From IMG/VR virus record IMGVR_UViG_3300009103_000001, positions 124,001-188,000 of that record: a stretch of 64,000 bases of DNA. One strand, given 5' to 3'. This DNA comes from a virus. Under the pieces are notes generated by a model, which was not told the DNA's origin, ran no database searches, and saw only the letters and a list, made by a program, of their open reading frames with translations. Both the position numbers and the translations under genes were made by a program. The first letter of the stretch is position 1, and each line of letters begins with the position of its first letter. This document shows, piece after piece, positions 1 through 64,000 of this stretch.

Positions 1-79
1 GTACAGCTTCTTCCTCTTCAGGACCAAAGTAAGGTTTTTTAGTTGGTTTTCTCCCCCTTCTCTTTGGTTTTTGTTCCAT
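1..79 (-). CDS. N-terminus of a putative phage late sigma factor (gp55-like), cut by the window edge
   Basis: Partial gene; only about 26 N-terminal residues are inside the window. The start is the ATG at complement 77-79, directly next to the stop codon of the upstream glycosyltransferase gene with no spacer. The visible peptide is very basic (KPKRRGRKPTKK) and then runs into YFGPEEEEAV. From memory, late sigma factors of T4-like phages from uncultured marine and gut lineages often begin with a basic RRGRKPxK stretch followed by a YFGPEEEEAV-like segment, which is why this identity is proposed. The rest of the gene, including the core-polymerase-binding regions, lies outside, so the call is an inference from a short motif. 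Confidence 0.4.
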   Translation of the reverse strand, partial: MEQKPKRRGRKPTKKPYFGPEEEEAV

Positions 80-892
80 TTATACGTTTTCTTCTTGCAT
101 ATATTTTATTCCCCTATCTTGTTTAAAATAACATTCTTTTTTAGCCGTATTAAACCAAAATCTAGCCTCTAAGGGGTCGATTTTTTCTTCACCATTATAA
201 TAATTAAAAAATAATGAATTTGGTCTCATATTTATTTTTTTATAACCAATCTTAGGTATGGTCATAATTTTTTTATCATAATATGTCATCCTTAAAAAGA
301 ATTCATAAATGAATTGTAGTTTAATACTAGGTTTCAAACCACTAATAGATTCAAAAGCTTCTTTTTTGTATATACCACCAGAAAATTGGAAGTTTGGAAA
401 ATTTAGTAATGAATCATTATCTAAGAAACCATGTCTATCTGAAAAATCTTTAGCCCAAACAGGTTCGTTTGTAAAATGTAAAAACTTACCTTCAACATTA
501 GCGTCTAACACTATAGGTAAAAATACATCTACATCATCATAGTGTTCAACATATTTATTAAAACTATCAAACCATATTTTAGAATATTCATCATCAACTT
601 CTAAAACAGAAAACCATTCTGTTTCGATTTTTGTTACACCGAAATTAATTTGTGAACAAAAATCAGTTTCACCATCATTTTCTACTATATCTAAAATATT
701 TTTTATTTTTTCATCAAAATCAAATTCATTGATTATATTTTTAGCATCACCATCTTTTGGTACAACTAATAAAAGTTTTTTAGGTAATACTTTTTGTTCC
801 CTAATACTACCAATAGCTTTAGCGAAATAATCTTTTTCATCTTCGTTTATTCTGTGTATTGGTATTATAACTGTTAAATCGTTTTTACTCAT
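80..892 (-). CDS. Glycosyltransferase, GT2-like (GT-A fold)
   Basis: A 270-residue protein with the GT2 opening beta strand (LTVIIPIHR, residues 6-14), a series of alternating strands, and an acidic EVDDE cluster at about 99-103 in the position of the DxD motif that holds the divalent metal and nucleotide-sugar. It should transfer a sugar from an NDP-sugar to an unknown acceptor in the cytoplasm; no membrane segment is seen. It is the last full gene of the minus-strand block before the putative sigma factor, and follows a GT4-like gene after 7 bases. The leader before the ATG is A/T only, with no Shine-Dalgarno sequence. Donor and acceptor cannot be read from the sequence. Confidence 0.75.
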   Translation of the reverse strand: MSKNDLTVIIPIHRINEDEKDYFAKAIGSIREQKVLPKKLLLVVPKDGDAKNIINEFDFDEKIKNILDIVENDGETDFCSQINFGVTKIETEWFSVLEVDDEYSKIWFDSFNKYVEHYDDVDVFLPIVLDANVEGKFLHFTNEPVWAKDFSDRHGFLDNDSLLNFPNFQFSGGIYKKEAFESISGLKPSIKLQFIYEFFLRMTYYDKKIMTIPKIGYKKINMRPNSLFFNYYNGEEKIDPLEARFWFNTAKKECYFKQDRGIKYMQEENV

Positions 893-899
893 TTTATAT

Positions 900-1979
900 T
901 TATTTTTGTTCTATTATTTCAGTTTCATTAAATTTCTCTAAACTAAGAGTAAATTCTTTAATAATTTTATTCCTTAAATTATCATAATATTCTTTAATAT
1001 TATTTTTTTGATTTTCTTCTGTGTAAGGCTCAACTGTTTTTTCCATTTCATCGTAAAGTTCTTTAGGTTCTAAATCTTCTAACCAAGCTTGAAAGTAATT
1101 ACCTAAAATATCTGTTATATTATTAACATTATTGGTCCACATACCATTTTTGTCTTCCATCCATTCTGGTACTAGATTAGGAACTTTACCTATAACTGGG
1201 ACACCACATTTCATTGATTCTAATGGAAATGTACCAAAACCTGATACATCATCAACCCAAATAGAAACACACGATTCAGATAAGTTTTTAGCAAATTTTT
1301 CTCTTGGCATTCCTCTTAAATCTCTAAAAGTAACCCATTTTAGGTGTGGGTATCTTATATAAAAACTTTTAAATATTTTAACAGTATCTCTTTGGTCTCT
1401 AGTAAAAATAGTTACGATAGGTTTTTTTGGTTTTTCATCCTTTTTAAAATATTCTGGTATAGATAATTTTACTATACCAACCTCCATATTAGGATTACCA
1501 AATAAACTTTCTACATATTCTTTTTGTTTATCAGAAGTTGTAATAACATCTCTAACATTATAATCAGCCCAAGTTTTACCTGGTTCTAACATTTCTAATA
1601 TATAATCATATGATTGTGACATAATCATTTTTCTACAAGGTAATTGTTTAATTTGTTCTAATATATTAGCAAAAATTTCTGGTACTATAACAACGTCAGA
1701 ACCACTAACTTTTAGTTGTTGTGATTCAATGGATAGGTGTGGTAGATTTGAATATTCTTCACCTAACCAAGTTACAACACTTGTATAATCATTTTTTTCA
1801 TGTAAAACATATGCTTTATATCCCAATTCATTTAACACTTTTACGTGTTCATATATGTTAGCCACACCGGCTGTGGGATTACCTTTAGTGTCCATAGTGA
1901 AAAAATATAAACCAAATTCTTTTTTTTCTAATTTAGATATATTTTCTTCAATTCTAGCTTTTATTTCATGTTGTTCCAT
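900..1979 (-). CDS. Glycosyltransferase, GT4-like (GT-B fold)
   Basis: A 359-residue protein. The N-terminal half (from about residue 22, FGLYFFTMDTKGNPTAGVAN) looks like the acceptor-binding Rossmann domain of GT-B enzymes. The C-terminal half has the retaining-GT4 signature GFGTFPLESMKCGVPVIG near residues 248-265, where the glutamate contacts the donor ribose/phosphate. Probably a retaining cytoplasmic glycosyltransferase. It lies between a GT2-like gene (7 bases downstream) and a small unknown gene (2 bases upstream), so co-transcription is likely. The long acidic, lysine-rich C-terminal tail is not typical of the fold. The substrate is unknown. Confidence 0.7.
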   Translation of the reverse strand: MEQHEIKARIEENISKLEKKEFGLYFFTMDTKGNPTAGVANIYEHVKVLNELGYKAYVLHEKNDYTSVVTWLGEEYSNLPHLSIESQQLKVSGSDVVIVPEIFANILEQIKQLPCRKMIMSQSYDYILEMLEPGKTWADYNVRDVITTSDKQKEYVESLFGNPNMEVGIVKLSIPEYFKKDEKPKKPIVTIFTRDQRDTVKIFKSFYIRYPHLKWVTFRDLRGMPREKFAKNLSESCVSIWVDDVSGFGTFPLESMKCGVPVIGKVPNLVPEWMEDKNGMWTNNVNNITDILGNYFQAWLEDLEPKELYDEMEKTVEPYTEENQKNNIKEYYDNLRNKIIKEFTLSLEKFNETEIIEQK

Positions 1980-1981
1980 AT

Positions 1982-2332
1982 TTATTTTTTTAATATAAGT
2001 TTATTTTTTAATAATGTGTTAAATGAAAGTCTAAAGGGTATTGATAATTGATTTTCTAATTTTTTAAATCCCATACTTTCATCTATTATTCCATTTTCAT
2101 TTAATACTGTTTCTATCATAGCTTTAACAACTTCCCATTTTGCCATATCAATAAGTGGTCCATTGTAGTATTCTATTTTTTCATCTAAGTTATCTTCTTC
2201 TTCTTCAGTTTTTTTAATTTTTTTATTTAATAATTCGTCAATACTTTTTTCTTCATTGATTTTAATAAAATCTGAAAGTGCGTGAATATCTAAATAAAAT
2301 TTTTCACCTGCTAACTCAAATAAATCATTCAT
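1982..2332 (-). CDS. Small acidic protein of unknown function
   Basis: A 116-residue protein I do not recognise. It is rich in Glu, Lys, Asn and Ile, with a strongly charged stretch at about residues 37-55 (NKKIKKTEEEEDNLDEKIEYY) and predicted helices on both sides. No signal peptide, membrane segment or metal motif is visible. It is two bases upstream of the GT4-like gene and about 40 bases downstream of a HAD-like gene, in the part of the operon that also holds PhoH. A role in phage replication or transcription is as plausible as one in glycan synthesis. The gene is real on grounds of packing, codon use and AT-rich leader. Confidence 0.6.
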   Translation of the reverse strand: MNDLFELAGEKFYLDIHALSDFIKINEEKSIDELLNKKIKKTEEEEDNLDEKIEYYNGPLIDMAKWEVVKAMIETVLNENGIIDESMGFKKLENQLSIPFRLSFNTLLKNKLILKK

Positions 2333-2374
2333 AATTAATTATTAATTATAATTATTTTTTTGTAAATGTTTTAA

Positions 2375-3052
2375 TTAATTAAAACGTTCTTCATTTACCT
2401 TTTTCAAAAAATCTGAGTCGATTTCTTTTATTGATTTTATACGTATACAAGATTGTGTGGTTTTTTTATTAAAGTCTTTATCTATTACTATATTTATTTT
2501 ACTAATAGATAATTTATTATTGATAATTTTAGGATGGTCGGTAACCATAACATCAACATAATCCCAAACTTTAGAATATTCTTTTACAAATTTTATATTA
2601 GGGCAAGTACACTTATTTTTAGATAGAAAAAATAGTGTTGACGGCACGGCTAACCCACCTTCCCTACTTATAATAATAAATTCATGTTCTGGATTATCAA
2701 TTATTAATTGATTTAATGTTTCCATAGCAGAAGAAACACTCTCATTAGCATAACCAAAAATTTCTAAGGCACATTTTTCATATAAAAATTCGTCTATTGT
2801 TGTGGTAGTTTTTGTACTCACTAATTCAGTAGTTTTTTCACTTTCTATAAAATCAGTTTCATTAAAGTTTGGGTCGAAACCTAATTCACTTTGTTGTGTT
2901 TCTTCTTCTGGAAATGTAATCCATTTCTCTAAATCATAATCAACCACCACAATAGGTTCTTTATCTTCTGAAGAAAAATATTTATCATGTGTTTCTTCTA
3001 TTTTTCCAAATAAATCCCTCAATACACCATCAATTGATATTCCTATTATCAT
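2375..3052 (-). CDS. HAD-like phosphatase/nucleotidase-type protein
   Basis: A 225-residue protein starting MIIGISIDGVLRDLF, where the SIDGVLRD stretch matches HAD motif I (hhhDxDxx) but has SID-G in place of DxD, so the first catalytic aspartate is replaced or shifted. Motif II may be IIISREGG and motif III/IV the VMVTDHPKII region near residue 185. Phage proteins of this type are often annotated as 5'(3')-deoxyribonucleotidases or HAD-like proteins; the unusual motif I makes activity uncertain. I chose the ATG at complement 3050-3052 because it starts on the first beta strand and leaves a 10-base gap to PhoH; an in-frame ATG 42 bases upstream would overlap PhoH and add a basic tail. Confidence 0.5.
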   Translation of the reverse strand: MIIGISIDGVLRDLFGKIEETHDKYFSSEDKEPIVVVDYDLEKWITFPEEETQQSELGFDPNFNETDFIESEKTTELVSTKTTTTIDEFLYEKCALEIFGYANESVSSAMETLNQLIIDNPEHEFIIISREGGLAVPSTLFFLSKNKCTCPNIKFVKEYSKVWDYVDVMVTDHPKIINNKLSISKINIVIDKDFNKKTTQSCIRIKSIKEIDSDFLKKVNEERFN

Positions 3053-3062
3053 TTTTTTAATT

Positions 3063-3821
3063 TTAATTTTCCAAGTCGTCAAAAACATGTTCAATAATCT
3101 TAATTATTGGGTTTCTAACTACATCATCTGGGTCTGTTAATGTTACAGTACCAAAATTATCTATATCTTTAAATTTATCTATAATAATTTCAAGAGAACT
3201 ATCTTTTTTATTTCTAATATCTTTTTGTCTAACATCACCTAGTATAACCATTTTCGAATTATTACCAATCCTGGTCATAAGTGTTCTTATATTTTCCATT
3301 GATATATTTTGACACTCATCAATTATGATAACAGAGTTATCAATACTTCTACCTCTAGCAAAGGCTATAGGTAAAACCTCTAAAAGACCTAATTCTTTTA
3401 GTTTTCTAGTTCTAGTTTTACCAATTAATTTTCTAAAATTATCCATAAAAGAGTCCACATATGGTTCCATTTTTTCTTCCATATTACCCTTAAGAAAGCC
3501 TATTTCTTCATTTTTAAGGGTTGTAACTGACTTAATTAAAACAATTCTTTTAAATTTAACAGTGTTTTTAAGTAATTTTAAAGCTTCAGCACAAGCTAAA
3601 AAAGTTTTTCCTGTCCCAGGTAAACCATTACATATAGTTATTTCATTTTTCTTTATCGATTCTGTTAATTTTTTTTGATTTTGTGTTTTATGTTTTACAT
3701 TAACTTTTATTAAATTGAATAATTTTACTTCTTCAATGTTGTTGTGATTTAATAATAATTCCAATTCCTCTAAGTCTTCTATTGGAAATTGTTTATTGTG
3801 TCTTCCGTTTTTTCTACTCAT
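3063..3821 (-). CDS. phoH: PhoH-like P-loop ATPase
   Basis: A 252-residue ATPase of the PhoH family, widespread in tailed phages and related to helicase superfamily I. The Walker A motif is GLPGTGKT at residues 66-73, Walker B is VIIIDECQN at about 164-172, and MVILGDVRQKD further on is the sensor-like strand typical of the family. The exact phage role is unsettled; RNA/DNA helicase or stress-related functions have been proposed. Its start overlaps the end of the cupin gene by 8 bases, and the HAD-like gene follows after about 10 bases, so the three are probably translated from one message. Length and motif order are normal for the family. Confidence 0.9.
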   Translation of the reverse strand: MSRKNGRHNKQFPIEDLEELELLLNHNNIEEVKLFNLIKVNVKHKTQNQKKLTESIKKNEITICNGLPGTGKTFLACAEALKLLKNTVKFKRIVLIKSVTTLKNEEIGFLKGNMEEKMEPYVDSFMDNFRKLIGKTRTRKLKELGLLEVLPIAFARGRSIDNSVIIIDECQNISMENIRTLMTRIGNNSKMVILGDVRQKDIRNKKDSSLEIIIDKFKDIDNFGTVTLTDPDDVVRNPIIKIIEHVFDDLEN

Positions 3822-4131
3822 CTAAAATATATTTATCATTTTTTATACTTGGCGTTTTTATTACCATTATTGAACAATCTTCAAGAACTTCAAATTCTGT
3901 AATCTCATTTGGATTTATGACCATTAATTCATTTTCATTACAAACAATTCCTGAATATTTTACCCTTCCATTTATAATAAAGTTTAACTCTGTTGCTACT
4001 TTATGTAAATGTTTTTCACCGATAAAACCTTTTTTATATTTTTTATATCCAACTTCAAATAAATCGGTTTTATATACAGATTCTTTAAATCCACCGATAA
4101 ACCATTCATTATTTATTTTCAATTTTTTCAT
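3814..4131 (-). CDS. Cupin-fold protein
   Basis: A 105-residue single-domain cupin. It shows the small beta-barrel pattern with a GxxxxxHxHxxxxE-type first motif (GEKHLHKVATELNFIINGRV, about residues 38-57) and a second-motif region ELMVINPNEITEFEVLEDC. H41/H43-type residues and E48 could bind a metal. The start codon shares one base with the stop of the GDP-mannose dehydratase gene (TAATG), so it is in the nucleotide-sugar operon. Cupins in such clusters are often sugar isomerases or epimerases, but this one is shorter than RmlC and lacks its hallmarks, so it may be a sensor or binding protein. Function is not assigned. Confidence 0.7.
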   Translation of the reverse strand: MKKLKINNEWFIGGFKESVYKTDLFEVGYKKYKKGFIGEKHLHKVATELNFIINGRVKYSGIVCNENELMVINPNEITEFEVLEDCSIMVIKTPSIKNDKYILDE

Positions 4132-5168
4132 TATTTATTTTTTAAAATAGTATTCATAACCTCATTAGGAATACCAATAGTAATTTCCGATTCTTTATAA
4201 TAATCTAACCAATAAGAAACCATCTCATCTAACATTGATTCAAATGTGTATTTAGGTTTCCATCTTAAGTCTTCCCTTAATTTAGTAGAATCCCCCTTTA
4301 AATCATGTAATTCTTCAGGTCTCATATGTTTTTCATCAATCACTACATAATCTCTAAAATCTAAATTTAATCTATTAAAAGTATATTCACATAAATCCTT
4401 AACCGAATGTGAAATACCTGTCGCACATACATAATCATTAGGTTTATCATCTTGTAACATTAACCACATAGCTTCAACATAATCTTTAGCGTGACCCCAA
4501 TCCCTAGTGGCATCTAAGTTACCTAAGTGTAATTTTTCTTGTAATCCTAATTTAATCCTAACCGCTGCCTTAACAACTTTATTGGTAACAAAATTAGTTC
4601 CTCTTCTTGGTGATTCATGATTAAAAAGAATTCCGTTCCATATTTTCATACCATAAGAGTTTCTATAGTTTCTTGTAATATTATATGAAAATACTTTAGC
4701 ACACCCATATGGTGATACGGGATTCATGGGGGTAGTTTCTCTTTGATATCCATCCGCATCAATATTATTACCAAACATTTCAGATGAAGAAGCTTGGTAT
4801 ATTTTAGAATTAGGTGAAACCATTCTAACTGCCTCTAACATGTTTAAGGTACCTAGACCAGTTGCATTTGCAGTATAGATTGGTTGGTCAAAACTAACTC
4901 TTACATGTGACTGTGCTGCCAAATTATATATCTCATCAGGTTGTACTTTTTGTAGTACCCTAACTAAAGACGCCATATCAATTAAATCAGCGTATTCTAA
5001 TTTTAATTTATCAAAAATATGTTCAATTCTAACTGATTGTGTTTCTGATACAGAATTTCTTTTAACTATACCCCAAACTTCATATCCTTTATCTAAAAGT
5101 AGTTCGGCTAAATACGAACCATCTTGTCCATTAATCCCTGTTATTAAAGCTTTTTTACTCATATTCAT
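4131..5168 (-). CDS. gmd: GDP-mannose 4,6-dehydratase
   Basis: A 345-residue extended short-chain dehydrogenase that converts GDP-D-mannose to GDP-4-keto-6-deoxy-D-mannose with bound NADP+. Visible are the Rossmann motif [12 protein letters not shown] (11-22), the catalytic region SSSEMFG (128-133), the YxxxK pair Y154/K158 in SPYGCAKVF, and the family stretch [13 protein letters not shown]. Length is normal for bacterial Gmd. The start overlaps the ColD-like gene by 14 bases (an ATG two codons in would overlap by 8). The product is the substrate of ColD-type dehydratases and of Fcl, both represented directly upstream, so three consecutive genes form a pathway. Identification is firm; only the physiological end product is inferred. 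Confidence 0.93.
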
Positions 5169-6303
5169 TAATTATATTTACTATTTTATCTATATCTTTT
5201 TTTGATAAGTCTTGATGGTTTGGTATATAAAATCCTTTTTTATCTAATAATTCACAATTTTCTAACCCTTCTTTACTACCTTTCCACATAGGTTTATTTG
5301 CCATATTACCAGCGATTAAAGGTCTTACTTCTATATCTTCATCTAGTAAATTTCTAATTATATCATTTCTCATAGGATGTACTATTGGTATAGCAAAACT
5401 AGAAACATAATCGTTTGGTTTTTCTTCTAAGTGTAACTGACTAACCTTTAACTTGTCGATATAGTATTTAAAATTTTCCCTTCTTTTTGAAGAGTATCCA
5501 TCTAATTTATCTATGGCTCTTAAACCAATAAAAGCCTGCAAGTCGGTAGAGCGAAGATTCATACCTGGTAAATAAAAATTATACAAACCATCAAAGTCTG
5601 AACAACCATAAGATTCTCTAATGTCTTTTTGTACATCTGAAGGCAAGTCTCTATCCCATCCATGACTTCGCATCATTAGTAATTGGTGGTAAAACCCTTC
5701 ATCATTAGTATTAATAAAACCACCTTCAATAGTGGATAAATGATGACCAAAATACATTGAATAAAAGGAGGCAAAACCAAAAGAACCTAAATATTTTTCT
5801 TGATACTTAGAACCCATACTCTCACAGACATCCTCTAATAATATTACCTGGTATTTTTTACATAAATCAACAACTTTTTCCATATTAGGCACTAACCCCA
5901 AAGGGGATACTAAAATAAATGTAGAAGGGTTTTCTCGTTGAAATATTGATTCTAGTGCCTCTAAATCACATGATAAATCTGATAAGTTACAGTCACACAT
6001 AAAAGTGTCGTAACCTAAAAGCATTGGGGAACTAACGTCTGTAGACCAACTCAGAGCAGGAACAACAATTTTTAAATTTTTTAATCTATTAGTTTCTTTA
6101 AGGGTTGCCAATGTAAGTAATATAGAAGAAGAACCTGAGTTGACAAAAACTGAATATTTAGTTCCTATTTTTTTTGCCCATTTTTTTTCTAACTCCCAAG
6201 TCAATTCGCCCTTTGTAAGTCTAGGTATTTCATCTTGATTGAGCCATTTTGTTAAAGCTTTAATATCCGCTTTATCTATTGTATCACTTACTAATTTTAT
6301 CAT
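5155..6303 (-). CDS. colD: ColD-type GDP-4-keto-6-deoxy-D-mannose 3-dehydratase (PLP enzyme with His in place of Lys)
   Basis: A 382-residue fold-type-I PLP protein of the DegT/DnrJ/EryC1 aminotransferase family. The PLP-anchoring aspartate is D158 (LLEDVCES), and the phosphate-binding serines lie around 176-183. At the position of the Schiff-base lysine it reads [12 protein letters not shown], with His187/His188 and no lysine. In the family, loss of the lysine and gain of histidine marks ColD, which removes the C3 hydroxyl of GDP-4-keto-6-deoxymannose; ordinary aminotransferases such as perosamine synthase keep the lysine. Its start overlaps the reductase gene's stop as ATGA. Together with Gmd this strongly points to colitose rather than fucose or perosamine. 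The assignment rests on motif and context. Confidence 0.82.
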
Positions 6304-7208
6304 AATCTAACCTTTCCCGTTTTATAATTTTCTATAAACCAATCTATAGTCTTATTAATTCCTTCTTCTAAGGGGGTAAAATCAAACCAATCTATATCAC
6401 TTTTAGCCGGTTTTCTTAATTGACCTAACGGTTTCGTTATATCATATTTAATTCTATTCTCTGATATATCAAATCTTTTGGCTATAATATTAACAACTTC
6501 TTTAATTGAGTACTCTTTTTCATTTATAGCCATTAAAGGTTTATCACTACCCCACTCATTAATAGCCCATTCTATTATTTCTGACATATCTTCAGAATAT
6601 ACAAATTGCCTAAGTGGGCTACCATCACCCCAAACAATAAAATCGGTATCATTAATTTTAGATTCATAAGCTTTTCTTATTAAAGCTGGTACTAAATGAG
6701 AGTCCTTTAAATTAAAATTATCTTTTGGTCCATATAAATTTGTGGGTACGATTGATATCCAATTTTTATTTATCACATTACGATACATTTTAGTTTGGTA
6801 ATATAATAATCTTTTAGCGTAAGCGTAACCATGATTAGAGAAATGTGGTGGCCCTAAATCTATTTTTTCAGAAGTTAAAGGGTATTCTACTTTATCTGGA
6901 AAAACACATGTAGATAATATTGTAACTAAGTTTTCTATATTTAAATCTAAACAAGAGGATAAAACATTATTATCTATTTTAATATTATCACTAAAAAACT
7001 CTAAATTAGAATTTATATTAGCCCCAACACCACCAACTCTAGCCGCACAGTGTATTATTGTATTTGGGTTATATTCATTATTTAATATAAAATCTTTAAA
7101 ATTATTAACTCTTAAATCACAATCTTTACTAGAAAAAGTTTTTGCTTTTAATTTTTTTACTATTGGTGAACCTAATAAACCATTTCCACCAGTCACTAAA
7201 ACACTCAT
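6300..7208 (-). CDS. colC: GDP-L-fucose/GDP-L-colitose synthase-like epimerase-reductase (Fcl/ColC family)
   Basis: A 302-residue extended SDR with NADPH motif TGGNGLLG (6-13), catalytic Y128/K132 (YAYAK), Cys101 in STCVFPD, and the histidine of DSHLVPALIRK. In Fcl (GMER) the equivalent Cys and His are the acid-base pair of the C3/C5 epimerase, so an L-configured product is expected. Fcl makes GDP-L-fucose; ColC makes GDP-L-colitose from the ColD product. Because the next gene is ColD-like, I favour ColC. The start is the ATG at complement 7206-7208, which overlaps the methyltransferase stop as ATGA; an upstream ATG three codons earlier is possible but gives a poor fit. Fcl activity on the Gmd product cannot be excluded. 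Confidence 0.8.
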   Translation of the reverse strand: MSVLVTGGNGLLGSPIVKKLKAKTFSSKDCDLRVNNFKDFILNNEYNPNTIIHCAARVGGVGANINSNLEFFSDNIKIDNNVLSSCLDLNIENLVTILSTCVFPDKVEYPLTSEKIDLGPPHFSNHGYAYAKRLLYYQTKMYRNVINKNWISIVPTNLYGPKDNFNLKDSHLVPALIRKAYESKINDTDFIVWGDGSPLRQFVYSEDMSEIIEWAINEWGSDKPLMAINEKEYSIKEVVNIIAKRFDISENRIKYDITKPLGQLRKPAKSDIDWFDFTPLEEGINKTIDWFIENYKTGKVRL

Positions 7209-7735
7209 TTTACACATTCAATATTTAAACTCATTAATCGACCATTTTCTTTATCCATATGTGGTATATAGGCTTGTGAAAAATCATCCATATCAGAGTG
7301 GTCAGTTTTCCTCCAATCATACCTATAAACTTCACTAAAACCTAACGATTTTAAAGAGTTTTGTAAAGAGTTAAAATCCCATGTACAATAATGAAAATTT
7401 TGTTCATAATTTTGTCCCCCATATAAAAACCCCATTAATTTAGTTAGGTCCTTATTGTCATTATAGTACTCAACAACTTTTTCAAAATCTGGTACAGCAA
7501 TTCTTAATATGCCTCCATTTTTTAACACTTCAAACCATCTTTTTAGAACTTTTTTATATTCATGTCTACCAAAATGTTCTAAAACATGACAAGCATAGAT
7601 TACATCGACACTATTATTATTAACATTATTTAATTTAGCTATATCGTCAACGAGGTCGGGGTTAACGTCCTCTCTAATATCTATATTAATATAACCCTTT
7701 ATTTTTTTGTCACCACAACCTAAATGTAATTTCAT
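7205..7735 (-). CDS. SAM-dependent methyltransferase (class I)
   Basis: A 176-residue class I methyltransferase. Motif I is LHLGCGDKKIKGYINID at residues 3-19, with the acidic end of strand 2 binding the ribose of SAM; VIYACHVLEHF (about 45-55) is motif IV and GGILRIAVPDFEK is the strand-5 region. This arrangement is common in methyltransferases of polysaccharide clusters, which often O-methylate sugars. It begins 6 bases after the NodZ-like gene and overlaps the epimerase-reductase. The last 30 residues are poorly conserved and the substrate is unknown. Confidence 0.8.
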   Translation of the reverse strand: MKLHLGCGDKKIKGYINIDIREDVNPDLVDDIAKLNNVNNNSVDVIYACHVLEHFGRHEYKKVLKRWFEVLKNGGILRIAVPDFEKVVEYYNDNKDLTKLMGFLYGGQNYEQNFHYCTWDFNSLQNSLKSLGFSEVYRYDWRKTDHSDMDDFSQAYIPHMDKENGRLMSLNIECVK

Positions 7736-7741
7736 TTTTAA

Positions 7742-8590
7742 CTAGTTTGATAATATTTTAGCTATTTCAGCATAAGTACTTATTTCGTGATATATTTGTA
7801 TATTTGTTTTACTTAAAATATATAAATCTTCTATCGCTTCTTTTGAATGTTTCTCATCTCTAATAAATGTTTTATGGTTCCATGGTTGATTATTATTTTT
7901 TTCTATATAATTTTTTTTATCGTTTCTAACAATTATATTATTTTTAAACTTATTAACTATTAATTTTTCGTATTCTTTGTCCTCAGTTGATAAATAAAAC
8001 ATCTGTTTTGGTGTTTGTTTTAAAATATTGTTTATTTTATCAATATAGTAATTAACAGTAACTAGACCTTGTTTAAAATCAGAGCCTCTAGCGTGTACAC
8101 CAATAACACTTTTATCTAATTTTAAATCTTTAACCACTTGGTCAACATTATCTTGTAATTCTTTTTTTAGTTTTAATTTTCTTAAAAAATTATAAGATTC
8201 TGTTAAATCAATATTAGGTAAAAATCTAATATTATATACAATTATATTTTTATTTTGGTCTTGAAAGGAAAAAGAATTTTTACCACTAGCCCCAAATTTA
8301 TGGGTTAAATTTTGTAAAGTAGGGACACCAAACTCTGAATTTTCTCTATTAACATCAAATTGTTCAACACACATCTTACAATCGTCTAATTGTTCCAATT
8401 CTTCTAAACTTATAGTTTCTATTGGGTCATCGAATAAATCATTAAATTTAGCTAAACAACCGTTTTGTTGTTTATTATCCCAATATATTTTTAATTTTCT
8501 ACCAGTTTTTTCGGATATTACACCACAAGAAGCTATTGTTCTCATCCTATTACCAATGCCTGCTGTACAATATGGTATTATTGTATTCAT
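7742..8590 (-). CDS. Fucosyltransferase-like glycosyltransferase (NodZ/GT23-like)
   Basis: A 282-residue protein with two features of alpha-1,6-fucosyltransferase-like GT-B enzymes: an early GIGNRMR loop (about residues 11-17) and the HARGSD motif at about 166-171, which corresponds to the HxRRxD/HxRGxD donor-binding motif of NodZ/FUT8 relatives. In that family the arginine holds the GDP-fucose diphosphate. The start is set at the ATG at complement 8588-8590 because it overlaps the previous stop as ATGA; a longer form would read back into the methyltransferase gene. A GDP-L-fucose-type donor would fit the neighbouring Gmd/ColD/ColC genes. The exact family is uncertain. Confidence 0.6.
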   Translation of the reverse strand: MNTIIPYCTAGIGNRMRTIASCGVISEKTGRKLKIYWDNKQQNGCLAKFNDLFDDPIETISLEELEQLDDCKMCVEQFDVNRENSEFGVPTLQNLTHKFGASGKNSFSFQDQNKNIIVYNIRFLPNIDLTESYNFLRKLKLKKELQDNVDQVVKDLKLDKSVIGVHARGSDFKQGLVTVNYYIDKINNILKQTPKQMFYLSTEDKEYEKLIVNKFKNNIIVRNDKKNYIEKNNNQPWNHKTFIRDEKHSKEAIEDLYILSKTNIQIYHEISTYAEIAKILSN

Positions 8591-9183
8591 TTTTCTACTA
8601 CAATATAAGGTAAACCGGTTAAAGGAACTGAGCCCCACTCATATACTTTACCATATTCAGATAATTTTTGTAACCACCATGGTTTTGGTTTTATCGTTAA
8701 GTGTAAAGGTACTCCCGCTAAATTATCTGGTATAAAAGCTACAGAGACAATAAAACCTTTAGTAGATACACGGTCAAATTCTTTTAAAACAATATTTAAA
8801 TCATTTTCAGATATGTGTTCCAAACAATCAAAAGAAGTTACCCAATCAATTGTATTATCATTTAAAGGTATTGTCGTACCATTACCATCAATAAACTCTA
8901 TTTTATCATTATCTATAACATTTCCTGTTGCGACTGATGCTATATCTAACCCATATACTTTTTCTATTGTTTTAGTGGCTAAATCACAAAATCTACCATA
9001 ACCACATCCATAATCAATAACACATTTAGCATTTTTATTATTTAAGAATTGTATTGAATTTTCACCCCAATTAGCTCTACCATAACCACCATCTACTTGA
9101 CCCCTTGAGTCTGATTTAACATATATGTCATGTAATTTACCACTATATAAATCTACATATTTTTCTTTTTCTGTTTTATACAT
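8587..9183 (-). CDS. SAM-dependent methyltransferase (class I)
   Basis: A 198-residue class I methyltransferase. Motif I is VIDYGCGYGRFCDLA near residues 55-69, followed by VYGLDIA (motif II) and WVTSFDCLEHIS (motif IV, about 109-120). The fold is of the Methyltransf_11/25 type, often found on sugars, lipids or small metabolites. It sits five bases downstream of a GT2-like gene and overlaps the NodZ-like gene by 4 bases. The C-terminal region (KPKPWWLQKLSEYGKV) looks like a substrate cap. A sugar O-methyltransferase role is inferred only from the cluster. Confidence 0.78.
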   Translation of the reverse strand: MYKTEKEKYVDLYSGKLHDIYVKSDSRGQVDGGYGRANWGENSIQFLNNKNAKCVIDYGCGYGRFCDLATKTIEKVYGLDIASVATGNVIDNDKIEFIDGNGTTIPLNDNTIDWVTSFDCLEHISENDLNIVLKEFDRVSTKGFIVSVAFIPDNLAGVPLHLTIKPKPWWLQKLSEYGKVYEWGSVPLTGLPYIVVEK

Positions 9184-9188
9184 AATTT

Positions 9189-9854
9189 TTAAAAATTTTT
9201 CTTTTGTCCGGCTGTTGGGTCATATCCCCATTTTCTTATAAATTCAGCTCTATTATGTCCCAATATTTTATCGGACCTATCACCATTGGCATAAATTTCT
9301 ATACCATGGTTTACTAATGTATTTTCATTACCATTAACAACTATTATACCCTGTTTTTTATATTCATTACCCAAATCATGGTCCTCAAACCCATAGTAAC
9401 CATCATAACAATCGTCAAACAAACCAATTCTTTTAATTAAATCCAACCTTAAACCTAAATTTGCGGTACTAAACCACCCACCAGCTCTAGCACCATCAGG
9501 AAATCTAACAATACCCCTAACAACTTCATGTTTTTTTAATTCATCAATATAAGATTGCACAAAATTTATATTTGAGGGGATACAATCATCGTCCATAATA
9601 ACCACATTTGGTGAAACACAAAGAGAAACAGATTCGTTAAATCTACCAACCCTATGATACCCATCATCTTTATTTAATATTAGTTTAGTAATAACTTGTG
9701 GTAAACCATTAAAATTAATATCTTTAGAACCATCATCATTAATGATTAAATTAAAGTTCATATTAGTTTGTTTACTTAAAATATCTAAAGTTTCTTTTAT
9801 TTTATCCCATCTATTATAAGTGGTTATACATATATCTAATTCTTTTATTTTCAT
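9189..9854 (-). CDS. Glycosyltransferase, GT2 family (galactosyltransferase-like C-terminus)
   Basis: A 221-residue GT-A enzyme. The opening strand is LDICITTYNRWDKI (6-19), the NDDGS nucleotide-binding loop lies near 39-43, and VVIMDDDCIPS carries the metal-binding DxD equivalent. The C-terminal part GWFSTANLGLRLDLIKRIG and YYGFEDHDLGNEYKK matches the 'Glyco_transf_7C' type, where the ED pair acts near the acceptor. Likely an inverting cytoplasmic transferase adding one sugar of the phage-encoded glycan. It follows the FkbM-like gene by 2 bases and precedes a methyltransferase. Confidence 0.85.
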   Translation of the reverse strand: MKIKELDICITTYNRWDKIKETLDILSKQTNMNFNLIINDDGSKDINFNGLPQVITKLILNKDDGYHRVGRFNESVSLCVSPNVVIMDDDCIPSNINFVQSYIDELKKHEVVRGIVRFPDGARAGGWFSTANLGLRLDLIKRIGLFDDCYDGYYGFEDHDLGNEYKKQGIIVVNGNENTLVNHGIEIYANGDRSDKILGHNRAEFIRKWGYDPTAGQKKNF

Positions 9855-9856
9855 TT

Positions 9857-10450
9857 TTATTTTTTTATATATACTGCTACACCAGCACCATTATTTATTG
9901 GTGTTGTATGTATTAATTTAAAGTCAAATTTATTAACATAATTTGTTATATCTTCTAAACTAGCATCACCTTCATATAATTCACTATTTATGAATTCTAT
10001 AATAACAGAATCTATAAATTTTAACCTATCACCAAAACCCGATAATACTTTAACTTCATAACCTTGTGTGTCACTAACAATAACATTGTAATTATCCATA
10101 TTATAATCCAAAGAATCGAATCTAACAATTTCAGATTCTATTTCCTCATTAAATGTTATATTATAATATTTTAAATGATTTAATGGTTTTAGAAATGAAG
10201 ATGATTCACCATTATTAGAGGCAACATACATTTTTAATTTTTCGTTTTTATCACCTAAACCTAAATTATGTGATTCGATATTTGGGTGGTCTCTTTTTAA
10301 TATATTATAGACATTAGGTACTGGTTCGAAACAGACAATATTTTGTGTGTAGGTTTTAAATAAATTACACTCTTGGCCTACATTAGCTCCGGCTTGTATG
10401 ATACCTTTTATATTAATATATTTAGTTATTAGATTAAAAATTTCTTTCAT
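9857..10450 (-). CDS. FkbM-family methyltransferase
   Basis: A 197-residue protein with the FkbM pattern: SAM motif IIQAGANVGQE (residues 17-27), VCFEPVPNVYNILKR in which the conserved E-P follows strand 2, and NVIVSDTQGYEVKVLSGF with the D-x-Q/E-G-x-E motif typical of the family. FkbM enzymes O-methylate hydroxyl groups on polyketides and, in surface-glycan clusters, on sugars. It is one base downstream of the asparagine synthetase gene. Motif order and length fit the family well; the substrate is not visible. Confidence 0.85.
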   Translation of the reverse strand: MKEIFNLITKYINIKGIIQAGANVGQECNLFKTYTQNIVCFEPVPNVYNILKRDHPNIESHNLGLGDKNEKLKMYVASNNGESSSFLKPLNHLKYYNITFNEEIESEIVRFDSLDYNMDNYNVIVSDTQGYEVKVLSGFGDRLKFIDSVIIEFINSELYEGDASLEDITNYVNKFDFKLIHTTPINNGAGVAVYIKK

Positions 10451-10451
10451 A

Positions 10452-11771
10452 TTAAAACCCTATTTTTTCGTTTTCCGTAAAGGGGAAATTATTTTTCTTT
10501 AAATAAAAATAAAGAACAGATTTATAATGTGAATTCTTTATATCATTTTTTAACCATAAAAATTCTTGTATAACATCTAAATCTAAAAAAGGGTATCTAG
10601 TTTCTATACCATAAGAACCAGCCACATACTCTTCTTTAGCTAAATAAGACTCCATTGAACTATTGAAGAAACTTGGCCAAGGATAAATTGTTGATAAATC
10701 TTTTGGGAATAACCCACCAAAATTACTATGATTATATTTTTTCACACCACCAAAACCGTAATCAGAAAAAATTTCATCAGCACCTTGTCCTGATAATAAT
10801 ATTTTTTTATCGTCTTTTATCGCATGACTACAAACATGTGATAAATGTTTTGCTCCATTATCATTTATTAATGATAACCAATATTCATTATAATTACTAG
10901 AATTAGAATATGTCACAAATTTAAATGGTTCTGTATTCTTTTGTATATAATTATAAGCGGTAGATACTTCACCTGGGTTTTTTGTTAACGATTGTTGTTC
11001 GTTTCCGTTTAATAAACTAAACCTACTATTTAAAATATTATTATTTTCAGTACCTATAACAGTGTAAGATTTAAATGGTATTTTTTGATTTAATAATTCA
11101 CAACAAATAGCTCCACTATCATAACCCCCACTTAACCCAATAAAAATTTTTTCTCTAATACCTTGTACACGTTTTTTTATAGAATTTTCAAAAGATTTAA
11201 TCCAATCATCACAATTATCTTTGTGTTGGTTATTAATATCAAATTCATGTACTTTATTTTTTTGTATAATTTTTTTTGACACTAAATCTATAATTATACT
11301 GGTATTTGGTTCCATTTTTTTTACATCTGTATGACCTAATTTTATTAATGGGTCACCATAAGAAGCACAACCTAAATTATTATCACCAGTACAATAAAAA
11401 ATTGGTTTTGTTTTAAAGGTATCGGTTGAAAACAATACTTTATTTTTAGATAAATCTACTAATACTATAGCAAACTCACCATCTAATTTTTTAACAAAAT
11501 CAAAACCATGTTTTTTATATAAGGGTATTAAACATTCACCGTCTGATTTATAATCACCATAATTATAAATCTCACCATTATATAAACAAATAATATTATT
11601 TTCTATAAATGGTTGAATTGTAAAGTTACCAGTAATACTTAATAGATTATGTATAAATGTTAACCCACTTATATTTACCATATTTGTTTTATCTGGTCCT
11701 CTAAATTTAGTATAAAAATTTATCTTATCTAAATCATTAACTTTTTTATTTGTAAAAATAAAACTACACAT
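10452..11771 (-). CDS. asnB: Glutamine-dependent asparagine synthetase-like protein
   Basis: A 439-residue two-domain enzyme. After Met removal Cys2 would be the nucleophile of the class II glutaminase domain, which also shows FRGPDKT and NGEIYNY (65-71). The synthetase domain has the PP-loop SGGYDSG at about 214-220 and LSGQGADEIFSDY further on. It is shorter than cellular AsnB (about 500-630 residues), with compact linkers. In surface-glycan clusters such proteins can amidate uronic acids or amino acids on the glycan, as an alternative to asparagine supply. Active-site motifs look intact, so it is probably functional. One base separates it from the FkbM gene. Confidence 0.88.
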   Translation of the reverse strand: MCSFIFTNKKVNDLDKINFYTKFRGPDKTNMVNISGLTFIHNLLSITGNFTIQPFIENNIICLYNGEIYNYGDYKSDGECLIPLYKKHGFDFVKKLDGEFAIVLVDLSKNKVLFSTDTFKTKPIFYCTGDNNLGCASYGDPLIKLGHTDVKKMEPNTSIIIDLVSKKIIQKNKVHEFDINNQHKDNCDDWIKSFENSIKKRVQGIREKIFIGLSGGYDSGAICCELLNQKIPFKSYTVIGTENNNILNSRFSLLNGNEQQSLTKNPGEVSTAYNYIQKNTEPFKFVTYSNSSNYNEYWLSLINDNGAKHLSHVCSHAIKDDKKILLSGQGADEIFSDYGFGGVKKYNHSNFGGLFPKDLSTIYPWPSFFNSSMESYLAKEEYVAGSYGIETRYPFLDLDVIQEFLWLKNDIKNSHYKSVLYFYLKKNNFPFTENEKIGF

Positions 11772-11774
11772 ATA

Positions 11775-12425
11775 TTAAAAATTATAGTTAAATAATTTAA
11801 TATCTTTATTATAGAGTTTTTCTGTTAAATGTTTTGTTACATTAGTGTGTAATTCTCTATAGTTATCACATTTATTTGTAACATTTAATTTTAATAACTT
11901 GGTTATTGGTATATTTAATTTGTGAAACATATTATTAAAGTCTTCCTCTAAATTTTCATATCTAAGTAAATAATCTACAGTTAATTTATCGTTATCATAA
12001 ATATATGGGTGTTGTTCATCATAACCTCTATTCATTTTAGAGTATATATGTGGACTATGAGATAATACTTTAGTCCAATTTTCAAAGTTACCAACACTCT
12101 TAACTAAATCAAATAACTCGTGTTTAGGCCTATCTGGTACGATTTGTCCGTTATTTAATTTAAACGGTGTAATGCTATTATTAACATTATCAAACCAAAA
12201 ATTTTTATCAGATAATATATAATAATAATTAGAAACTAATCTATCCCATGGGTTTCTAATTACAGCGAATTTTGTATAAATGTCCCATTCTTTTGGGTAT
12301 TTTTTCTTTAGTTCTTTACAGGTGTAATGGCCAGAATCTTCCATAGAAAAAGTTTCCTGTATTGAGGTTCCAGCTGTTTTTGGTATATGAATAAAAATTA
12401 ATTTATGTTTATGTGATATTGGCAT
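11775..12425 (-). CDS. Carbohydrate-type sulfotransferase
   Basis: A 216-residue protein with both PAPS-binding motifs of the Sulfotransfer_2 family: the 5'-phosphosulfate loop FIHIPKTAGTS (11-21) and the 3'-phosphate motif VIRNPWDRLVSNYY (55-68). Such enzymes move sulfate from PAPS onto sugar hydroxyls. No membrane anchor is seen, unlike eukaryotic Golgi members. It is 3 bases from the asparagine synthetase gene. A second, different sulfotransferase lies about 2 kb upstream, which suggests the glycan made by this cluster is sulfated. I see no PAPS-making genes in the window, so PAPS would come from the host. Confidence 0.85.
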   Translation of the reverse strand: MPISHKHKLIFIHIPKTAGTSIQETFSMEDSGHYTCKELKKKYPKEWDIYTKFAVIRNPWDRLVSNYYYILSDKNFWFDNVNNSITPFKLNNGQIVPDRPKHELFDLVKSVGNFENWTKVLSHSPHIYSKMNRGYDEQHPYIYDNDKLTVDYLLRYENLEEDFNNMFHKLNIPITKLLKLNVTNKCDNYRELHTNVTKHLTEKLYNKDIKLFNYNF

Positions 12426-12436
12426 TTTTTAATTTT

Positions 12437-13108
12437 TTATTGTCCTTTATATCTTACCTGTGGCATTATAGGGTTAGCGTTTAACCCACCATTAGCATAA
12501 CCAGGTAATAATTTTGGTGTTATGTTTGTTTTCCATAGAACAAATGGCATACTTATTTGGTCTCTGGATGAGAATCTACAAATTTGTTCCCACCACCTTA
12601 AATTTAAAACTTTTATATTATCAGTGTTTTTTCTAATACTTACAGGTAATTCATATAAATTATTGTTTTCAGGATAACCAATAGATTTATAATATTGTAT
12701 TTGATTATCCACAAGTTCTTTATGGTCATAATTTAATTGATTTATAATATTAGCCTCTTTATATGCACAATTTCTATCAGTATGTTTCCATAGACCAATT
12801 TCAGAATCACCTAAATATTTTTCTATAATCTCTTTAGGGTGCATAATAACTTCATGTGTTGAGTCAACCCAAAACCAATAATCATATTCTGGTAAAAACA
12901 TTTGAGGTAAAACTTTATAAATTTTAGCATTTCTTCTACCATTAAACCTATTATCTAGTGTAAAATTTAAAGCATCCCTTTGTTCCCAAACACTACAATC
13001 ATGTTTTTTGTCAACAAACGCGATATAATCCACATCATCAAAGTTTACCGATGGGTCTTTAAGTTTAGTATTAAGACCAAATAATGAAGTTAATATAACT
13101 ATTTTCAT
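12437..13108 (-). CDS. DUF616/TOD1-like glycosyltransferase
   Basis: A 223-residue protein whose centre, RRNAKIYKVLPQMFLPEYDY followed by WFWVDSTHEV, matches the DUF616 (TOD1/MUCI70) pattern: lysine-rich strand, 'fP.yd', then a WxD metal-binding motif. SSRDQISMPFVLWK near residue 185 is the other family signature. These proteins are GT-A-like glycosyltransferases. It begins MKIVILTSLFG and has no signal peptide. The gene overlaps the next small gene by 4 bases and precedes the sulfotransferase by 11. Donor and acceptor are unknown. Confidence 0.65.
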   Translation of the reverse strand: MKIVILTSLFGLNTKLKDPSVNFDDVDYIAFVDKKHDCSVWEQRDALNFTLDNRFNGRRNAKIYKVLPQMFLPEYDYWFWVDSTHEVIMHPKEIIEKYLGDSEIGLWKHTDRNCAYKEANIINQLNYDHKELVDNQIQYYKSIGYPENNNLYELPVSIRKNTDNIKVLNLRWWEQICRFSSRDQISMPFVLWKTNITPKLLPGYANGGLNANPIMPQVRYKGQ

Positions 13109-13470
13109 TTATTTTCTAATTTTTTTAATTTTTCCTTTAAATCTTTTAATTGCTTTTTAAAACCATTCATGGTCCAACCGTCTAAATGATTTTTATTTTT
13201 ACCCTTACCCTCTAATATCTCACGTTCTAAAGTTTTTATTCTATTTTTAATTTTAGATATTTCACCATTATTTTTAATACTAATAAATTCATTAAATAAC
13301 ATTTCATTACCAAAACTATCAACAACTTCTATAAGATTAACCATATTTGGGTATTCGGATAAATATTGTTTTATAAATTTTAAACCCATACCTTCTTTAA
13401 AGGTATTCTCTTTTTGTTCGCCTAAATAATAAAAATTATTTTTTTTAGTTTGTTTTATATAATATTTCAT
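13105..13470 (-). CDS. Small coiled-coil protein of unknown function
   Basis: A 121-residue protein of no recognised family. The N-terminal half (MKYYIKQTKKNNFYYLGEQ) looks like a small beta-rich domain; the C-terminal 60 residues are lysine- and glutamate-rich and likely form a coiled coil (KIKNRIKTLEREILEG, then KKQLKDLKEKLKKLENK). The start ATG at complement 13468-13470 overlaps the end of the epimerase gene by 26 bases; an ATG 42 bases upstream would overlap it further. A scaffold or regulatory subunit for a neighbouring enzyme is possible but unsupported. Confidence 0.5.
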   Translation of the reverse strand: MKYYIKQTKKNNFYYLGEQKENTFKEGMGLKFIKQYLSEYPNMVNLIEVVDSFGNEMLFNEFISIKNNGEISKIKNRIKTLEREILEGKGKNKNHLDGWTMNGFKKQLKDLKEKLKKLENK

Positions 13471-14374
13471 TTTCAATCCCTTTCTTATATTTTTTAACCC
13501 AATCAATAACATTACCTTTAGGGCTCCATTTTAGTTTATTTTTAATTTTACTATTATCGGCTAATGTTTTAAATGGTTCCACTCTTTTTTCACCATAAAT
13601 TTTTTCACATTCAAATAAATTAGCTATTTCATTAACACTATAGTTATCACCATTACCAACGTTTAAAATATCACCACTAAAATTCATTGGATGTATAGCG
13701 GATAAGTAATTAGCCTCAACTATGTCACCAACATAAGTGAAATCTCTTCTTTGTTCACCATCATTAGTGATAGTTAAAGGTTTATTTTCCCTATATTGTT
13801 TACCGAATATGCCAATAACAGTACAATAAGCACCCTCATCTAACATTCTTTCACCGTATACATTAAAATATCTTAATGATACCGTATCTAACCCATATAG
13901 TTGACTAAATAGTGTACAATATTGTTCACCTATTAATTTTTGTAATCCATAAGGGCTCATCGGGTTTGTTGGGTGTGTTTCTGGTGTTGGAAATATTTCG
14001 GTGTCACCATAAGCTGATGATGATGCACTATATATAAAACGTTTTACTTTAGCATCTTTAGCCGCAACTAACACATTTAATGTACCATTAACATTATTGG
14101 TATTAAAACTTATTGGGTCTTCTATTGATGGTTGTACTCTAGCAGATGCCGCTAAATGAAAAACATAGTCACAACCCAACATAATATCATATATTTTCTT
14201 CTTATTTAATTCATCACTTATATCTAAATTATATAATTTAGCTTTAGGATTATTATTTTCAATTTTACCTGTAGATAAATTATCTATAATTCTTACTCCC
14301 CAACCTAAATCTATTAATTTATCTACTAAGTTACTGCCGATAAATCCGGCTCCACCTATTACAATTGCTTTCAT
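13445..14374 (-). CDS. NAD-dependent nucleotide-sugar epimerase (GalE/WbpP-like)
   Basis: A 309-residue extended SDR. The NAD motif GGAGFIGSNLVDKL is at residues 7-20, the conserved aspartate of IIDNLSTG follows, and the catalytic triad is SSSAYG with YGLQK (SPYGLQKLIGEQY). Family resemblance is to UDP-glucose or UDP-GlcNAc 4-epimerases and dTDP/UDP-sugar dehydratase relatives. A 4-epimerase would supply galacto-configured donors to the neighbouring GTs. Its start overlaps the second sulfotransferase as ATGA. Substrate (UDP-Glc, UDP-GlcNAc or a uronic acid) cannot be decided. Confidence 0.8.
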   Translation of the reverse strand: MKAIVIGGAGFIGSNLVDKLIDLGWGVRIIDNLSTGKIENNNPKAKLYNLDISDELNKKKIYDIMLGCDYVFHLAASARVQPSIEDPISFNTNNVNGTLNVLVAAKDAKVKRFIYSASSSAYGDTEIFPTPETHPTNPMSPYGLQKLIGEQYCTLFSQLYGLDTVSLRYFNVYGERMLDEGAYCTVIGIFGKQYRENKPLTITNDGEQRRDFTYVGDIVEANYLSAIHPMNFSGDILNVGNGDNYSVNEIANLFECEKIYGEKRVEPFKTLADNSKIKNKLKWSPKGNVIDWVKKYKKGIENEILYKTN

Positions 14375-15123
14375 AATTTATATCTTTTTAAGTATTTTTC
14401 ATATATTAATGGGTCTTGTTTTTCAACATACTCATCTATTTCTTTTTCTGTTTTATTATTTAACCAAGTCTCCTTTTGTATTTTTAACTTTTTTGGGTCA
14501 CCATCAGTAGCAGTAGTACCATGTAATCTTTTATACATATTCATGGATATTTTTTTATGTTCAACAATATTATCAATAAAATTATTTAACAAATTTTCAT
14601 CATCATTACCACCAAATTGTATTAACCATAAAAATAATTTATTTAATTCTTTTTGTGTGTTTAAAATTAAATCGTCATAATCAATTAAGATTTTTGGTCC
14701 ATCATATTTATCATATAATTGTAACATAGCTAAATAATCTGGTGAATTATTTTGGTTTTTAAGACCATTTAAAGCTATTTTAATATCTGTAATGGGGTGT
14801 ATTTGTGGGTATTTTGGTTTATTTGGGGCGTCCCTTAATATACTTTCTTTATAGTTACGAATATTAAGTAACAAACCTTCTTTGTTTGTATTATTTGTAA
14901 ATAAATCACACACTAATTTACCACCGTGTGTTTTATGTATTACAGCTCTTGGGTCTGATTCTAACCTACGTTCAACACCAACATCACCAATATGTCCATC
15001 AGAACCAATTACATTAAAACAACTTATTTTTTCAATACAATAAGATAACCAATTACTACCAGAACGTGGGTATGAAAAAAGTGTTACTTTTCTTTTATTA
15101 GATGTTCTTTCATATAATCCCAT
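14371..15123 (-). CDS. Sulfotransferase-like protein
   Basis: A 250-residue protein with a 5'-phosphosulfate-type loop, VTLFSYPRSGSNWLSY (13-28), as in the Sulfotransfer_1/3 families ('PRSGS/TxW/L'). The 3'-phosphate motif is less clear; ILLNIRNYKESILRD-like sequence near residues 83-98 holds the expected arginine and serine. It is a different subfamily from the one at 11775-12425. Overlaps the epimerase as ATGA and is one base downstream of the GT10-like gene. Likely acts on a hydroxyl of the same glycan, but could use a lipid or small molecule. Confidence 0.7.
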   Translation of the reverse strand: MGLYERTSNKRKVTLFSYPRSGSNWLSYCIEKISCFNVIGSDGHIGDVGVERRLESDPRAVIHKTHGGKLVCDLFTNNTNKEGLLLNIRNYKESILRDAPNKPKYPQIHPITDIKIALNGLKNQNNSPDYLAMLQLYDKYDGPKILIDYDDLILNTQKELNKLFLWLIQFGGNDDENLLNNFIDNIVEHKKISMNMYKRLHGTTATDGDPKKLKIQKETWLNNKTEKEIDEYVEKQDPLIYEKYLKRYKL

Positions 15124-15124
15124 T

Positions 15125-15904
15125 TTATTTATTTTTAATTAAATTATTTATTTCAGTTTCAACTCTTTTATGAAAGTCGTAATATTGTTTAGACTTTTCA
15201 TAATTTTCTTCTAAAATATCATAAACACTATCATAAAAATCTGGTGTTAAATTATTTAATATTTTATCTAATTCATCGATATTATTAAACTGTATAATAC
15301 CTTTATCGTTAAAAAATTCTCCTATATTAGGACATCCCCAATAAATAGGTATTGTTTTTGTGGCAAAACAATCTATTACTTTTTCAGTCACCCAATTTTG
15401 TTTAGATGTATTTTCAACCACTATATGATATTTTGCGTTTTCAAATAAAGTATTTTTAGATTCTATTCTTGGTGGTGTTTTAAACCTTTTAAAATTAAAA
15501 CCATTTATGTTATCTAAACCACCATATATATCCCATATGGCGTGCCTTAATTTATGTCCAGGTGCTTGATTTTTATTACTCATAATAAAAGATATCTCAT
15601 TAGTTTTGTTTAATTTTAAATTATCAAAATCAACCCAACAAGTACCAAAAATAAATTTTTTAGAATTTTCACATTCATTTAATATTCTATCATCCCAAGC
15701 CAAAATTAAATCAAAATTATTTTTATTATTAATAATGTGTGGTGATATATTAATAATTTCAGGCGGTTCTATTTGTACGGCAACCTTTATTTCTGAATTT
15801 TTATTATGTTGTATAGTATCTATAGATAAACTAACATCTTTACTATATAAAGTTTCTGGTCTTAAGTGACCAAAAGATTTAACTTGTATTAAATTCTCAC
15901 CCAT
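15125..15904 (-). CDS. Fucosyltransferase-like glycosyltransferase, GT10 family
   Basis: A 259-residue protein with the alpha-1,3/4-fucosyltransferase (GT10) donor-binding region IVVENTSKQNWVTEKVIDCF at residues 161-180, followed by ATKTIPIYWGCPN; the glutamate, asparagine and lysine of 'EN....TEK' bind GDP-fucose in the family. Upstream, FIMSNKNQAPGHKLRHAIWD and YGG also match GT10 order. It lacks the long C-terminal heptad repeats of Helicobacter enzymes. A GDP-L-fucose or GDP-L-colitose donor fits the Gmd/ColD/ColC genes in this operon. It overlaps the GT11 gene by 16 bases. Confidence 0.8.
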   Translation of the reverse strand: MGENLIQVKSFGHLRPETLYSKDVSLSIDTIQHNKNSEIKVAVQIEPPEIINISPHIINNKNNFDLILAWDDRILNECENSKKFIFGTCWVDFDNLKLNKTNEISFIMSNKNQAPGHKLRHAIWDIYGGLDNINGFNFKRFKTPPRIESKNTLFENAKYHIVVENTSKQNWVTEKVIDCFATKTIPIYWGCPNIGEFFNDKGIIQFNNIDELDKILNNLTPDFYDSVYDILEENYEKSKQYYDFHKRVETEINNLIKNK

Positions 15905-16659
15905 TTTTCTGGTATTAAATCATTTGTGTTATGTGATATCGCTTGGCCGAACCATTTTTTTGGTGCGATTACTTTTTTATTATTATTTTTATTTAACCAT
16001 GCTCCCCACCAACTAAAAGAAGAATTAGCTATTATATTATTTTTACATAATGACATTAACCATAGTTCAACGTAATCATCATTATCATCGATAAAAATAA
16101 AATTATCCCCATCAAAAACATCCTTACACCAATCAATATCATCCGAAAAAACCAAGTATTTAGTATCCTTTTCAAATAAACCTATGGCTCTATTATAGTA
16201 ACCTAGATTACACGTTGGGTGGTGATTAGTTAGACCTAAATAATCACCTCTTCTAACATGTATTGAACATGTTTCTTCACCTAATATATTATTATATTTT
16301 TTTTCTATTTTATCTAAAGAATTTTTATCAATACTATATAAGTCTAAAATTTTTTCACGGTTATTTAAAAAATATTTTTCACTTTGGTAATATCCGTGTA
16401 GTTTTATATTGGTTTTATATGGTATTTTTTGATAATGGAAGAATGGTTCAGAATACGTATTTTTAATAGGTAAAGGTGTCTCAACAAATTTTATATTACG
16501 TAATATGTTATTTTTATAACTTGATATTGGTTCGTGTACTCTTAAACAATCATTTATATTAAAAATTAATTCATCATCATTATCTAAAGCTAAAGAATAG
16601 GCAGAAGTTATTTGAAACATATAATTACCTAACCCACCTAATAAATTTGATGTTACCAT
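15889..16659 (-). CDS. Alpha-1,2-fucosyltransferase-like glycosyltransferase, GT11 family
   Basis: A 256-residue GT11 protein. The three family landmarks are present and correctly spaced: GGLGNYMFQ (8-16), SIHVRRGDY (132-140, the donor-binding HxRRGD) and SSFSWWGAWLN (213-223). Members transfer L-fucose from GDP-fucose in alpha-1,2 linkage; some relatives in O-antigen clusters use GDP-colitose. Length matches bacterial members (about 270-300) with slight shortening at the C-terminus. It overlaps the following GT2 gene by 7 bases. The identification to family is firm; the donor is inferred. Confidence 0.9.
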   Translation of the reverse strand: MVTSNLLGGLGNYMFQITSAYSLALDNDDELIFNINDCLRVHEPISSYKNNILRNIKFVETPLPIKNTYSEPFFHYQKIPYKTNIKLHGYYQSEKYFLNNREKILDLYSIDKNSLDKIEKKYNNILGEETCSIHVRRGDYLGLTNHHPTCNLGYYNRAIGLFEKDTKYLVFSDDIDWCKDVFDGDNFIFIDDNDDYVELWLMSLCKNNIIANSSFSWWGAWLNKNNNKKVIAPKKWFGQAISHNTNDLIPEKWVRI

Positions 16660-17354
16660 ACCTCATGTTTAATTTTAACGTGATTTATTTCTTGTTGTAA
16701 ACTTCTTGTATACATAGAACTAACTTGGTATTGATGCATTCTATTACTTATTAATACATCTTTAACTATAAAAGGTAAACCATATTTCTTATATAATTGA
16801 TAATAATACTCACAATCCATTAACATAACTAAATCTTCATCAAATAATGGTATATCATTATTTTTAAAAGAAAGTACTGATGGTGAACTTATAGTATTAA
16901 CACCTTCTAAAATTTTATCATTCCAACTAGGTACCATTTCTCTATTAAAGGTTTTGCCATCATTAGTGTGGTTACACCCACTAACTAACCAATTACAATC
17001 ATTATTTTTAAATGTATCATTTATTATTTGTAATGACTCATCATTAACAAATAAATCATCTTGAAACATAACTTTAATTATATCACCAGTGGCGTTCTTA
17101 ATACTAACATTTGTATTAGCAGGCCCATTACCTCTTTTATCTATATTTTTAATATAGATAATATCAAAAAAATTACGATATTCATCAATTAAATTAAGTA
17201 TATCATTACCAACACTATGGTCTGATATAACTACATTAAAATTTTTATATGTTTGTCTTTTTATCGTGTCAAACATTTCATTTAAAAAAGTAACACCATA
17301 TCCGTGTTGTTCCCATGTTGGTATACATATTGATATTTTTAAATCCAATTCCAT
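16653..17354 (-). CDS. Glycosyltransferase, GT2 family
   Basis: A 233-residue GT-A enzyme: opening strand LKISICIPTWEQHGYG (5-20), nucleotide-binding segment FNVVISDHSVGND, and the metal-site region VMFQDDLFVND (about 94-104) with a QDD in place of a canonical DxD. The C-terminal half is short, typical of cytoplasmic GT2 members in polysaccharide clusters. The start overlaps the next gene's end by 16 bases; the first ATG is used because the first strand begins directly after it. Substrate unknown. Confidence 0.85.
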   Translation of the reverse strand: MELDLKISICIPTWEQHGYGVTFLNEMFDTIKRQTYKNFNVVISDHSVGNDILNLIDEYRNFFDIIYIKNIDKRGNGPANTNVSIKNATGDIIKVMFQDDLFVNDESLQIINDTFKNNDCNWLVSGCNHTNDGKTFNREMVPSWNDKILEGVNTISSPSVLSFKNNDIPLFDEDLVMLMDCEYYYQLYKKYGLPFIVKDVLISNRMHQYQVSSMYTRSLQQEINHVKIKHEVW

Positions 17355-18097
17355 GTTTTTATGTGTTTCTCTAGTTGTTCTTTATTCATATTATTTATTT
17401 TATGAAATTCTTGGCCATTAAACTGATAAAATGGGTTTTGGTCTGAACTGTTTGGTGTTCTGTGATGTGTTAAATGATATAAATCACCATTAGTTCTACA
17501 CATTTCATGGCCCATTTTTTGTACTCTAACAATTCTTTCCCAATCCTCATGACCCCAAGAAATAAAGTTTTCATTCTCCCAACCAATACTACCATATCTG
17601 TTTTTATCAAAAAAGAAAGCACCACCAACCGAATTTGGGTTGAATAATGTACATTCATTTAATGGTATTTCGTCCAGTTTATTTGATTCTACTTTATCAA
17701 AAAACTTTTTTGGTATATCATAAAATTTACCAGCATAAGGAAAACACATTGTACAACCATTTAATACTTTTTCTTTACAATCGATATAGTCTTGTACTTT
17801 AAAAATAACATCAACATCATAATTAACTATTATATCTGTTTTAGCCATTTTAGTCATATTATTTAATAATCTTGTTCTATGAAATAGTTTTTCATCATTT
17901 TTTTCAAAAACATATACTATTTTTTTTGATACTGAATTTACAAAATCTTCATTAGATTCTTTATCACTATCTAAAACAATAATATTTGTGTCAAAATTTT
18001 TTAATAAATAATTCATAGATAGTTTAAAATTTATTCTCCTATCATCTGAATCAAATCTTACTGGTACTATAAATGTAACGTCTTTAAAGTTTATCAT
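17339..18097 (-). CDS. Glycosyltransferase, GT-A fold with GT7-type C-terminal domain
   Basis: A 252-residue protein: N-terminal strand VTFIVPVRFDSDDR (8-21), NYDVDVIF (about 112-119) with DxD metal ligands, and C-terminal GGAFFFDKNRYGSIGW followed by SWGHEDWERI, the acceptor-side GT7C signature in which the E-D pair is catalytic. YHLTHHR near the C-terminus resembles the family's metal-binding histidine. It shares one base with the start of the large double-GT gene. Probably transfers a hexose or hexosamine. Confidence 0.8.
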   Translation of the reverse strand: MINFKDVTFIVPVRFDSDDRRINFKLSMNYLLKNFDTNIIVLDSDKESNEDFVNSVSKKIVYVFEKNDEKLFHRTRLLNNMTKMAKTDIIVNYDVDVIFKVQDYIDCKEKVLNGCTMCFPYAGKFYDIPKKFFDKVESNKLDEIPLNECTLFNPNSVGGAFFFDKNRYGSIGWENENFISWGHEDWERIVRVQKMGHEMCRTNGDLYHLTHHRTPNSSDQNPFYQFNGQEFHKINNMNKEQLEKHIKTWNWI

Positions 18098-19623
18098 TAT
18101 CCTCTATTTTGAAATATTGCTTGTAATTGTTGTTGTACTTGTTCTGGTTTCGCTAATGGTGTTTCTGTTGGTATGTGTCCATGCTTTTTCTTATACCATA
18201 ATGTACCTTTTCTAAAATTTTCATTCCATGTATTTGTATGTGCTATAGTACTTTCCTCTATTGAATTTGGTATATCTGTAAGGTATTTCCAACTCTCATC
18301 TATATCAGCAAAATACCAAAAAGCTGGATGATACATTTTTTTAATAGCTTGGTATGTATGTTCAACATGTTCCCAAGCGTTTTTAAATACTGGGTCAAAC
18401 CCGCCTAAATCTTCTAATACTGGTCTATAATAATATGAAAAAGCACCCACACAATTAGGGTATAAAGCTATTTTAATTTCATCACCATAAGGTACAATCA
18501 TTCTAGGGTTAGGTTTACCTTCAACATCCTTTCTTTCACTTAAATCATTAAACCCTTTACTACCAACTTTATTTGCCGGACCATGTAAAGCAAAATTAAG
18601 GTGTTTTATACCAGAAATTAAAGAATGTCTAATATATTCTTTAAAAACATTTTCATCTTTAATAAGAATATCATCTTCCATTATGAATATATGTTCACAA
18701 TCAGTATTTTTCATTAAATAATTAATAGCTGTTGTTTTAGCGGCACCAACAGATTTATTTGTTTCATGTTGAATTATGTGTGCATTCTCTGGATAAGCGT
18801 CTTTAGAATATGGAGTACCATCATTAACTATAACAAAATTTTTAACCCATTTAGGGACTGTAAAGGCACTTTGTTTAATTCTATGTTCAGCATTATAAGT
18901 GACCATACCAAAACCAATGGAGTTTTGGTCGAAAATTAATTTTTCTTCCCAAGTTTTATTTTTTGTTAATCTTACTGGTAATTTATCTTTATATTTTTCT
19001 TCAAACCTAACTTTATGTCCTTCCCATTGTTCATTAGTTCTACCTATAGATAAGTGTGTAATTCTTATAAATGTTGTTAAACCAATTTTTACACCATCTA
19101 AGTAATTTGGGAAACAAAAGGATAGGTCATAAAAATGAAACCCATGAAAATCTTCATCAAATTTATGTTTAATTTTTGTTTTATTAATAGCGAAAAATAA
19201 ACCATCTAAAACAACCATATCTGTTATTTTTCTACCTTGGTCTTTTGAATAATAATTTGTCCATCGCCTACCTTCGTGTTGGTGTGATACGATTCCATTC
19301 ATAGACTCTTTTATTGTCCACCACCTACCATCCACTAAATCGGTTGTTCCAGCAATACCAATAATACCATATTCTGGGTTTTTATCAAATATTGATTTTA
19401 ATTTTCTACTCCAATTTTTAGTATTAAAAATAATATCATCATGACAAAATACTACAATATCATTTTCAGCTTTTTCTAAACCTTTATTATAGGCTTGTGT
19501 TAATGACATTTCACCGTCATTAATTATTTGTATAATATCAATATTTTTTACACCACAAGTTGATTTTATTTGTTTAATAAAATCTGGTTTATCTTTTTTG
19601 GTTGAATATACAATACTAATCAT
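18097..19623 (-). CDS. Bifunctional two-domain glycosyltransferase (tandem GT-A domains)
   Basis: At 508 residues this is twice the size of its neighbours and contains two GT-A domains. Domain 1 (about 1-215) starts MISIVYSTKKDK, has VFCHDDIIF as the metal site and resembles the Glyco_tranf_2_5 type. Domain 2 (about 235-480) starts IGFGMVTYNAEHRI, has VIVNDGTPY, and IFIMEDDILIKDE as its metal site, followed by WEHVEHTYQAIKK in the acceptor region. Both metal sites look intact, so each domain may add a sugar, as in polymerising or alternating transferases. The tail is Gln-rich (PEQVQQQLQAIFQ). It overlaps the Ntn-hydrolase gene by 4 bases. Confidence 0.78.
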   Translation of the reverse strand: MISIVYSTKKDKPDFIKQIKSTCGVKNIDIIQIINDGEMSLTQAYNKGLEKAENDIVVFCHDDIIFNTKNWSRKLKSIFDKNPEYGIIGIAGTTDLVDGRWWTIKESMNGIVSHQHEGRRWTNYYSKDQGRKITDMVVLDGLFFAINKTKIKHKFDEDFHGFHFYDLSFCFPNYLDGVKIGLTTFIRITHLSIGRTNEQWEGHKVRFEEKYKDKLPVRLTKNKTWEEKLIFDQNSIGFGMVTYNAEHRIKQSAFTVPKWVKNFVIVNDGTPYSKDAYPENAHIIQHETNKSVGAAKTTAINYLMKNTDCEHIFIMEDDILIKDENVFKEYIRHSLISGIKHLNFALHGPANKVGSKGFNDLSERKDVEGKPNPRMIVPYGDEIKIALYPNCVGAFSYYYRPVLEDLGGFDPVFKNAWEHVEHTYQAIKKMYHPAFWYFADIDESWKYLTDIPNSIEESTIAHTNTWNENFRKGTLWYKKKHGHIPTETPLAKPEQVQQQLQAIFQNRG

Positions 19624-20111
19624 TTTTCTATTTCAATAATATTAATTGGTTCTTCGCAAAACACTGATAAATGACATGATGCTTTTATCGATTCTTTAAC
19701 AGAACTACCTAAATATAAGGCTGATAACGCAAAGTCCATACCAGCACCAATTGCGGTATAATCTGTTATTTCTTTAATAAAAAACCCTTCCATCATAAAG
19801 GCCTTACCTTCTAAAACTATTACATATTGGTTATTTAGTTTTGTTTCAGTTGTTTTACTTGTCATCCATGTTTGAAATTCTGACATAAATTCCATTAAAG
19901 CATCCACAGACGCATTTTTAGGTTTACGTGTTTTACAATACAATAAAAACAATCCACCTTCTTGCGCGTCTCCAACATCACCAATAACCATATCGTTAAC
20001 TTTATTTAATTTAGCTAACTTATCTTTTTCTTGCGTCCAACCAGAAACTAATATACTATCAGCTCCTACAACTATTTTTTTATTTGTCACTTTTACCGCT
20101 ACTACACTCAT
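19620..20111 (-). CDS. HslV/proteasome-beta-like Ntn hydrolase with predicted N-terminal serine nucleophile
   Basis: A 163-residue protein of the length and pattern of HslV and small proteasome beta-type subunits. It begins MSVVAVKV, then KIVVGADSILVSG and KDKLAKLNKV, VIGDVGD, and AIGAGMDFALSALYLG, which matches the 'GsGg..A.a....' helix of the family. If Met1 is removed, Ser2 becomes residue 1 and D18 and K34 become 17 and 33, the same numbers as the Thr1/Asp17/Lys33 catalytic set. I infer a threonine-protease-like peptidase using serine. No HslU-type unfoldase is in the window. It sits between a glycosyltransferase and dUTPase. A non-proteolytic role is possible. Confidence 0.65.
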   Translation of the reverse strand: MSVVAVKVTNKKIVVGADSILVSGWTQEKDKLAKLNKVNDMVIGDVGDAQEGGLFLLYCKTRKPKNASVDALMEFMSEFQTWMTSKTTETKLNNQYVIVLEGKAFMMEGFFIKEITDYTAIGAGMDFALSALYLGSSVKESIKASCHLSVFCEEPINIIEIEK

Positions 20112-20117
20112 TTTTTT

Positions 20118-20702
20118 TTAATTTTTTCCAGTAGAACCAAATCCACCATCACCTCTATTAGTTTCATTTATTTCCGTTACTTCAACTAAGTCACCATAAT
20201 CACCACCAACTCTATGTGAAACAACACCTTGAGCAATTCTATCACCTTTTTCCCAAGTAAAAACATTATTACTTAAATTTATTAATAATACTTTAACCTC
20301 ACCTCTATAACCTGTATCTACAGTACCAGGTGTATTTAATACTGTAACACCATTTTTATAAGCCATACCACTTCTTGGTCTTATTTGTAATTCATACCCT
20401 TGTGGTAATTCGAAAAATAGACCTGTTGATACTAATGTTCTTTCTAATGTTTTTAATGTACCAGCTACGTTAGCTCTTAAATCAAAACCAGAATCACCTT
20501 CTTTAGCATAAACTGGGTTTTTATTACTAGATTTATTAATATATTTTATAGTTATTTTTTGGTCCTTATTTTTCCCATAATTTTCTAATGATTCAAGTAG
20601 CCCTATCGTCATATCTAATTCATCTTTAGTTTCTTTTGGCAACATATCCATAGTTGACAATGCTTTTAATTCACTAATTTGTTTTTTTATATCTTCATCC
20701 AT
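20118..20702 (-). CDS. dut: dUTP diphosphatase
   Basis: A 194-residue trimeric-type dUTPase that hydrolyses dUTP to dUMP and pyrophosphate, keeping uracil out of DNA. Motifs 1-5 are in order: AKEGDSGFDLRA (66-77), RPRSGMAYKNG (108-118), NTPGTVDTGYRGEV (123-136), GDRIAQGVV (153-161) and NRGDGGFGSTGKN (182-194). An N-terminal extension of about 50 residues, helical and acidic, is absent from cellular enzymes and could mediate partner binding. Its start overlaps the exonuclease stop by one base. Confidence 0.95.
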   Translation of the reverse strand: MDEDIKKQISELKALSTMDMLPKETKDELDMTIGLLESLENYGKNKDQKITIKYINKSSNKNPVYAKEGDSGFDLRANVAGTLKTLERTLVSTGLFFELPQGYELQIRPRSGMAYKNGVTVLNTPGTVDTGYRGEVKVLLINLSNNVFTWEKGDRIAQGVVSHRVGGDYGDLVEVTEINETNRGDGGFGSTGKN

Positions 20703-21412
20703 TATTTTAATCTATTTAATTTATCTATTATATCTATCAATGCTTTAACATCTTTCTCACAATATTCTTTAATTTCTTCATGGTTTTGTTTCCAATAGTT
20801 TTCTGTTACATTACCACCCTTAACTGCACCATTTTTAGGTGAATCAATATCCAATACGGTACACATTAAATCTAACGAACCCAAAGACCAATTATTACCA
20901 AATTGCCAAACATCTTTTGTATCCAAAACTCTTAGTTCCCAAGGTTTGGTATTATGGTTTGGGAATAATTTAGGGGGTTTCATACCATTAATGAAAAATC
21001 TTTTCCCTAAAAAGGGTATATCAAACATTTTAATACTTTGACCACAAAGTTCAAAACCAAGTGGTTCAATCTTATCAAAAACTTCTCTAGTTTTAGTTAA
21101 TATATGTATCTCATCTTCACCATAAAAAGATTCATACCTAGTCTCACCATTTTTTGTCACAAAAGCCATAGAAACACAAGCAACTTTACCAAATTCTGGA
21201 TAAAAAGCCGCAGTTTGTCTATAAACTTCTTGATTAATATCCTCAATAGACATGTCTTCAATTATGGTAGTTTCATCGTTAACTTTTTTCCTAAAAGAAT
21301 CATAATATGATAACCACATATCTAATTCTCTTTTAGGTAATTGTGTTAATAATTCATATTGACTAACTGTTTCAATATCAAAAAATAATAATTTATCTAT
21401 TTTAAATTTCAT
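20702..21412 (-). CDS. DEDDy 3'-5' exonuclease (PolB-exonuclease-like)
   Basis: A 236-residue RNase H-fold exonuclease. Exo I is LLFFDIETVS (8-17), the Exo II region is ELCGQSIKMFDIPFLGKR (about 131-148), and the Exo III region EEIKEYCEKDVKAL carries the Y..D pair of DEDDy enzymes. It corresponds to the stand-alone exonucleases related to the proofreading domain of PolB. The window also encodes a PolB that keeps its own exonuclease, so this may act in repair, DNA processing or nucleotide salvage. Overlaps the upstream GT4-like gene by 11 bases. Confidence 0.85.
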   Translation of the reverse strand: MKFKIDKLLFFDIETVSQYELLTQLPKRELDMWLSYYDSFRKKVNDETTIIEDMSIEDINQEVYRQTAAFYPEFGKVACVSMAFVTKNGETRYESFYGEDEIHILTKTREVFDKIEPLGFELCGQSIKMFDIPFLGKRFFINGMKPPKLFPNHNTKPWELRVLDTKDVWQFGNNWSLGSLDLMCTVLDIDSPKNGAVKGGNVTENYWKQNHEEIKEYCEKDVKALIDIIDKLNRLK

Positions 21413-22718
21413 TTGTTTCCTCTATTAATTGTTTTATTTCTTTTTTATTATCTTTTACTATGGTTTTATAAAACTCAGCTCTTGTATGTGTCACAGTATT
21501 TATGTGATATTTATCTTTTACTGTTTCATATAAATTATTAGATAATAATTCTACTAAACTAGGGTTATCTTTTAATTTTTTCATCGACTTATACCAATCC
21601 TTATGGTTTTTCCTAGTTTCTACTAACATAGCGTTACCATTTTCATTAATTTTACCACCATACTCTATTAATGGTACACAATCTATTGTATATGGTCCAT
21701 AATTTTGTGCAATTAAAGCTTTTTTGTGGAACCCCGCTTCAATAACTTTTAGTTGTGATTTTACCTTATTAAACATGTGTTCTTTTAATGGTGCCATAGA
21801 AACATCAAATAAGTTATAATTAGATGCATAGGTTGTAATAGGTTTGGTCCAAACCCTTCTATATAGTTTATCATTATCATAATAATCTTCATCAGATTCC
21901 CTATCATATTTTTTTAATTGTTTATTAAAATCTTCGTTTAATAACTGATAGTTTTTTGTGAAAAATTCTTCATATCTACACCACACACTTTCTTCTGGTT
22001 TAATTTTTCTAGTTCTTTGTTGTCCAGTATTTTTATCTAACTCAGTGATATTACCCCTAGTATCAAAACCACAAATCACCATTTGCATATTTTCTTTATT
22101 TTCACTTAAAAATCTAACAACACTTTCATTCATCAAAGACAAATCATGATAATGTGAAGAACCACCTAACCAACCAAATCTTATTAATTTATTTGATTTT
22201 TCTGGGTTTGGTGTGAATTGTTTTTCTTCTGGGTCTATTGTATTAGGGAATACTACTACGTTTTTATTTAAATTTTTAATTTCTTCAGCGAATATTTTAG
22301 TGGTAGTACTAACATAGTTAACTTTTTTTATGTTTTCTCTTATTTTTTGACTTAATTTTTCTTTAATTATTATCTGATAAGCAGGATGTTCTTTACTTGG
22401 TTGCCAATAATCATCTAAATCCATTATAGTCAAAATACCTAGTTTATGTATTTTATTCAATATCTCAAACATATCTTCTAGATATACTTGTTGATATGCA
22501 CCGTTTTTTAATGATGGTAGTGTTCTGTGAAAATGTATAATATCAAAATTTTTCAAATACTTTTCATCCCAACTAAAAGTATCTGTACCGGCTGGCACAA
22601 TTTCAACATAGAAATCATCATTATACAATTCTTGTAATTTCATATGGGGTTCAATTGAACGAAATTTTGAAACCCCTGTTCTATCTGAAGGGAATACTAA
22701 AACATTTATTTTACTCAT
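21402..22718 (-). CDS. Glycosyltransferase, GT4-like (GT-B fold)
   Basis: A 438-residue GT-B protein. The N-terminal domain begins INVLVFPSDRTGVSKFRSIEPH and contains DIIHFHRTLP and TIMDLDDYWQP; the C-terminal domain begins IRFGWLGGSSHYHD, the 'GWxG' linker common in GT4 proteins, and includes MVICGFD. The donor-binding EX7E-like region is near the C-terminus (KVIEAGFHKKALIAQ, where the glutamate and alanine match). It stands apart from the main glycan island, next to the exonuclease and dUTPase genes, and may modify phage DNA or protein rather than a surface glycan; that is speculation. Confidence 0.7.
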   Translation of the reverse strand: MSKINVLVFPSDRTGVSKFRSIEPHMKLQELYNDDFYVEIVPAGTDTFSWDEKYLKNFDIIHFHRTLPSLKNGAYQQVYLEDMFEILNKIHKLGILTIMDLDDYWQPSKEHPAYQIIIKEKLSQKIRENIKKVNYVSTTTKIFAEEIKNLNKNVVVFPNTIDPEEKQFTPNPEKSNKLIRFGWLGGSSHYHDLSLMNESVVRFLSENKENMQMVICGFDTRGNITELDKNTGQQRTRKIKPEESVWCRYEEFFTKNYQLLNEDFNKQLKKYDRESDEDYYDNDKLYRRVWTKPITTYASNYNLFDVSMAPLKEHMFNKVKSQLKVIEAGFHKKALIAQNYGPYTIDCVPLIEYGGKINENGNAMLVETRKNHKDWYKSMKKLKDNPSLVELLSNNLYETVKDKYHINTVTHTRAEFYKTIVKDNKKEIKQLIEETNEI

Positions 22719-22779
22719 AATTTTTAATTTGTATTAATATAATACATTATGAGTACTTAGTAAATAAAAAATTATTTTA

Positions 22780-22833
22780 TTACTTTTTTACTTTTCCTTT
22801 GTTTCCTTTACAACCACATCCTTTTTGTGCCAT
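22780..22833 (-). CDS. Predicted Cys/Gly/Lys micro-protein (17 residues)
   Basis: A very short reading frame between the GT4-like gene and the 22860-23384 gene. It encodes MAQKGCGCKGNKGKVKK, with a CxC pair in a glycine- and lysine-rich sequence, preceded by an A/T-rich leader like those of the other genes. The CGC pair and high charge suggest a metal- or nucleic-acid-binding peptide. No promoter is evident, so it may be translated from the upstream transcript. There is no family match I can name, and the frame could be chance; it is reported because its composition is unlike random AT-rich translation. Confidence 0.35.
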   Translation of the reverse strand: MAQKGCGCKGNKGKVKK

Positions 22834-22859
22834 TTTAATATTTCTTTTTTAGAATTTAG

Positions 22860-23384
22860 TTATTTTTTCTTTACCGTTTTAATCTTTCTTAATAAACTGA
22901 TATTTTCTTGTATCATTTTTTTATCAAAATACTTCTCAACGATAGAAGGTAAAGCTTTAGCAATTTCTTCTGCTATCATTTTTCTTAAAATATTTGGATT
23001 TATAGTAGCAGCGTCTTGCTTTAAATTTTTTGGTGTGTGTCTTTGTTCAGTCATAAAATCAAAACCCATTTCATCATCATAATTTGGGTTAATATCTTTA
23101 ATATCAGATTCATTAAATTCATTGACCATTGATGGTTGTGGTATTGGGTTATCCATCATAGCTTTTTGTATTTCTGGTGGTAATTTTGATTTTTTTATCT
23201 GTTCTTTATATTGTGGTGAATCAATACTTATTTTAGGTTTTTCCATAACTTGTGTCTCACCCATTTGTTCATATAACCCATTAGTTTTTGTATTAGTTGT
23301 TGTAGTTGGGTTAGTGTCGTATTTTGTAGCAGCTTTATCTATAGCTTTTGCTTTTTGTAGTATTGCTTTTAATTTTGGGTCCAT
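22860..23384 (-). CDS. Unknown protein, possibly virion-associated
   Basis: A 174-residue protein I do not recognise. The N-terminal 30 residues are helical and lysine-rich (MDPKLKAILQKAKAIDKAA), the middle (about 30-110) is disordered with Pro, Asn and Asp, and the C-terminal part forms amphipathic helices (NILRKMIAEEIAKALPSIVE). It is one base downstream of the WYL-like gene and the last of five small genes on the minus strand downstream of PolB. Such composition is common in phage scaffold, internal-head or chaperone proteins, but that is only a compositional inference. Confidence 0.5.
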   Translation of the reverse strand: MDPKLKAILQKAKAIDKAATKYDTNPTTTTNTKTNGLYEQMGETQVMEKPKISIDSPQYKEQIKKSKLPPEIQKAMMDNPIPQPSMVNEFNESDIKDINPNYDDEMGFDFMTEQRHTPKNLKQDAATINPNILRKMIAEEIAKALPSIVEKYFDKKMIQENISLLRKIKTVKKK

Positions 23385-23385
23385 T

Positions 23386-23769
23386 TTAGAACTTTGCTTG
23401 TTTATAAATTTGTGTCATACTCCCATCACCTCTATCATTATACTTAGGAACCCTAGGGTCTCTATCTGATATTGGTGAATAAAAGATTTTTGGGGTTTTA
23501 ACCCAAGATGTTATTCTATCTGCTCTAAATGTTTTCCATCCAGGTTGGTCAGTATCAGTAACACCCTCAACTTGGTAGACCCTAATTATTGGATTGCCAG
23601 CTTTAGATATACCATAAACATAGGGTTCAATCCATCTCCAACCCTTTTCCATAGTATTATCACCCTCATAGTAACATCTTATTGTTCTATGTTTTTCTAT
23701 GGCGTCCTCAATTTCAGACCTACTTGCATTTTCTAATATAAGATTTTCAAGTAGATAGTAAAGTTTCAT
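23386..23769 (-). CDS. WYL-like domain protein with an N-terminal leader
   Basis: A 127-residue protein. The core from about residue 24 (KHRTIRCYYEG, RWIEPYVYGISK, NPIIRVYQVEG, KTFRADRITSW) follows the WYL pattern: beta strand with R..Y, 'R.i.P', a strand with hydrophobic-aromatic residues, and an 'fR.dRI' end. WYL domains often sense nucleic acids or second messengers. The first 13 residues, MKLYYLLENLILE, form a short amphipathic leader like others in this window. The ATG at complement 23767-23769 is chosen because it starts this leader just before the previous stop; an upstream ATG would add 33 residues overlapping the neighbour. Confidence 0.5.
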   Translation of the reverse strand: MKLYYLLENLILENASRSEIEDAIEKHRTIRCYYEGDNTMEKGWRWIEPYVYGISKAGNPIIRVYQVEGVTDTDQPGWKTFRADRITSWVKTPKIFYSPISDRDPRVPKYNDRGDGSMTQIYKQAKF

Positions 23770-23770
23770 T

Positions 23771-24136
23771 TTACCAATATTGTTCACCGAAATTATATGT
23801 ATAATAGTTAAACCCTGGTTTGTATTTATTACCAGATGAGTAAAGTAATACATCTTTTCTTTGTTCATCTATAAGTGTTCCAACACCTTGACCAGGACCA
23901 ACCTCACCCCTACCATGGTCATCACCATCGTGTTGAGCGTTTGGATGTTGTGAACTATATCCTTGGTTTGGCACATTCTTATATTCATTAAACGAGGTTT
24001 GCTGTGCTCTTTGTACATTACCCTCAACTTTAAGTGATGGTAATTGATTTGTTACAGCTCCACCATTTGGGTTTAATTCTTGTACTGAAGCAGCGTCTGT
24101 TAATATTGGTGCTATAGAAGTTAAATGATGTGACAT
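23771..24136 (-). CDS. Unknown protein, probable virion component
   Basis: A 121-residue protein low in lysine, unlike its neighbours, rich in Gln, Gly, Pro and Asn with a His/Asp/Gly stretch at about 64-83 (HPNAQHDGDDHGRGEVGPGQ). It ends in an aromatic tail, FNYYTYNFGEQYW, a pattern seen at subunit interfaces. No known domain. Its start overlaps the next gene by 16 bases and its end is one base from the WYL-like gene, so all appear co-translated. Confidence 0.5.
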   Translation of the reverse strand: MSHHLTSIAPILTDAASVQELNPNGGAVTNQLPSLKVEGNVQRAQQTSFNEYKNVPNQGYSSQHPNAQHDGDDHGRGEVGPGQGVGTLIDEQRKDVLLYSSGNKYKPGFNYYTYNFGEQYW

Positions 24137-24612
24137 AATTTTTTATTTTTATTAATTATTGTTATAAAGTCTTCCATGACTCTTATATTATAAATACCTT
24201 CTTGTCTTAAAATTTTTTTAACATCAGAATCATTATTGTTTATTTTAACATTATCTATGTTAATTTCATCTTTTTGATATTGGTTGGGCATCCCAACATT
24301 CTTCATGCTACTTTTTTTAGAGTCAATATTATTTCTCATATTACTTAAACTCATATTTACCCAATCTTTCATTTTTGTTCCACCATTCAAAAGATATGGT
24401 GTATCACTTTTTTTACCAGAAAAGTTATCAAAAAAGTTTTTAATTCTTTTTAATTGTTCATATGATATATTTTTATTATCACACAAATTTTTTAATCTGT
24501 TATAACCTTCAACTGTTTTATCACCACAATAAGCATTAAAAATTTTACTTAAATGTTTATTAACATCCTTATCTATAGTTATTTCTATGCCAACTAATTC
24601 ACTATTAGCCAT
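24121..24612 (-). CDS. Unknown helical protein
   Basis: A 163-residue protein with no recognised domain. It is mostly helical, with a basic segment LKRIKNFFDNFSGKKSD (about 55-71) and a polar linker at about 115-135. No membrane or signal sequence. One base overlaps the next upstream gene and 16 bases overlap the downstream gene. It belongs to the same five-gene block as the WYL-like protein; function unknown. Confidence 0.5.
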   Translation of the reverse strand: MANSELVGIEITIDKDVNKHLSKIFNAYCGDKTVEGYNRLKNLCDNKNISYEQLKRIKNFFDNFSGKKSDTPYLLNGGTKMKDWVNMSLSNMRNNIDSKKSSMKNVGMPNQYQKDEINIDNVKINNNDSDVKKILRQEGIYNIRVMEDFITIINKNKKLCHII

Positions 24613-25193
24613 TATTTAAATTTTTTTTTAAGTTCTTCTTTATACTCTACTGGTATATCTGACATATCCATATCTAATAAAAAATTTAATAATATAGCTT
24701 TTTCTTCTCCAGTTGCGTTATTTTTTTCTATTAATTCTTTTAGTGAAGAAACTTTTCTAATTAAAATGGGGTTGGTATCTCTAATAGCATCTATATTTTG
24801 TATACCATTTAATCTTAAATCTTTTACTTTGTCTATAAATTCCCTATCAAAATCTTTTTTTGTAAAAATATCTTCTATTAAAGAATTCATTTTTATTCTA
24901 GAATTTTCTTTAATTTTATTTTTAGATTTTTTAGATTTTTTAGGTTTTTTAGGTTTTTTAAATTCTTTTTCTGGTGTTTCTAAATCATCATTAGTATCAT
25001 CGTTCTCACCATAATATACCCTATAACCTAAACCATATTCATTATCAGCATTTTTAGGTTGTCTAGACATTCTTATAAAATCATCTGTAGTTAATTTAGA
25101 TGTGGTCATGTTATCTATTTGATTTATAGGCATGTCCCCACCAATTCTACTACCATCTTTATCTATTAATTCTGAAAGAAATAAAATACTCAT
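24612..25193 (-). CDS. Unknown protein with a KPKK-rich linker
   Basis: A 193-residue protein. The first third is polar; a lysine/proline tract at about residues 78-96 (KKPKKPKKSKKSKNKIK) separates it from a helical C-terminal domain (NSLIEDIFTKKDFDREFID, and KKFK at the end). The tract is visible in DNA as a run of short A-rich repeats around 24910-24965. A nucleic-acid-binding linker is plausible. The start is preceded by an AATATTTATATATAAA motif shared with other transcription-unit heads, so this gene probably opens the five-gene operon. Confidence 0.5.
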   Translation of the reverse strand: MSILFLSELIDKDGSRIGGDMPINQIDNMTTSKLTTDDFIRMSRQPKNADNEYGLGYRVYYGENDDTNDDLETPEKEFKKPKKPKKSKKSKNKIKENSRIKMNSLIEDIFTKKDFDREFIDKVKDLRLNGIQNIDAIRDTNPILIRKVSSLKELIEKNNATGEEKAILLNFLLDMDMSDIPVEYKEELKKKFK

Positions 25194-25222
25194 AATTACT
25201 TTTATATATAAATATTAGGTAA

Positions 25223-28141
25223 TTATGATAATTTTACTTTATTTTCTACAATATTAGATGTTTTATAAACTAAATTAGAATCTTTAGAGTCTATTGAATC
25301 TATTGGGCCATTAAACCTATCTTTAATCATATATGTTGGTAATATTCTTTTCTTCTCCCAAAATTTAAATTCCTCTGGACTTGGTGTCATCAATTCTTTT
25401 AAATCGTCTTGGTCTCCAATATTAGTTGGTATACCAGAAACTAATTCTAATTCTGTTCTTGTAAAATATTGTTTTTCTGATGGGTCTGTTAATAATAAAG
25501 ATTCTCTGATATGTGTATTAAATACTACTAAAAGTGGTTCTACTTTTTTATTAAAAGCATCAATATATCTAGGTACATTGTAATCACCTTTCATTTCTGG
25601 ATTTTTTTCTATATCATCAGCACTAATTAAATAAGAATTAAAGATTAATGTACCCTCTGGTGGGTCTTTTTTTGTTTTTCTAACTTGTATATCTCCATGT
25701 GATTTTCTTGTCCCATTATTAACATAATACACATTATCACCTAATTGTGGGTTAATTTTATTTTCTATTAACAACTCCATATGTGCTTGTCTAGGTAATG
25801 GTTGACCGTTTTTATTTAAACCACGATTTCTATATTGTTTTATTGTTTTTTTAACTTTAGAGTTATTAGCTATTTCAGCTAATGGTATGTCCATATTATA
25901 AATTCTTTCTAAGTAATTATTATAATAATCTACAAACTCTTTACCATTACCATTCAATAACATTTTTATACCATTATTTAAAAATGTTTTAATATATTTT
26001 TGTATTGTTTTACCTTTTATTGTATTACCAGTTAATTTAATTTTACCGTTTGGTTTTAATGTTGCGTAATTTTTACGAGATAAGTTAATAGTTGCTGGCC
26101 AAACTTCATCTATATCTAACCCCATAACCCCATGCATAAACCTATCATTATATTCAGCAACATCTGCGTCAATACCATTATATTCTTTACCCTCTTCAAC
26201 AAACCTATGATAACCACGACCAATATATTTATGGTCATTAACTTTTTTGTCATAAGAAAAATTAACACCATCAGTATCTAACACTAAAGGTTTATAATTT
26301 CTTTCCATAAAAAACCCAATCATATGTCTCAAATATTGTCTACCAGTACAAGTAATCATTTCACCCGAATCAATGTCACCCCAAGGGAATATGTATGGAG
26401 CGGATATAGAACCAAAAGCAGAGTTATTAAATATTTTAATCGGTAGTTGTTTTTTATCGAATTTACTACCTAATTTTTCATTACCTTCTTTATAATATTT
26501 TCCAGATAGAAATTTATATTCATTACGAGTATCTAAAAGATATTGTAACATAGCTTCTAAAGCCCCAGAAACATCAACATCAGGGAATACATTATGTGTT
26601 AATTGTATCGATGGATAAAGTGAAGCGTAATCAAATTTAGCTATATTAATACTATACCCTAAATTTAACAACCTAGATAAACCACCAACAAAATCTCTTT
26701 TAGGTTGTACATCTGGTAACGCTAAATCATTCTCATATGACCAAGCCATCATAAGTGTTTTCCACATTGTAGCGGTACCCATAGTGATTGAACGATTAAA
26801 ATTTGTTGGTACTAAAGCCGCGGTTAAAAACCCAGCTTGAGCATAGATGTCATCCACTTGTTCAGTTTCTAAAAGGTCGTCATTTAGATATTCTTTTAAT
26901 AAGAACCTACCATTTACGGTTTCCCACTTATCTTCATAACCTTCAACAACCTTTGCTAATGGTTTATCATCACCCAAACCATACCATTGACCTGAAGTTG
27001 GATTATAGTTAAATTCTTTATTTTCTTTCCAAATCTCACCTAATTTAGTACCATCTATATAAACTCTATTAGGTCTTTCCAAACCAGCTTCTTGAGCGAT
27101 ATACTTTAACTTACCAAATTGTAAATTTGAATTTAAAGCCATAGCTTGTCTAACCCTATGATATGTATCCATAACATTATGTCCCCACAATAGTGTTTGG
27201 TCATAATCTTCAATTTCTGCACCCAATTTTAAAGTAGACTTTTTTCTTGTCATTTTTATCATTGGATGTTTTGTTTTAGCGATTTCATCTAAATTCATGC
27301 CCAATAACTGTACTCTACCTGGTATTAGTTTTTTCTCTATTTTAGGTCTTCTACGACCAGTAGTAACCTTAGTTTCTTCATTTTTACCAATTAAATAAGT
27401 CCAGTCAAAGTTTTCTGAGTTATAACCAATAATAATTGTTGGTTCCAACTCGTGTATAATTTGGAAAAAGTCTTTTATCATTTGTCTTTCACCTTCCTCA
27501 CTATAGTTACCGTCACCATCGTAAGCTGTTAATAATTTTTTAAAACCACGATTATCTTTAACCCCAATCATAAATGCATGACCATCAGATGGGCTAAGGC
27601 TAGTTGTTTCAATATCAAATGTTAGTTTATGGACTTCAGTATAATCTTCATAACCTTTAAAAAGTCTTTTACCAGTTTGAATCATAAATTGTTCTACTGG
27701 TGGTAATATTTGCACTAGTCTTCTATCTCTATCCCAAGGATTTACACCACCTTTTTTAAAAAAGTTAACTAAATCACGATAAGTACCACTAGTTTTAACA
27801 ATATATTTAAAACCGTCTTCTAATCTTTTATTATTACCTGTTTTTAGTTTTTGTGTGTATATTCCGTATTTTCTGGCTTCTCTTCTAATAACCTCTAAAT
27901 CGTCATTATAAAAACCACTACCTCTAAGTGATTTAGTCCAGCAAAATGGTGTGAATTTTTGTATTTTTATTTTTTTACCCTTAACTGGGTCATCTATGAT
28001 AATATAAACTTTATTGGTTTCATCTATTGACCAATCATTCGTTTGGTCCAATTCAATTGAAACTATGTACTTTTCTTCATCATAACCTTCTAGGAATTTT
28101 TTTATATCTTCTGGTGTCGCCTTTTTTATTTCTTCATTCAT
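25223..28141 (-). CDS. Family-B DNA polymerase with 3'-5' exonuclease
   Basis: A 972-residue replicative polymerase comparable to T4 gp43 (about 898). Exonuclease motifs are FDIET (175-179, Exo I) and IIIGYNSENFDWTY (Exo II, about 236-249). Polymerase motif A is KFDYASLYPSIQ with D504, motif B is KIFNNSAFGS (569-578), and motif C is LVLDTDGVNFSY with D622 and D624. Motif C has glycine (DTDG) where most PolB enzymes have serine. Both metal-binding aspartates are kept, so activity is expected. The gene has its own leader with a small hairpin about 20 bases before the ATG. Confidence 0.95.
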   Translation of the reverse strand: MNEEIKKATPEDIKKFLEGYDEEKYIVSIELDQTNDWSIDETNKVYIIIDDPVKGKKIKIQKFTPFCWTKSLRGSGFYNDDLEVIRREARKYGIYTQKLKTGNNKRLEDGFKYIVKTSGTYRDLVNFFKKGGVNPWDRDRRLVQILPPVEQFMIQTGKRLFKGYEDYTEVHKLTFDIETTSLSPSDGHAFMIGVKDNRGFKKLLTAYDGDGNYSEEGERQMIKDFFQIIHELEPTIIIGYNSENFDWTYLIGKNEETKVTTGRRRPKIEKKLIPGRVQLLGMNLDEIAKTKHPMIKMTRKKSTLKLGAEIEDYDQTLLWGHNVMDTYHRVRQAMALNSNLQFGKLKYIAQEAGLERPNRVYIDGTKLGEIWKENKEFNYNPTSGQWYGLGDDKPLAKVVEGYEDKWETVNGRFLLKEYLNDDLLETEQVDDIYAQAGFLTAALVPTNFNRSITMGTATMWKTLMMAWSYENDLALPDVQPKRDFVGGLSRLLNLGYSINIAKFDYASLYPSIQLTHNVFPDVDVSGALEAMLQYLLDTRNEYKFLSGKYYKEGNEKLGSKFDKKQLPIKIFNNSAFGSISAPYIFPWGDIDSGEMITCTGRQYLRHMIGFFMERNYKPLVLDTDGVNFSYDKKVNDHKYIGRGYHRFVEEGKEYNGIDADVAEYNDRFMHGVMGLDIDEVWPATINLSRKNYATLKPNGKIKLTGNTIKGKTIQKYIKTFLNNGIKMLLNGNGKEFVDYYNNYLERIYNMDIPLAEIANNSKVKKTIKQYRNRGLNKNGQPLPRQAHMELLIENKINPQLGDNVYYVNNGTRKSHGDIQVRKTKKDPPEGTLIFNSYLISADDIEKNPEMKGDYNVPRYIDAFNKKVEPLLVVFNTHIRESLLLTDPSEKQYFTRTELELVSGIPTNIGDQDDLKELMTPSPEEFKFWEKKRILPTYMIKDRFNGPIDSIDSKDSNLVYKTSNIVENKVKLS

Positions 28142-28161
28142 ATATTTAGATTTTTGGTACG

Positions 28162-28176
28162 GGTTAATCTTTAACC
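28162..28176 (-). promoter_or_regulatory. Small hairpin in the leader of the DNA polymerase gene
   Basis: On the minus strand the leader reads GGTTAA-AGA-TTAACC, a 6-bp perfect stem with a 3-base loop, ending about 20 bases before the polymerase ATG (28139-28141). In T4 the polymerase mRNA has a hairpin operator that gp43 binds to repress its own translation. The placement suggests a similar element, but stem and loop differ and such short stems can arise by chance. Confidence 0.25.
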
Positions 28177-28195
28177 ACTCGTTATTAGTTAATAA

Positions 28196-28232
28196 TAAAA
28201 ATAAAAAAATACAATCTAAATAGATTTAGATT
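28196..28232 (-). terminator. Rho-independent terminator after the DHH gene
   Basis: An 8-bp stem AATCTAAA/TTTAGATT (28213-28220 and 28225-28232) with a 4-base loop (TCTA on the minus strand), followed on the minus strand by a T-rich run of about 17 bases. The stem overlaps the last codon region of the DHH gene (stop at 28231-28233). It separates the DHH transcript from the polymerase transcript. Confidence 0.6.
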
Positions 28233-29637
28233 ATTTCTTACTAGAGTCGATTTTTTCTTTTAGTTTCTTTACGAAGGTTTGAGCAAATGCTTTCAAAAAT
28301 CTATTACCATCTTTACCAAAATACATTAAACCAGATATATTAGTAATACATTTATGTCCGCCACTATTTGCCTGTAACATATCCCAACCAGTTACAGATA
28401 ATAATTTTAAAGCCTTTTTTTCATTATTACTTAATGAAGTATATGGTTTAGACATTACTGTTTTTAGTGCTTTTTGCCATCTTTCTATTGTATAATCTTT
28501 TGGGGCCTTTTTAGGCATACTATTTAAACCTATTATGCCGTCATCAGTATCTTCAAACATGGCAATCATATCAGTATAATTAAACCCAACAGATTCATCA
28601 TCAAAAGATTTATGTTTTTCAGCAAAATATTTTATAGTATCTACAGTTATTTTTTTACTTTTTAATCTAGATTTATACACATCTAAAACTTCTTGAGCTA
28701 TTTCACCCAAATTGACACCCTTTAATTCTCTATTAGCTTTGAACGGATTACAAGAAGATTGTAATAACCCTAAAGGCCAAGCAATAACTAAAAAATTAGC
28801 ATCAGGATAATTTTTAAAAGGAACATATCTATCGTAAGAACCGGGTTTAAATAGATTACCACCACCATATTGAGCTATAATACCGTAATCTTCTAGGTAA
28901 GTCACTTTATCACTGTCTTTTTGTGATTGGATATAATTAGCAATATTTTTTTTCATAATATCAGGAGAAACATACCCTTCTTCTTTAGCTAATCTAACTA
29001 TGTTTAAATAAATGTTTAATAGAGATGGTGTTGATTCTAAAACTAGTCTTTCTAAGAATCTTGGTTTATTTTTATAGGCTAATAAAAGTTTATTTGTTAC
29101 TAAGGCCATTATTTTTTTATTTTTAGATAATTCTTTTTCTTTATCTAATTCAAAAATATAAGTCATAACATCTTCTGGTTTAATACCCATTTTAACAAAA
29201 TCAGCAGAATCAACTGTTGATATCATTTTAATATCAAAATCTGGAAATATATCTGTTGGTGAAACTATTTGTGAAATAGTTTCTACGTTAGACCTAGATT
29301 GTCTAAAAGATTTTGAAGCTTGTTTTTCAGCACCAACTTGTTTATCGTGATGGTCGGTATGGACTACAAACATTGGTTTACCGTGAGCAAAGTCAACTAA
29401 CACAGGCATTATATCACCCTTAGCCGAGGGTTTTTTTATGGCAAACTCTTTATCACCATATTGTATAACTTCCGCATCAACAACTTTAATACCATTATTT
29501 TCTAAATAATTTTTCATAGCTAAAGCTGTTGTAACACCATCTAAATCTTGGTGAAAGTATATTTTAGCTTTATCATATCTATTAGATAAATTACGCATAT
29601 TACGTAAACCACTTTCACTTAATATACTACTTAACAT
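28231..29637 (-). CDS. DHH-family phosphoesterase (RecJ/NrnA-like)
   Basis: A 468-residue protein. Motif I is FHQDLDGVTTAL (D31 and D33 with this start), a DxDG metal site, and FVVHTDHHDKQ carries the DHH motif (about 95-97); a C-terminal GGHK segment resembles the DHHA1 substrate-binding motif. DHH enzymes are Mn-dependent nucleases or nano-RNA/cyclic-dinucleotide phosphodiesterases. Exact substrate is open. I start at the ATG at complement 29635-29637, which begins the leader MLSSILSE and leaves about 20 bases from the upstream AT motif; an ATG six codons upstream touches that motif. Confidence 0.75.
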   Translation of the reverse strand: MLSSILSESGLRNMRNLSNRYDKAKIYFHQDLDGVTTALAMKNYLENNGIKVVDAEVIQYGDKEFAIKKPSAKGDIMPVLVDFAHGKPMFVVHTDHHDKQVGAEKQASKSFRQSRSNVETISQIVSPTDIFPDFDIKMISTVDSADFVKMGIKPEDVMTYIFELDKEKELSKNKKIMALVTNKLLLAYKNKPRFLERLVLESTPSLLNIYLNIVRLAKEEGYVSPDIMKKNIANYIQSQKDSDKVTYLEDYGIIAQYGGGNLFKPGSYDRYVPFKNYPDANFLVIAWPLGLLQSSCNPFKANRELKGVNLGEIAQEVLDVYKSRLKSKKITVDTIKYFAEKHKSFDDESVGFNYTDMIAMFEDTDDGIIGLNSMPKKAPKDYTIERWQKALKTVMSKPYTSLSNNEKKALKLLSVTGWDMLQANSGGHKCITNISGLMYFGKDGNRFLKAFAQTFVKKLKEKIDSSKK

Positions 29638-29655
29638 GTTTTCTTTTAATATCAT

Positions 29656-29837
29656 TTATTATAAATATTTCATTATATAGTAAATAAAAAATTACGTTAA
29701 AAAAATAACTGTATACGTTGGGAAAGTATAGGTAACTTTTATATTATTTTAATACTATATATGTATAAAAAATTAACTATGGAAAATAATATAAATACAC
29801 TAATTGTTGAATTGATAATCGATATAAATAATAAATC
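29656..29837. promoter_or_regulatory. Divergent intergenic region with AT-rich promoter-like elements
   Basis: A 182-base gap between the DHH gene (minus) and the T9SS-domain gene (plus). The minus side has AATATTTATAATAA at 29657-29669, the shared AT motif. The plus side has TATAAATA at 29823-29830, identical to the T4 late-promoter core, 7 bases before the ATG, too close for a promoter of that gene without a leader. A 20-residue mini-frame (29779-29841) overlaps the start as ATGA. Nothing else is recognisable. Confidence 0.35.
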
Positions 29838-30257
29838 ATGAGAAAACTAAAATTAATTATATTACTATTATTAATACCATTTTTTAGTATTAAAACACAA
29901 AATGTAACAAAGTATAGAGTTGTTGCCGTAAGTTTTAATAAAAACGTTATTAGTGTCTCAAATACAATATCTGTAGTAAAACCATTGAGATTATACGCTC
30001 CAAATGTTTTTTCACCCGATGGTGATGGGATAAATGACCATTTTGAGGTTAAAGGTGTTGGTATAGAAGAGTTTGATTTAGAAATTTATAATAGATGGGG
30101 ACAATTAGTGTATAAATCTGACACACTTTTAGCTTGGAATGGTGAATATAGAAACAGACCAGTACCAATGGGTACTTATGTTTATCAAGTAAGGGCTAGA
30201 AATTATGATGGTTCTGATATAATAGTTAAAGATGGTACTGTAACATTAGTACGTTAA
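29838..30257 (+). CDS. Secreted small protein consisting of a type-B T9SS (gliding-motility) C-terminal sorting domain
   Basis: A 139-residue protein. A Sec signal peptide (MRKLKLIILLLLIPFFSIKTQ) leads into a short linker and then the full CHU_C/gliding-motility C-terminal domain: LYAPNVFSPDGDGINDHFEV (52-71), LEIYNRWGQLVYKSD (81-95), GTYVYQVRA (112-120) and terminal TVTLVR. In Bacteroidota this domain sits at the end of large cargo such as SprB and directs it through the type IX secretion system. Here it has no cargo. It would be exported to the periplasm and recognised by T9SS. A role in blocking T9SS, in lysis or in superinfection exclusion is inferred. The gene converges with DUF3310 by a 4-base overlap. 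Confidence 0.85.
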   Translation: MRKLKLIILLLLIPFFSIKTQNVTKYRVVAVSFNKNVISVSNTISVVKPLRLYAPNVFSPDGDGINDHFEVKGVGIEEFDLEIYNRWGQLVYKSDTLLAWNGEYRNRPVPMGTYVYQVRARNYDGSDIIVKDGTVTLVR

Positions 30258-30457
30258 CAATCTTCAGATAATTCAATTAATTTATCTAAATATTCTTTAG
30301 CTTTATATAAATCTTGTTTTCCATTTTTATGTTTCCATCTAGTAACATATTTAACAATATTACCCTCAAAAAAATCAAGATTATGTGAGTAGGCATAATC
30401 CCACATTTCAATACCAACATTATAATGATTTGGGTGTTTTACTTTTTCTTTTGACAT
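30254..30457 (-). CDS. DUF3310-family protein
   Basis: A 67-residue protein matching DUF3310: HPNHYNVGIEMWDY (8-21), GNIVKYVTRWKHKNGKQD (32-49) and KAKEYLDKL. The family is common in phage replication modules and often annotated as a nucleotide-kinase-like fragment; no catalytic activity is known to me. It faces the receiver-like gene divergently and converges with the T9SS-domain gene. Confidence 0.8.
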   Translation of the reverse strand: MSKEKVKHPNHYNVGIEMWDYAYSHNLDFFEGNIVKYVTRWKHKNGKQDLYKAKEYLDKLIELSEDC

Positions 30458-30497
30458 ATTTTTAAAAATAACTTTTTTATTATTAATAAATTTAATA

Positions 30498-30505
30498 TAT
30501 TTGTG
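30498..30505 (+). promoter_or_regulatory. TAnnTTTG-like -7 box upstream of the receiver-domain gene
   Basis: TATATTTG lies 20 bases before the ATG at 30526 and matches the Bacteroidota primary-sigma -7 box TAnnTTTG. The -33 TTG box is not clearly present; a T-rich tract lies there instead. If correct, host RNA polymerase reads this gene early in infection. Confidence 0.35.
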
Positions 30506-30525
30506 AATAATAAATAAAATAAATA

Positions 30526-30879
30526 ATGAAAAAATTATTATGGTTAGACGATGTTAGGGACCCATTTGTGATGTCACAATGGTTATTACAATGGGCGCCA
30601 GAATATTACTACGAAAAGGATGAAGGAACCCATGAAGTTATTTGGGTTAAACATTATGATGGATTTGTAGATTGGATACAAGAAAATGGTTTACCAACTG
30701 AAATTGGATTTGACCATGACCTTGGTAGAACATTAAGTGGTATGGATTGTGCTAAGTGGTTGGTCGACTATTGTATCCACCATAATAAAGAAATACCACA
30801 ATTTTTCGTACAAAGTGCAAACCCTGTTGGTAAACAAAATATAATAACATTACTTAATAACGCTAAAAAACATATATAA
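30526..30879 (+). CDS. Receiver-like domain protein (cyclic-phosphate-processing type)
   Basis: A 117-residue single-domain protein resembling the cREC subgroup of response-regulator-like domains: LLWLDDVRDP (4-13) with paired aspartates, IGFDHDLG (65-72), TLSGMDCAKWLVDYC, and QSANPVGKQNI (104-114, roughly). Proteins of this group have been linked by genomic context to processing of cyclic phosphates at RNA ends and to RNA repair; as far as I know this is not biochemically proven for phage members. Standing alone it could act on RNA ends during host tRNA-cleavage defences. Preceded by a TAnnTTTG-like box. Confidence 0.65.
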   Translation: MKKLLWLDDVRDPFVMSQWLLQWAPEYYYEKDEGTHEVIWVKHYDGFVDWIQENGLPTEIGFDHDLGRTLSGMDCAKWLVDYCIHHNKEIPQFFVQSANPVGKQNIITLLNNAKKHI

Positions 30880-30884
30880 AAATA

Positions 30885-32705
30885 TTAACCAATAATTTTA
30901 TTAAATAACTCATTTGTTATATCTAATGTTTCATGTTCATCACCCATTACAGTATCGATAATTTTCCTTTTCTTTTCTAAAACACTATAAATCATCTCAT
31001 CTATAGTTCCAACAGCGATTGGGTAATACACATTAACGGTTTTATTAGTACCGATTCTCCAAGCTCTATCTTCTGCTTGAGCATGGTTTGATGGGACAAA
31101 ATCTAAATCATTCATTATAACAATTTCAGCTTTAGTTAATGTTATTGCGGTACCAGCTGAAATTAAATTACCTATAAAAATTTTTATATCGTCATTTTCT
31201 TGGAATTGGTCTATTGACCTTTGTTTTTGTTTATCATTCATTTTACCGTTATGACCAACAGCAATTTTTCCAAAGTGGTCTATTAAAGCGTCAAATGAAT
31301 GTGTAAAAGTGGTAAATATTATAACTTTTTTTCCATTTTCTATAGCTTGTTCAGCTAGTTCAATACTTTGTTTTGTTTTTTCTAAAGCCAAATATTTTCT
31401 TAAAACAACTAATTCAACCATATGCCTACCAGCTCCTAAATTTTTACCCTCACTTTTAGCCCACTCTAAATACTCATTAAAAACATTATTATATTCTTTC
31501 ATATCATCAATTTCCATATAATATGGTGCAACAATTTTTGGGGGTAAGTCTAAATGGTCTTCTTTCTTTCTTCTTAATATTAATGATTTCGTTCTTTCAT
31601 GTAACTCTTCTAGATTAGAAGCCCCATCAGTAATCCAAATATCTTTATAAAAACCATTTTTGGTTTTTTTACGAAACTTTTTAGCGGCACAATACCTAAA
31701 AGCATAATATTTCCAACTATTAGTTATTGGAGATTCACATAAATATAGTAAATTATAAAAATCCATTGGTCTATTGGCTATTGGCGTTCCTGTTAATAAC
31801 CATTTTCTTTCAATAACCTTACTTAATTGATTAATTACTTTAGTTCGTTGTGATTTTGGGTTTTTAGCCATATGACACTCATCTACTATCATTAACTCAA
31901 AACCTTCATTAGCTAAGTGACGATTTATCTCATGGTCCTTATATTTTTTTCTACCATCCACAAGAGTGTGAAAATTTTTTAAAATATCATAATTGATTAT
32001 AGTAAATTTTTTAGGGTTCCAATGTCCGGTTTTAATTATTGAAATATCCTCTTCTGGTACAAAATTAGATATTTCTCTAAACCAATTAATTTTAGCGTTA
32101 GCAGGACAAATAACTAATATTTTATCTACACCACATTCTAATGCGGCTATTATTGACATATAGGTTTTACCTAACCCCATATCATCACCCAAGATACATT
32201 TATTTTTACTTAATAAAAACTTTACACCTTTTTCTTGGTGTTTAAAAGCTTTCCACCCTCTTTTATCTATTTTAGTGTATTTTTCGAAATCAACATTAAC
32301 ATTAACATCTTTTTCATATAAATTTTCAAAAACTTGTGTTTTTGGTACATAAAACATTGGTGAGTATTTTTGGTTTTTAAATACTTTACCTTTAACGTGG
32401 TAACTTTTTTCTGTATCACCTAAAACTACCTCAACTAATATTTTTTCTGGAATATGATTTAAATCAAATTTTTCTTGTAGTTGTTTACCTAAAAACTCAG
32501 TAATACCAACCACTCTGTTTAAATTAAAAGGTTCTTTATTGAAATTATTATTTATATATTCTGATAAACTAGGGGTTATTGGGAATGGCCCCTTTTTTTC
32601 TAATTTTTCTTTTAATGATAAAATATATTCATTATTTCCATTATATTTTTCTAATTTAAATAATGTTTTTCTATTTTTTAATTTATTAATATCTAACATA
32701 ATCAA
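30885..32705 (-). CDS. Snf2-family DNA helicase/translocase
   Basis: A 606-residue SF2 ATPase. The N-terminal about 150 residues form an accessory domain. Motif I is GDDMGLGKT (173-181), motif II DECH at 275-278, motif III LLTGTPIANRP, and motif VI RAWRIGTNKTV near residues 556-566, with SMARCAL1-like spacing. Such proteins remodel branched DNA or displace proteins; T4 UvsW plays a comparable role. The start may be the first ATG or the one two codons in. On the minus strand a TATAAATATT sequence lies about 50 bases upstream (32754-32763). Confidence 0.9.
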   Translation of the reverse strand: MIMLDINKLKNRKTLFKLEKYNGNNEYILSLKEKLEKKGPFPITPSLSEYINNNFNKEPFNLNRVVGITEFLGKQLQEKFDLNHIPEKILVEVVLGDTEKSYHVKGKVFKNQKYSPMFYVPKTQVFENLYEKDVNVNVDFEKYTKIDKRGWKAFKHQEKGVKFLLSKNKCILGDDMGLGKTYMSIIAALECGVDKILVICPANAKINWFREISNFVPEEDISIIKTGHWNPKKFTIINYDILKNFHTLVDGRKKYKDHEINRHLANEGFELMIVDECHMAKNPKSQRTKVINQLSKVIERKWLLTGTPIANRPMDFYNLLYLCESPITNSWKYYAFRYCAAKKFRKKTKNGFYKDIWITDGASNLEELHERTKSLILRRKKEDHLDLPPKIVAPYYMEIDDMKEYNNVFNEYLEWAKSEGKNLGAGRHMVELVVLRKYLALEKTKQSIELAEQAIENGKKVIIFTTFTHSFDALIDHFGKIAVGHNGKMNDKQKQRSIDQFQENDDIKIFIGNLISAGTAITLTKAEIVIMNDLDFVPSNHAQAEDRAWRIGTNKTVNVYYPIAVGTIDEMIYSVLEKKRKIIDTVMGDEHETLDITNELFNKIIG

Positions 32706-32777
32706 TTAAATATAAAAACAAATGAAATAAAATAAACTAAATAGGGAATAACTAAATATTTATAAAAAAAAAGAATT

Positions 32778-33293
32778 ATGCCTAATAAAAAAAAGTGGCC
32801 AATAACTCGTGTAAGTAAATTTTATGATAAAACAGATTTTAGTCTAGAAAATGATATGGCTAGAGAATTTGTTGAGGGTGACCTTAATTTTATTGTGGTT
32901 TTGTTTAAGGTTGATAGAATTAAAAGTCAAACCGATGATACATATGGTGAAGCTGATGCTGAAGAAATACAATTTCACCCACCATTAGAGATTAAAGTTA
33001 GACCAGTATTAAACCCATCTGAACAAAAATCATATTCAGAAGGTTATGGTAGATATGAAGATTATGGTAATTTAGTTTTTACTGTATTTGTAGACCAATT
33101 AAAAGAATTAGATACCGATATAGATTATGGTGATTATATTGGTTATCCAGATTTTGAAGATAATATAAAATATTTTACAGTTGTTAATGATGGTAAAATA
33201 TACTCAGATAATGAACATACAAGATTAGGGTATGAGGGGTATTATAGAACAATAACTTGTGTTACAGCAGATGAAGATGAATTTAATGGTTAA
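32778..33293 (+). CDS. Probable virion structural protein (neck/connector candidate)
   Basis: A 171-residue beta-rich, acidic protein that opens the plus-strand virion gene block. No family can be assigned from motifs, but it has the composition and position of small head-tail joining proteins, followed after 2 bases by another structural-looking protein. Segments such as VEGDLNFIVVLFKVDR and IDYGDYIGYP look like beta strands. An AATATTTATA motif is at 32755-32764, 13 bases before the ATG, and probably starts this transcript. Confidence 0.5.
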   Translation: MPNKKKWPITRVSKFYDKTDFSLENDMAREFVEGDLNFIVVLFKVDRIKSQTDDTYGEADAEEIQFHPPLEIKVRPVLNPSEQKSYSEGYGRYEDYGNLVFTVFVDQLKELDTDIDYGDYIGYPDFEDNIKYFTVVNDGKIYSDNEHTRLGYEGYYRTITCVTADEDEFNG

Positions 33294-33295
33294 TT

Positions 33296-34333
33296 ATGGC
33301 TTTACCTAAAAAAAGAAAAAAAAATATAGATATAAAAGTTGTTGACCCTAACAGTGGTCCAGAAAAATGGGTAAGTCAGTTTTTAGAAAAAAATAAACAA
33401 TTTTTACCTAGGTCAGTAGATTTTGCTGATTTAGATGGTGGGTTTATTGATTTTGTAAATAATGATTTAGGTATAGTATTAAAGGGAAAAAGAGTACCAA
33501 CACACTTTTTAACACTACAGAGATGGAATGAATTCGCTAAAATTTGGCCACACACAGACAAGTATAAAAACATGAAAATACCATTTATTTCTATTGTTAG
33601 AAGACCTAATCCGGAAACAGGTACTAACCCTGCCGACTTTAAAATACCGATAAGAAAAAATTTCCCTTATATGCAAATACCTGTTTGGGACGGTAACCGT
33701 AAGGGGGCGGATATATACGGTATACCAAACCCAGTAGGGGTGGATATGTTCTATACTGTTAGATTTTTTTGTTATAGAATGCGTGAATTAAATAAATTAA
33801 GCCAAAAAGTCTTACAAACATTTGCGTCAGCACAAGCATATATTAACATAAAAGGACATTATTTCCCTATTATGTTAGAATCTATTGGAGATGAAAGTCA
33901 AATAGACGATTTAGAGGGTAAAAGATTTTATGTACAAACATATGAGATGAAGTTAATGGGTTATATTGTAGATGAGGAAGAATTTGAAGTTAAACCAGCT
34001 GTTAGTAGAATTTTTGTCACACAAGAAGTGGATGATAAAAAACCAAAACCAATTGTTAACTTTATGAATGATGAAGATAATGATAAATCATTAAAATGTA
34101 TAATACAATTTTTACCAAATGCTCCAACACAAATTAAATTTAAAGCAGACAATAAAACTAATTTTTCTAGTATTGAGGTAGATAATATAACTACTTATGA
34201 TATATATAAAAATGGTGTGTTAGTAACTGTACCTTTCACTGTAGAAGATACTGACCTTATAACTATTAATATTGTTAAAACAGATTCAACTAAAATTAGT
34301 GAAATAATACTTAGAGGATTAATTATAGTATAA
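33296..34333 (+). CDS. Probable virion structural protein (tail terminator/connector candidate)
   Basis: A 345-residue protein. The basic N-terminus (MALPKKRKKNIDIKV) leads to a domain with many aromatic and Pro residues (HFLTLQRWNEFAKIWP, FPYMQIPVWDGNRKGADIYG, MFYTVRFFCYRMREL), then a more beta-rich C-terminal 110 residues that looks like a separate domain of the Ig or carbohydrate-binding type. Arrangement and context suit a tail-tube terminator or sheath stabiliser. It shares one base with the start of the giant fibre gene. Confidence 0.45.
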   Translation: MALPKKRKKNIDIKVVDPNSGPEKWVSQFLEKNKQFLPRSVDFADLDGGFIDFVNNDLGIVLKGKRVPTHFLTLQRWNEFAKIWPHTDKYKNMKIPFISIVRRPNPETGTNPADFKIPIRKNFPYMQIPVWDGNRKGADIYGIPNPVGVDMFYTVRFFCYRMRELNKLSQKVLQTFASAQAYINIKGHYFPIMLESIGDESQIDDLEGKRFYVQTYEMKLMGYIVDEEEFEVKPAVSRIFVTQEVDDKKPKPIVNFMNDEDNDKSLKCIIQFLPNAPTQIKFKADNKTNFSSIEVDNITTYDIYKNGVLVTVPFTVEDTDLITINIVKTDSTKISEIILRGLIIV

Positions 34334-37300
34334 TGAGTGACGGATGTGGACCTGACATAGTAAAATATTTTATTGTAGAACCTGGTGGTAGTGGTTCTGC
34401 AACGTTAACTGGGGTTACTGGTAATTTTAGTGTTTGTTCTGGAACAACATTTTTAAACACCATATCTGGTTGTACAGATAATGTTAATTTTAATAATAAT
34501 ATTTTTTATAATAATGGAGAAGTATTATTTGATTCCACTTTAACCGCCTGTACGGGAATATACACATCAAACATATATGGTTGTTCACCAATAACAGTTC
34601 AGGACGATTTAATATTAAATAGTGGTTTAACTTTTAATACGATAACTAATAATAATATTTTAGATAGGGTATTAGTTGTTAATAGTGGTGGTACTGTGGA
34701 ATATAGAGATGTTAGTTCTATTGCACCAGAAGCGAAACTACAAAACACATATTTTGTTTCCTCATTAAGTGGTGACAATTCTACGGCTTTGGTTGGGGAC
34801 ATAAATAAGCCTTGGAAAACGATAACGGGTGCTAGAGATGCATTATTAACTGATGCGTTAAGTGGGCAAACTTTAATATATGTATACCCAGGTATATATG
34901 ATGAAGAAGAGATACAATATGAAAATGGTAATATGTATCTATCTCCAGGGGTTTTAATAAAACCACCAAGAAGGTTTCATAGTTTAGATATTATTGGGGT
35001 AAACACGGGAACTAAAACTTTTACTGTTAATGGTAATTGGGCAACTTATATTACAGTAGGTTCCCAATTTAAAATGATAGGAAGTACAGGAAATGATGGT
35101 ATTTATACCGTTTTTAGTGTTTCTGATGTTGCGGCTACAACCGAAATAATAACTGTAGAACCTATTCCAGATGCTACGGTTGATGGATATATTACTTCTA
35201 ATAGATATATTATTCCTCTAGGTATTGCCCCAACATATGCACCACTATCTTCATCTGCAACAACATTTAATTTGTTTGGTGAAGGTGAAATTTATATTGA
35301 TAAAACCATTGACGATGATTGGGCCAATGGCTTTATTAGTGCCAATAATGATAGTCAGTTATATTGTGATATAAATAAAGCAACTATAGTTAAGGGGATT
35401 ATTTGTGGCTTGGGAGGTGATAGTAATGTTATATTTAAAGGTAATGTTTTATCTGTAACAGAAGATGGTTATGCAATGTCACCCAGAGGAAGCTCTAATT
35501 CTGTATTTGATTTTCAAAAAATTATAAGTTCTGGAACTACTTGGACGTATCGTATTAATGGTTTTAATGGTACAACCGTTCTTAATGCAGGTACATTACA
35601 AAATTATGGTGGTGGTGGATTATATGATGCTCCAATATCGATATCATATATGAGTGGTGGTAGGGCGACTATAAATTGTCCTGAAATAATTGCTGGTGAT
35701 AGTGCTAAATATGGTGTGGTTACAACATTTAATAGTGGTGGTAGATTTGAAGTTAATGGAAATATAATAGCTGGTACTGGAGTTCAGGGCGTTAGTATTA
35801 GTAGAGATACTGGTTGTGAAACAATAATAAATGGTAACATTACGACATATGATTCATATGCGTATATTAACGATAATATTTTAGGTGGTAGTAGTTCTAA
35901 TTCTAAAACTTATATTAATGGTGATATAATTGTAACAAATGGTACAGCAAATGCGATACGACACAATTCCCAAACACTTAGATTAAATGGTGAAATACTA
36001 AATGTTGACCCCTCTGGTACAGGAACAACTTATAACGGTATTAATATTGCTAATTCTGGAAATCTTATAATAGATAATCTTAAAATAAAAACAGATAATG
36101 AATCAATTACCGCAAGTGCTCCTAGAACAGTAAATATAGAAAATGCTTTATATATTGATAAACCATTACATTCCAACATAACAACAACTGGTTTATATAA
36201 TTTTACAGGGACTACAAATGTGGGTGATTTAGTAATATATAATACTCCGACAAATGACAATTCTTTAACTCAGATATTAGGTAGAAATTCTACAACTGGT
36301 GCTATAGAATATGTAGATGTTAATTCTATTATAACTGGAGCAACTTCACAAGATACATTTGTTACAGGATTCACATTTAATAATTCAACTTACGATTTAA
36401 CAATTAAACAAAATGAAGGACAACCTGATTTAGTCTCTAACTTAGCTGTTTTAGCTTCAGACGTATATGTTCTTAGTGGTGTATATAACCCTTCAACAGG
36501 TATTGTAACTTATACAAATTCAACAGGTGGTACATTCCAAGTTAGTGGCTTTACAACAGGTATGACCGATTCTTATACGACTGACGCGTACATAAGTGGT
36601 ACAGAGATACGATTTGATAATAATATTCAGGGGATTAATTTTTATAGTGTAGATTTATTACCATTATTAAGTGGTAAAACCGATAATACAACATTCAATA
36701 GTTATACCGCGATTACCCAAATGCAACTTGATACTAAAGTAGATTCTGCTAATAATGTTGGTGGTGCGAATGAATTTTTTAAAGATAAAAGTGGCACAAC
36801 ATTAAACTTTAGAACCCTTTCAGGTGGTTCAAATACAACAGTTTCTACAGTAGGTGATGTGGTTAAGGTGGACGTTACTATTCCAGCTGATACAAACACA
36901 TTTGTCACAGGATTCACTTATAACGACTCTAATACATTCACTATATCTAGAAATGATGGCGTAGATTTATCGGCCTCTATTAACACAATGACAGGTTTAA
37001 CTGTTAATGGTTCTGTATCAGCAACAACTTATTTTGGTGATGGGTCTAACTTAACAGGCATCTCTACCGATGATAACTTTGTTACAGGTGGTACTTTTAG
37101 TACTGGAACACTTACTTTAGAAAGACAAAACGGTATTGTAACTGTTACAGGGTTTACTAATGATATTGATACATTTAGTACTGGTGGTACTGTAACACAA
37201 GCCGCGACAAGTGGTAGTAGTGAGGTAATAGTACAGATAACTGGAAACGATGGTTTTACACCATATAATATAACAGGATTAACAGATACTTTTGTTAGTG

Positions 37301-39279
37301 ATTTTTCTTTTAGCTCCAATACATTTACAATAACCCAAAATGACGGCTCCACTTTTGATAGTAATTTAAATACGATTGAATTAGGTAATATATTAAGTGC
37401 TGTTACATTTAATATAGCAACATCAGGTACTATTTCAGCCACAACATTTAATGGCGGTACATTTAATGGAACCTTTATTGGTGATGGTAGTGGTTTAACA
37501 GGTATAACAGACAACGATACTTTTGTAACAGGGTTTACATATAATAACGCAAATACATTAACAATAGAAAGAAATGATGGTATTAATTTAAGTACTTCGA
37601 TTAATACAATGACAGGTTTAACTGTTAATGGAACATTATCAGCAACAACTTATTATGGTGACGGAAGTAATTTAACTGGTATTGGTGGGACATTTACAGG
37701 AAACACATCCGCTACTTGTATTACAGATTTATGGGTAACAAACATTAGTGGGTGTAGTCCGGTTACTATAGGTACAGAAGCAATATTTAACCAAGATGTA
37801 AGTGGCGCTACATCTTATTGGACAACCCCAAATACTGGTGGTGGTGGGCCAGGTTCAATGACTCCAGCGATAACGATAACACAACAAGGTAGTAGTCAAA
37901 ATTATTCGGGTCCAGCCATAAAACTTCATAATACAGTTAATAATGAAAATGCTTATTTATTTTATCAAGATGGTGGTAGTGGTGCAGATAATGGTAACGC
38001 ATTTAACTTTATAAGTGACGGTGGTTTTAATTTTGAGGCATCTGGTGACTTTGGAACTGGCGGTACAGGATTTTTCAAAATCGCTAAAGGGCAATCAAGT
38101 TTTATAATAGATGATAATGGGTCAGCACCAAGAACAGATATTAAAATACATAATGCTAATGGTGGTACGGCATACGCAAGATTAAATTTAGGGGCAACTA
38201 ATGATTATTGGTATTTTGAGGCAGATGACATTACTACACCAATGCATATTGGGTGGGATGACGGTGTTACAGAAAAAAATGTTTTTATATTTACTACAGA
38301 TTCAGGAACTATAGATACACCACTTTTCATAACAAGTGGGGCAAGTACAAACCAAGACCTTTTAACTGTTAGTGGAAGAACAAGAACAATAAATTTCCAA
38401 ATGATAAGTGGCGCAACTGATGGTTATATTTTAACTTCAGACGCAGATGGTAACGGTATATGGTTACCAAATATTTTTGTTACAGGAACAACTTTCGCTA
38501 GTAATCAATCAATAACATCAAGAAATGATGGTACAGAGATTTTTAAATTAAGTGGTGGTACGAATGTAACCTTATCAAACCCATCATCAAATCAAATTAA
38601 GATAGATGTAACAGATACCAATACAACAATAACTGGGTTTACTTATGATGACGCTAACACATTCACAATAAGTGATAGTGATGGGTCAAATTATTCTGCT
38701 TCTATTAACACAATGACAGGATTAACCATTAATGGTGATTTAAATGTTAATGGAGAATCAGTATTTAGTGGAAATAGTACAGATGTTGTACAAATATATG
38801 GTTCTGGGTCAACATCTCCAATATTTAGAATTCAAGGTTCAAGTGGTGAGTTGTTTAGTGTAACAGATAGTCTTGTTGGTGAATTATTCGCTGTTAATGA
38901 TATTTCTGGGATACCTATTTTACAAGTATATTCTGATAATAGAATAATATTGGGCGATAATTTAGCCCCATCATTATATACAACCGCTAAAGTAACCGCC
39001 TCATCTGGTTCATCGACATCTATTTATTCAGTACCAGTTAGTGCATATACGGGTGCGTGGTTTGAGTATACGGCTAATGATGGAACAAATTTAAGGGCGG
39101 GTAACATAGCTTCAATATTTACTGCTTCAGATGTTAATCATAATGAAACAACAACCACAGATATTGGGAATACAAACGATTTAATAATGGATGTTTCGGT
39201 TTCTGGTGGTAATGCAACACTAACAGCGTCAGCAACTACGAGTAATTGGGAAATAAAAACAATTATAAGGAGTATTTAA
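34333..39279 (+). CDS. Large tail-fibre/adhesin protein with beta-helix and repeat domains
   Basis: A 1648-residue fibre. The N-terminal 130 residues carry cysteine-containing NxIxGCxP-type repeats (ISGCTD, IYGCSP; a third, ISGCSP, lies near residue 1138). A parallel beta-helix follows at about 138-610, opening with SSLSGDNSTALVGDINKPWK and YVYPGIYDEEEI. Then at least five fibre repeats of the form FVTGFTYNxxNTxTI...DG, mostly followed by NTMTGLTVNG and YYGDGSNLTGI. A C-terminal domain (about 1550-1648) looks like a trimerisation or receptor-binding end. The TGI repeats are common in phage fibres. It has no signal peptide. A glycan or host surface ligand is expected. Confidence 0.8.
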   Translation: MSDGCGPDIVKYFIVEPGGSGSATLTGVTGNFSVCSGTTFLNTISGCTDNVNFNNNIFYNNGEVLFDSTLTACTGIYTSNIYGCSPITVQDDLILNSGLTFNTITNNNILDRVLVVNSGGTVEYRDVSSIAPEAKLQNTYFVSSLSGDNSTALVGDINKPWKTITGARDALLTDALSGQTLIYVYPGIYDEEEIQYENGNMYLSPGVLIKPPRRFHSLDIIGVNTGTKTFTVNGNWATYITVGSQFKMIGSTGNDGIYTVFSVSDVAATTEIITVEPIPDATVDGYITSNRYIIPLGIAPTYAPLSSSATTFNLFGEGEIYIDKTIDDDWANGFISANNDSQLYCDINKATIVKGIICGLGGDSNVIFKGNVLSVTEDGYAMSPRGSSNSVFDFQKIISSGTTWTYRINGFNGTTVLNAGTLQNYGGGGLYDAPISISYMSGGRATINCPEIIAGDSAKYGVVTTFNSGGRFEVNGNIIAGTGVQGVSISRDTGCETIINGNITTYDSYAYINDNILGGSSSNSKTYINGDIIVTNGTANAIRHNSQTLRLNGEILNVDPSGTGTTYNGINIANSGNLIIDNLKIKTDNESITASAPRTVNIENALYIDKPLHSNITTTGLYNFTGTTNVGDLVIYNTPTNDNSLTQILGRNSTTGAIEYVDVNSIITGATSQDTFVTGFTFNNSTYDLTIKQNEGQPDLVSNLAVLASDVYVLSGVYNPSTGIVTYTNSTGGTFQVSGFTTGMTDSYTTDAYISGTEIRFDNNIQGINFYSVDLLPLLSGKTDNTTFNSYTAITQMQLDTKVDSANNVGGANEFFKDKSGTTLNFRTLSGGSNTTVSTVGDVVKVDVTIPADTNTFVTGFTYNDSNTFTISRNDGVDLSASINTMTGLTVNGSVSATTYFGDGSNLTGISTDDNFVTGGTFSTGTLTLERQNGIVTVTGFTNDIDTFSTGGTVTQAATSGSSEVIVQITGNDGFTPYNITGLTDTFVSDFSFSSNTFTITQNDGSTFDSNLNTIELGNILSAVTFNIATSGTISATTFNGGTFNGTFIGDGSGLTGITDNDTFVTGFTYNNANTLTIERNDGINLSTSINTMTGLTVNGTLSATTYYGDGSNLTGIGGTFTGNTSATCITDLWVTNISGCSPVTIGTEAIFNQDVSGATSYWTTPNTGGGGPGSMTPAITITQQGSSQNYSGPAIKLHNTVNNENAYLFYQDGGSGADNGNAFNFISDGGFNFEASGDFGTGGTGFFKIAKGQSSFIIDDNGSAPRTDIKIHNANGGTAYARLNLGATNDYWYFEADDITTPMHIGWDDGVTEKNVFIFTTDSGTIDTPLFITSGASTNQDLLTVSGRTRTINFQMISGATDGYILTSDADGNGIWLPNIFVTGTTFASNQSITSRNDGTEIFKLSGGTNVTLSNPSSNQIKIDVTDTNTTITGFTYDDANTFTISDSDGSNYSASINTMTGLTINGDLNVNGESVFSGNSTDVVQIYGSGSTSPIFRIQGSSGELFSVTDSLVGELFAVNDISGIPILQVYSDNRIILGDNLAPSLYTTAKVTASSGSSTSIYSVPVSAYTGAWFEYTANDGTNLRAGNIASIFTASDVNHNETTTTDIGNTNDLIMDVSVSGGNATLTASATTSNWEIKTIIRSI
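38476..38610 (+). repeat. 135-bp segment duplicated in a second fibre gene (copy 1)
   Basis: The segment encodes the FVTGTTFASNQ...NVTLSNPSSNQIKIDV block and is highly similar to 49186-49320 at both DNA and protein level. It lies inside the 34333-39279 fibre gene. Confidence 0.7.
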
Positions 39280-39280
39280 A

Positions 39281-39973
39281 ATGAGTTTTGGAGATAAGAA
39301 TTTTACATATGGTCCTAGAATAATAAAGGGTGGTTTGGTATTCTATGTAGATGCAGCAAATCCTAAATCTTATGTTAGTGGAGATACAACAACTAATGAC
39401 TTAATTTCAAATATTACTGGAACGCTAGAAAATGGTGTAGGTTACTCAATTGATAATAACGGTAGTTGGTCATTTGACGGTAGTGATGATAATATATCTT
39501 GTGAACCAATAAATGAAATAAATAATGTAACATCATTAACATTTTCGTTTTGGGGTAAAAAGAATGGGTCAGGAGAGGTATTAGGGTTCAACACGATTCA
39601 AGATGTCACCACAGATAAAGTAGTTCTTTACTGGTGGTCAAATGGAATTGTTTATTTTGCTTGTAGAAATGGGGCATCAAATGTAAGTCCTAGCATTTCA
39701 TTATCATATGATACTAATTGGCATCATTTTGTGGGTGTTTATGTTGGTGGGGGTAATTTAAAATTATATGTTGATGGGGAATTATCTGATACTGAAAGCG
39801 GTGCACCAGCATCCCTAAGTTCAAATATTGGTGATAATTTAACCATTGGTTATGTTAATAATAGTAACTATTCAAAAGGAAACATATCAAATGTTAAAAT
39901 ATATAATAGGGCGCTTTCACAAACAGAAATAACACAAAACTATAACGCACTAAAAGTAAGATTCGGATTATAA
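39281..39973 (+). CDS. LamG/concanavalin-like adhesin, single domain
   Basis: A 230-residue protein with a single LamG-like jelly roll. After an N-terminal strap (GLVFYVDAANPKSYVSG, about 18-34) come SWSFDGSDDNISC, LTFSFWGKK, NWHHFVGVYVGGGNLKLYVDG and ISNVKIYNRALSQTEI, the usual order of the LamG_3 fold. It begins one base after the giant fibre gene. It probably binds carbohydrate or stacks in the fibre complex. Confidence 0.8.
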   Translation: MSFGDKNFTYGPRIIKGGLVFYVDAANPKSYVSGDTTTNDLISNITGTLENGVGYSIDNNGSWSFDGSDDNISCEPINEINNVTSLTFSFWGKKNGSGEVLGFNTIQDVTTDKVVLYWWSNGIVYFACRNGASNVSPSISLSYDTNWHHFVGVYVGGGNLKLYVDGELSDTESGAPASLSSNIGDNLTIGYVNNSNYSKGNISNVKIYNRALSQTEITQNYNALKVRFGL

Positions 39974-42771
39974 TGGGGACGACAAGTGGATATATAACTA
40001 GAAATCAAGACTTAATCATTAATATGGATGCAGCTAACTCTCGTTCATATACTAGTGGTAGTACAACTTGTGAATGTTTGGTATCTACAGTATCGGGTAC
40101 TTTTGAGAACGGAACTAGTTTTTCACCAGAATTTGGTGGGGGATGGACATTTGATGGGACAAATGATTATTTAAATTTAGGAAACAGACCAAATATAAAT
40201 CCAGAATTAGATAGTTTTACGTGTAATATTTTTTTTAAGATAGACCCATCTTCTACAAGTAGTAATATTATTGCTAGTAAGGGTAATAATATAACCTCAG
40301 ATATTGGTTGGATGATATATTATTCTAGTACTAATGAGGTTTTAACTGTTAGGTGTAATGGAAACAATACTACATCTCAAAGAGCAGCACAATATATTCC
40401 AATAAATAAGGGTCAAAACTATATGGTTACAATGGTAATTAATAGAACCGATAACACGATTAAAGGTTATTTAAATGGTAGTAATGTTGGTTGGGTAAAT
40501 GGTAATTATAGTCAATCATTTACAGGAAATTCAATATCTGGTTTTGGTTCAATAACAAATAGTGATGACTTTTTAATAGGTGAAAGACCAAATCTAAATT
40601 TACCAATGTTTGGAACTATATATTTTTTTCAAACATATAATTTTGCACTATCTGAAGCACAGGTGTATAGAAATTTTAGTTTTTTTGGTGGTAGGTATGA
40701 TTTATCAGTTCCACCTCCACCTCCAACATTTTTTGATGATTATTCATTTAAATTTGATGGTGTGGATGAGTGGATAAGTTTAGGCGTAATAGATGATTTA
40801 AATGGCGGTATAAGTGATTTTAGTACCTCAACTTGGTTTAAATACGATGGTACTTTAGGTACATTAAGTCATATGATTTTAAGTGGTGGTATAGGTGTTA
40901 CTGATAGATTTTATATTCAATTAATAGCAAACAATACTTTAAGGTATGCTATGGGTGGTGGTTTTGATGATGTCACAATTACCACATTAAGTACTGGAAC
41001 TTGGTATAATTTAATAACTGTACAAAACGGAGCAGATGTAGATATTTATTTAAATGGAAGTTTACAAGGTAGTTTTACCGACCAAATACCTACAAGCAAC
41101 ATTGGTACTATAGTAAAGATTGGAAACTATATAAGTGGCAGTTATTATTGGGATGGTAACATAGATGAGGTGGCAATTTGGAATAGTGTTTTAACAACCG
41201 ACAATATTAACGATATCTACAATAGTGGTACACCCACTGATTTAACAAGTTTAAATCCAGTTGCTTGGTATAGAATGGGAGATAATGCCGTTTACAAATC
41301 ACCACAATGGTTATTACCATCAAATGAAAATAAGGATAAATTCAGTAATTATTCGATGAGTTTTGATGGTACTAATGATTATATTGATTGCGGTGTTCCA
41401 ACTTATTTAGATGGTAGTGAAACGGTAAGTGTTTCAATGTGGGTTAAATTTACAGATGTAACTACCGCTAGTTATACTACACTATTAACTTTAGGTTCTT
41501 CTTCACCAAGAGATTTATTTATGAGAATTAGACCATATGGAACCTCAAGAAGGATTGAGTTTGGTGTGTCTAATAATTTCGCAAGAGCAACAAGTACGGA
41601 ATTTTCTGATTTTTCTTCAGGAGTTTGGTACCACGTAATGGGGTTTTTTAATAGAAATCTTAATGATGGTACTGATTGTGAAATATGGTTAAATGGTTCA
41701 AAAATATTTGATATTGATGTTAATACATCTTTACCCGCAACCATTACAGATAATATGTATTTAGCTGCATTAGGAGAATGGGCACCACTTGAGGGTAGCT
41801 TGTGTGAAGTCGCTGTATGGAATACTGATGAAAGGGCTAACGCGTCAACAATATATAATGGAGGTGTTCCTTCAGACCTTTCAAGTCTTAATCCAAATTC
41901 ATATTATAGATTGGGTGAAAACGCAACATTCAAAGACCCACAATGGCTATTACCAAATAACGAAAATAAAGATAAGGCATCAAATTATTCAATGAGTTTT
42001 GATGGCGCTGATGATTATATAACGGTTCCTAATTTCACAACAAGTGGTGATGATGTAACTATTTCTTTTTGGTTTAAATCTGTAAATTTATCTGGTAGTG
42101 ACCCACATACTACATCTGCATTTGTTTGGGGTGATAGTAATAACTTTGTGTATTATAATGTCAATGAAGTAATTTATGCAAAAATAAATGGAAGTACCTC
42201 AATAATAGTTGCGAATTCTGGTGGTGTACCTCAATTGTTTGGGTTAGGTAATTGGCATCATTTAGCTGTTGTTAAAAACAGTTCTACTGTTACTTGGTGG
42301 ATAGATGGAATTTCTTACTCAGACTTAGGTTCTGGTGGTTCTGGTGGGTTTACAATGAATACAATAGGTTCAGCAACTGCGGGAGCATATTACTTCTTAA
42401 ATGGAAGTATGGATGATGTTGCAATTTTTGATACTGCTTTAAGTAGTGGTGATATAGCAACAGTTTATAATAATGGAACACCATCTGACTTATCTTCCTT
42501 AAATCCATTATGTTATTGGAAACTTGGAGATGACGCAACATTTAACACAAACTGGAGTATCACTGACCTAGGAAATGGTGGGTATTCTGGTGGTACAAGT
42601 AGTAATATGGATATAAATGATAGAGTAGGTGAAGCGCCAAGTAGTTCAGGAAATACAGTTAGTATCAACATGGATATAAACGATAGAGATGGAAATGCAC
42701 CAAATAGTGAAAATAACGCATTAAGTTATAATATGGTATTAAGTGGAAGAACAACTGATGTACCAACATAA
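39973..42771 (+). CDS. Fibre/adhesin with four LamG-like domains
   Basis: A 932-residue protein with four LamG-like modules at about 50-240, 255-455, 465-680 and 685-900. A PPPPP linker at about 247-251 joins modules 1 and 2. Modules 2-3 and 3-4 are separated by the conserved linker peptide WLLPxNENKDKxSNYSMSF. The C-terminus holds two NMDINDR...AP units and the tag SYNMVLSGRTTDVPT. Each module has the family order FDGTNDY..., SxWxK, W(Y/H)xxxxxxN/G, YxDGS and DEVAxW/F(D/N). Spans of repeated DNA make the locus prone to recombination. Confidence 0.82.
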   Translation: MGTTSGYITRNQDLIINMDAANSRSYTSGSTTCECLVSTVSGTFENGTSFSPEFGGGWTFDGTNDYLNLGNRPNINPELDSFTCNIFFKIDPSSTSSNIIASKGNNITSDIGWMIYYSSTNEVLTVRCNGNNTTSQRAAQYIPINKGQNYMVTMVINRTDNTIKGYLNGSNVGWVNGNYSQSFTGNSISGFGSITNSDDFLIGERPNLNLPMFGTIYFFQTYNFALSEAQVYRNFSFFGGRYDLSVPPPPPTFFDDYSFKFDGVDEWISLGVIDDLNGGISDFSTSTWFKYDGTLGTLSHMILSGGIGVTDRFYIQLIANNTLRYAMGGGFDDVTITTLSTGTWYNLITVQNGADVDIYLNGSLQGSFTDQIPTSNIGTIVKIGNYISGSYYWDGNIDEVAIWNSVLTTDNINDIYNSGTPTDLTSLNPVAWYRMGDNAVYKSPQWLLPSNENKDKFSNYSMSFDGTNDYIDCGVPTYLDGSETVSVSMWVKFTDVTTASYTTLLTLGSSSPRDLFMRIRPYGTSRRIEFGVSNNFARATSTEFSDFSSGVWYHVMGFFNRNLNDGTDCEIWLNGSKIFDIDVNTSLPATITDNMYLAALGEWAPLEGSLCEVAVWNTDERANASTIYNGGVPSDLSSLNPNSYYRLGENATFKDPQWLLPNNENKDKASNYSMSFDGADDYITVPNFTTSGDDVTISFWFKSVNLSGSDPHTTSAFVWGDSNNFVYYNVNEVIYAKINGSTSIIVANSGGVPQLFGLGNWHHLAVVKNSSTVTWWIDGISYSDLGSGGSGGFTMNTIGSATAGAYYFLNGSMDDVAIFDTALSSGDIATVYNNGTPSDLSSLNPLCYWKLGDDATFNTNWSITDLGNGGYSGGTSSNMDINDRVGEAPSSSGNTVSINMDINDRDGNAPNSENNALSYNMVLSGRTTDVPT

Positions 42772-42783
42772 TATTTAAATGAT

Positions 42784-45700
42784 ATGATAATAACACATAA
42801 CGGAATAATTGTAATGAATAATGGGACTATCCTAAGTAAGGTGTCAGGTGATGGACCAGGTCCAGGCCCATTCACACCGTTTTCTAACGATTATTCATTT
42901 GAATTTGATGGTACGGATGACTACGTTTCGATTTATAACGGTGCGTCAGGAAGTGGCCCAATACAGTTTACTGCTTCAGATGATTTTTCTATTTCTGCAT
43001 GGATAAAAACATCAAGTCTATCATTAACTAATTATATCTTATCATTTAGGGGTACAGCTTTAATATGGTTAAATACTTTTGCATCAAGTGGAAATATAAG
43101 GGCAAGATTATATTTGAGGGATAATAGCTCAAATGTTGTAACTATATCAACCTTTAATAATTCAACTGGTTGGATTGCTGCAGATACTTGGACTAATGTA
43201 ATAGTCACAAGAAATGGGACAACAAAAGAATTAAATATTTATTTAAATGGACAATCAGCACAACTAACAACATCAGACACCACAACTGATGATTTTACTT
43301 TATACGATAAAATAAGTATAGGAAATGATAATTATACAACTGGTCGCTATTGGTTTGATGGTAAAATAGATGAGGTTTCTATTTTTAATACTGAATTATC
43401 GTCTGGTAATATCTCAACAATCTATAATAATGGTACACCCTCTGATTTAACAAGTTTAAACCCAGTTGTTTGGTATAGAATGGGAGATAATGCCGTTTAC
43501 AAATCACCACAATGGTTACTACCAAATAATGAAAATAAGGATAAGATATCAAATTATTCAATGTCGTTTGATGGTACTAATGATTATGTAGAGACATCTA
43601 ACACTTTTTCATTGTTAGATGGTCAGACAACCGCTACCTTTTCAATGTGGATTAAACCAGATGCCATTGGAGCTTATCAGTATTTGTTTTCAGTAGTTAG
43701 GAGTGCAACGAGTACAGAATTTCAAGTTTCATGTTATTTGGATAATGTAGGTAGGATTAGAGTGTTTGGAGATAGTACAGCAAGATATGTTTATTCAAAT
43801 ACAGGGGTAGTGAGTGCAGGGGTTTGGACTCATCTTTGCGTTACTTTTGATTTATCACAATCACTTGCAGACAGGGTAGCAATCTACGTTGATGGGGTTG
43901 ATGAAGTAGCGGTGGGATTTGCCCAGATGCACCAAACTCAATTCGCAACCTCAACAAGTGGGTTAGCAATAGGAAGAAATCAAAATGGGCATTTACCAAA
44001 TTTTGCAGGATTGATAGACGATGTATCTGTTTGGGATTCTGACCAATCCGCTAATGTTTCTACAATTTATAATGGAGGTGTTCCTTCGGACCTTTCAAGT
44101 CTTAACCCTATTAATTATTGGAGAATGAGTGAAAACGCAACATTCAAAGACCCGCAATGGTTATTGCCAAATAACGAAAATAAAGATAAATTCAGTAATT
44201 ATTCAATGAGTTTTGATGGGACGGATGATTATATAAGTTTAAATTCATTAAATTCAACTTTACAACCTTTATCAGTTGGTACTATATCAATGTGGTGGAA
44301 ACCAACTAACTCAACCCCATCACCTGGTGAGTGTTTATTTAGTGTGGCAAGTACAACAGTTACAAATGATTATTTCGCCATGTATAATACCTCAAGTGGT
44401 AAATTTTATGCCCAATTAAAAGATAACAATACAAATTATTGGGTATTAGAAACTGATACTGCTGTATTTTTAAATGATGCTTGGGCACACGTTGTAATAA
44501 GACATAATGGTACTGAACCAGAATTATATGTTAATGGAAGTAAACCATCACAAACTTTTACAATATCCATAAATAAAACTAAGTGGTGGGATGATATTAC
44601 AATAGAACTAATAAATATAGGTTCTTTAATTTGGTCTGGTGGTCATTCAGGCAAAGCAACTGGTAATATAGATGAAGTTTCTGTTTTTGATTCTGCGTTA
44701 TCGTCTGGTGATATTTCTGCAATTTACAATAATGGTACACCCACTGATTTAACAAGTTTAAATCCCATAGCTTATTATAAAATGGGAGATGACGCAACCT
44801 TCTCTACAAACTGGACCATACCTGACCAAACTGGAAGTAATGATGGCACAAGTGCTAACATGGATATTAATGATAGGGCTGGAGATGCTCCAAGCAGCTC
44901 AGGAAACACAGTTAGTTATAACATGGACATTAATGATAGGGTAGGAGAAGCACCAGGTAGTGAAAACAACGCATTAAGTTATAATATGGTATTAAGTGGA
45001 AGAACCATAGATGTACCAAAAGAACCATTTTCAAAAAATTCAATGAGTTTTGATGGTACGGATGATTATATAGACTTATCACAACAAAATTTAGGAACAA
45101 CAAACACTATTAGTTTATGGTTAAAAAACCCATCAGTTAAAGGTGTAGTACAAGAAACTTTATTAGGTAACCCACTAAACACATTTAATCAATTTTTAAA
45201 TGTTGATTGGAATACCGGTAAAATGTTTTATAAAGACAATTCTAATAATAGAGTTGAATGGAATACTTTATCCAATATTAATAACACTAATTGGAATAAT
45301 ATTATAATTACAAGAGTCGGTGCAACAGTAACTTTATATTTTAATGGGGTAAGTCAAGGAACTGGTACATCTTTTGGTACGTTAGGAGATAGTGAATTTA
45401 GATATTTAGGTATTAATTTTAATAGTAATACACAAGCGTTTGAGGGTAATATTGATGAAATGGCCGTTTGGGATACCGACCAAACATCAAATATCTCAAC
45501 AATATATAATAATGGTGAACCTACTGACTTAACAAGTTTATCTCCACATTTGTGGTTTAGGTTGGGTGAAAACGCAACATTTAAAGACCCACAATGGTTA
45601 ATTCCAAATAACGAAAATAAAGATAAATTCAGTAATTATTCGATGAGTTTTGATGGTACAAATGATTATATTGATTGTGGTGATAGTAATGATTTTAGTT

Positions 45701-46434
45701 TTGGTAATGGGACAACTGACAGTCCTTTTAGTGTTTCATTTTGGTTAAACGCTAGTACTTTCGCAACTAATCTTGGGATTATATCAAAAGATTATGATGG
45801 TTCTAATAGAGAGTGGACTATTGGTCAATTTTCATCATCTAATAAAATAAGATTTTTATTAAAAAATAATGGTGGTGGTAATCAACAAAGTATTGACAGT
45901 ACAAATACATTATCAACAGGACAGTGGTATCACATAGTTTGTACATATGATGGGAGTGGCGGTAATAATGCAGCTGATGGATTAACAATTTATATTGATG
46001 GAACCGCTGAAACACCAACAAACATTACCAAACAAACTTATACTGCTATGGCTAACACCATTGCCCCGTTAACATTTGGGGCATACCAAACAGGTGCGAG
46101 TCAATTAGGTATAAGCGGTAAAATTGATGACGTTTCAATATTTTCAGTAGAACTATCAAGTTCAGAAGTATCCACCATTTGGAATAATGGTATACCTAAA
46201 GATGAAAGTGGTACACCTAATTTGGTTGGTTACTGGAGAATGGGAGAAGAATCCATTGTGGGATATATTGGTGGTGTTCCAGCATACTGGACCATACCTG
46301 ACCAAGTAGGTGGTAATGACGGAATAAGTACCAATATGACTATTGATGACAGAGTTGGAGACGCTCCAGATAGTTCAGGAAATACAGTTAGTTTTAACAT
46401 GGATATTAATGATAAAACTACTGACGTACCATAA
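42784..46434 (+). CDS. Fibre/adhesin with five LamG-like domains
   Basis: A 1216-residue protein with five LamG-like modules at about 38-240, 255-450, 468-680, 748-935 and 950-1160. Modules 1-3 and 4-5 are joined by the linker repeat. Between modules 3 and 4 lies an internal copy of the NMDINDR/SYNMVLSGRTIDVP tag, as if two shorter genes had fused at that point. It ends NMDINDKTTDVP. It begins after a 12-base gap from the previous gene, with the start followed by MIITHNGIIVMNNGT. Confidence 0.82.
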   Translation: MIITHNGIIVMNNGTILSKVSGDGPGPGPFTPFSNDYSFEFDGTDDYVSIYNGASGSGPIQFTASDDFSISAWIKTSSLSLTNYILSFRGTALIWLNTFASSGNIRARLYLRDNSSNVVTISTFNNSTGWIAADTWTNVIVTRNGTTKELNIYLNGQSAQLTTSDTTTDDFTLYDKISIGNDNYTTGRYWFDGKIDEVSIFNTELSSGNISTIYNNGTPSDLTSLNPVVWYRMGDNAVYKSPQWLLPNNENKDKISNYSMSFDGTNDYVETSNTFSLLDGQTTATFSMWIKPDAIGAYQYLFSVVRSATSTEFQVSCYLDNVGRIRVFGDSTARYVYSNTGVVSAGVWTHLCVTFDLSQSLADRVAIYVDGVDEVAVGFAQMHQTQFATSTSGLAIGRNQNGHLPNFAGLIDDVSVWDSDQSANVSTIYNGGVPSDLSSLNPINYWRMSENATFKDPQWLLPNNENKDKFSNYSMSFDGTDDYISLNSLNSTLQPLSVGTISMWWKPTNSTPSPGECLFSVASTTVTNDYFAMYNTSSGKFYAQLKDNNTNYWVLETDTAVFLNDAWAHVVIRHNGTEPELYVNGSKPSQTFTISINKTKWWDDITIELINIGSLIWSGGHSGKATGNIDEVSVFDSALSSGDISAIYNNGTPTDLTSLNPIAYYKMGDDATFSTNWTIPDQTGSNDGTSANMDINDRAGDAPSSSGNTVSYNMDINDRVGEAPGSENNALSYNMVLSGRTIDVPKEPFSKNSMSFDGTDDYIDLSQQNLGTTNTISLWLKNPSVKGVVQETLLGNPLNTFNQFLNVDWNTGKMFYKDNSNNRVEWNTLSNINNTNWNNIIITRVGATVTLYFNGVSQGTGTSFGTLGDSEFRYLGINFNSNTQAFEGNIDEMAVWDTDQTSNISTIYNNGEPTDLTSLSPHLWFRLGENATFKDPQWLIPNNENKDKFSNYSMSFDGTNDYIDCGDSNDFSFGNGTTDSPFSVSFWLNASTFATNLGIISKDYDGSNREWTIGQFSSSNKIRFLLKNNGGGNQQSIDSTNTLSTGQWYHIVCTYDGSGGNNAADGLTIYIDGTAETPTNITKQTYTAMANTIAPLTFGAYQTGASQLGISGKIDDVSIFSVELSSSEVSTIWNNGIPKDESGTPNLVGYWRMGEESIVGYIGGVPAYWTIPDQVGGNDGISTNMTIDDRVGDAPDSSGNTVSFNMDINDKTTDVP

Positions 46435-46483
46435 AAATAAAATAATATATTTATAATAATAACAATAAAAAAAACAATAAATT

Positions 46484-46747
46484 ATGTCACATAAATATGA
46501 ACACAGAAATTTTATGATTTTCAATGTAAGTGAATTGGGTTCTGTTAACTTTTCAGAAGTTTTGGAATCTTCAATTAATACAGTTAGAAAATCCATAGAT
46601 GGAACACAAACATTCGTTAAATGGGATGATGAAACAATACCACCTTCGGTTGATGCTTTAACAACAAAAGATGGTCCACATCTTTACGAAGATATGTTAG
46701 CAATATTATCAACTTCTGGTTGGACAAATACAGAAATAGTTGAGTAG
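46484..46747 (+). CDS. Small protein of unknown function in the fibre cluster
   Basis: An 87-residue protein starting MSHKYEHRNFMIFNVSELG, with TVRKSIDGTQTFVKWDDE and PHLYEDMLAILSTSGWTNTEI. It sits between two multi-LamG genes, 2 bases before the second, and is headed by an ATATATTTATAATAAT motif 24 bases upstream of its start, so it likely begins a transcript. A fibre-assembly chaperone or adaptor is possible; not recognised. Confidence 0.6.
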   Translation: MSHKYEHRNFMIFNVSELGSVNFSEVLESSINTVRKSIDGTQTFVKWDDETIPPSVDALTTKDGPHLYEDMLAILSTSGWTNTEIVE

Positions 46748-46749
46748 TT

Positions 46750-48897
46750 ATGAGTGGAGTAGTCGGACCAAGATTATCGACCATACCACCAACATTTTTT
46801 GATGATTATTCATTTAAATTTGATGGGTCAGATGATAATATACCTATTGGTACAGCATCACTTGGTATAACATCATCAATATCTGTTTCTGCTTGGGTTA
46901 AAATACCCACCACAAACACAGGTGGACCAGCACCAAATATTCAAGAAATAATATGTGAGGATACAACAGGTGGAACACAAAGAAATTGGGGTTTATTTTG
47001 GAGACATATAAGTGTAGCAAACAAGTATTTTCAATTTAGCGTTTTTCACACCGATGGTACGGCTACAGGAATTCAATCGACAGGAATAGTCCCTAATGAT
47101 GGTAATTGGCATCACGTTATGGGAACTTTTGATGGAACAACAAATGCAAATGGATTAAAATTATATGTCGATGGTACTTTATTTCAAACTACTGCTGGAA
47201 GTACAGGAATAAGAAGTACATCAACTGTAGAACCTTCAATTGGTAGTTTAACTAATGCAGGAAATTGGTTTTTTGAAGGTAACATTGATGAGGTATCGGT
47301 TTGGGATAGCGTACAAGATATTAGTAATGTTTGGGATGGTAATGGTAAACCGATAGATATAACTTCCACAAATCCAATGGTTTGGTACAGAATGGGAGAC
47401 AATGCAACATATAGGGACCCTCAATGGTTACTTCCAAATAACGAAAATAAAGATAAGGCATCAAATTATTCAATGTCGTTTGATGGCACTAATGATTATA
47501 TTGATTGTGGTAATATCCCAGAAATAAAAAATAATACTGAAATGACACTTTCATTTTGGGCAAAAATTGAAGATATGGCTTTCAGGATTTTATTTGGTCA
47601 AAATTTAGTGGCGGGTAATGATATTTTTCAATTATATCTATGGGGAGCAACACCTGTTTTGTATATGTGGATAAAAAATGGTGGTACGGGAACGGTTAGT
47701 TATGTAGACAACGCAACATTAACTTCTTTAGTTAGTGTTGGGGTTTGGAATCATTTTACATTAGTGTTTAATGGTTCTTTAACTAATGACGATAGATGTA
47801 AATTATTTATTAATGGTGGTGGTGATGCAATTACAAATAGAGGTACAATGCCAACAGCATTTACTAATAGTGATGAACCATTTTTAATAGGTAGAGGAAC
47901 AAATGGTTATTTTCAAGGAAATATAGACAATGTTGCAGTTTGGGATTCTGACCAATCCGCTAATGTTTCTACAATATATAATGGTGGCATTCCTTCAGAC
48001 CTTTCAAGTCTTAATCCTATTAATTATTATAAAATGGGAGAAAACGCAACATATAGGGGTCAATGGTTATTACTTTCAAATGAGAATAAAGATAAATTTA
48101 GTAATTATTCAATGAGTTTTGATGGGACGGATGATTATATTACAATGGGTAACCCTTCAGAACTACAAATTACAGGAAATCTTACTTTATCTGCGTGGAT
48201 AAAACATCCTAACCCAATTACAAATAATAATTTTATTTGTGGTAGGGATAACGGCTCTGCTAGTCGTAACTATTCTATTTGGAGTAGAAGTGGGACAGGA
48301 GTAGCGTTTGCTATATTTAAAAGTGGTGTATTTACATACATAGCAGATAGTGTCACAACAGTAGATGATGGTGAATGGCATCATGTGATGGGGGTTAATG
48401 ATGGCACTGACTTGAAACTATACATCGATGGGGCGTTAAAAGGGACTAATTCTGGAGGTGGAGGAACCATCGACAATGATGTTGTAGATTTTACGGTTGG
48501 GTCTTACGTGGTTTATAGTGGAGATGAGTTTGAGGGTCAGATTGATGGTGTGGCTGTTTTTAATAGTGATAAGAGTGGTAATATAAGTACAATCTACAAT
48601 GGTGGTATTCCTACAGACCTATCGGGAGAATCTGGGTTGGTTGGCTATTGGAGAATGGGAGAAGATGCAACTTTCTCCACAAACTGGACAATACCAGACC
48701 AAGTAGGAGGTAATGATGGCACAAGTGTTAACATGGATATTAATGACAGAGTTGACGACGCACCAAGTAGTTCAGGAAATACAGTTAGTTATAATATGGA
48801 TATTAATGACCGAGTTGGGGATGCCCCAAATAGTCAAAATAATATATTAAGTGCAAACATACCATTAAGCGGAAGAACAACTGATGTTCCCACGTAA
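46750..48897 (+). CDS. Fibre/adhesin with three LamG-like domains
   Basis: A 715-residue protein with three LamG-like modules at about 16-215, 230-430 and 445-650, and the same C-terminal tag series (NMDINDR, then SANIPLSGRTTDVPT). The N-terminal module starts with FFDDYSFKFDGSDDN; its leading DNA (CCAACATTTTTTGATGATTA and on) is also present in the four-module gene near 40728, showing that modules move between genes. Linker repeats 6 and 7 separate modules 1-2 and 2-3. Confidence 0.82.
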   Translation: MSGVVGPRLSTIPPTFFDDYSFKFDGSDDNIPIGTASLGITSSISVSAWVKIPTTNTGGPAPNIQEIICEDTTGGTQRNWGLFWRHISVANKYFQFSVFHTDGTATGIQSTGIVPNDGNWHHVMGTFDGTTNANGLKLYVDGTLFQTTAGSTGIRSTSTVEPSIGSLTNAGNWFFEGNIDEVSVWDSVQDISNVWDGNGKPIDITSTNPMVWYRMGDNATYRDPQWLLPNNENKDKASNYSMSFDGTNDYIDCGNIPEIKNNTEMTLSFWAKIEDMAFRILFGQNLVAGNDIFQLYLWGATPVLYMWIKNGGTGTVSYVDNATLTSLVSVGVWNHFTLVFNGSLTNDDRCKLFINGGGDAITNRGTMPTAFTNSDEPFLIGRGTNGYFQGNIDNVAVWDSDQSANVSTIYNGGIPSDLSSLNPINYYKMGENATYRGQWLLLSNENKDKFSNYSMSFDGTDDYITMGNPSELQITGNLTLSAWIKHPNPITNNNFICGRDNGSASRNYSIWSRSGTGVAFAIFKSGVFTYIADSVTTVDDGEWHHVMGVNDGTDLKLYIDGALKGTNSGGGGTIDNDVVDFTVGSYVVYSGDEFEGQIDGVAVFNSDKSGNISTIYNGGIPTDLSGESGLVGYWRMGEDATFSTNWTIPDQVGGNDGTSVNMDINDRVDDAPSSSGNTVSYNMDINDRVGDAPNSQNNILSANIPLSGRTTDVPT

Positions 48898-48978
48898 TTT
48901 TTATTCATTTTAATTAATTCTACATATTTATTAATATAATAACATTTTAATCTACTGGATAGGGAAAGTAATTAAATA

Positions 48979-51900
48979 ATGGCGAACGAATTTGTAATAA
49001 AGAACGGTTTTATCTCCAAGGGAGATTCTATAGTTAATGGAACCATTTCTGGTGAAACATTAAATCTTACAACAATACCGACAAACGATAATTCTCAAAC
49101 ACAAGTATTAGTTAGAAATAATACCACAGGTGTGGTAGAATATAGAGACGCATCATCATTAAGTGGTGGGTCAGGGACAAATACATTTGTAACAGGAACA
49201 ACTTTCGCTAGCAATCAATTTGTTACCACAAGAAATGATGGTGTAGATGTATTAAAATTTAGTGGTGGGTCAAACGTAACTTTATCCAACCCATCTTCAA
49301 ACCAAATTAAAATAGATGTTTCTTTACCACCATCTATGAATACGTATGTAACTGGTTTTACATACAACGATAATAACACATTTACAATATTTGATAACGT
49401 TGGTGGGGTATTCCCAGCAACAATTAATCAAGTAAGTGGTTTAACGGTTAATGGTGATATTACAGTAACAGGTATATCTAATTTAAATACTGTAACCGCC
49501 ACCACAATTGATTTTGATTTAAATTATACTGGTGCAACGGCAGAAGGTAGATTGTCTTGGAACGGAGATGATGGGACACTTGATTTAGGAATGGGTGGTG
49601 GAAATGTAACCCAACAAATTGGTCAAGAAATATATTATAAAATTAAAAATCAAAGTGGGGCAACAATATCTAATGGTAGGGTTATTAGAAATGCGGGTTC
49701 GCTTGGTGCATCAGGAAGAATATTAGGTGAGTATATGATTGCGGATGGTACATATCCTTTCGCAAAAACTTTAGGTATTGCAACAGAAGATATCGCAAAT
49801 GGTGACGAAGGTTTTGTTACTGAATTTGGTGTTGTTAGAGGAATTGACACCACAGGTTCTATTTATGGTGAATCTTGGTCAGATGGTGATGTATTATATG
49901 TGTCTCCAACCATTGCTGGTGGATTAACAATCGTTGAACCAACCGCACCGAATCAAGTTTTAGAAATGGGCGTTGTATTAAATTCGGCTATTAATGGTTC
50001 TATATTTGTAGATAGACATCTTTCTACTAAGTTAGGTGATATTAGTGATGTAGAAACCACAGGTTGTACAAATGGTGATTTAATTGTTTATAACTCCGCA
50101 ACCACTGTTTGGGAATATAGTAAAGTATTAAATGGTGATTATGATATTAACGGGACATTGTCTGCAACAACATATTATGGTGATGGTTCTAATTTAACTG
50201 GAATATCTACACAAATAGATACTGGAAATGTTCTTTGGGTTGATAATATATTTGGAAACGATGGTACTGCATTAGTAGATAGACAAGATAGACCTTGGGC
50301 TAGTATCGCCACCGCTATTAGTAATGCATCTACAAATGATACTATATTAGTTAGACCAGGTGATTATGTTGAATCATCGTTTACGTTAAACCCAGCGACA
50401 TCATTAGTAAGTCAAGGTGGGGCTAAAGTAACATCTATCAGTGCGTCAACTACTACAGGTAATTTTATTACTATTTCAGGTTCTTCTTATATGGAAGGAT
50501 TTACAGTTTATACCCCCACAGATGATTCCGCAGCATTATATATGAACGACTCAACCGCTGGTATTGTAACCACTTTAAATGATGTACATTTTAAAGGTTC
50601 AAGTACAGTATCACCACCTTTAGGTAAGGGTGTTGTTATGGATACGGGATTAGCTGGTAATGGTAAAATTATATATAGAGAACTTAGATATGGTGGTGGT
50701 AATTTAAATATATTAGCTGAAGTTAATAAAGGTATTTTTGCATTAGATGGTATGCATGTACCAGGTGGAGGAACAGTTAATAAAGCCATCCAAATGAATG
50801 GTGGTAGAGGTCAATTAATTAATGTTAATGTTGGTAACCCCTCTTGCGATACTGCATTAAGTGTTAGTGGTACATCTTCAAACAAACCAGTTGTTGCGGG
50901 ATTTGGTTTTAACATATTTAATGTTCCAATAGGGATAGAAATAACATCAGATGACTATGATGTTGAGGTTCAACAAGGTAGATTAGATGCTGGAACTACA
51001 AACGTATTAGTGTCAAGTGGTGTTACAGGGTCAAATGGTAAATTAAATCTAACCTCATTTTCAATGGATTCAACAAAGTTGTCTATTCCGTATGGTTGGG
51101 TTGATTCACCACACACATTTCAATTTTCAGATATTGGTAATTCACAAAATATTGAACCTATTTTAAGAAGTTGGTCAAACTTTGAGGTTGGTCATGCAAA
51201 TAAGGGGTTTGAAACCAATCTTGGTCGTGGTTCTGAATATCAGAATGGGTTACATGTTCATAGTAGTGGAACAACAGGTACAACACACCTTTCAATGTCT
51301 GCCAAAACAGAGGGTGTTACTTGGTCTTTTGAGTCATTAACCGCTGGAGAACAACTTTATATTGGTAGTGAAGAAAAATATTCTAATGGTGAATTTGTTA
51401 GATTTAACGGTTTTGAGGTTGGTTATACTGGTTCGACTGGTGGGACATATACAATAGAATATTATTCTGGTGGTACTTGGGTAGATGTAAAATATCAAGT
51501 AGTACACCATAATTTAGGTTATAATTACGCAAATACATTGTTTTCTAGGTCGGTTGATTCTTTGGAGGATATTAGGATTGGTATAGATGAGAATAGTGGT
51601 TGGGAAAGTACAACACTTTTTGGTCATGAGGCAAAATGGATTAGAATTACAATGGTTACACCTCCAGCATCCTTACCCCAATTTGATTTATTGTGGTTGG
51701 AACCATCACATACAGAAGTTAATGATAATGGTATATTAAATTTTTACGGTAATGCTCTATATAGGGACACATTAGTTTCTGCTGGTAATATATTTGGTTT
51801 AGATGGTGCGGTTACAGATGCATCAATAACGGTTGGTTCTACGGTAACTTGGGACCATATTATGGAAAACTCACAATTTAATACTTCGGGTATGATGGGC

Positions 51901-52368
51901 ACTCAACCAGGTGATGCAATAATGTTACAAAGTATTCTACCTAAAGGTACTTGCACAGCATACCCTTTAAGAGTAATTATACATTATATTTTAACAGGTA
52001 GTGGCCCATTAACTACTTTACCAGAAATAACTTTATCCGTTGTTGGGAAAGAGACTTATAATAATTTTAACGCAGACCCAGCAGGTGGATTGGCACCAAC
52101 AAGGAGAACTTTAACAAATACAAATGATTTAACTACTGGTGGTGAGGAAGTAAATATAGAATTAGGAGAACTAGCTGATTTTTCATCAGAATATCTTTCT
52201 GTTACTGAAGAATATGATTTTGACATATCTTCATTATATGAAAGTGATGGGGTATTTATAAGAATAGAATTTTTTGATGAGGGTGTACCCTCACAAACAA
52301 TAACATTTCCCGCAATTGAAGCTTCAATTGTTAAATGGGCATTGGGTGATAGAATAAGAGTAGAATAA
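48979..52368 (+). CDS. Large tail-fibre protein with beta-helix domain
   Basis: A 1129-residue fibre. Residues 1-170 repeat the FVTGTTFASNQ and GLTVNGDITVTG blocks seen in the first fibre. Residues about 210-385 (YYKIKNQSGATISNGRVIRN, SWSDGDVLYVSPT) match a domain common in T4-like phage distal fibres. A YYGDGSNLTGI repeat precedes a pectate-lyase-like beta-helix at about 415-680, then a C-terminal part from about 690 with discoidin-like and jelly-roll-like stretches. It is probably a receptor-binding fibre. Preceded by ACATATTTATTAATATAA at 48922-48939. Confidence 0.8.
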   Translation: MANEFVIKNGFISKGDSIVNGTISGETLNLTTIPTNDNSQTQVLVRNNTTGVVEYRDASSLSGGSGTNTFVTGTTFASNQFVTTRNDGVDVLKFSGGSNVTLSNPSSNQIKIDVSLPPSMNTYVTGFTYNDNNTFTIFDNVGGVFPATINQVSGLTVNGDITVTGISNLNTVTATTIDFDLNYTGATAEGRLSWNGDDGTLDLGMGGGNVTQQIGQEIYYKIKNQSGATISNGRVIRNAGSLGASGRILGEYMIADGTYPFAKTLGIATEDIANGDEGFVTEFGVVRGIDTTGSIYGESWSDGDVLYVSPTIAGGLTIVEPTAPNQVLEMGVVLNSAINGSIFVDRHLSTKLGDISDVETTGCTNGDLIVYNSATTVWEYSKVLNGDYDINGTLSATTYYGDGSNLTGISTQIDTGNVLWVDNIFGNDGTALVDRQDRPWASIATAISNASTNDTILVRPGDYVESSFTLNPATSLVSQGGAKVTSISASTTTGNFITISGSSYMEGFTVYTPTDDSAALYMNDSTAGIVTTLNDVHFKGSSTVSPPLGKGVVMDTGLAGNGKIIYRELRYGGGNLNILAEVNKGIFALDGMHVPGGGTVNKAIQMNGGRGQLINVNVGNPSCDTALSVSGTSSNKPVVAGFGFNIFNVPIGIEITSDDYDVEVQQGRLDAGTTNVLVSSGVTGSNGKLNLTSFSMDSTKLSIPYGWVDSPHTFQFSDIGNSQNIEPILRSWSNFEVGHANKGFETNLGRGSEYQNGLHVHSSGTTGTTHLSMSAKTEGVTWSFESLTAGEQLYIGSEEKYSNGEFVRFNGFEVGYTGSTGGTYTIEYYSGGTWVDVKYQVVHHNLGYNYANTLFSRSVDSLEDIRIGIDENSGWESTTLFGHEAKWIRITMVTPPASLPQFDLLWLEPSHTEVNDNGILNFYGNALYRDTLVSAGNIFGLDGAVTDASITVGSTVTWDHIMENSQFNTSGMMGTQPGDAIMLQSILPKGTCTAYPLRVIIHYILTGSGPLTTLPEITLSVVGKETYNNFNADPAGGLAPTRRTLTNTNDLTTGGEEVNIELGELADFSSEYLSVTEEYDFDISSLYESDGVFIRIEFFDEGVPSQTITFPAIEASIVKWALGDRIRVE
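49186..49320 (+). repeat. 135-bp segment duplicated from another fibre gene (copy 2)
   Basis: Highly similar in length, order and reading frame to 38476-38610. It lies near the N-terminus here but near the C-terminal third in the other fibre, so the block behaves as a portable module. Confidence 0.7.
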
Positions 52369-52378
52369 ATATATTAAA

Positions 52379-53635
52379 ATGGCAACTACAAATCAATTAT
52401 TATACACACAAGAGTTTACAGGAACAACATTTACTGTAACACATAATTTAGATAGATTAAATTTAGATTATAGAGTTGTTTGTAGTGGTAGTAGTAGACC
52501 AGATTTAGTACAATCTATAGAATTTTCGACTGGAAATGAAAGAAATAGTTTTGATGTTTATTTAACTTCATCTAATGTTGGTGTATTACAAGTATTGGAT
52601 ACTACTAGATATCCAATTAATTTACCTTCACCTGAAAGAATTAATGTAGGTTCTCAAATAGGGTTCATTAGTGGAACAACTCTTAATGGTGATATATTAG
52701 AATTAAATAGAACTGGTGGTCATCCAGCACTTACAACAGATTTATCTACAATTGATACCGATAGATATGTGACTGGTGCAACATTAAATTCAACAACTTT
52801 AGAAATAGGAAGAAATGGTGGACTTTCAGCTGTAACGGCAGATTTATCAAGTATAGATGGAACTGTTAAGCGGGTTGATGGTGTGGGGACAGTTAATGGG
52901 TTAACATTGACTGGTACTATAACTGATAATGGTGATTTAACTTTAGGTGGTACACTAGCTATAAATGATGGTGATTGGTCTGGAACTGATTTATCTATTA
53001 CAAATGGTGGTACAGGACAAAGTAACGCACAAGATGCGATAAACGCATTAACTCAAGTTAGTAGTGCGACAAATGAACATGTATTAACAAAAGACACCTC
53101 CACAGGTAATGCGACATGGAAAGCTGGTGGTGGTGGAACAGATAAATTTGTTAGTGGTGGTACTTTTAATACGGGAACAACTAGTATAGATTTAGTTGGT
53201 AACTCTTCAGACACAACATTTAGTGTTGATATGGGAATCATACAACATGATAGACAAGTCGCTGACATACCTACATGGAGCCCTAGTGGTCCATCGTCAT
53301 ATACTGACATTACTGATGCTACTCTCGACACAGGTAATTTAGGCACAAATGGTGATTATATTATAATATTTAACGCTAACTGGCAAGGTAGTGCTAAAAA
53401 TGAAGAAGCTGATTTTCAGATACTTGTTGGTGGTTCTGTGGTATCAATTAGTGAAAGGGGTCATTCTAATCATAAAGCTGGTGAAGATTACACAATATCT
53501 TCATCTATTATGGTTGAAAATGTTGCTAGTGGTACAACAATTAAAGTACAAGGTAAGATAAGTGGTGGTAATTTAACAGTGCAAAGGGGTACATTAATAA
53601 TTGACGGAATAAGAACAACAAACAATATATCATAA
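52379..53635 (+). CDS. Tail-fibre/tip protein
   Basis: A 418-residue protein. The N-terminal 70 residues (QEFTGTTFTVTHNLDRLNLD, YRVVCSGSSRP) look like the beta domain found at fibre attachment ends; a Gly/Thr/Asn repeat region follows (TGTITDNGDLTLGG, NGGTGQSNAQDAINAL); the C-terminal 150 residues (about 270-418) form a jelly-roll-like end, with TDKFVSGGTFNTGTTSIDLV repeating earlier fibre motifs. Likely a short fibre or tip component. Confidence 0.75.
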   Translation: MATTNQLLYTQEFTGTTFTVTHNLDRLNLDYRVVCSGSSRPDLVQSIEFSTGNERNSFDVYLTSSNVGVLQVLDTTRYPINLPSPERINVGSQIGFISGTTLNGDILELNRTGGHPALTTDLSTIDTDRYVTGATLNSTTLEIGRNGGLSAVTADLSSIDGTVKRVDGVGTVNGLTLTGTITDNGDLTLGGTLAINDGDWSGTDLSITNGGTGQSNAQDAINALTQVSSATNEHVLTKDTSTGNATWKAGGGGTDKFVSGGTFNTGTTSIDLVGNSSDTTFSVDMGIIQHDRQVADIPTWSPSGPSSYTDITDATLDTGNLGTNGDYIIIFNANWQGSAKNEEADFQILVGGSVVSISERGHSNHKAGEDYTISSSIMVENVASGTTIKVQGKISGGNLTVQRGTLIIDGIRTTNNIS

Positions 53636-53636
53636 T

Positions 53637-54371
53637 ATGAATTATAATTTATTTGCATATAATATTAGTGGACAAACAGTAGGGGTAGATATAAATTCTT
53701 GGTGGCCCGAAGAATTAAATGGTAACGAACCATTTGTTTTAGTTAGTGGTCAAACATTTAATGGGTATGATAATATAACCTCAATTGAGGATATGTATAA
53801 TTGGGGGTCTAACCCTTGCGGTAGTTATCAAACTTGGCAAAAAGGTGTTAGATTATGTGGTTATGAAACTGGTTGGACAGCAATGACAGATACAGAAAAG
53901 GATATTATTATAGATATGTATGCATATCCAGAAGGTTCAACGGAAATAGTAACTTATTTGGTAATAACAAAAGGGATGACAGTTAATGAAGCAGAAGATT
54001 ATTTAATTGATAAGTGGCACATCTATTGGAATAGTTTCTTGGAAGATTGTCCAGAAAGATGGAGTAATGCGGCTAAGGTTACTGTAGGTTATTTACCATT
54101 TAGTGCATCATCACAATTATTAGATACAGTAAATGTACTGGTTGACAAATATATTGTTGCTGGAAGATTGGGGATTGGTTATGGTGATACAAGTGATGGG
54201 TTAATGAATTTCATTATGTCATCAAGTGGTTACGTTGGAAATGGATTAGAAGAATATTGTACTTCACAAGGGTTTACACTAAAGAAAGGTGATTATGATA
54301 ATTTTAGATTGGATTTACAAAATACTATAATTGACCCTTATTTTTGGCCTGAGATAGAACAATATATTTAA
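53637..54371 (+). CDS. Unknown protein at the end of the fibre cluster
   Basis: A 244-residue protein that I do not recognise. The N-terminal half is beta-rich with several Trp and Cys residues (SWWPEELNGNEPF, WGSNPCGSYQTW), the C-terminal half helical (VNEAEDYLIDKWHIYWNSF). It begins one base after the fibre gene's stop and ends the plus-strand run before a hairpin. It could be a fibre-tip adaptor or a secreted effector without a signal peptide. Confidence 0.55.
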   Translation: MNYNLFAYNISGQTVGVDINSWWPEELNGNEPFVLVSGQTFNGYDNITSIEDMYNWGSNPCGSYQTWQKGVRLCGYETGWTAMTDTEKDIIIDMYAYPEGSTEIVTYLVITKGMTVNEAEDYLIDKWHIYWNSFLEDCPERWSNAAKVTVGYLPFSASSQLLDTVNVLVDKYIVAGRLGIGYGDTSDGLMNFIMSSSGYVGNGLEEYCTSQGFTLKKGDYDNFRLDLQNTIIDPYFWPEIEQYI

Positions 54372-54387
54372 CCTTTATTTTTACTTT

Positions 54388-54419
54388 AAACTTACTATTT
54401 TAATATAAAATTTAAGTTT
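54388..54419 (+). terminator. AT-rich hairpin between the fibre cluster and the SET-domain gene
   Basis: AAACTTA (54388-54394) pairs with TAAGTTT (54413-54419) and ATTTTA (54397-54402) with TAAAAT (54406-54411), giving a 13-bp stem with a small internal bulge. It is followed by T and then GGATAG. The stem includes the first base of the TTG start codon. It could be a weak terminator of the fibre transcript or an element that hides the start of the next gene. Confidence 0.45.
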
Positions 54420-54829
54420 TGGATAGAGTTTTATTTAAATCTAATAAAATAGGTATTAAAAAATCACCCATACATGGTTGGGGTGTATTTGCATTGGAAG
54501 ATATTGAAATTGGTGATTTGATTGAGGAATGTCTCTATGTTCCAATAGAAACCTATAATGAGGGTGATGTGATAATACATTATTCATTTCCCTATCCAAG
54601 AATTTTTGGTGAGATTAAAGATAGTAATAAAAAAATAGATAAAATAATTCAAGTAATAGTATTAGGGTATGGTTCATTATATAATCATTCTCTAACACCA
54701 AATATTGATTATGTAACTAATACTGAATTAGGTGTGTTTGAATTTATATCGTTTAAAAAAATAAAAAAAGGAGAAGAATTATTTATAAAATATCATAATA
54801 ATCCAGATTTTATAAAAGAGAAAAAATAA
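54419..54829 (+). CDS. SET-domain protein (lysine methyltransferase-like), TTG start
   Basis: A 136-residue SET domain. Features: GIKKSPIHGWGVFALEDIEI (11-30) with the GxG turn, LGYGSLYNHSLTPNIDYV (about 78-95) with the NHS pseudo-knot, and ISFKKIKKGEELFIKYHN at the C-terminus with the ELFIxY motif. SET proteins methylate lysines using SAM. An in-frame stop two codons upstream (54413-54415) and no downstream ATG leave TTG (54419) as the only start that keeps the domain. The next gene shares one base (TAATG). Target unknown. Confidence 0.8.
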   Translation: MDRVLFKSNKIGIKKSPIHGWGVFALEDIEIGDLIEECLYVPIETYNEGDVIIHYSFPYPRIFGEIKDSNKKIDKIIQVIVLGYGSLYNHSLTPNIDYVTNTELGVFEFISFKKIKKGEELFIKYHNNPDFIKEKK

Positions 54830-55479
54830 TGGAAGCAACATTTAAAATAAACATGGTGGATATTTGTGACATCCAATTAGGTGACCATTTTAATACATTA
54901 GTAAACAAATATTCTAATATTGCACAAACTTTAAATCCTGATAAATTTAATAAAGAAGAATTAGATTTAAACTTTCCTTATATAGAATCTAAACAACGTA
55001 AGTATTATGGTTTAGTAGAAACACTATGGAATAGTGGGTTATTAAAAGATAATATGAAAATTATAGATTTAGGTTGTGGTTTATGTACAACATTATATAA
55101 TTTAAATTTACAATTTAAAAATTATAATATACCATCTAGTTTTTATGGTGTAGAATATAATGAAGAGTTATTAAAAATATTTACCAAATATTTAAGTCCT
55201 CTTTGGGAAAATAATTTCCCTAAATTTGCTTTAGGCGATATTATGGACTGTGATTTGTCACAATACGATTTAATATTATCATATCAACCATTTAAAGATT
55301 TAGAATTATTAGAAAAAATGTATAATAAAGTTTTTAGTGAAATGAAATCTGGTTCTGTTTTTCACGAACACAATTATAAAGATAGAGAAGAAACTTTACT
55401 AAGAAGTGTCAATAATAACATTGAACCGAAAATATCTTTATTTGGTGGTGAAAAACAACCTTTATTTATAAAAAAATGA
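54829..55479 (+). CDS. SAM-dependent methyltransferase
   Basis: A 216-residue class I methyltransferase: motif I is MKIIDLGCGLCTTLYNL (about 75-91), motif II SFYGVEYNEELL, and LSQYDLILSYQPFKD (motif IV region). The FHEHNYKD segment near 179 may hold the catalytic site. It is a small-molecule, protein or RNA methyltransferase of unknown target. It lies between the SET-domain gene and the patatin gene and overlaps the latter as ATGA. Confidence 0.75.
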   Translation: MEATFKINMVDICDIQLGDHFNTLVNKYSNIAQTLNPDKFNKEELDLNFPYIESKQRKYYGLVETLWNSGLLKDNMKIIDLGCGLCTTLYNLNLQFKNYNIPSSFYGVEYNEELLKIFTKYLSPLWENNFPKFALGDIMDCDLSQYDLILSYQPFKDLELLEKMYNKVFSEMKSGSVFHEHNYKDREETLLRSVNNNIEPKISLFGGEKQPLFIKK

Positions 55480-56423
55480 AAGCATTAGTAGTTTCAGGTG
55501 GTGGTAGCAAGGGCGCCTTTGGTGGTGGTGTTGCACAATACCTAATAGAAAAAGAAAAAAAAGAATACGATTTATTAATAGGGACTTCCACTGGTAGTTT
55601 ACTTGTACCATTTATTGCCATAAAAAAAATGGATACATTAAAAGAGGCATACACAACTGTTACCCAAAAAGATATTTTTAATGTTAACCCATTTAAAGTT
55701 AAAAGTGATGCAAATGGTGTAGTTAAAGTGGGGATTAATTTTAAAAATGTTTTATGGAATATATTGGTTAGGAGGAAGAAGTCATTTGGTGATGCAGATA
55801 ATCTTAAAAAATTGATAAGGAGATTTATGAGTGAAAAAGATTATAGAAAAATAAAAGATTCGGGTAGAGAAGTAATTTGTACCACCACAAACCTAACATT
55901 AGGTAAACCAGAATATAAATCAACAAAAGAATATGGGTATAAGGATTTTTGTGATTGGACATTAGCTTCAGCAACAGTACCACCATTTATGAGTGTGGTA
56001 GAAAAGGATGGTTATGAATATGCGGATGGAGCAATATTGGAACATGCTGCGATACAAGAAGCGATAAATAGAGGGGCGAAAGAAATAGATGTTATTATTC
56101 TTAGAAAGGAAGAAACTGAATTACCCCCAGAATTAATTAGAAATGCTTTTCACTATATATTTAGAACAATAGATTTAATGATGTTGGAGATAGGTAGGTC
56201 TGATGTTCAGATTGGTAAATTAAAATCTAAAAAAAATGATGTTAAATTAAATTTTTATTATACACCAAGAAAACTTACCAACAATTCTTTGATATTTAAT
56301 AAAGAGAACATGTCGAGTTGGTGGGAAGAAGGTTATATGTCCGCAAGAAAGAGATTTTGTAAGTCATATAATTTATGTGGCAAGAAAAAGGCTAAGTTAA
56401 CATATGATGGTACAATAGATTAA
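55476..56423 (+). CDS. Patatin-like phospholipase
   Basis: A 315-residue protein with the Ser-Asp dyad of patatin: oxyanion loop SGGGSKGAFGGG (7-18), nucleophile elbow GTSTG with Ser38, and DGA with Asp184 (YADGAI). It should hydrolyse acyl ester bonds in phospholipids. It has no signal peptide, so in the phage it may act from the cytoplasm on the inner membrane or be carried in the virion. The neighbouring SET and methyltransferase genes overlap or abut it. Comparable patatins occur in some large phages and as bacterial effectors. Confidence 0.9.
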   Translation: MKALVVSGGGSKGAFGGGVAQYLIEKEKKEYDLLIGTSTGSLLVPFIAIKKMDTLKEAYTTVTQKDIFNVNPFKVKSDANGVVKVGINFKNVLWNILVRRKKSFGDADNLKKLIRRFMSEKDYRKIKDSGREVICTTTNLTLGKPEYKSTKEYGYKDFCDWTLASATVPPFMSVVEKDGYEYADGAILEHAAIQEAINRGAKEIDVIILRKEETELPPELIRNAFHYIFRTIDLMMLEIGRSDVQIGKLKSKKNDVKLNFYYTPRKLTNNSLIFNKENMSSWWEEGYMSARKRFCKSYNLCGKKKAKLTYDGTID

Positions 56424-56572
56424 TATTCACCATAAATATCTTTCTTAGGGGTACATTTTTCTCTTATTAACTTCTCAACAAAGGAGAACATTTTAAGGCC
56501 GTTTTTTTCACAATAGTCTTTTAATAATTTATGTGAATGAGGTGTTATTTTTAGGTTTTTAGTTCTTTTCAT
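56420..56572 (-). CDS. Small ribbon-helix-helix-like DNA-binding protein
   Basis: A 50-residue protein: KRTKNLKITPHSHKLLKDYC at 2-21, then a second helix GLKMFSFVEKLIREKC. An N-terminal strand (NLKITPH) followed by two helices is the layout of a MetJ/Arc ribbon-helix-helix repressor. The gene runs opposite to the surrounding virion genes and its stop overlaps the patatin stop. About 45 bases upstream of its start is a 30-bp perfect palindrome. I infer that it binds there and controls itself and the sheath gene. Confidence 0.65.
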   Translation of the reverse strand: MKRTKNLKITPHSHKLLKDYCEKNGLKMFSFVEKLIREKCTPKKDIYGEY

Positions 56573-56616
56573 TAGCTTTTCTTTATAAGTATGACAAAAG
56601 TAAGACTTTTATCTCA

Positions 56617-56646
56617 TTTATTTTGTGGTATATACCACAAAATAAA
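56617..56646. promoter_or_regulatory. 30-bp perfect palindromic operator-like site
   Basis: Left half TTTATTTTGTGGTAT (56617-56631) and right half ATACCACAAAATAAA (56632-56646) are exact reverse complements. The site lies in the 138-base gap between the divergent RHH-like gene and the tail-sheath gene. TACTTTTG, a TAnnTTTG-type box, is at complement 56597-56604, between the palindrome and the RHH gene. A two-fold symmetric operator is the simplest reading. It is too symmetric and AT-rich to be a terminator without a T-tract. Confidence 0.65.
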
Positions 56647-56664
56647 ATTTTTGGGTTTTTAAGT

Positions 56665-56678
56665 AATATTTATATAAA
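56665..56678 (+). promoter_or_regulatory. AATATTTATATAAA late-promoter candidate upstream of the sheath gene
   Basis: AATATTTATATAAA stands 32 bases before the sheath ATG. Related forms precede 32778, 46484, 48979, 59567, 61254 and, on the minus strand, 25193 and 29637. No host-type box is nearby, so a phage sigma factor is the likely reader. Confidence 0.4.
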
Positions 56679-56710
56679 AAATAACTTAGAAACAAAAAAA
56701 TAAAAATTAA

Positions 56711-59494
56711 ATGCCTGATAATAAGATATTCGTATCACCTGGTGTATTTACATCTGAAAAAGATTTAAGTTTTGTAGCCCAACAAGTTGGTGTTACCACA
56801 TTAGGTGTGGCTGGAGAAACTGTAAAAGGACCAGCTTTTGAACCCATATTTATAACAAACTATGATGAATACACAACAATATTTGGTGGATTAAATCCAG
56901 CTAAATTTAGTGATAACAAACCAAAGTATGAAACATCGTATATAGCAAAAAGTTATTTATCACAATCAAATCAACTTTTTATTACAAGAATTTTAGGTCT
57001 TACTGGTTATGACGCTGGTTCGGCTTGGATGATTACAACGGACGCTAATTACGACCCAGATACAATAGTTACTGGTACTACATCAGCGTTTAGGGCTGAT
57101 TTTAGTGGTGGAACAACATATTTTAATTTTACCGATACTTTTGGTCCAGGTGGAGCTGTTGACGCGATGTGGTTATATAGTTTAGGTTTATTCCCTAATG
57201 GACCAACCTTAACAACAGAAGCCGTACCTGGTATTACCACAACATACCCAGAAGGTATTGTTTTCACAAAAACAGCACCAACAACATTTAGTGGTACTTC
57301 AGCGATAGTTACATTATTAAGTGGTTCTAGTTTAAGTGGTACTATAACTGGTACAACTACAGATTATACAGCGACAGCATACACAGAATATGAAGGTATT
57401 GTATTAGCTATGTTAAGGTCAAGAGGTAGTGTTTCTAGTGATGTGTTATCATACGATACTTTACAAACAAGTGGTGGTGTTGAAATAAATATTAATGGAG
57501 CATCTACTGACCCAGAAGCTGATTTTGAATTATCCGCAACAACATCTAGTAGTGTTGTTAAATATGATGTGTCTTTAGATACTACAGCAAGAAATTATAT
57601 AACTAGAGTATTGGGTACGGATTGTTTTGATAAAGACGCTTTAATATTTGTAGAAGAACAATACCCAAATTTATTGGCAGATTTAATATCCAATAACTAT
57701 ATTTTAGGGTTAAATGGTACTTTAGCTTTTACAACTGATTTTGACAACTATCAACAACAATGGCAAACACCTGAAACACCATGGGTTGTTTCTGAACTAC
57801 GTGGTAATGTTGTAGATAAATTATTTAAATTTATAACAATATCGGATGGTAATTCAGCAAATAAAGAAATTAAAATTTCTATTCAAAACATTAAACCAGA
57901 TACTAAACAATTTGATGTTGTTGTTAGAGAATTTTATGATACAGATTCTAGACCTTCAATTGTTGAAAGGTTTGCTAAATGTGTTATGGACCCAACTGAT
58001 GACAATTATGTAGCTAGAAGAATAGGTACAGCAGATGGTGAATTTAGTTTAAGAAGTCAATATATAATGGCGGTTATGAATGAGGACGCACCAATAGACG
58101 CTTTCCCAGCAGGATTTGAAGGTTACATTGTTAGAGATTATGACGCTGGTGTTTTACCACCTAGTTTAGTTTATAAAAACACTTATGACCCAACAAATGA
58201 AAGAATTAAAAAGGTTTATTTAGGACTTTCTAATACTGTAGGTATAGACCAAAATATGTTTAACTGGAAAGGTTATACTAATGACAGTACACCAAATCAA
58301 TGGACGGCAACAACTAGTGGTTTCCATATGGATAGTGGGGCAACTATAGCCGGTGATTTTGTTGTTGGGTGTTGTCCTTTTAGAACTACAGCTGGAATTG
58401 AAGGTACTAATTATGAATCTATTTTCTCTAGAAAATTTACTTTCGCACCTTACTTAGGGTTTGATGGTTGGAATTGTTATAGACAATCAAGAACAAATAC
58501 TGATAGGTATAAGGTTGGTAAAGCAGGGTTTACAGCAGGTTTAGCTTCAACTGAATTTACACAGTATGGTTCTGATTTAGGTAATTCAGATTATTACGCT
58601 TACTTAGAGGGTATAGAAACTTATCAAAATCCAGAAGCGGTTAATATAAACGTATTAGCAACACCTGGTATAGATTACTCAGAAAATGAAGACCTTGTAG
58701 CATTAACAATCGATATGGTGGAAGAAGATAGAGCTGATTCAGTGTATATTTTGACATCACCAGAAGGTGTAACTTATGATAATAGTGCTCAACTAACTGG
58801 TATAGGGTTTACTACAGCAGATGTTCTAGCACCAGAAGATATTGTTGACTTATTAGATGTGGCAGATATTGATTCTAATTATACAGCAACATATTGGCCT
58901 TGGATTCAAGAAAGAGATACAGAAAATAGTTTAAATGTTTGGTTACCACCAACATTAGAAGTTGTTAGAAATATAGCTTTAACAGATAACGTATCTTTCC
59001 CTTGGTTCGCTTCAGCTGGTTATACAAGAGGTCTTACAGAAGCTCTTCAAGCTAGACTTAAACTTACTGAGGAAATGAGAGATACATTATATGAAGGAAG
59101 AATTAACCCAATGGCAACATTCTCAGACCAAGGGGTTGTGATTTGGGGTAATAAAAACCTACAAATTAAAGATTCTTCTTTAGATAGACTTAACATTAGA
59201 AGATTGTTATTACAAACAAGAAAATTAATTTCAGCAGTAGCTGTTAGATTATTGTTCGAACAAAATGACCAAATAGTTAGAAATCAATTCCAAAACTTGG
59301 TTAACCCAATATTGGAAAATATTAAAAGAGAAAGAGGTTTAGCTGATTTTAGAATTCAACTATCTGATGACCCAGAAGAAATTGATAGAAATGAGTTAAG
59401 AGGTAAAATATTCTTAAAACCAGTACCTTCATTAGAATTTATTATATTAGAGTTTAATGTAACTTCTACTGGGGCTTCTTTTGATGATGTATAA
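56711..59494 (+). CDS. Contractile tail sheath protein
   Basis: A 927-residue sheath protein, longer than T4 gp18 (659). The N-terminus PDNKIFVSPGVFTSEKDLSF and VGVTTLGVAGETVKGPAFEP (about 27-46) are typical of sheath proteins, and YETSYIAKSYLSQSNQLFITR follows. The middle about 420 residues are variable insertion domains. The C-terminal core has PWFASAGYTRG, LNIRRLLLQTRKLI, and the strand that ends FILEFNVTSTGA. It marks the phage as a myovirus. A 72-base gap with a terminator follows. Confidence 0.93.
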   Translation: MPDNKIFVSPGVFTSEKDLSFVAQQVGVTTLGVAGETVKGPAFEPIFITNYDEYTTIFGGLNPAKFSDNKPKYETSYIAKSYLSQSNQLFITRILGLTGYDAGSAWMITTDANYDPDTIVTGTTSAFRADFSGGTTYFNFTDTFGPGGAVDAMWLYSLGLFPNGPTLTTEAVPGITTTYPEGIVFTKTAPTTFSGTSAIVTLLSGSSLSGTITGTTTDYTATAYTEYEGIVLAMLRSRGSVSSDVLSYDTLQTSGGVEININGASTDPEADFELSATTSSSVVKYDVSLDTTARNYITRVLGTDCFDKDALIFVEEQYPNLLADLISNNYILGLNGTLAFTTDFDNYQQQWQTPETPWVVSELRGNVVDKLFKFITISDGNSANKEIKISIQNIKPDTKQFDVVVREFYDTDSRPSIVERFAKCVMDPTDDNYVARRIGTADGEFSLRSQYIMAVMNEDAPIDAFPAGFEGYIVRDYDAGVLPPSLVYKNTYDPTNERIKKVYLGLSNTVGIDQNMFNWKGYTNDSTPNQWTATTSGFHMDSGATIAGDFVVGCCPFRTTAGIEGTNYESIFSRKFTFAPYLGFDGWNCYRQSRTNTDRYKVGKAGFTAGLASTEFTQYGSDLGNSDYYAYLEGIETYQNPEAVNINVLATPGIDYSENEDLVALTIDMVEEDRADSVYILTSPEGVTYDNSAQLTGIGFTTADVLAPEDIVDLLDVADIDSNYTATYWPWIQERDTENSLNVWLPPTLEVVRNIALTDNVSFPWFASAGYTRGLTEALQARLKLTEEMRDTLYEGRINPMATFSDQGVVIWGNKNLQIKDSSLDRLNIRRLLLQTRKLISAVAVRLLFEQNDQIVRNQFQNLVNPILENIKRERGLADFRIQLSDDPEEIDRNELRGKIFLKPVPSLEFIILEFNVTSTGASFDDV

Positions 59495-59504
59495 TAAAAA
59501 CAAT

Positions 59505-59539
59505 AAAAAGGGGATTAAATTAATTTTTTTCCCTTTTTT
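59505..59539 (+). terminator. Rho-independent terminator after the sheath gene
   Basis: AAAAAGGG (59505-59512) pairs with CCCTTTTT (59531-59538) over an AT-rich 18-base loop, with a T run on the 3' side. Stem is short in G/C but symmetric, and it lies 11 bases after the stop codon. Confidence 0.45.
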
Positions 59540-59566
59540 AATATATTTATAGTAAAATAGAATATT

Positions 59567-60079
59567 ATGTCAAAAATTATAAAAAAAGGTGAATTAGATT
59601 TAGTTATTGAATCAACACTAAAAGAAGTAAAATTAAATGTAGATAGTGGCATTGAAGTTGAGTTAGACTCAAACTTAGAAGTTAATGAGGCTAAAACATA
59701 TAATACTTCAAAAAATAATTCTTCTACTAAAGTAGAGGCTAAAACATATAATACTTCAAAAAATAATTCCTCAAGTAAAACCGAATCTGAAGATGTTATT
59801 GGTACTGGTGATACTGGTGATTCTGATGAAGCTGGTGCACCTGAGTCTGAAAAGGGTGAAAAAGAGTTTGATAAAGATGAAGATAAAACAAATATCTCAG
59901 AAAAAGAAAATACTTGTGATGATTGTGGTAAGTCTAATGAAGATTGTGAATGTGAAAAAGAAGATATCGTTGAGGTATCAGTAAGTGATTTGGCAGAATC
60001 AGTTGTTAAAACAACACAAAACGACATATTAAAAGAAAGTCTTGAAAACTTTAATAAACTAATAAATTATAGAAAATAA
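59567..60079 (+). CDS. Acidic low-complexity virion-like protein with Cys cluster
   Basis: A 170-residue protein: leader MSKIIKKGELDLVIE, then two copies of EAKTYNTSKNNSS (about 41-69), an acidic stretch, and CDDCGKSNEDCEC at about 126-138, a CxxC...CxC arrangement that could bind zinc. The C-terminus is helical. Repeats are mirrored at the DNA level (see next). The leader matches the class seen in other proteins here, so it may be packaged in the head. Confidence 0.6.
   Translation: MSKIIKKGELDLVIESTLKEVKLNVDSGIEVELDSNLEVNEAKTYNTSKNNSSTKVEAKTYNTSKNNSSSKTESEDVIGTGDTGDSDEAGAPESEKGEKEFDKDEDKTNISEKENTCDDCGKSNEDCECEKEDIVEVSVSDLAESVVKTTQNDILKESLENFNKLINYRK
59687..59769 (+). repeat. 35-bp tandem-type direct repeat
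   Basis: The same 35 bases, beginning GAGGCTAAAACATATAATAC, occur at 59687-59721 and 59735-59769, 48 bases apart (16 codons), encoding EAKTYNTSKNNSS twice. A recent in-frame duplication by slippage or recombination is likely. Confidence 0.75.
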
Positions 60080-60086
60080 TTAAAAA

Positions 60087-60797
60087 ATGACTAAAAGATA
60101 TAAAATCAGAAAAGAACAATTAGAAAGAGTAGTAGAGTCTTTCGTAATGGAGTCAGCAGCACCTGAAGCTAAAAAACATGTACAGGGATATAATGATAAA
60201 GAAGATGAGTCTTTAGGTATGAGAACTGGTAAGGAATCTACTAAAAAACAATCTGATAAAGCTCGTAGAGATGATTCATATGGTAAATGGGGTAAAAGAG
60301 GTAAATATGGACCTGAAGCTAAAAAACATAAAATGTCAATGGGAGCTGAACAAACTGATGATTCTGGTGAAGGTATGAAAAAACCTTCAGTTGCGAAATC
60401 TATGAAGATGAAACACGCTCCTGAAGCTAAAAAACATGTTAAAGGTGGTTCACTTTCTGAAGCTAAAAAAAAAGAAATAACTAAACTTTTAGAGAATGGT
60501 GACATTTCTGAAGCAGAATTACAAGAATTTTTCGGTATTGGTTCTAAAATGAGAAAGAATAAAATCGAAAAGGAATTAAAAACTAGAGCATTTGCTTGGA
60601 CAAAAAAGGGAGCAATATCAAAACCTAGTCAACAAGACTTAGATGATATAATGAAAAAAGCTGAAGAAGATGATTATAGTGGTACTATAAGAATACAAAA
60701 CGGTAAAATCGCATATCAAACACAAGATGAATTTATGGCTTCTGGTGGTAAATACCAAGGTTCTGGAAATCCACAAGGAGGTGGTTTTGCTGGTTAA
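60087..60797 (+). CDS. Basic low-complexity protein with PEAKKH repeats
   Basis: A 236-residue protein. The leader MTKRYKIRKEQLERVVE is followed by a region with PEAKKH at about residues 26, 76 and 111 and clusters of Lys, Gly and Ser; the C-terminal third is a compact helical domain (SEAELQEFFGIGSKMRKNKI). Such Lys-rich repeats are seen in internal-head and DNA-compacting proteins. It is 7 bases after the previous gene and ends before a bidirectional terminator. Confidence 0.6.
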   Translation: MTKRYKIRKEQLERVVESFVMESAAPEAKKHVQGYNDKEDESLGMRTGKESTKKQSDKARRDDSYGKWGKRGKYGPEAKKHKMSMGAEQTDDSGEGMKKPSVAKSMKMKHAPEAKKHVKGGSLSEAKKKEITKLLENGDISEAELQEFFGIGSKMRKNKIEKELKTRAFAWTKKGAISKPSQQDLDDIMKKAEEDDYSGTIRIQNGKIAYQTQDEFMASGGKYQGSGNPQGGGFAG

Positions 60798-60814
60798 TAC
60801 TAAATAAAACTAAC

Positions 60815-60847
60815 TAAAAAAGGTGTCTAATAGACACCTTTTTTTTT
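60815..60847. terminator. Bidirectional rho-independent terminator
   Basis: GGTGTC (60822-60827) and GACACC (60833-60838) flank a 5-base loop TAATA, with an A run before (60815-60821) and a T run after (60839-60847). Convergent genes at 60087-60797 and 60846-61190 end on either side, so the hairpin can stop both. Confidence 0.85.
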
Positions 60848-61190
60848 ATAACCTTATTTCATATTTTTGTAAAATATGTTTATTATTTTCTTTTAAAATA
60901 CCACTTGATTCGTAGAACACTATTAAAGTTTTATATGATAAAAAAGCCGTATCTCTATTAAATTTTGTTATCTTATGCCAACTATATGTTAAAAAAGACA
61001 GTATAAGTACTGGTAAATAAAACATATAACTATATCCTAATAAAAATATAAGTATAGATATAATAAATTGTGACATAAAATGATTAAATCTAGTATTAGA
61101 TTTATCGGTTAATTTATTAACATCATCAACAGATTCTTTTATTTGTGAATCCATTAATTTTAATATTTCAATATCATTCATTTTAACCAT
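60846..61190 (-). CDS. Small membrane protein with two predicted TM segments
   Basis: A 114-residue protein with hydrophobic segments FMSQFIISILIFLLGYSY and FYLPVLILSFLTY at about residues 38-70, separated by a very short turn, so probably a helical hairpin. Both ends are polar and likely cytoplasmic. The N-terminus may be at the first or the fourth residue (both Met). On the minus strand among plus-strand genes. Possible holin or spanin partner, but no lysin is nearby. Confidence 0.6.
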   Translation of the reverse strand: MVKMNDIEILKLMDSQIKESVDDVNKLTDKSNTRFNHFMSQFIISILIFLLGYSYMFYLPVLILSFLTYSWHKITKFNRDTAFLSYKTLIVFYESSGILKENNKHILQKYEIRL

Positions 61191-61227
61191 TTTATTATAA
61201 GTATTTTAATATATTACAAATATAGTG

Positions 61228-61241
61228 AATATTTATATAAA
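61228..61241 (+). promoter_or_regulatory. AATATTTATATAAA motif upstream of the HAD-like gene
   Basis: Identical to the core found upstream of the sheath gene, here 12 bases before the ATG at 61254. It is positioned to start the transcript for the HAD phosphatase and the two following genes. Confidence 0.4.
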
Positions 61242-61253
61242 AAACAAATTTTA

Positions 61254-62114
61254 ATGAATAAAATTCTAATAACAGAGTCACAATATGGTAAATTAAGGTC
61301 TTTTTTATTGGAAATGAGATTGCGGTCTTATATTTTTGATTGGGACGATAATATACTTCATATGCCAACTGAGGTATTAATAGACAAAAAAGTTGACGGT
61401 GAATGGGTACCAATGTCTATGGCAACAGGTGATTACGCTAAATTTAGAGAAGACCCAAATTATAGATTAAGAAATAATAAACCTTCCCAAGCTTTTAAAT
61501 GGTTCTCAGATAATGATGCTTTTATAAAAGATGTTAAAAAGGCAATACATCATGAAAGTTTTGCACCTAGTTTTAACAAATTTAAAGAAGCTTTAATAAA
61601 TTCTAATCCATTCGCAATAAATACAGCAAGAGGACATCAACCAACTACAATTAAAAAAGGTGTAAGAATTTTTATTGATATGGTTTTAACAGATAGTGAA
61701 AAAAATGAGATGGTCAATAATATTAGGAAAAATTTAAAATTAGCTGAAGGGTTAAATGACGAACAAACCATTGATTTATATTTGGATGAACTGGGTGAGT
61801 ATTATCCAGTATCTTCAGGTGAGTTTGGCAAGAGATTTGGTTTAGATGTACACGGAAGTGCAGCTAGTCCTGAACACGCTAAAAAAGTTGCTATAGAACA
61901 TTTTACTAAAAAAGTATTTGATAATATGGACAAACTTATAAATAGTGGTTATAAAAAAATGTCTGTTGGATTTTCTGATGACGATTTGGGTAATGTTAGA
62001 GCTGCTGAAGAATTTATAGAAAATGAATTAAATAAAATGTACCCTGAGTTACACTTTGTTGTTTATGATACATCAGATAAGGGTATAAATAAGTTGGTCA
62101 TCGAAAAAGAGTGA
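61254..62114 (+). CDS. HAD-family phosphatase-like protein with leader
   Basis: A 286-residue protein. After the leader MNKILITESQYGKLRSFLLE comes a HAD core: YIFDWDDNILHMPT (motif I, DWDD), AINTARGHQP (motif II/III) and SVGFSDDDLGNVRAA (motif IV, DD). The motifs are consistent with an active phosphatase on a nucleotide, sugar or protein. A tail of the leader class suggests it is delivered with the virion. It overlaps the next gene as GTGA (62111-62114). Confidence 0.75.
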   Translation: MNKILITESQYGKLRSFLLEMRLRSYIFDWDDNILHMPTEVLIDKKVDGEWVPMSMATGDYAKFREDPNYRLRNNKPSQAFKWFSDNDAFIKDVKKAIHHESFAPSFNKFKEALINSNPFAINTARGHQPTTIKKGVRIFIDMVLTDSEKNEMVNNIRKNLKLAEGLNDEQTIDLYLDELGEYYPVSSGEFGKRFGLDVHGSAASPEHAKKVAIEHFTKKVFDNMDKLINSGYKKMSVGFSDDDLGNVRAAEEFIENELNKMYPELHFVVYDTSDKGINKLVIEKE

Positions 62115-62626
62115 AAAAATTAATCAAAAAAATATTAAAAGAAGAGTCAAAAGATTTTGATTGGACAAAGTCTGTAGACCCATTAGATGATTTTAGTGAT
62201 TATTTTTATGGTACTGGTAACTACATCTTTAGAAAAAATACTCCAGGTAGATATATTAGACGTGATAGTGGTTGGTGGCGTAATTGGATTGAAGACGTTG
62301 AAATGGCACACCCAGCTATTATGGAAGATGTGGCAGACCTAGAGGATATGGTTGGGGATTTAGTTAATCCAAGAAGAGGAAAAACTAAAGAATATAAAAA
62401 GTTAGCTGTTGATGTTTATGAGTTTTTTAAGGGGGTAAGAGTATTGGGTGGTAAGAGTATTATTGAAGACTCTGCTTCAACAATATTAGATGCTTATAAT
62501 ATCTTTGGTTTATATGCTGAACAAAATAATTTAACAATATTTGAGGTTATGGACATTTTTACTAGTTGGTTGGATAAAATGGATAATGAAGGTATACCAT
62601 TACATGACAAGAACAAAGATGGGTAA
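62111..62626 (+). CDS. Unknown protein with leader, GTG start
   Basis: A 171-residue protein with the short leader MKKLIKKILKE followed by an aromatic acidic region (DFDWTKSVDPLDDFSDYFY) and a helical C-terminus (IFEVMDIFTSWLDKMDNEG). GTG at 62111 overlaps the previous TGA; no upstream ATG is in frame. The domain is not recognised. It shares 8 bases with the next gene. Confidence 0.6.
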   Translation: MKKLIKKILKEESKDFDWTKSVDPLDDFSDYFYGTGNYIFRKNTPGRYIRRDSGWWRNWIEDVEMAHPAIMEDVADLEDMVGDLVNPRRGKTKEYKKLAVDVYEFFKGVRVLGGKSIIEDSASTILDAYNIFGLYAEQNNLTIFEVMDIFTSWLDKMDNEGIPLHDKNKDG

Positions 62627-64000
62627 ATTAAGTTACATATTAGAAGAGGTTATACTAGAATCTCGTAGAAAGGATGTTATTGAAAAACATAGAAAAATTT
62701 TAGATGGAGGTTTTGGTGATACTTTTGGTGAAAATCCGACACATTTAGACGGTAAATGGGTAGATTCTTTTGATGATGTCGTGATTTGGGTGGAAAAGGA
62801 GTTATCGCACCCAAAATACTTAGATTTTGTTTTAGGTGGGTTATGTTGTGGCGGATATGGTGCAGAACCAGATTATATGGTTGACTTAGTTAATGACTTT
62901 CATGAATTATCAGAAAGAAATTACATAGAAAATAAGGATATATACTCCAAGGAATATCAATCATCACCTAGTTCTAATTACACAGATTTTAATAGATTAG
63001 AAGAAGTTATAGAAAACGCCAAAATAAATTTAGAAAAAAAAGAAACAGAAAAAAGAGTTAAAAAAGATAAAGTAGTAATATATGAAGATGATAGGTGGCG
63101 TGTTATAGTACCTAAAACACATGAAGCTTCTTGTCATTATGGGGCTGGAACAAAATGGTGTACAACTAGTAAAGACGAGGTTGGTCATTTTACTAATTAT
63201 ACTGATATAGGTATATTATATTATATATTAGATAAAACAAAAACATCTGACGTAGATGATGTTATGTATAAAATAGCCTTATTTTTAAGGTATCGTGTAA
63301 CAAAAGAAGATTTTGGTGATGTTTATACAGCTATACCATTTAATAGGGCGGCAGAAATGTTTGATTCACAAGATAGAGAGGTTAATTTTGAACACGTATT
63401 ACCACTTTTACCAGCTGAGTTAGAAAATAGTGTAATAGCATATTATTATAAGATAATAAAAGAAAATAATAATAGATTTGAACATAACACCAAAAAAATG
63501 TTTGTAGATAATAATTATCTAAATATTTTTATTGATAAATTTAATACAAAAACACTAAATGATGACTTTTTTAGTGGTATGGGTACTTTAGATTGGGACG
63601 TAAAAAATACTCATGGTTTAGTTTTCTTTAATTTTGGTGACGCGACATATTATTTATATTTTTTACCCACAACCAAAAATAGTGAAAATTCATATTTATA
63701 TGATTTGTATGTTCGCAAACACGGTAGTGAGGCTAATATTCGAATTGATAAAGAATTTTTACCAGAAAGACAAATATCTAAAAAACTTAAGTTAGGACAA
63801 GATGAAAAATCTATTGTAAATGATATGATGGATTATTCTGTGTATGAGGTTTTAGCGGCAATAAAAAGACACTATTTTAATAAAAAAATTGAATCTGGTG
63901 ATTCTAAAACATATATTGAAAAGGATAATACTATATATTGGAAACCTTTAAATAGTGCCTCTTCTTATAAATTTAAATATCCACCTAAAGAGGGTTCATT
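62619..64000 (+). CDS. Large protein with leader and EASCxYGxGTKWC domain, truncated by the window edge
   Basis: The reading frame is open to the window end (at least 460 residues). From the ATG at 62619, preceded by an in-frame ATG at 62604, it begins MGKLSYILEEVILESRRKD, a leader. The middle has RWRVIVPKTHEASCHYGAG and TKWCTTSKDE, with paired cysteines and histidine that are conserved in a phage domain I recall but cannot name. It could be a metal-dependent enzyme. Function unknown. Confidence 0.6.
   Translation, partial: MGKLSYILEEVILESRRKDVIEKHRKILDGGFGDTFGENPTHLDGKWVDSFDDVVIWVEKELSHPKYLDFVLGGLCCGGYGAEPDYMVDLVNDFHELSERNYIENKDIYSKEYQSSPSSNYTDFNRLEEVIENAKINLEKKETEKRVKKDKVVIYEDDRWRVIVPKTHEASCHYGAGTKWCTTSKDEVGHFTNYTDIGILYYILDKTKTSDVDDVMYKIALFLRYRVTKEDFGDVYTAIPFNRAAEMFDSQDREVNFEHVLPLLPAELENSVIAYYYKIIKENNNRFEHNTKKMFVDNNYLNIFIDKFNTKTLNDDFFSGMGTLDWDVKNTHGLVFFNFGDATYYLYFLPTTKNSENSYLYDLYVRKHGSEANIRIDKEFLPERQISKKLKLGQDEKSIVNDMMDYSVYEVLAAIKRHYFNKKIESGDSKTYIEKDNTIYWKPLNSASSYKFKYPPKEGS

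Follow-up and report, generated by a model that had tools for sequence, protein, structure and literature searches.

The closest described counterparts of the protein analysed here are SprB of Flavobacterium johnsoniae and PG1035 of Porphyromonas gingivalis, which are type-B substrates of the T9SS. Type-B domains need cognate SprF/PorP shuttles, with some crosstalk in that certain shuttles serve several type-B domains (PMC12618676), and complexes of SprB with SprF and of PG1035 with PorP have been reported (PMC9143113). SprF and Fjoh_3951 are low in abundance, and stoichiometric use of the shuttles without recycling was inferred by the authors of that work (PMC12618676). Type-B domains were reported to be independent of PorV, and reporter tests in F. 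johnsoniae indicated that type-B secretion may take more than 200 residues (PMC10202324), with up to 235 in another study (PMC12618676). Among phage-selected isolates of Flavobacterium columnare, which are phage resistant, gld/spr (T9SS) mutations are common (PMC9233685), and this bears out the phage resistance of T9SS/gliding mutants of Flavobacterium stated in a preliminary description of the locus.

The window, a stretch of 64,000 nucleotides, belongs to a virus record of 210,157 bases from a large phage of Bacteroidota. It contains, exactly where the preliminary description placed it, a 139-aa open reading frame (ORF) with the following features:

29838..30257, plus strand: cargo-free type-B T9SS sorting-domain protein (ORF, 139 aa; PF13585; TIGR04131; AlphaFold2 model)
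29832..29834, plus strand: in-frame TAA stop, two codons 5′ of the ATG
29838..29897, plus strand: signal-peptide-like N-terminus, residues 1–20 (hydropathy score and inspection; predicted helix at residues 2–16)
29904..29978, plus strand: β-hairpin, residues 23–47 (YRVVA..SNTISV; predicted strands 23–30 and 40–47)
29997..30248, plus strand: CHU_C/TIGR04131 domain, residues 54–137 (profile matches and alignment)

Because of the upstream TAA and a stop-to-stop frame of only 140 aa, the protein has no cargo fused upstream, in agreement with the preliminary description, and a missed upstream start is ruled out by the same codon. A second viral contig matches the window across 8,151 bases, save for one mismatch, and encodes an identical 139-aa protein, so an assembly artefact is an unlikely source of the gene. 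A possible 20-codon upstream ORF (29779..29841, plus strand) was read from the sequence; its TGA overlaps the start of the sorting-domain gene (ATGA), which may reflect translational coupling or chance.

The C-terminal domain (CTD) is complete, as had been claimed. PF13585 (CHU_C) matches residues 54–122 with 67.8 bits (E = 9e-19; cut-off 27), and TIGR04131 matches residues 54–137 with 53 bits (E = 2.9e-14; cut-off 35), covering model positions 3–83 of 85. Both curated cut-offs for the type-B CTD are thus passed, and the score of the type-A T9SS signal model was under its cut-off. The conserved stretches visible in the alignment are PNVFSPDGDGIND, IYNRWG, WNG, GTYVYQV and GTVTLVR. The domain occupies the extreme C-terminus (residues 54–137 of 139), and the cargo that usually lies between signal peptide and CTD, although the domain is defined without it, is absent. 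This marks a variant of the type-B family and not exclusion from it. The N-terminus, MRKLK-LIILLLLIPFFSI-KTQ, follows the n-h-c pattern of signal peptides by hydropathy score and by eye, with cleavage probably before Q21 and no lipobox. The preliminary description of the protein as a signal peptide followed only by the CTD therefore holds for the signal-peptide-like layout and the complete domain, but 'only' is slightly too strong, as the hairpin precedes the domain. That the hairpin derives from a host Ig/Fn3-like module was considered and set aside, because the alignment to cellular CTD proteins lacked the strength to support this. An AlphaFold2 model computed with 27 phage sequences had a mean pLDDT of 89.1 and a pTM of 0.70. 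Its best match in the PDB was PorZ of the T9SS (5m11, E = 4e-4), and T9SS translocon/substrate entries 8glk_D and 8gl8_D ranked 21 and 32 in the match list, so the fold is confidently predicted to resemble T9SS sorting domains. Searches with the protein in PHROGs gave just a match to an unknown family at E = 0.053, and PADLOC gave no match at E ≤ 0.01. The analysis confirms that the product is a phage-located, cargo-free and functional-looking type-B sorting-domain protein.

The preliminary description had asked about cargo-free homologues in other phages, and these exist. Scans of viral contigs yielded orthologues of 133, 133, 142 and 148 aa that share the layout and the hairpin of the window protein, together with a partial family member in a 191-kb contig. 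In two further proteins of 187 and 189 aa (contigs L121 and L122), the same hairpin and domain follow a longer, different N-terminus with a likely membrane anchor. The Tyr, Arg, Ala, Ser, Ser and Asn residues of the hairpin are invariant in all six aligned members of the cargo-free phage family. In a tree built without the 148-aa orthologue, the window protein and the 133-, 133- and 142-aa orthologues form one clade (support 97/89), which groups with the L121/L122 pair at 89/76. The closest pair, L118–L119, has a dN of 0.12 and a dS of 0.62 (dN/dS about 0.19), while values for more distant orthologue pairs are near saturation. As read from these substitutions, the cargo-free family is under purifying selection and is a real gene family, not a stray fragment; a pseudogene is disfavoured by the dN/dS value and by recurrence in phages. 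Genomic neighbourhoods differ among the hairpin-family members. One of their genomes (G038, 246 kb) has DNA polymerase, DHH and helicase genes in common with the window phage, and no type-A or type-B CTD other than the cargo-free protein was found in it; another (G041) is more distant. In L118 (2567-3255) and L119 (1780-3255), the cargo-free CTD genes immediately follow either a lipoprotein-like gene, with a 4-base overlap, or thymidylate synthase, and several phages of this set have clusters of envelope-type genes close to thyA.

Bare type-B domains without the hairpin recur in other large phages as well: 123 aa in G021 and 121 aa in G032, with conserved gene order, 111 aa in G046 and G047, and 116 aa in the 642-kb phage LR756502. 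The G021/G032 and G046/G047 sets stand apart from the window family in the tree, albeit on long branches, and the cargo-free form probably arose at least twice. In G046 (L293 1429-1764 and 1949-3100), and likewise in G047, the genes for the 111-aa bare CTD and for a 383-aa exported protein that ends in IEHD are two genes apart. For comparison with hosts, type-B domains numbered 3–31 in each of 61 Flavobacterium genomes, and type-B matches were present in 92 of 101 Flavobacteriaceae genomes. No bare domain was found among about 150 best matches listed in each of these two surveys. Among the matches listed, the shortest frames away from a contig edge were 281 aa in one survey and 311 aa in the other, and frames under 281 aa appear, by their coordinates, to reach a contig edge. 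On this basis we reject the view that bare domains are a usual architecture in hosts, with rare, weaker-scoring host cases possible.

The CTD gene stands between two genes on the opposite strand:

28231..29655, minus strand: conserved phage gene, 474 aa, weak DHH/RecJ similarity (PF01368 E = 0.0011, below cut-off)
30254..30457, minus strand: DUF3310 gene, 67 aa (PF11753 E = 5.3e-12)

The DHH-like gene has 129 relatives in viral contigs, of which the best 80 were kept. In a relative with a 91%-identical DHH protein, DUF3310 directly precedes the DHH gene and the CTD gene is absent; where the relationship is more distant, the site is taken by DUF3310 or by other genes. Apart from the near-identical contig, none of the relatives fetched carries a CTD gene at this position, which points to a lone, single-gene and probably recent insertion; its absence from close relatives makes the gene dispensable. 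No close DNA relative of window positions 20000-44000 was present in the phage collection. Window positions 30526-30879, two genes from the CTD gene, encode a protein of 117 aa that contains a cyclic-phosphate processing receiver domain (PF20274 E = 1.5e-21). Sigma-70-like promoter sites occurred at chance level, the TANNTTTG motif was not above chance and had no copy upstream of the CTD gene, no enriched upstream motif was clearly shared with the CTD gene, and the Rfam search gave no match.

The window phage encodes other T9SS substrates, which do carry cargo: an exported protein of 832 aa that combines MAM domains with a type-A signal (C1:2967-5465 in G000; L007; PF18962 E = 2.9e-11), and a 193-aa type-B protein adjoining other exported proteins (C1:33516-34097). 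No SprF/PorP gene was detected in this phage by a search that returned 8–15 copies in each of three Flavobacterium genomes. A SprF/PorP shuttle-like protein is, in turn, encoded by G021, a 270-kb relative (PF11751 E = 3.8e-45; L331 7461-8432, minus strand, corresponding to G021:C1:147458-148432), and by L385 (4001-4996), with four viral contigs carrying such a protein in all. The G021 protein has cysteines close to its C-terminus.

We tentatively propose, with chances somewhat short of even, that the gene is a phage moron whose exported product occupies host SprF/PorP shuttles and competes with host adhesins. The protein would be Sec-exported to the periplasm of the infected cell, recognised by the host T9SS as a type-B substrate, and would end on one or a few host SprF/PorP-type shuttles. 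If these scarce and apparently non-recycled shuttles were filled by a domain without cargo, fewer host type-B adhesins would be displayed. Some phages may need such adhesins to adsorb, and the outcome could be limited superinfection or altered surface behaviour of the infected cell. We infer each of these steps, from export and shuttle binding to competition and phage benefit; competition is plausible because the shuttles are scarce and apparently used stoichiometrically (PMC12618676) and gld/spr mutants are phage resistant (PMC9233685). The partners named in the preliminary description fare less well. Since type-B domains reportedly work without PorV (PMC10202324), a SprF/PorP protein is a likelier partner than PorV, and the cargo-bearing T9SS substrates of the phage itself argue against a general shutdown of SprA and make selective competition likelier than a general block. 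Strong competition would also harm these substrates. Shuttle specificity counts against competition too, and with none detected in the phage, a host shuttle would have to serve. The mature protein is only about 119 aa, compared with the more than 200 residues in the type-B reporter tests, so it may fail to be exported or to hold a shuttle; the phage form would be either self-sufficient or able to engage the machinery without full export.

Another reading dispenses with competition. The product could be a minimal surface protein, exported by the T9SS and anchored by a shuttle, in which hairpin and domain act themselves, for instance as a mask over a receptor or in binding to a neighbour. The invariant hairpin residues would fit such a role, as would the anchored L121/L122 proteins, which keep hairpin and domain behind a different N-terminus, and type-B domains alone set the final cell location (PMC12618676). 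We nevertheless hold it to be unlikely, if worth serious consideration, as there is no further module or enzymatic motif and two other bare lineages (111 aa and 121–123 aa) have no hairpin. That the gene is a functionless, decaying leftover of a captured host adhesin would accord with its lone insertion and absence from close relatives, and cellular-type CTD genes are common in these phages. The ORF is, however, intact with all conserved stretches kept, and the same architecture occurs in several phages in a family under purifying selection, which makes decay very improbable.

A different role, in which the sorting domain docks with separately encoded, CTD-less exported phage proteins and takes them through the T9SS, draws on cassettes found elsewhere. 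In the window phage, outside the window (G000:C1:31604-34701; L008 11604-14701), exported proteins of 443, 187 and 197 aa without a CTD all end in I-x-H-N, and this trio adjoins the 193-aa protein, which has a PKD-type-B-CTD layout. Homologous phage cassettes have tails ending in I-x-H-D, I-x-H-Y or others (HD, HY, TN, KQ) beside a one-module CTD protein, and in two bacterial MAG contigs (L196 2106-6165; L265 3244-6477) exported proteins ending in INHN/INHW or ITHD/ISHD are followed by a CTD-bearing protein. The final tail residues often, not always, agree within one genome. The recurrence of these cassettes suggests sorting domains acting in trans, and the 111-aa bare CTD of G047 near the protein ending in IEHD fits the same pattern. 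However, the cassette of the window phage includes a CTD protein of its own and is some 120 kb distant from the 139-aa gene, and no tailed exported partner was found in G038 or G041, whose hairpin-family members are cargo-free or anchored. For the window gene we therefore do not favour a trans carrier, which we regard as improbable. A broader scheme would be split type-B export in large Bacteroidota phages, with trans carriers for short-tailed partners (I-x-H-N/D/Y and variants), SprF supplied by some phages, and bare domains such as the 139-aa protein serving as spare carriers or as competitors for host shuttles. We give this scheme a small chance only.

If the 139-aa protein does compete for SprF-type shuttles, as we favour, it would be a phage tool acting on a Bacteroidota-specific secretion/gliding system and a natural minimal reagent for what a type-B signal does alone. 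The bare phage proteins also bear on the shortest working type-B signal, with mature forms of roughly 90–120 residues against more than 200 in the F. johnsoniae reporters. The protein resembles SprB and PG1035 in its conserved type-B stretches and, probably, in having a signal peptide, and its predicted fold is like that of T9SS sorting domains, but it differs from them in having no cargo, in being phage-encoded and in that no SprF/PorP gene was found in its genome. Phage use of a host T9SS signal has likewise been described for Cryophage, whose T9SS cargo proteins, enzymes or a PA14 protein, bear type-A signals (PMC7468147), whereas the 139-aa protein is type B and without cargo. T9SS-domain proteins near head genes are also known in a BACON-containing gut phage cluster of Bacteroidota phages, in which one BACON protein has a T9SS domain fused to it (PMC6949934), while the domain described here stands alone. 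In BFVD, the predicted folds of two uncultured Caudovirales proteins annotated as 'gliding motility-associated C-terminal domain' (A0A6J5L8Z9, 199 aa; A0A6J5NJX2, 187 aa) match the 139-aa model; they are longer than the 139-aa protein and fall in the size range of one-module cassette proteins. The fold of A0A8D9CF28 (108 aa, 'putative lyase') also matches, and this protein may be another bare domain. No description of cargo-free type-B domains in phages was found in the open-licence literature. Phage-borne T9SS cargo is already known, and the cargo-free type-B form and the phage-encoded SprF of a relative appear to be undescribed; the recurrence of the former in large phages, together with the latter, suggests that phages take part in T9SS traffic more widely than the few cargo proteins on record would indicate.
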